A stretch of DNA of 16,988 bases. Origin: Nanoarchaeota archaeon (GTDB lineage: Archaea > EX4484-52 > LFW-46). The notes under the pieces are model-generated. The model was not told the DNA's origin. It was given only the letters and a program-made list of their open reading frames with translations, and did no database searches. Where the stretch lies: positions 1-16,988 of the forward strand of contig JAHILE010000041.1 in NCBI GenBank assembly GCA_018897155.1, written 5' to 3'. A program made the position numbers and the translations under genes. Below, piece after piece: positions 1 to 16,988 of the stretch (positions within the stretch are counted from its first letter, which is position 1; each line of letters opens with the position of its first letter).

Positions 1-78
1 ATCGAATTCAGGCGCAGTAATGCCTGTAAATGACCTGAAAGAATTCGTTTTTTTATACAGTTTTTCATAGGTTATCAT
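1..78 (-). CDS. IS5-type (DDE) transposase, N-terminal part, cut by window edge
   Basis: An open frame starts at the ATG at 78-76 and runs off the left edge after 26 codons. It begins MITYEKLYKKTNSFRSF and continues TGITAPEFD. The pattern 'mxTYexLxkkxxxFrsxTGixxxEFd' is what I know from the N-terminal helix-turn-helix that precedes the DDE domain in IS5-group (HTH_Tnp_4/DDE_Tnp_4) transposases. The protein would bind element ends and catalyse cut-and-paste transposition. A GGGGAG ribosome-binding site lies five bases before the ATG, inside a hairpin described separately. The gene follows two small genes on the same strand after a 34-base gap. No catalytic residue is visible because of the truncation, so family assignment rests on this short stretch alone. 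Confidence 0.65.
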   Translation of the reverse strand, partial: MITYEKLYKKTNSFRSFTGITAPEFD

Positions 79-101
79 GTTATCTCCCCTGAGATAACAT
101 G
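76..101 (-). promoter_or_regulatory. Perfect hairpin enclosing the transposase RBS and start codon
   Basis: Arms 76-86 and 91-101 are exact reverse complements (11 bp) with a 4-base loop. Read as minus-strand RNA, the GGGGAG ribosome-binding site lies partly in the loop and partly in the 3' arm, and the AUG forms the last three bases of the 3' arm. The structure should block translation of the transposase in long transcripts entering from the upstream small genes. Several bacterial insertion sequences use similar sequestering structures. It could alternatively end transcription, but no U-run follows directly. Confidence 0.6.
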
Positions 102-112
102 GTTTTTGGAGT

Positions 113-307
113 TTATGTGGTTAATTGCGCAAGAGGTTTATTTCTCTTAACTGCTTCTGAACCTCCCTTCTGAAAGTCCTGAAAACGTTTGTTGTCATTC
201 TGTTTTTCAAACGGATCTCTCTCCTTTGACTTTGTAAGAACGAGAGGATCCATATCATCCTTTCGTTTCCAGGGTTTCTCCGTTTGCACTTTGATAGTCT
301 TACCCAT
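113..307 (-). CDS. Small basic/charged protein, 64 aa, unknown
   Basis: The start chosen is the ATG at 307-305, because GGTGATT sits just upstream as a strong archaeal ribosome-binding site and the ATG overlaps the stop of the preceding 37-aa gene (TGATG). A longer version from an upstream TTG adds two residues and is less likely. The 64-aa product is very hydrophilic, rich in Lys, Asp, Glu and Gln, with no hydrophobic core, so it is probably disordered or a nucleic-acid or protein-binding tail. I do not recognise it. It is the second gene of a short minus-strand operon that points at the transposase; it may be part of, or cut short by, that mobile element. Confidence 0.5.
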   Translation of the reverse strand: MGKTIKVQTEKPWKRKDDMDPLVLTKSKERDPFEKQNDNKRFQDFQKGGSEAVKRNKPLAQLTT

Positions 308-420
308 CAGCAATCACCGATTCCATTAATCGCGCGATTTATGCGTTCCAGACTTTCCCGTTCTTCGGTCTTCTTCTTTTTGTCTTGCCCAGTATTAACT
401 GGGGCTTTGAAGTTTACCAT
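307..420 (-). CDS. Small Lys/Glu-rich protein, 37 aa, coupled to next gene
   Basis: The frame begins at the ATG at 420-418, preceded by AGGTG at a proper distance. It encodes MVNFKAPVNTGQDKKKK, then an acidic/basic helix-like tail ending GIGDC. The TGA stop overlaps the ATG of the 64-aa gene by the TGATG arrangement, a classic sign of translational coupling. A TATA-like box (461-473, minus) lies about 26 bases before a plausible transcription start near 441. The product is too short to assign. Promoter, ribosome-binding site and coupling together make it likely to be translated, though its size leaves real doubt. Confidence 0.45.
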   Translation of the reverse strand: MVNFKAPVNTGQDKKKKTEERESLERINRAINGIGDC

Positions 421-460
421 ATTTACACCTATCAGCAACGCCTGAGCTCACACTGCGCTG

Positions 461-473
461 CCGTTTATATTCC
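461..473 (-). promoter_or_regulatory. TATA box of the two-gene small operon
   Basis: On the minus strand the sequence reads GGAATATAAACGG. The AT-rich core is centred near 467, which places the expected start near 441 and gives a 20-base leader containing the AGGTG ribosome-binding site of the 37-aa gene. Confidence 0.45.
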
Positions 474-558
474 ATCCCCTCAAAAAAAAGTACTGGTACC
501 GCCAGATACCATCACCATCTTTGAGGCTGTGTGAGAGTAATTTCGAAAGACAAATCAT

Positions 559-671
559 TCTAGAATTACTGAAGTTTTGCGTTTTTTGGGCAGTTGAGCT
601 CAAATATCAATTCACAAAAACTGAAATTTGAGTGTGAATTTTAAAAAACGCAAAACTTGAATAGAATTAGA
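559..671. repeat. 113-bp inverted-repeat element (possible MITE or structured RNA)
   Basis: The outer arms 559-587 and 643-671 match at about 23 of 29 positions when one is reverse-complemented, including a perfect 16-bp core (572-587 with 643-658, AAGTTTTGCGTTTTTT). The 55-base centre contains two further exact inverted pairs that interleave: 599-605 with 626-632 (7 bp) and 609-616 with 633-640 (8 bp). It contains no credible gene. The shape fits a non-autonomous terminal-inverted-repeat element, or an RNA with an outer stem and two mutually exclusive inner hairpins. No convincing target-site duplication is visible. Confidence 0.45.
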
Positions 672-1041
672 TAAACACCTCTATGTGTAGTGTCTTGATT
701 GTCTTTCATCGGCTTTTTTATCATCACAAATAAAATTACATTCGCGATGCTTCAATATGATTGCGTCTAACAGACGTGAATCAATTGAAGAAAAAAAAGC
801 GCGTAAAAAATTTTAATTTATTTGTAAAAAACATGAAATCACCATATATAAAAAATAATAGTTACTTACACGTGACACATCACTAATCCACTAAGAAGAA
901 ATGTACGTAAATCTTTATATAGTTTATCGACATCTGCCGTAAAAATCAAAAAACAATCAATGCTACGGAGATTACGCTCAAATAAGCACGGGCACTGATT
1001 TCAGCACTTCAAAAGGAGATTTTTATAAAAATCAGGAACAT
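672..1041. other. Gene-poor, A/T-rich intergenic stretch
   Basis: I see no supported gene here. It contains a short hairpin (CGTCT/AGACG near 768-780), a strong TATA-like box at 912-921 and a 14-base perfect palindrome ATTTTTATAAAAAT near 1020. The 7-bp inverted pair CTGATTT/AAATCAG brackets that palindrome. These could belong to the leader of a transcript running toward 1042. Confidence 0.4.
911..922 (+). promoter_or_regulatory. Strong TATA box without an obvious adjacent gene
   Basis: CTTTATATAG is among the best TATA-box matches in the window. It predicts a start near 944, but the next usable ATG is about 98 bases further on, whereas most genes here are leaderless. Confidence 0.4.
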
Positions 1042-1272
1042 ATGCTATCACTGTGGCTGATACGCTACAATAGAGAATGCCCGCGTGACTTTAGAAACGA
1101 CGGACAAATAAAAGATTTAGATGGCGTGTGTCTTTCAGATATAACGGCACACCAAAAACAATGCGCAATTATCGCGGGCTCTATAGATTTCGACAGCCTA
1201 CAAGAAGGATTAAAGGAAAGTATATGCGGAATCATGTATTTTCGGCTTTTAAACTTTCGCGCGCAAAAATAA
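1042..1272 (+). CDS. Uncertain 76-aa open frame upstream of gatC
   Basis: The frame opens at the ATG at 1042 with AGGA four bases upstream and closes just before gatC. The product begins MLSLWLIRYNRE and has a later, more protein-like part (ITAHQKQCAIIAGSIDF). I recognise no family, membrane segment or motif. The gatC TATA box lies inside its last codons, which is tolerated elsewhere in this window but does not help the case. It may instead be non-coding sequence, perhaps an RNA expressed from the 911-922 promoter. Confidence 0.25.
   Translation: MLSLWLIRYNRECPRDFRNDGQIKDLDGVCLSDITAHQKQCAIIAGSIDFDSLQEGLKESICGIMYFRLLNFRAQK
1247..1254 (+). promoter_or_regulatory. TATA box of gatC
   Basis: TTTTAAAC is centred about 26 bases before the gatC ATG, and no ribosome-binding site lies between, so the mRNA is predicted to be leaderless. 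Confidence 0.5.
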
Positions 1273-1276
1273 TAGC

Positions 1277-1555
1277 ATGCCAGAAAACATCATTGACAAA
1301 GTCGCAAAAGTCGCGCGCCTCTCTCTAACCGATGCCGAAAAGGCAAAGTTCGAACGTGATATGAACGACATTCTTAAGGCGTTCGGTTCCCTCGACCGCG
1401 CGAAAACAGACGGCGTAGAGCCTGCTTTCCAGCCGATAGAGACAAAGAACGCATTGCGCGACGACGTAGTTGAAGAATGCTTAAGCCAGGAAGACGCGCT
1501 TTCAAACACTGTGCATAAGGAAAACGGATTTTTTAAGGGACCTCGCGTTATTTAG
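1277..1555 (+). CDS. gatC: Aspartyl/glutamyl-tRNA amidotransferase subunit C
   Basis: The 92-aa product has the usual length and layout of GatC. It has an N-terminal helical segment (VAKVARLSLTDAEKAKF, about residues 8-24), a second helix, then the extended C-terminal part with the family's LRDDVV motif (about 60-65). GatC is the small linker that holds the amidase GatA and the tRNA-binding GatB together. In archaea GatCAB makes Asn-tRNA(Asn) from Asp-tRNA(Asn), Gln-tRNA being made by GatDE. gatA and gatB are not in this window, so gatC stands alone. The start is set by the TATA box 26 bases upstream. Its 3' end overlaps the convergent gene by eight bases. Confidence 0.88.
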   Translation: MPENIIDKVAKVARLSLTDAEKAKFERDMNDILKAFGSLDRAKTDGVEPAFQPIETKNALRDDVVEECLSQEDALSNTVHKENGFFKGPRVI

Positions 1556-1922
1556 AATCTTTTTTAATATTTTTTCCTACACTCAGCCCTGCCACATAGT
1601 GCTTGAGCTGAAATTCAAGGGTTTCATCGCTGCTTGCAATGTCCTCGAATGAAGAAATTTCCTTGTATATCTGCTGCAAGGCATCCTTTGCACCAATTTT
1701 TGTTTCAATAATTCGCTCATAATGATTTTCGGGCGCATTGACAAGAACGCTTATGCTGTTTTTTGACGCATACGCGAATTCAAACGTCTTCTTTCCAGGT
1801 ATGCCTATTACATCAACCTGAAAGCTGCCATTTACAGCATCTTGCTCGCTAAAGGCTAAAGTAGGCCTTACATTTATCGCTCCTTTGATTTCTTTGACAT
1901 ATTTTAGATTTTCTTCAGACAT
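1548..1922 (-). CDS. Hypothetical soluble protein, 124 aa
   Basis: This gene lies 12 bases after the 140-aa gene on the same strand and the two very likely form one operon. The product begins MSEENLKYVKEIKG, has no signal peptide or membrane helix, alternates short strand-like stretches with helices, and ends in a Lys-rich tail. I recognise no domain. Its stop overlaps the 3' end of gatC by eight bases (convergent). Because it is paired with a possible roadblock-like protein, the two could form a complex, but that is only inference. Confidence 0.7.
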   Translation of the reverse strand: MSEENLKYVKEIKGAINVRPTLAFSEQDAVNGSFQVDVIGIPGKKTFEFAYASKNSISVLVNAPENHYERIIETKIGAKDALQQIYKEISSFEDIASSDETLEFQLKHYVAGLSVGKNIKKDSK

Positions 1923-1934
1923 ATTAAAACCTCA

Positions 1935-2357
1935 TTAAAAATAACTTTCAAAACCCGGAACTTTCGGTTTTTCTTCCGCAGGTTCTTTTGGCATAACAAC
2001 TTTGGAAACTTCATAAAGGCATTCAGAAATACGCGGTTTGCGCGTTTCGTTTATTTTTTGCAGTTTCGTTATGTCAAAATCAGCAGGATATAGTACTGTC
2101 AGTAAAAAGGCTGCGCCTATTTTTTCTGTCAGTTGTTCAAATTTTAAGTCATTGTAGAAACTTAATATTTTCGAATCCACTTTTGTATCCCCTTCATTAC
2201 TCTTAAAAAAAGTTTCGGAGTAAGCAGCCACTTCATCGGCTCGCTTGGCAGTAATTTCACTGTCGGATGCAACGCGAAGGCCATTATGCAAAGATACAAC
2301 TGCATGCATAGGAATGTACTCATCAAGTGTTTTTACAAGCATCTTTTCATCAACCAT
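1935..2357 (-). CDS. Hypothetical protein, 140 aa, possibly roadblock/LC7-like
   Basis: The ATG at 2357 lies about 26 bases after a TATA-like CTATACAAT on the minus strand, so the mRNA is probably leaderless. Residues about 15-50 (HAVVSLHNGLRVASDSEI, then AADEVAAYSETFF-like helix) resemble the strand-turn-strand and following helix of roadblock/LC7 domains, small regulators of Mgl-type GTPases in archaea and bacteria. The C-terminal 25 residues are Pro/Glu/Lys-rich and look like a flexible tail ending GFESYF. The domain idea is weak. It is the first gene of a two-gene operon with the 124-aa protein. Confidence 0.65.
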   Translation of the reverse strand: MVDEKMLVKTLDEYIPMHAVVSLHNGLRVASDSEITAKRADEVAAYSETFFKSNEGDTKVDSKILSFYNDLKFEQLTEKIGAAFLLTVLYPADFDITKLQKINETRKPRISECLYEVSKVVMPKEPAEEKPKVPGFESYF

Positions 2358-2484
2358 AAAATCATTAATTACTATTGTATAGTTACTTTAAAAGCTTTTA
2401 TTATGGATGAAATGTCATTAAAAGACACGTATTAAGCCTTTAAGCTTCCCGCGCGAATAAATATGCTTACAAGAGAGGATGCTC

Positions 2485-2757
2485 ATGTCATTCATCGTCA
2501 AACCTTGCGCAGGCGGAACTGTTTTTGTAATTAATTTTGATAATCTGCGCAAACTAGATTTTCAAGGCATTATTGAGAAAACAAAAGGCTCGCGCTTTAA
2601 ATTATCAGTAGAAACGCCGGAAGTCCTGCTTCTGAAATCAGGCGATATCGGCATCACACTATTTAAAAGCGGCAAGATAATGGCAAAAAACGTGAAGTCG
2701 CACGAGGAAGCTGAGAAAATAGCAGAAGAATTCGGAAAGGTCATCGGCGCGAATTAG
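2485..2757 (+). CDS. Small protein with possible TBP-like fold, 90 aa
   Basis: The start at 2485 is preferred over the in-frame ATG at 2479. A TATA-like AATAAATAT (2456-2464) sits about 26 bases before 2485, and GAGAGG lies at good ribosome-binding distance from it. The last half (about residues 47-86) reads PEVLLLKSGDIGITLFKSGK followed by a helix KSHEEAEKIAEEF. This resembles one repeat of the TATA-binding protein saddle, where 'liFsSGKivctGaks.eea' is typical. A TBP has two such repeats; this has one, so it is not TBP itself. It could be a nucleic-acid or protein-binding single-repeat relative. It directly precedes the tRNA gene. Confidence 0.65.
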   Translation: MSFIVKPCAGGTVFVINFDNLRKLDFQGIIEKTKGSRFKLSVETPEVLLLKSGDIGITLFKSGKIMAKNVKSHEEAEKIAEEFGKVIGAN

Positions 2758-2765
2758 GCGATTTC

Positions 2766-2775
2766 TATTTAAATA
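2766..2775 (+). promoter_or_regulatory. TATA box of the tRNA-Arg gene
   Basis: TATTTAAATA is centred about 26 bases upstream of 2796, so transcription should begin a few bases before the mature tRNA 5' end at 2799. Confidence 0.6.
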
Positions 2776-2829
2776 CATCTACAAAGAATTATTGCAGTGG
2801 GCATGTAGCTCAGCTTGGATAGAGCACTG

Positions 2830-2968
2830 TTGCGGCCGCATAATCGGCCGGCGCTTAGGGCGATTTGCACCTTGGTATGCAAAGCTTGAAAATCATTATG
2901 ATTTTCAAGACTGCATTTTCGATGCAGTCACCTGTCATTACGTCGGCTTAAATGCAGCTGCGGTGTAG
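2830..2968 (+). other. tRNA intron 1, 139 bases, non-canonical position in anticodon stem
   Basis: This intron interrupts the 5' strand of the anticodon stem after position 29. The bulge-helix-bulge consists of the 4-bp helix 2824-2827 with 2963-2966, bulges 2828-2830 and 2967-2969, and the inner helix 2831-2836 with 2957-2962. Cutting after the second base of each bulge restores a perfect anticodon stem. Inside, helix 2847-2853/2941-2947 (7 bp) encloses three hairpins: 2864-2869/2878-2883, 2885-2895/2899-2909 and 2909-2916/2922-2929. I see no box C/D or H/ACA motifs and no reading frame. Confidence 0.8.
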
Positions 2969-2997
2969 GCCTTCTAAGCCAGGGGTCGGGGGTTCAA

Positions 2998-3022
2998 TGG
3001 AATTCTAAAATATTCCGAACTT
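2998..3022 (+). other. tRNA intron 2, 25 bases, in the T-loop
   Basis: The intron splits the T-loop after position 58. It has a near-ideal bulge-helix-bulge: 4-bp helix GTTC (2992-2995) with GAAC (3017-3020), bulges AAT (2996-2998) and TTA (3021-3023), and the inner stem GGAAT/ATTCC closing the intron loop. Cutting after the second base of each bulge yields the canonical loop TTCAAAT. Confidence 0.87.
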
Positions 3023-3060
3023 ATCCCTCCATGCTCGCTAATAATTCTCGGAAAATCGAT

Positions 3061-3642
3061 ATGCTTGAACTTTACGGCCTTAAAATCAACGTCTTTGAAA
3101 ACGTCTATGAGCCCGCAGAAGACACATTTCTTCTGATTTCCGCGCTCCAAAATTCGGATTTGAAAAACAAAACGGTCCTGGAAATCGGCACCGGAAGCGG
3201 AATTATTGCGCTATTTGCCGCGCGATTCGCAAAATCTGTCCTTGCAGTTGACATAAATCCGAAAGCAATAAACTGCGCAAAAGAGAACGTGAAAATAAAT
3301 GGCATAAAAAACGTCGAATTTCGCGAAAGCAATTTGTTCTCAAATATAAATGAAAAGTTTGACATCATCATCTTCAATCCGCCGTATCTGCCTGATGAGC
3401 AAATAACGCAGGACATCGCACTTGACGGCGGGCATGACGGAAGAAAAGTGATTGAAAGATTCCTGGAAGATGCGCCAAAATTCCTGAATGCGCGCGGCAA
3501 AATATTTCTTCTTGAATCCTCGATTTCGCATTATGAAAAAACGCTGCAGCATTTTGAAAAAATCGGCTTTAATGCAATAATAATTGCACGAGAGAAATTT
3601 GACTGGGAAGAGCTTGTTGTAATGAAAGCAACGCATATATAA
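3061..3642 (+). CDS. HemK2/Mtq2-type release-factor glutamine methyltransferase
   Basis: The 193-aa product is a class I SAM-dependent methyltransferase. The conserved YEPAEDTFLL lies at residues 16-25, the SAM-binding loop VLEIGTGSGI at 39-48, an acidic ribose-binding VDI follows the second strand, and the catalytic NPPY is at 106-109. NPPY with N-terminal EPAEDT marks the HemK2/Mtq2 branch, which methylates the GGQ glutamine of the release factor (aRF1) and usually works with a small Trm112 partner, not seen here. A longer frame from 3031 would begin inside the tRNA acceptor stem, so the ATG at 3061, 23 bases after the tRNA, is the better start. Other N-methyltransferase substrates remain possible. 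Confidence 0.87.
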   Translation: MLELYGLKINVFENVYEPAEDTFLLISALQNSDLKNKTVLEIGTGSGIIALFAARFAKSVLAVDINPKAINCAKENVKINGIKNVEFRESNLFSNINEKFDIIIFNPPYLPDEQITQDIALDGGHDGRKVIERFLEDAPKFLNARGKIFLLESSISHYEKTLQHFEKIGFNAIIIAREKFDWEELVVMKATHI

Positions 3643-3645
3643 AGG
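3634..3645 (+). promoter_or_regulatory. TATA box overlapping the methyltransferase stop codon
   Basis: CATATATAAAGG spans the last codons and the TAA of the methyltransferase gene. Its centre is about 26 bases before the ATG at 3664, which has no ribosome-binding site, so the next gene is predicted to have a leaderless mRNA. Confidence 0.55.
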
Positions 3646-3663
3646 CGCGCACAATAATCTGAT

Positions 3664-5934
3664 ATGAAATGGCTTGCAATCGGCTTTTTAATCTTCATCT
3701 CTTCTGTCATGGCGTTCGCAATTCCAGACACCGCATCTTCTATATGGTTTGAAGGAAACACATCACAGCATTATGCTCCAAGCTGCTTTAATGTAAACTG
3801 GAGCGCAGTTTCAAATGAAGATATATCGAATTACACGGTGTTTGTAGTAAATTCCCTGAACGGCAAAACAATACTAAAATCGACAAACACAAGCGCTACA
3901 GGATTTATTTTTTCAGGGGCTAATGGAATGAAATATCAATTTAAAATCGCCGCGATTAACACCACCGGAAAGCAAGGCCCAAATGCTACGTCCGATTGGA
4001 TGTTCGTAGATGCTCTTGCTCCGAAAGTATATTTTTACTCCACGTCCCCTGCAAACGGCGCATATATGAAAATAAAAAAAATATGGATAACTATCAACGT
4101 AAGCGGCTCAAACAGCAACACACTCATAAATGAAGGCTCTGAATCTTCGATAATTGCGGGCTCAATAGCCCATAAAGTTAAAGTTGATATGGTTTCCGAT
4201 GCATCTACGGCATACATAACTATGGATAGCGGCACTTCAGAAAGAGTAATTGCCGGAAACAGGTATATTATTAACGGAATGTTGGTATATATAAACAGCA
4301 TTTCATATGGAAGCGGAACGAACAAAGTCGGAATAAGCATTGCAGAATCAGGGCTGAATCTCATACTTAATTGGAATGGCGCAAACGAAACCAACACATT
4401 CACATATTACGGAACATACTGGGATGTTTCAAAAATTCTGATGGATGAGCGGCTGTATACCTATTATGTATGGGCGAATGATTCTGTCGGAAACATAAAT
4501 ATCAGCGAAAAAAGAACCATAAGATATAATCCAAGCTATCAACAAATATCCCTTTTATCGCCAGCAAATAAAACATATGACGCGCTTCAAATACCCCTAG
4601 AGTATGGTTATTTCGACACAGGCACATATTTGTGCTGGTATGAGTACAACAAAAAGAATGTAACGCTTACAAACTGCGGAAATTCGAATTTTTCGGCAAT
4701 ACGAAATGCTGCGTCAAAATTAACGCTCTGGATAAGAACCTCTTCAGGCAATTTAATATCTCAAAGCACAACATTCACCACGGCAATTCCTCCGGCAATT
4801 TTCTCGCACACGCCCGAAAATAATTCAATGCTGACACCCCCGTCTCTTAGCGGAAACAATGTTCTGCATATCGGCGTAAGAACCGACATAATTTCACAAT
4901 GCGGCTTTTCCACAGAAAAAGGCACTGATTTTGATTCGATGGATTTGTTCAAAACCACAAATTCAACCATACATAACACAACGATGAACATAACTGATTC
5001 AAGAGAATACAGGATATTTGTGCGCTGTAAAGACATGTTAGGAAATGCAAATTTAGAGGATTATTATCTCAAATACACGACATTGAATGGATCAAACAAG
5101 CTTTTGATAGATCCTGAAGAAAAAATAGCTAAAAATGGATACTTCCGTGTGGAAGTTTTAAGTGATAGAACAAAAACGTTCAACGTCCCGATAAAAAACA
5201 TTGCATCATCGACAATAGTAAAACCCGAAATAATACTAACTGGAACCGGAGCAGATTACATGATTGCAAAGCTTCGCTCAGACACTATTCCTGCAGGTTC
5301 TGAAGGCACGCTTGAAGTTACAATAACTCCAAATGACCTCGGCATATTTGATTCCAAAATAAACATAACAAAAGGCGAATCAAGTGCTGTATTGACTATT
5401 TCAATAACCGTCTATAAGGTATTCAGTAATGACCTAAACGACTTGAAAGAAAAAAGAATTGCACTTGCTGCGCGCCTTGATGCATTGAAGAAAAAGAACG
5501 CTGATGTTGACGATTTAATATCAAGTACAGAAACATTGCTATCTGATGTGAATGACGGCATATCTTTGTACAACAACGGAAAGTATAGCACTGCAAAAGA
5601 AAAAGTAGACACTTTAAGAACAGAGCTTGAAAACATCGAAGAAAAAACCATTGAAATGGAAGAAAACCAAAAATCCAAAGATTTATCAAATGATGACTTC
5701 TTACAAACAATAGAAAACAGTTCAAGTAAAATTAAAAAAGCGCAAAACATAAACATGCAAAACGAAAGCATCAATGGTGCCGACGACCCGGGCAATATAT
5801 GGATTGCGATCGGAGTAATTTTTTTAGCAATTATTATCATCATAGTTGCGACATCCATACTGCCTAATGATTATGGGAAGAAAAATGATGCTGAAGAAGA
5901 TGACGATCAAGAGCTATACCTCAAAGATAAATAA
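3664..5934 (+). CDS. Fn3/Ig-like surface protein with C-terminal membrane anchor, 756 aa
   Basis: The product has a signal peptide (residues 1-19, cut near FAIPD) and a fibronectin-type-III-like domain (about 27-116). A second Ig-like domain is interrupted by an extra block (about 155-230), and further beta-rich domains follow to about 580. A helical, probably coiled-coil segment covers 590-670. A single membrane helix (about 711-733) is followed by a short, very acidic cytoplasmic tail. Many NxS/T sequons suggest N-glycosylation. Cys 324, 338, 413 and 455 match four cysteines of the paralog at 9576-11570 with nearly identical spacing, suggesting two disulfides. It is probably an S-layer-associated or adhesion protein displayed outside the membrane. 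No enzymatic motif is seen. Confidence 0.85.
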   Translation: MKWLAIGFLIFISSVMAFAIPDTASSIWFEGNTSQHYAPSCFNVNWSAVSNEDISNYTVFVVNSLNGKTILKSTNTSATGFIFSGANGMKYQFKIAAINTTGKQGPNATSDWMFVDALAPKVYFYSTSPANGAYMKIKKIWITINVSGSNSNTLINEGSESSIIAGSIAHKVKVDMVSDASTAYITMDSGTSERVIAGNRYIINGMLVYINSISYGSGTNKVGISIAESGLNLILNWNGANETNTFTYYGTYWDVSKILMDERLYTYYVWANDSVGNINISEKRTIRYNPSYQQISLLSPANKTYDALQIPLEYGYFDTGTYLCWYEYNKKNVTLTNCGNSNFSAIRNAASKLTLWIRTSSGNLISQSTTFTTAIPPAIFSHTPENNSMLTPPSLSGNNVLHIGVRTDIISQCGFSTEKGTDFDSMDLFKTTNSTIHNTTMNITDSREYRIFVRCKDMLGNANLEDYYLKYTTLNGSNKLLIDPEEKIAKNGYFRVEVLSDRTKTFNVPIKNIASSTIVKPEIILTGTGADYMIAKLRSDTIPAGSEGTLEVTITPNDLGIFDSKINITKGESSAVLTISITVYKVFSNDLNDLKEKRIALAARLDALKKKNADVDDLISSTETLLSDVNDGISLYNNGKYSTAKEKVDTLRTELENIEEKTIEMEENQKSKDLSNDDFLQTIENSSSKIKKAQNINMQNESINGADDPGNIWIAIGVIFLAIIIIIVATSILPNDYGKKNDAEEDDDQELYLKDK

Positions 5935-5952
5935 AAGACACGCGACAAATTC

Positions 5953-5963
5953 TTTTTAAATAG
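5953..5963 (+). promoter_or_regulatory. TATA box of abce1
   Basis: TTTTTAAATAG is centred about 26 bases before the abce1 ATG at 5985, with no ribosome-binding site between. Confidence 0.55.
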
Positions 5964-5984
5964 TTAATTATCCATTTATGGAAT

Positions 5985-7748
5985 ATGCGAAAACGCATAG
6001 CAGTCATCGACCGCGAAAAATGCAAACCGGATAAATGCGACAAACCATGCATAAGGTTTTGCCCGCGCGTCCGTACCGGCGATGAGACTGTATTCGAGAA
6101 GAGCGGCAAGGTTTACATAGCTGAAGAACTATGTGTCGGGTGCGGAATCTGTGTAAAAAAATGCCCGAAAAATGCAATAACCATCATAAATCTGGAGCAT
6201 GAACTGGACGAGCCGATTCATCAGTACGGCAAAAACGCCTTTCGGCTTTATGGCCTACCGATTCCTGAAAAAGGAAAAGTAGTGGGACTTCTTGGAGCAA
6301 ACGGAATAGGAAAAACAACTGCTCTGCAGATTCTTTCCGGAAACCTTAAACCCAATCTTGGAAAGTTCGACCTGAAAAACGGCGCAGAATGGGATGATAT
6401 AATCGGCCGCTTCAAGGGCAGCACGCTCATGAAATACCTGAAAGACCTGCGCGACGGAAAAATAAAAGCAGTTTACAAGCCGCAGCAGGTGGACAAAATT
6501 CCGCATGCTATAAAAGGGAAAGTCACGGACGTAATAAAGGACGAGCGCGGAATTTTCACGGAGCTTGCAAAAAAGCTTGAAATAGATTCGATTCTTTCGC
6601 GAAATGTGTCTGAACTTTCAGGCGGCGAGCTGCAAAGAGTTGCAATTGCAGCAGCGCTGTGCAAAGAAGCGGATTTCTATTATTTCGACGAGCCATCATC
6701 ATTTCTTGACGTAAGGCATAGAATAATTGTTGCTAGAGCGATAAGGGAAATTGCGCAAACCAAGTCAATCATAGTTGTCGAGCACGACCTTGCGACTCTT
6801 GACATTCTGGCGGACGCCATACATCTCGTCTTCGGGCATGCAGGAGTTTACGGCGTAATTTCCGCGCCATATCATTCACTGCGCGGCATAAACGCTTATC
6901 TTGACGGATTCATAAAAGAGGAGAACATACGCTTCAGGCAGGAGGCACTTGATTTTAAGGCAGGGAGCCAGATATTCAAAGGAAACTACAGTGTTGTGGA
7001 ATATCCTGAGTTCATAAAAAAATTCAAGGACTCAGAATTCTCGCTAAAAGTCGATTCGGGTTCGCTTATGGCGGGCGAAATCGTCGGCGTCTTTGGGGCA
7101 AACGCGCTTGGAAAAACAACATTCGCAAAAATTCTTGCCGGAGAAATAAAGCCTGACAATACTGATTTCAAAGAAGCGGTCAGGATTGCTTACAAACCGC
7201 AATATCTTAAAAGCGATTTTGTCGGAAGCGTGAACGAACTTCTTTCACAAAGCGTCAAAAATTATCTTTCCCAGGAATTCAAAATGGAAATATTGCGGCC
7301 GCTTGAGCTTGAAGGCCTGCTTGAGAACTGCGTCGCAAGCCTTTCGGGAGGGGAGCTTCAAAGGGTTGCAATTGCAATATGCCTTGGCCAAAGCGTTGAT
7401 TTTTACCTGCTTGACGAGCCGTCGGCATATCTTGATGTTGAGCAAAGAGTGCTATTTTCAAAAATGATGCGCAAATTTATCGAATCGAACCAGAAAACCG
7501 CCATGATAATCGACCATGACATGCTTTTATTGCACTATATATCAGATCGCTCAATAGTGTTCTTTGGAAAGCCTGCTTCAGAAGGCCATGCAAAAGAGCC
7601 GAAAGCCCTGAAGGAAGGCATGAATGAGTTCTTAAAAGACCTAAACATAACATTCCGGCGGGAAATGGACACGGGGCGGCCAAGAGCCAACAAGCCGGAA
7701 TCGCAAAAAGACGCAAAACAAAAAGAAAAAGGCGTTTATTACGAGTGA
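5985..7748 (+). CDS. abce1: ABCE1/Rli1 ribosome-recycling ATPase
   Basis: The 587-aa product has the full ABCE1 layout. An N-terminal region carries two 4Fe-4S clusters (Cys 13, 18, 22, 26 and Cys 50, 53, 56, 60). Nucleotide-binding domain 1 has Walker A GANGIGKT at 104-111, signature LSGGE at 211-215 and Walker B ending YYFDEP. Domain 2 has Walker A GANALGKT at 371-378, signature LSGGE at 453-457 and Walker B ending YLLDEP. The Lys-rich C-terminal tail is unremarkable. With aPelota or aRF1 the protein splits 70S archaeal ribosomes after termination or stalling. It is universal in archaea and eukaryotes and absent from bacteria, so it fixes the domain of life here. Both ATP sites look intact. 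Confidence 0.97.
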   Translation: MRKRIAVIDREKCKPDKCDKPCIRFCPRVRTGDETVFEKSGKVYIAEELCVGCGICVKKCPKNAITIINLEHELDEPIHQYGKNAFRLYGLPIPEKGKVVGLLGANGIGKTTALQILSGNLKPNLGKFDLKNGAEWDDIIGRFKGSTLMKYLKDLRDGKIKAVYKPQQVDKIPHAIKGKVTDVIKDERGIFTELAKKLEIDSILSRNVSELSGGELQRVAIAAALCKEADFYYFDEPSSFLDVRHRIIVARAIREIAQTKSIIVVEHDLATLDILADAIHLVFGHAGVYGVISAPYHSLRGINAYLDGFIKEENIRFRQEALDFKAGSQIFKGNYSVVEYPEFIKKFKDSEFSLKVDSGSLMAGEIVGVFGANALGKTTFAKILAGEIKPDNTDFKEAVRIAYKPQYLKSDFVGSVNELLSQSVKNYLSQEFKMEILRPLELEGLLENCVASLSGGELQRVAIAICLGQSVDFYLLDEPSAYLDVEQRVLFSKMMRKFIESNQKTAMIIDHDMLLLHYISDRSIVFFGKPASEGHAKEPKALKEGMNEFLKDLNITFRREMDTGRPRANKPESQKDAKQKEKGVYYE

Positions 7749-7758
7749 ATTCTAAAAG

Positions 7759-7768
7759 TATATATATA
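7759..7768 (+). promoter_or_regulatory. TATA box of the pilin operon
   Basis: TATATATATA lies just after the abce1 stop. A start near 7790 would give a short leader holding AAAGGT ahead of the ATG at 7803. Confidence 0.5.
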
Positions 7769-7802
7769 CCATTCAACAATATATTTACCAAAGGTATTTT
7801 CT

Positions 7803-8057
7803 ATGGTGGAGATAACTGGTAAATCAAAGTATGAAACAGAAGACTATATGCTAACGATGCTTATGATGACTATTGTTTCAATAGTCATTATTGCAAGCCT
7901 TTTTGTGGGTGCGGCAATTCGATTTAACAACCTTTCAATATTTGTTGTGTCGGTATTTTTTCAAATGCTCACTTTAGGCGCAGTGCTGCTGAATGCCATG
8001 TTTTTGGTAAAAATTGAACAAAAATACAATGGCAAGATCATCAAGAAATTGAAATGA
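7803..8057 (+). CDS. Small two-helix membrane protein, 84 aa
   Basis: Residues about 17-40 (MLTMLMMTIVSIVIIASLFV region) and 46-70 form two hydrophobic helices joined by a short loop AIRFNN. The C-terminus is basic (KYNGKIIKKLK), so both ends are probably cytoplasmic. AGGT lies eight bases before the ATG. It is followed after 21 bases by the first pilin-like gene, which has its own GGTGA site, so the three genes probably share a transcript. A role as a membrane component of pilus assembly or anchoring is inferred from position only; I do not recognise the sequence. Confidence 0.75.
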   Translation: MVEITGKSKYETEDYMLTMLMMTIVSIVIIASLFVGAAIRFNNLSIFVVSVFFQMLTLGAVLLNAMFLVKIEQKYNGKIIKKLK

Positions 8058-8078
8058 TCGACCATATTCGGTGAGTCG

Positions 8079-8549
8079 ATGAAAAATAAGGGCGCTGCTG
8101 CAATAATTGCAACGATTTTGTTGGTGATGATGGCAATTACGGCAGCAGGCATGGCATACACTTGGACTATGAATATGCAAAGAGAGATACAAAAAAGCAC
8201 AGAAGATAAATATGCCAGTGATGCTGCAAAAGCAGATGCGAAAATGACAATCCCATCAATGTGGAACAATGCGGGAATGATTGACTTCATATTACAAAAC
8301 ACGGGAACATACACATTCGAGTTAACAAAATTTACAATATATTCAGACGGCATGCCGGTAACCGGTGCAATAACATACAGCATTGGCGCCATACTTAAAC
8401 CAGGCGATATAACTACCGTAAGCTTGACAACAATAACATTTCCAATATATCCGGCAACACCATCACGGACCATAAAAGTCGTTGCTGATACAGGCACAAG
8501 CTATACATACCGATGCGAAATAACATCGGCCTCACAATCATACTGCTAA
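8079..8549 (+). CDS. Archaeal type IV pilin-like protein, 156 aa
   Basis: The N-terminus MKNKG is followed by a hydrophobic helix AAAIIATILLVMMAITAAG, the class III signal of archaeal pilins and archaellins; a PibD/FlaK-type prepilin peptidase should cut after the glycine. The rest is a beta-rich head (about 45-156) with the short 'LQNTGTYTFEL' stretch often seen after the helix in these proteins. Two cysteines close the C-terminus (YRC...SYC, nine residues between), probably a disulfide. GGTGA sits four bases before the ATG. The product is expected to polymerise into surface filaments with its neighbour. No assembly ATPase or platform protein is present in the window. Confidence 0.88.
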   Translation: MKNKGAAAIIATILLVMMAITAAGMAYTWTMNMQREIQKSTEDKYASDAAKADAKMTIPSMWNNAGMIDFILQNTGTYTFELTKFTIYSDGMPVTGAITYSIGAILKPGDITTVSLTTITFPIYPATPSRTIKVVADTGTSYTYRCEITSASQSYC

Positions 8550-8590
8550 TAAAATTTCAAGCAGACATACTAAAAAATTAGGTGGATAAA

Positions 8591-9097
8591 ATGACAGTAA
8601 ATACAGCTAAAAAAGGAATAACAGCGGTGGTTGCCATAGTCTTGCTGCTCATGATGACAGTTGCAGCAGCGGGATTAGCTTATATGTGGATAAGCCAGAT
8701 GCAGACGGGTGCCCAAGCACAAGGAACTGAACAGCTTGGAAAAATTACGCAAACCACTCAGACAGCATATTCAATAGAGACAGTAAATTACCAATCAGCA
8801 ACATCTATGTCATATATTATAAGAAATACAGGTACTCTGCCTATTGACTTAATCACGGCCACAAACAGAGTAGTTTATCTGAATGGTAGAGTTATAACCC
8901 CAACAGTAACTCTTGCCCCTAACGCAGTACTTCAACCAAAGAACGTAGCAACAGTAACAATAACCGGTTTAGCCGCAGGTACGATGGCTGTTGGTTCAAC
9001 AAATACTATAAAAATAGTGAATGACAATGGTGCTAATGTTCAAGCTACATGCACCACAGTTGTCGCAACCGCAGGCAGCGCATGCCAAGGATATTAA
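8591..9097 (+). CDS. Archaeal type IV pilin-like protein, 168 aa
   Basis: The start at 8591 is chosen because AGGTGG lies at proper distance before it; a GTG at 8582 overlaps that site. The signal is MTVNTAKKG, then the helix ITAVVAIVLLLMMTVAAAG, with prepilin peptidase cleavage expected after KKG. The head is Thr/Ala/Val-rich and includes 'IIRNTGTLPIDL', aligned with the equivalent stretch of the first pilin. It likewise ends with two cysteines (ATC...SAC, ten residues between). The proteins are clearly distant paralogs in tandem, probably major and minor pilins. A predicted terminator hairpin follows. Confidence 0.88.
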   Translation: MTVNTAKKGITAVVAIVLLLMMTVAAAGLAYMWISQMQTGAQAQGTEQLGKITQTTQTAYSIETVNYQSATSMSYIIRNTGTLPIDLITATNRVVYLNGRVITPTVTLAPNAVLQPKNVATVTITGLAAGTMAVGSTNTIKIVNDNGANVQATCTTVVATAGSACQGY

Positions 9098-9108
9098 TTA
9101 ATCAAAAA

Positions 9109-9166
9109 TCGGCTTTATAAATTCGAACCTTCTATAAAATACCTATAAAGCCGAGTTCTATTTTTT
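9109..9166 (+). terminator. Hairpin plus T-run after the pilin operon
   Basis: TCGGCTTTATA (9109-9119) is an exact reverse complement of 9144-9154 (11 bp, 24-base loop), and TTTTTT follows at about 9161-9166. Archaeal termination depends mainly on the T-run; the stem may protect the 3' end. Confidence 0.5.
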
Positions 9167-9167
9167 A

Positions 9168-9575
9168 ACTAGATTCACTGAAAGGGTAACTCAATGCGTC
9201 GTCTTGAAGATAATATATGCACATCCAATTGTTCGTATGAACACAGTAATGATTGTTTTATGGACTATATTTAAGCCATAAGAGACCATATATTGTATTG
9301 AGTATGAGTACAGCGAAGGATTTGTTGTAGTGATAGCTCCCTATTTTGAGAGACGTGTCGTATGATATTGGGTTGCGTCGCGATGATCATATCCATTTGT
9401 GTGCTACTGTATTTGTAGAATTGATACATATTATAGCCAAAATTCTTCGCGGAAGATAGACCGTTATCCATATTTGGAAATTTCGCGGATAAAAAGAGGC
9501 AAGCACAAATAGATGCGCTATAACCCATCATCCCACTAATCTATTGTAATGGCAAGCACTATTTGATATTCGCCC
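9168..9575. other. Gene-poor region between convergent surface genes
   Basis: Two weak frames occur: a 26-codon frame (9194-9274, plus) with AGGGT upstream and three cysteines, and an 86-codon frame (9271-9531, minus) without recognisable similarity or a clear promoter. Composition differs from the neighbouring genes. I see no tRNA, repeat array or insertion-sequence ends. It may be a decayed gene or a non-coding RNA. Confidence 0.35.
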
Positions 9576-11570
9576 TTAAACGCCTGGATTGTCGGGAGTA
9601 GTTGGCGGCGCATCAGCCAAAGCATCCTTATCATCATTATCAGGCATATAAGACGTTGCAATGATTATCACTACAATAACAAGAATTATTACAATGACGA
9701 TAACACTGAGGCTTATACCGCCGCCCGAATCAGAATCGCCTTTATCAGAGTCACTTATGCTGCCAAGCAAGGAATTAGATTCATCAGCTTTTCGTTGAGC
9801 ACTCATAATGTCTGCATTCAAAAGATTAAAAGAGTCATTTAATTGCAAGAATTTTTCACGGGCTTCAGCCGGGTTTTCAGAAGAATATATCGAATAAATA
9901 TCGGATATATCTGATTTCATGCGCTCCAATTCGACATTATACTTAGTCACATCAACTCCTTTTAGACTTAAATTTTGAATCTGCGATGATATGTTGGGTA
10001 TAGCTAAATCAACTGCATCAAACTCCGGATAGAAATCATAATATGTCGTTACCTCCACCAAAAAAGTAGAAGAATATGTACTAAGGCTCAAAGTGATATT
10101 TGTTTTTAACACGCCAGAAACGCTCGGAAATGCATATATTGTAAGATAAGACGCTTCAGAATTCGATATCATCACAGGCGCTTTCGCCTGAATACTCATC
10201 GCAACATCATCTGGAACTTTCGCAGTAACTCCATATACATTATAAAGTGCTCTTGTTTTAAGAGGTACTTTAACAACTGTCGGCTTGTCCTTTATTGTTT
10301 TTATATGGAGTACATTATTCTTTAAAACGGTACTATTAGGATCTATGATTACCAAACCGTTGGAATCAGCAGTAGAAAACTGCAACAAATAGTCGTCCGT
10401 ATTGATAGCATTATCGAGGCTTTTACATCGAATATAAAACAAGTACGTGGTTTTATCAGAAAGCGAAACTGTTGTATTATGCGTATTATTTTCTGCAGCG
10501 ATAAAATAATTAGCCATAGACTCAAAACTTGTATTCGGAGTTGTTGAATATCTACAATTTGCTTGTTTATCTGTTTTTATGCTTATCACATCATTAAATT
10601 TTCCGCTTAGCAATGGCGCAACCAGCATTTTATTATTTTCAGGCACTGTTGAGATAATTTTTGGCGCTGAAGGAGTATTGGCTGTAAAAACAGCAGATGC
10701 TGAATTCATATTGCCTGCTGCATCACTCACCCAGATCGTAATTGTTGTTTTATTATTGTATATTGGAAGAAATGTGATATTCTCGCAACCAAATATTGTA
10801 GTGTTTATGGAGTTGTACTCATACGAACATGTAATGGGAGCTGCATCGCTGGCAACATAGTCCAACGATATTGATACCGAATCATAAACAGCATCTTGTA
10901 CAGGCGAAATAATGGATAGTGACGGTTTGGTAATATCGTAGATTATGGAACGAACATCACCTTTGATGAAGTTTGTCGCAGAATTATTTGCCCAAACATA
11001 ATAAGTATATTTTCCAGGCGTGGGCATTTCAAAAGTATACATCCAAAGTATTCCTGAAGCATGGCGGTATATATTATCGGCGCCATTCCAATTGATTATC
11101 GTCGTATCAATATAGCTATCCAAAACATTACCACTTATTGTGGTCCAGTTTTCTTTTGTATATGCATTATTTTCCGGCGTTGGCGGTGCATAGTTAATCA
11201 GCGGGCGTGAGGTGTGTACGAAAACCCAATCAGATATTGTTCCAAGACCTTCTTCATTGATTGTATTTACCGCAGTAACCTTGAAAGTATAATTTCCGCC
11301 AGAAGATCCTGAAAAGAGAAATGTTGTTGGCGTCGTGTTCGAACCAACAAGAATTGGGTTTCCGCCTGAAGCATAATTCAAATAAATATTGTAGCGCAAA
11401 ATCTCTTCATTTGTAACCGGATCCCAGTTCACGGTGAAAACGCCATTATTGTCAAAAGGCGGATTTTCATTTCCTGTGAACCAAACCAATGGAGGTGCAT
11501 CTGGAAGGGCGGATACAAAAGGAACAACAAGCAATAAAGAAAACAAGGCAATGAAAAAAAGCTTTCTCAT
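9576..11570 (-). CDS. Fn3/Ig-like surface protein with C-terminal membrane anchor, 664 aa
   Basis: This is a paralog of the 756-aa protein. The signal peptide covers residues 1-21 (ending PFVSA), a fibronectin-type-III-like domain about 27-117, and further beta-sandwich domains lie to about 515. A helical segment covers 525-600, a Gly/Ser/Asp linker follows, the membrane helix is at about 620-640 and the tail is acidic and Pro-rich. Shared landmarks include FLFSG/FIFSG, SDWVFV/SDWMFV and INWNGA/LNWNGA. Cys 248, 262, 339 and 382 match the paralog in spacing. It lacks the roughly 76-residue block inserted in the second domain of the paralog. NxS/T sequons are frequent. Likely role: surface-layer or adhesion protein. 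Confidence 0.85.
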   Translation of the reverse strand: MRKLFFIALFSLLLVVPFVSALPDAPPLVWFTGNENPPFDNNGVFTVNWDPVTNEEILRYNIYLNYASGGNPILVGSNTTPTTFLFSGSSGGNYTFKVTAVNTINEEGLGTISDWVFVHTSRPLINYAPPTPENNAYTKENWTTISGNVLDSYIDTTIINWNGADNIYRHASGILWMYTFEMPTPGKYTYYVWANNSATNFIKGDVRSIIYDITKPSLSIISPVQDAVYDSVSISLDYVASDAAPITCSYEYNSINTTIFGCENITFLPIYNNKTTITIWVSDAAGNMNSASAVFTANTPSAPKIISTVPENNKMLVAPLLSGKFNDVISIKTDKQANCRYSTTPNTSFESMANYFIAAENNTHNTTVSLSDKTTYLFYIRCKSLDNAINTDDYLLQFSTADSNGLVIIDPNSTVLKNNVLHIKTIKDKPTVVKVPLKTRALYNVYGVTAKVPDDVAMSIQAKAPVMISNSEASYLTIYAFPSVSGVLKTNITLSLSTYSSTFLVEVTTYYDFYPEFDAVDLAIPNISSQIQNLSLKGVDVTKYNVELERMKSDISDIYSIYSSENPAEAREKFLQLNDSFNLLNADIMSAQRKADESNSLLGSISDSDKGDSDSGGGISLSVIVIVIILVIVVIIIATSYMPDNDDKDALADAPPTTPDNPGV

Positions 11571-11590
11571 ACCATTATTTTGAACAAGTC

Positions 11591-11602
11591 TTTATTTATA
11601 GT
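11591..11602 (-). promoter_or_regulatory. TATA box of the 664-aa surface protein gene
   Basis: On the minus strand the box reads CTATAAATAAA, centred about 26 bases before the ATG at 11570. No ribosome-binding site is present, consistent with a leaderless mRNA. Confidence 0.55.
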
Positions 11603-11700
11603 TTACTCGAGTATACGAATACCTACCAATGCATGCACTCAGACCGATTGCTTGCTTTTCTTGCCCAAAAGCTTAAATCATTCCTCTTTCAAATAGTGCT

Positions 11701-11898
11701 ATGGCACTCCTAATGGACAAAATCATGGATGAAAAATACGAACTCAGGAAAAAAAGTCTCGACCAGAAAAAAGCCGAAACCTTAAAAGGCAAACCTGAAA
11801 ACAAAAGCGACGCCGAATGGAATGAATACATCAGAAAAAAAGCAATTGAGGATATGCGAAAAGCCGGCGCGAAACTCGCATCCGCAAGCAAGAACTAG
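11701..11898 (+). CDS. Small charged helical protein, 65 aa
   Basis: The product begins MALLMDKIMDEKYEL and is almost wholly charged and helical (about 40% Lys/Glu/Asp/Arg), with a WNEYIRKKAIEDMRK helix near the end. No domain is recognised. A TATA-like GCTTAAAT (11671-11678) sits about 26 bases before the ATG, matching the leaderless pattern of the window, which supports a real gene. It could be a small nucleic-acid or ribosome-associated protein, but nothing shows this directly. Confidence 0.6.
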   Translation: MALLMDKIMDEKYELRKKSLDQKKAETLKGKPENKSDAEWNEYIRKKAIEDMRKAGAKLASASKN

Positions 11899-11923
11899 GT
11901 AATTCGTATCATGCCACTCCGTC

Positions 11924-12122
11924 ATGGAAATTCTTCGAGAATTTCGATATGCTCGAAAGCCTAGAGCGAAGCGAAAGGATTTCCAAGTTTTTGAACCCAA
12001 CGAATTTTGTGAATGGCTTAAAATGGCAAGCTTTTTGAGCAAAGCTCAAAAAACTAGAGCAAGCAAAGATTGTGAAAGGATTTTAAGCGAAGCTCAAAAG
12101 CTTCGAGTTTGCAACAGCAAAC
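11924..12122. repeat. Cluster of short perfect hairpins with GCGAAGC mini-hairpins
   Basis: Within 200 bases there are four exact stem-loops: 11927-11934/11938-11945 (8 bp, 3-base loop), 12032-12040/12044-12052 (9 bp, AAA loop), 12088-12094/12099-12105 (7 bp) and 12107-12112/12117-12122 (6 bp). An outer pair, 11925-11931/11979-11985, encloses the first. GCGAAGC, known as an unusually stable DNA mini-hairpin, occurs at 11966-11972 and 12087-12093. These look like palindromic repeat units inserted or amplified here. Confidence 0.6.
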
Positions 12123-12160
12123 GAGATGATTTTAACCCAAATCAAATGGAGAATGATTAA
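11924..12160 (+). CDS. Doubtful 78-aa frame across the hairpin cluster
   Basis: An open frame crosses all the hairpins and ends two bases before the next gene. The product is Arg/Lys-rich and contains a degenerate internal repeat (FLSKAQKTR and ILSEAQKLR) that mirrors the repeated hairpins. No promoter or ribosome-binding site is clear. It may be a protein shaped by in-frame palindromic repeats, or simply an open frame produced by them. Confidence 0.3.
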   Translation: MEILREFRYARKPRAKRKDFQVFEPNEFCEWLKMASFLSKAQKTRASKDCERILSEAQKLRVCNSKRDDFNPNQMEND

Positions 12161-12162
12161 AA

Positions 12163-12489
12163 ATGGATATCAAAGCAGGTGAAGCGCTTCACAGATTTGT
12201 TGTTTTCCAGACAGAAGACGGAAAACAGATAAAAGTAGTCTCAAAACGCCTGAAAGATAAACGAATAGCGGCAGAATTAGTAATAGTAACAGAAGCCGGC
12301 CAGGATATCCATAAATTCGTAGATTCTGCAAACAATTCCGAAACATTTGATGCGAATCATTTTGATGAAGTGCTGAACAACCTCAAGAAAATAGAGAACG
12401 GCCAGTTCAAGAAAGTTGCCCAGAAAAAATTTCTCGGAATGTGGAACTTTACTGATGCGCGCGAAATACCTGTTGAAGACTTAATTTAG
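12163..12489 (+). CDS. Hypothetical soluble protein, 108 aa
   Basis: The product begins MDIKAGEALHRFVVF and has an N-terminal half of alternating strands (FVVFQTEDGKQIKVVSK, then AAELVIV) followed by a helical region and a short C-terminal strand. It has no signal peptide, membrane helix or cysteine. I do not recognise a family. GGAG lies about 11 bases before the ATG, and the gene starts two bases after the doubtful 78-aa frame. Its stop overlaps the end of the convergent ThiI-like gene by four bases. Balanced composition and a beta-rich pattern make it a credible gene. Confidence 0.65.
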   Translation: MDIKAGEALHRFVVFQTEDGKQIKVVSKRLKDKRIAAELVIVTEAGQDIHKFVDSANNSETFDANHFDEVLNNLKKIENGQFKKVAQKKFLGMWNFTDAREIPVEDLI

Positions 12490-13133
12490 CCCCGAATCTC
12501 AACAATTTTGATTCCCTTGACAGCTGTTTTGACAGCTTCTTTATAATCCCACGCGCTCTCGATTTCTAAAATGTCGCGCAAATCAGCAGAAGTAGAAGGC
12601 TTTTCAGGAGTGATTGTGCAGCAGACCGCAGGCTGTATTGAAAGCGCGAATGTGCCTATATCCTTTGCGATTTTTTCAATCTCTATCTTATCAAGCCCAA
12701 GAAGCGGCCGAAGCACAGGAAGCCGTATTGTCTCTGTTGTCACCTGCATATTCGAAAGAGTCTGGCTCGCTTTCTGCCCCATAGCCTCGCCGGTTATCAC
12801 GCCTTTGGCACATTCCATTATTGCGATTCTTTCCGCTATGCGCAGCATCATCCGCCTGCAGAAAACGCAGGTCATTTTGCGCGGCGTGTTCTTAAGTATC
12901 GCTATCTGGGTTTCGCCGTTTGGGACAAGATACACTTTAAGAGGTTTTTTTGAAAAAGATGCGATTCGGGCAATCACATCAAGCGCGCGCTTCTTCGTAG
13001 TTTCACCCGAAAAAGAAGAATTGTCACAGTATACAGGAATAATTTCTACGCCTTCGCGCTGCACAAGATACGCTGCAACAACGCTATCAATGCCTCCAGA
13101 TATAAGTGCAATGGCTTTTGCAGTTTTTTTCAT
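12486..13133 (-). CDS. ThiI-like PP-loop sulfurtransferase without THUMP domain
   Basis: The 215-aa product corresponds to the C-terminal half of ThiI, the enzyme that adenylates and thiolates U8 of tRNA (s4U). The ATP-binding PP-loop SGGIDS is at residues 12-17, a CxxC (Cys 89, Cys 92) precedes RRMM, the family stretch GEAMGQKASQTLSNM is at 115-129, and Cys 171-172 lies in the region of the catalytic cysteine, followed by PEKPST. Standard ThiI is about 370 aa or more because of N-terminal NFLD/THUMP domains that hold the tRNA; these are absent and no upstream remnant is seen. A separate THUMP protein might supply them, or the target may differ. A TATA box lies about 26 bases before the ATG. 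Confidence 0.82.
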   Translation of the reverse strand: MKKTAKAIALISGGIDSVVAAYLVQREGVEIIPVYCDNSSFSGETTKKRALDVIARIASFSKKPLKVYLVPNGETQIAILKNTPRKMTCVFCRRMMLRIAERIAIMECAKGVITGEAMGQKASQTLSNMQVTTETIRLPVLRPLLGLDKIEIEKIAKDIGTFALSIQPAVCCTITPEKPSTSADLRDILEIESAWDYKEAVKTAVKGIKIVEIRG

Positions 13134-13153
13134 AAATATGTATTAAATTAGAA

Positions 13154-13162
13154 ATTTATATC
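13154..13162 (-). promoter_or_regulatory. TATA box of the ThiI-like gene
   Basis: Minus-strand ATATAAATT is centred about 26 bases upstream of the ATG at 13133, consistent with leaderless transcription. Confidence 0.5.
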
Positions 13163-13185
13163 GTTGAATAACGGCTTTAGCCACA

Positions 13186-13617
13186 TTATTTTTTTTCGGA
13201 GGCATCATTTTTACTTTTAAAAAGCATTGAAAAGAGGCTCTCTGCCTGGCCGCCTTCGGTGCAAACGTTTTCATAGGCATAAAACTCGCCGTCTTCACAC
13301 AAAACATAGTTTACGTTATCAGGTGTGATGTACATATAGCCCATATTCGGGGGATTGCATACCTCCACAGTATTTTGAATAAATGTAAATGATCCGTTTA
13401 TCCGGCTTTCAAGAAAAGCTGCGGCATCATCTCTTGATAATATGAGCGTACCTTCTGATGAAACAAGAACAGGCTTCTGCACACAATTATTCAGAACATC
13501 CGGACTGTTTGATTGAAATATGCTGTATGTTGTGCTGATCACTGCAAAAAATGCCGCAACACCTACTGAAACAAGTATAATTTTTATTATCCGATTATCC
13601 ATTTGCCCAAGTTTCAT
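13186..13617 (-). CDS. Membrane-anchored extracytoplasmic protein, 143 aa
   Basis: A basic N-terminus (MKLGQMDNRIIK) is followed by one hydrophobic helix (about residues 11-31), with no obvious cleavage site, so it is probably a signal anchor. The outside part has four cysteines (NNC, EVC, LCE, NVC contexts), likely two disulfides, and ends in a Lys/Glu tail. The strand-rich middle (VLVSSEGTLILSRDDAAAFL) is not a domain I recognise. The ATG at 13617 is favoured over an internal one at 13602 because TATATA at 13641-13646 lies about 26 bases before it. That box sits just past the 3' end of the HTH-CBS gene. Confidence 0.7.
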   Translation of the reverse strand: MKLGQMDNRIIKIILVSVGVAAFFAVISTTYSIFQSNSPDVLNNCVQKPVLVSSEGTLILSRDDAAAFLESRINGSFTFIQNTVEVCNPPNMGYMYITPDNVNYVLCEDGEFYAYENVCTEGGQAESLFSMLFKSKNDASEKK

Positions 13618-13648
13618 ATATTTCTTTGGGCGAAAAAGAATATATACT

Positions 13649-14197
13649 TCAATAGTCTGAAAGAACTTTAAGCAAATCAGCTTTTGTTATAAGCCCTTTG
13701 AGCAATCCTCCTTTTTTTATCAACACAAGCGGATAAGACTTAAGAAGGTATGCAACGACCGAAATTTTAGCGCTTTCGGAAAGTATCGGCGGCGGCTCAA
13801 TCATCAAATCCCACGCGCTAAGATGCTCCATATCACTTAAATCCTTATTGAGTATGCTGCTTTCAGTTATGATTCCAAGCACATTGTCGCCTTCAAGAAC
13901 CGGCACCTGCGAAATGGTGTGCTTGTTCATAAGTTCTATTACTTTACGCGCAGCCATGCGCTTGTCAACAGAAATTATCTTCCGAACCATTATTTCTTTG
14001 GCATCAAGTTCCTTTTCTTTTTCAAAAGAGCTTACAAACGCCTCGATTTTCTGAACGCTGGACCAGCTTGGATCCATTCTGCCGGCCTCTATTTTTGCTA
14101 TCATGCTTTGAGAGACTCCGGATTTATTCGCAAACTGCTTTTGTGTAAGACCGATGCGCTTTCGTATCTCGCCTATTTTTGTTATATCAAAGACCAT
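13649..14197 (-). CDS. HTH (XRE-type) plus tandem CBS transcriptional regulator
   Basis: The ATG at 14197 is taken as the start because a TATA box (14218-14227) lies 26 bases before it; an upstream in-frame start would lie beside that box. The 182-aa product has an XRE-type helix-turn-helix (about residues 5-60; TQKQFANKSGVSQSMIAKIE is the core), a short linker, then two CBS motifs (about 66-180), each with the typical 'vpVle.dnvlGiITes.il' ending. This is the COG3620 layout found in archaea. CBS pairs bind adenosyl ligands such as AMP, ATP or SAM. The gene is divergent from metK, and palindromes lie at its own promoter, suggesting autoregulation and possibly control of metK. Confidence 0.9.
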   Translation of the reverse strand: MVFDITKIGEIRKRIGLTQKQFANKSGVSQSMIAKIEAGRMDPSWSSVQKIEAFVSSFEKEKELDAKEIMVRKIISVDKRMAARKVIELMNKHTISQVPVLEGDNVLGIITESSILNKDLSDMEHLSAWDLMIEPPPILSESAKISVVAYLLKSYPLVLIKKGGLLKGLITKADLLKVLSDY

Positions 14198-14212
14198 CAG
14201 ATAAATTATCTG
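14198..14212. promoter_or_regulatory. Palindrome between TATA box and start of the HTH-CBS gene
   Basis: CAGATAAATTATCTG is a perfect 15-base palindrome (7-bp arms around one A) that abuts the start codon of the regulator gene. Binding here would block its transcription, as expected for an autorepressor operator. Confidence 0.5.
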
Positions 14213-14222
14213 CAAAAGCATA

Positions 14223-14238
14223 TATTCCTATCGGAATA
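14223..14238. promoter_or_regulatory. Inverted repeat overlapping the regulator TATA box
   Basis: TATTCC, four bases, GGAATA. It overlaps the TATA/BRE region of the HTH-CBS gene and lies about 20 bases upstream of the metK TATA box, so a bound protein could affect both divergent promoters. Confidence 0.4.
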
Positions 14239-14252
14239 AAAAAGTCAGAAAG

Positions 14253-14263
14253 ATATTTATAAT
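14253..14263 (+). promoter_or_regulatory. TATA box of metK
   Basis: ATATTTATAAT predicts a start near 14285, leaving a leader of about six bases before the ATG at 14291. Confidence 0.5.
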
Positions 14264-14290
14264 GCGGGGCCAAATAAAAAACAGGTTCTT

Positions 14291-16822
14291 ATGCCAGAAA
14301 ATAAAACAGGAAATTCTCAAAAAACTAAGCAGCTGTTTACTTCAGAATCAGTAACTGAAGGTCATCCGGACAAAATTGCAGATAAAGTGTCTGACGCAAT
14401 TCTTGATGCGATTCTTGAAAAAGATCCAAACGGGCGTGTCGCCTGCGAAACCCTGACTTCAACAGGGCTCGTTGTTGTGGCTGGCGAAGTCACTACAAAC
14501 TGCTATGTCGATATACAGAAAGTCATACGGGAAACGCTTAAAGAAATAGGGTACACCAATCCCGAATACGGCCTTGATTACCAGGACTGCGCGGTTCTGA
14601 CGGCAATACATGAGCAGAGCCAGAATATTGCGGTCGGCGTCGATTCGAGCCAAAGCCATGAACAGGGCGCTGGCGACCAGGGATTAATGTTCGGGTTTGC
14701 ATGCAACGAAACACCGGAATTGATGCCGCTTCCAATATCGCTTGCCCACGGGCTTACAAGGCGCCTTGCGGAAGTGAGGAAAAAAAGCATACTCACTTGG
14801 GTCCGGCCTGACGGAAAATCGCAGGTCACCGTAGAATATGAAAACGGAAAGCCAAAAAGGGTGGATACAGTAGTTATCGCAGTGCACCACGACCCGAAAG
14901 TCGCGCAGGACGAGCTAAAGCGCGAGATCATAGAAAAAGTGATAAAGCCGGTCTGCGAAAAATACCTGGATGAAAAGACAAAATATTTCATAAATGCAAC
15001 AGGAATCTTCGTTGTCGGCGGGCCTGAAGCGGATACCGGAGTCACGGGGAGAAAAATAATTGTTGACACTTACGGCGGAATGGGAAGGCATGGAGGAGGC
15101 GCATTTTGTGTTGCCGGAGACGCTATGGTAAACACACAAGATGGACTTGCTCCGATTGCAGACCTTAAGAGCATTAATGGCAAGCTCGTTAAAACAGATA
15201 TTTCTCCCACACCTGCGGATGCTTGGTATTATAACGGAGAATTACCAACATTAAAAATCCGTACTGCCGACGGTTACGAATTTGAAGGAACATACAACCA
15301 GTGCATAAGAGTGGTAAATGATAGCGGAAGCTATATATGGAGAAGATTAGACGAATTAAAGCCAACCGATTATATAGCAATCCAGCGCAAGAACCGTTTA
15401 TTTGGAACTAAATATAATGCCGGCGATTTCCATTTTGAACATAAGCCCGGTACATATCGAAAAAACAGTTTTTCTTTCCCAAAAGAGCTTACAGAAGATT
15501 ACGCATATCTTCTCGGCCTTTTGGTCGGGGATGGCAATTGTAATTTCAAAGATGGCATCTCTATCTGCGTGTGTGAAGAAGAAATGAAAAGCAATGTCCA
15601 AAATCTCTACTCGCGGCTCTTTGGAAAACAAGGGAAGATATTCGGCCATTGGGCATTCTTTGGAGGGCTTGAACTTCGCGCTTATTTAGAGCATTTAGGG
15701 TTGTTGGGAAAATGCCGCTCATGGGAAAAGCGCGTTCCAAAAGCCGTTTTTAGTACTCCGAAAAATGTTGCTGCAGCATTCTTACGGGGACTATTTGATA
15801 CCGACGGAACAATACGCAGAACCGGCAGATATTTGAATTCGCCGGATATCAAATTAACATCAACTTCGCACGGATTAATTAATGATGTGCAAATCTTGCT
15901 ATTGAATTTTGGCATAATAACCCGCATCCAAACAGTTGATACAATAGGCAAGAGCGCGTTTATCAAAGGACGAAAAATTACGTCTAAGCGGCTTCTTTAT
16001 CACCTCAGAATCAAAGGCGCTGAAAGTGCCCGCGTCTTTAGACAGGAAATTGGTTTTGGATTATCCCGTAAAGCCAAAATACTTAATGGCATTGATTTAG
16101 AAAGGAAGCGCGACAACACTCTTGTTCCGGCGCAGCGAGAACGCATTAAGCGCCTATGGAACCGCCTTCCATCTGCTGTAAAACAGCGCGATGCTTCCAA
16201 TATAGGCCGGCTTGCACGTAGCCCTACAGGAAAAGCAACTAAAGAGCTAACATACGAAAAACTGCGGGAATTTTTGGATACGTACGCCAATTATTTCGAA
16301 GGAGAACTAGATTTCGAATACCTTAGGACACTTTACATCATGAATGGTTATTATACTCGCGCAGTCAGTATCCAACAATCAAAAACAAAAGTCTACGACC
16401 TTACGGTGCCCGGAGCCCACACATTCACTGCCAACGGCTTTATTTGCCATAATTCCGGTAAAGACCCGTCAAAAGTCGACAGGTCCGGGGCATACATGGC
16501 GCGCTACGTAGCAAAAAACATAGTCGCGGCAGGGCTTGCGGATAAATGCGAAGTTCAGCTTGCTTACTCAATAGGCGTTGCAGAGCCTGTTTCGGTTCTT
16601 GTGGATACGTTTAGAACCGGCAAAATTGCAGAAGAAAAAATATCCGAGCTGGTGCGCAAGCATTTCAGCATGAAGCCTGCTGCAATAATCAGCCATCTGA
16701 ATCTGAAGCGCCCGATATACAAAAAAACAGCAGCATACGGCCATTTCGGAAGGAATGATCCTGATTTCACCTGGGAGAAGACGGATAAGGCAGATGCTTT
16801 GAGAAAGGATGCCGGGATTTAG
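14291..16822 (+). CDS. metK: S-adenosylmethionine synthetase, bacterial type, intein-containing precursor
   Basis: The 843-residue precursor comprises extein residues 1-272 and 722-843 (394 aa when joined, the normal bacterial MetK length) and a 449-residue intein. Landmarks are the HPDK motif (25-28, ATP/substrate binding), [10 protein letters not shown], the ATP-loop signature GGGAF/SGKD that the intein divides, [20 protein letters not shown], and the C-terminal TAAYGHFGR...WEKTDKA. The enzyme makes SAM from methionine and ATP in the cytoplasm. Archaea typically use a divergent archaeal-type SAM synthetase, so this copy looks acquired from bacteria. Activity should need splicing, since the insertion disrupts the nucleotide-binding signature. 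The frame is intact throughout. It is divergent from the HTH-CBS regulator. Confidence 0.95.
15107..16453 (+). mobile_element. Intein with LAGLIDADG homing endonuclease in metK
   Basis: The intein spans precursor residues 273-721 (449 aa). It starts with Cys ([13 protein letters not shown], block A) and ends in FICHN, followed by Ser as the +1 extein nucleophile. Block F/G reads [12 protein letters not shown] then FICHN, with penultimate His and terminal Asn. The homing endonuclease has both LAGLIDADG helices: LLGLLVGDG at 407-415 and [10 protein letters not shown] at 497-506, with the acidic residues present. The expected block B TxxH reads TYNQ (334-337), so the usual histidine is Gln 337. 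The element should splice itself out of MetK and copy itself into intein-free metK alleles. Confidence 0.93.
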
Positions 16823-16888
16823 GCATTAAGTGAATTTAAATACGGTGTTGTATTATCCCGAATTAATTTCCACCCCATTATAGAATAC
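16823..16888. other. Short intergenic gap between metK and the right-end transposase
   Basis: AATTTAAATA (about 16833-16842) is a possible TATA box for the following gene. No clear terminator hairpin or terminal inverted repeat is recognised in these 66 bases. Confidence 0.3.
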
Positions 16889-16988
16889 ATGAAAAAGCTG
16901 AATAACGAGAAGATTCGTTGGATCATAAGGCAGAAAGACAAACGTGCCATAAAAAACGCAGATATTTCATTTTCGCAGAAAGTAACTG
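16889..16988 (+). CDS. Probable integrase-core transposase, N-terminal part, cut by window edge
   Basis: The frame begins at the ATG at 16889 and is open to the right edge (33 codons). It starts MKKLNNEKIRWIIRQKDKR and continues AIKNADISFSQKVT. From memory this matches the N-terminal helix-turn-helix of archaeal integrase-core (IS481/IS3-like, rve domain) transposases, which begin with 'lnekKirwIirqk.kg.s...ia...gvs.rrvqqi'. Only the first helices are visible and no DDE residue can be checked, so the family is tentative. It is co-oriented with metK. Confidence 0.55.
   Translation, partial: MKKLNNEKIRWIIRQKDKRAIKNADISFSQKVT

Follow-up and report, generated by a model that had tools for sequence, protein, structure and literature searches.

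The DNA examined here, which we call the window, is a stretch of 16,988 nucleotides from a Nanoarchaeota archaeon (contig JAHILE010000041.1 of assembly GCA_018897155.1). Towards its end lies metK, the gene for a bacterial-type SAM synthetase (MetK), which is interrupted by an intein carrying a LAGLIDADG endonuclease (Table 1). Directly upstream, on the opposite strand, is a gene for an HTH-CBS regulator (13649-14221). Since SAM and adenosyl ligands are among the molecules that CBS domains can bind, our guess is that this protein may regulate metK. Elsewhere in the window, two pilin-like genes (8079-9097) stand between the genes for two large secreted or membrane proteins (3664-5934 and 9576-11570). 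These two proteins share an fn3-like start and a membrane anchor at the C-terminus, and they look like paralogous surface proteins.

Table 1. The interrupted metK gene and the parts of its intein (positions in the window).
Feature	Position	Strand	Remarks
metK frame	14291-16822	+	843 aa with no internal stop; bacterial-type MetK split in frame by the intein
N-extein	14291-15106	+	MetK residues 1-272, ending HGGGAF; -1 residue Phe, codon 15104-15106
Intein	15107-16453	+	449 residues with nested LAGLIDADG endonuclease (Pfam/NCBIfam matches, AlphaFold2 model); Cys1 codon 15107-15109, terminal His-Asn ends at 16453
N-terminal splicing block	15107-15145	+	Cys1 nucleophile, invariant in eight alleles
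Block B	15272-15313	+	Thr B:7 present; His B:10 replaced by Gln65, codon CAG 15299-15301
First LAGLIDADG motif	15506-15535	+	catalytic Asp142, invariant in eight alleles
Pfam LAGLIDADG_3 region	15767-16054	+	second motif (Asp233) at 15779-15808
Block F and C-terminal splicing block	16394-16453	+	F Asp431, F His438 (block F numbering is our own assignment), penultimate His448, terminal Asn449
C-extein	16454-16822	+	rest of MetK to the stop; +1 Ser (from 16454) is the second nucleophile

The host frame matches the MetK family TIGR01034 in two stretches (E 1e-171, 571 bits against a cut-off of 309), and Pfam S-AdoMet_synt_N, S-AdoMet_synt_M and S-AdoMet_synt_C all score over their cut-offs. The insert lies between residues 272 and 722 of the frame and splits GGGAF/SGKD (a slash marks an insertion point throughout), with GCATTT/TCCGGT as its DNA flanks. 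When the exteins are aligned to E. coli-type MetK structures, they join without gap or overlap, and the active-site segment is intact once the intein is removed (alignment to 7r2w). The first-pass reading of an insertion in a conserved active-site segment of MetK is supported; the split comes just before the loop of the active site that holds Lys265, Lys269 and Asp271 (E. coli MetK numbering).

Within the insert are matches to Pfam Intein_splicing (46-48 bits, cut-off 35.8), Pfam LAGLIDADG_3 (71-73 bits, cut-off 22.5) and NCBIfam intein_Cterm (TIGR01443), the C-terminal splicing motif. It has a Hint splicing fold, Cys1, a block G His-Asn and Ser+1, it stands in frame, its removal restores an intact host protein, and relatives have the empty site. 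The class 1 residues C1, T62 (B:7; Ser in allele L144) and D431 (F:4) are present, as are two endonuclease motifs whose catalytic residues, Asp142 and Asp233, are invariant in eight alleles. By its anatomy and exact boundaries, the insert is an intein beyond reasonable doubt. The first-pass annotation had proposed a LAGLIDADG intein at 15107-16453, between GGGAF and SGKD, and the family matches, the empty site and seven more genomes confirm these coordinates exactly. The uninterrupted open frame and the decisive protein signatures speak against a group I intron or other RNA element.

An AlphaFold2 model of the intein, made from eleven sequences, has a pLDDT of 88.1 and a pTM of 0.90. The closest solved structures are complete endonuclease-bearing inteins, those of TliVMA (7qsu and 7qss), with VIA Z-scores of 29.7 and 28.6 and rmsd values of 4.3 over 390 and 3.4 over 323 residues. 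Further intein matches are PI-PkoII (2cw7, Z 26.9), PI-PfuI (1dq3, Z 24.4) and the G-1F/H73A mutant of Ssp DnaB M86 (6fre, VIA Z 19.8, rmsd 1.9 over 139 residues), and the model also matches the endonucleases I-DmoI and I-Tsp061I.

A homologous insert occurs at the same MetK codon boundary in seven further archaeal genomes (alleles L003, L031, L112, L141, L143, L144 and L145), which excludes chance or an assembly artefact as its source. Allele L003, on a Woesearchaeota-labelled contig, is 48% identical to the window intein; the other six come from pattern and profile searches of about 1,600 genomes. A MetK intein is found in the window genome only among the 34 genomes of its phylum, and in 5 of 156 genomes of the phylum to which genome G629 belongs. 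In a profile search of 297 relatives, mostly archaea of other groups, G629 and the window were the only ones with an intein at this site. None of the open-access papers searched mentions a MetK intein, and as far as those papers go MetK appears to be an undescribed intein host site. An earlier suggestion that the site is new or little described holds to this extent, but the insertion is not a one-off, since at least eight archaea have been invaded.

Searched with the intein profile, viral contigs yielded no relative. The motif HGGGAFC is present in 76 viral contigs; wherever one of these has a MetK match, there is no intein and Cys replaces Ser. L071, L090, L052 and about 25 other viral contigs encode an intein-free MetK with HGGGAFC, the Cys standing where the inteins have their +1 Ser. 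Phage and plasmid records gave only distant inteins (23-29% identical over their full length) in terminase, helicase or RecA-type genes.

In all eight intein-bearing genomes, the interrupted metK is the only SAM synthetase found, and its frame is open with no internal stop. Neither a second MetK nor an archaeal-type MAT (PF01941) was found in any of the eight, all of which are drafts (75 to 96% complete where completeness is stated), and a redundant SAM synthetase was likewise rejected for the window genome (G000). SAM is needed by every cell, and we therefore infer that the MetK inteins splice, a reading for which a sole SAM synthetase in eight draft genomes argues strongly.

Some further observations concern SAM synthetases and inteins in these and related genomes. 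Across the 61 genomes searched (G000-G060), bacterial MetK and archaeal-type MAT never occur together, and they exclude each other even within one order, a pattern suggesting that horizontal transfer has replaced one by the other. Two genomes (G023 and G017) carry a second, very divergent MetK-like gene beside a normal MetK (L024 and L025; E 2e-33, 28% identity). The window genome has a second intein, L002 (G000:C40:22473-23087, minus strand), in a 1012-aa frame that looks, as named from sequence, like the DNA polymerase II large subunit; it has TPDH at block B and runs from NCFFGNEKIIV to IVAGN/CDGDED. In G004, a genome of the same order, the only SAM synthetase sequence found is a C-terminal MetK fragment of 121 aa (L022, G004:C21:15533-15898), whose match contains one TAA.

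The first-pass annotation overlooked what is most unusual about the window intein, namely that its block B histidine is missing. Block B usually closes with TxxH, whose His is B:10 and is regarded as nearly indispensable for splicing. Where the Mxe GyrA intein has T-A-N-H, the window intein has T-Y-N-Q, so His at position B:10 is replaced by Gln65. The same replacement is seen in L112 (TENQ), L143 (TKNQ) and L144 (SRNQ), and His is present in L003, L031, L141 and L145; we call these the Gln group and the His group. The four Gln alleles thus lack one residue of the canonical class 1 active site, and because its B:10 is Gln, we file the window intein as a variant rather than as canonical class 1. 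All other splicing residues and both endonuclease aspartates are intact in the Gln group. Sequencing error at the B:10 codon is ruled out and decay is unlikely, because four diverged inteins keep Gln (CAG or CAA in the three other genomes) and, between them, third codon positions differ about three times as often as second positions, as under purifying selection.

One paper (PMC4031507) describes this histidine as more conserved than any other intein residue and names just two inteins lacking it as of 2014: a pseudogene and Tko CDC21-1, which uses Lys58, outside the motifs, in its place. Of 35 block B positions in the other archaeal intein domains that we fetched, 28 have His at B:10. Among the seven that do not are four MCM inteins at SAAGL/C with Thr at B:10, fitting the description of the Tko CDC21-1 type. 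Because 7 of 35 positions are exceptions, loss of the block B His is, judging by these alignments, uncommon but recurrent among archaeal inteins. The remaining three exceptions are an intein at the MCM P-loop site (L130, GTYNQ), one in GyrA (L138, ATTSQ) and one in RNR (L120, ATYNE), and the loss may be commoner than the literature says.

The change was likely from His to Gln, because the relatives of these inteins at a site in MutS carry His, but a MutS-rooted tree also allows Gln to be ancestral and His to have been regained. With L113 and L115 as outgroups, the Gln group is a solid clade (100/99). Rooted with three MutS-site inteins, it forms one clade in 42% of bootstrap trees and is not rejected (p-AU 0.475). 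Since the MutS-rooted tree gives no firm clade, we write "group" rather than "clade".

An intein with Gln65 would have to start its N-S acyl shift differently. The simplest means would be steric strain exerted by the bulky Phe that MetK supplies at position -1, with the group-specific Lys50, Arg80 and Lys85 perhaps assisting. Friedel et al. found that a bulky -1 residue makes up for a missing block B His in Ssp DnaB: in cis, M86 H73A is inactive with its native Gly-1 but reaches up to about 50% splicing with Phe-1, and the authors proposed a bulky -1 residue as a route by which inteins in nature could have come to lack the His (PMC6333167). By analogy, Phe-1 may compensate for the lost His in the MetK inteins, a claim we find about equally easy to accept and to doubt. 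Phe-1 is fixed by MetK and common to both types of allele, and the His group having it too means that Phe-1 alone did not drive the loss. Moreover, Gln at B:10 may work without a bulky -1 residue, because L130 and L138 have Ser and Glu, respectively, before Cys1. We lean slightly against the fuller proposal that the MetK inteins are a second natural His-less lineage, in which the essential host residue Phe-1 gives the strain that replaces the catalytic His and the His-bearing sister alleles serve as built-in controls; an extein-assisted acyl shift known from engineered proteins would then operate in nature. Since inteins of both types sit at one and the same extein junction, they offer a clean test of what Friedel et al. 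proposed.

Compensation may instead come from the intein's own residues and not from Phe-1, the candidates being Lys50, Arg80 and Lys85, or Gln65 itself as a hydrogen-bond donor; we regard this as possible but doubtful. Lys50, Arg80, Asp82 and Lys85 are fixed in all four Gln-type inteins and absent from all four His-type ones, a Lys outside the motifs has its precedent in Tko CDC21-1 (PMC4031507), and the Gln of L130 and L138 recurs where there is no Phe-1. However, the two groups are unlike at many further positions, mostly in the endonuclease, which makes the association weak, and the Mxe GyrA intein, whose His is present, also has a Lys aligned with Lys85.

It is improbable that the Gln-type inteins are splicing-impaired relics and that the window organism gets its SAM or active MetK by another route, such as a partner cell or an undetected enzyme. 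Mutation of B:10 does inactivate many inteins, and one of the two His-less inteins known by 2014 was a pseudogene (PMC4031507). The hosts' genomes are also small and probably of DPANN type, a lineage that is often partner-dependent. Relics would be hard to reconcile, however, with a Gln kept among inteins only 60-68% identical whose other splicing residues and both endonuclease aspartates are intact, with the absence of stops, with exteins that are both still full MetK matches, or with the intact MetK that several intein-free relatives retain. If the Gln-type inteins do splice, then at least four inteins keep Gln inside a sole SAM synthetase, and evolution can drop the His even where splicing should be vital.

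The sequences of the inteins fall into the same two groups, with identities of 60-68% within the Gln group, 59-70% within the His group and 47-54% between them, a division that the host MetKs do not mirror. In a tree of 25 MetKs, a single clade of intein-bearing MetKs is rejected (p-AU 6e-12), as is a single clade of Gln-group hosts (p-AU 1e-6), and the window MetK is sister to those of the intein-free L012 and L013. The MetK of the closest intein-free relative is 79% identical, and the empty site in L012 reads GCCTTT/TCCGGG. In all eight alleles, the intein has a lower GC content than the extein, by 5 to 15 points. Because the host MetKs ignore the intein split and are no clade, horizontal spread by homing into one site fits better than inheritance. 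The disagreement of the intein and MetK trees fits homing, for which DNA cleavage is a prediction, and the eight alleles show that the element has moved horizontally from one archaeal family to another.

Close relatives without the intein, horizontal spread, a GC content below that of the host gene and intact endonuclease motifs together give what is, on sequence grounds, the distribution of a selfish homing element. No support was found for the first-pass proposal that splicing controls SAM-dependent methylation. The scattered occurrence of the intein and its absence from relatives suggest a parasite, tolerated by its host because it presumably splices. That the intein is kept as a conditional-splicing switch on SAM supply is very improbable: it does adjoin the active-site loop of an essential enzyme, and conditional splicing is reported for other inteins (e.g., mycobacterial DnaB), but no sensor is visible in the sequence, presence is patchy with close relatives managing without it, and the trees speak for horizontal spread rather than retention by descent.

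We consider it very probable that this is a horizontally spreading, class 1-type MetK intein at F/S which splices itself out, with the loss of B:10 offset in another way. The precursor would excise the intein by transfer from Cys1 to Ser+1 and then cyclisation of Asn449, leaving an unscarred, active MetK. The endonuclease would presumably cut intein-free metK at its highly conserved site, so that repair copies the intein in.

Like the class 1 LAGLIDADG inteins TliVMA, PI-PfuI, PI-PkoII and PI-SceI, the window intein has a Hint domain split by an endonuclease, Cys1, a His-Asn end and Ser+1; unlike them, it has MetK as its host and Gln instead of His at B:10. Like the Tko CDC21-1 type, it naturally lacks His at B:10 and has a bulky residue at -1, which is Phe in MetK and Leu in that type (PMC6333167, PMC4031507). 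That type differs in host (MCM/CDC21) and site and has Thr at B:10 where the MetK group has Gln. We compared it through inteins that match its description (SAAGL/C site) rather than through the Tko sequence itself, and these show no close sequence relation, scoring below 10 bits with the MetK intein profile; the window intein, with MetK as its host, is not a member. Ssp DnaB M86 G(-1)F/H73A, whose crystal structure (6fre) comes from Friedel et al., likewise combines Phe-1 with no block B His, but it is an engineered mini-intein with Ala at that position, whereas the MetK inteins are natural and have Gln. The closest profile relatives found outside MetK are the MutS Walker A-site inteins L113, L149 and L150 (E 2e-54 to 8e-66, full length), which differ in lying at GPNMAGK/S of MutS and in keeping the block B His (GTxNH).
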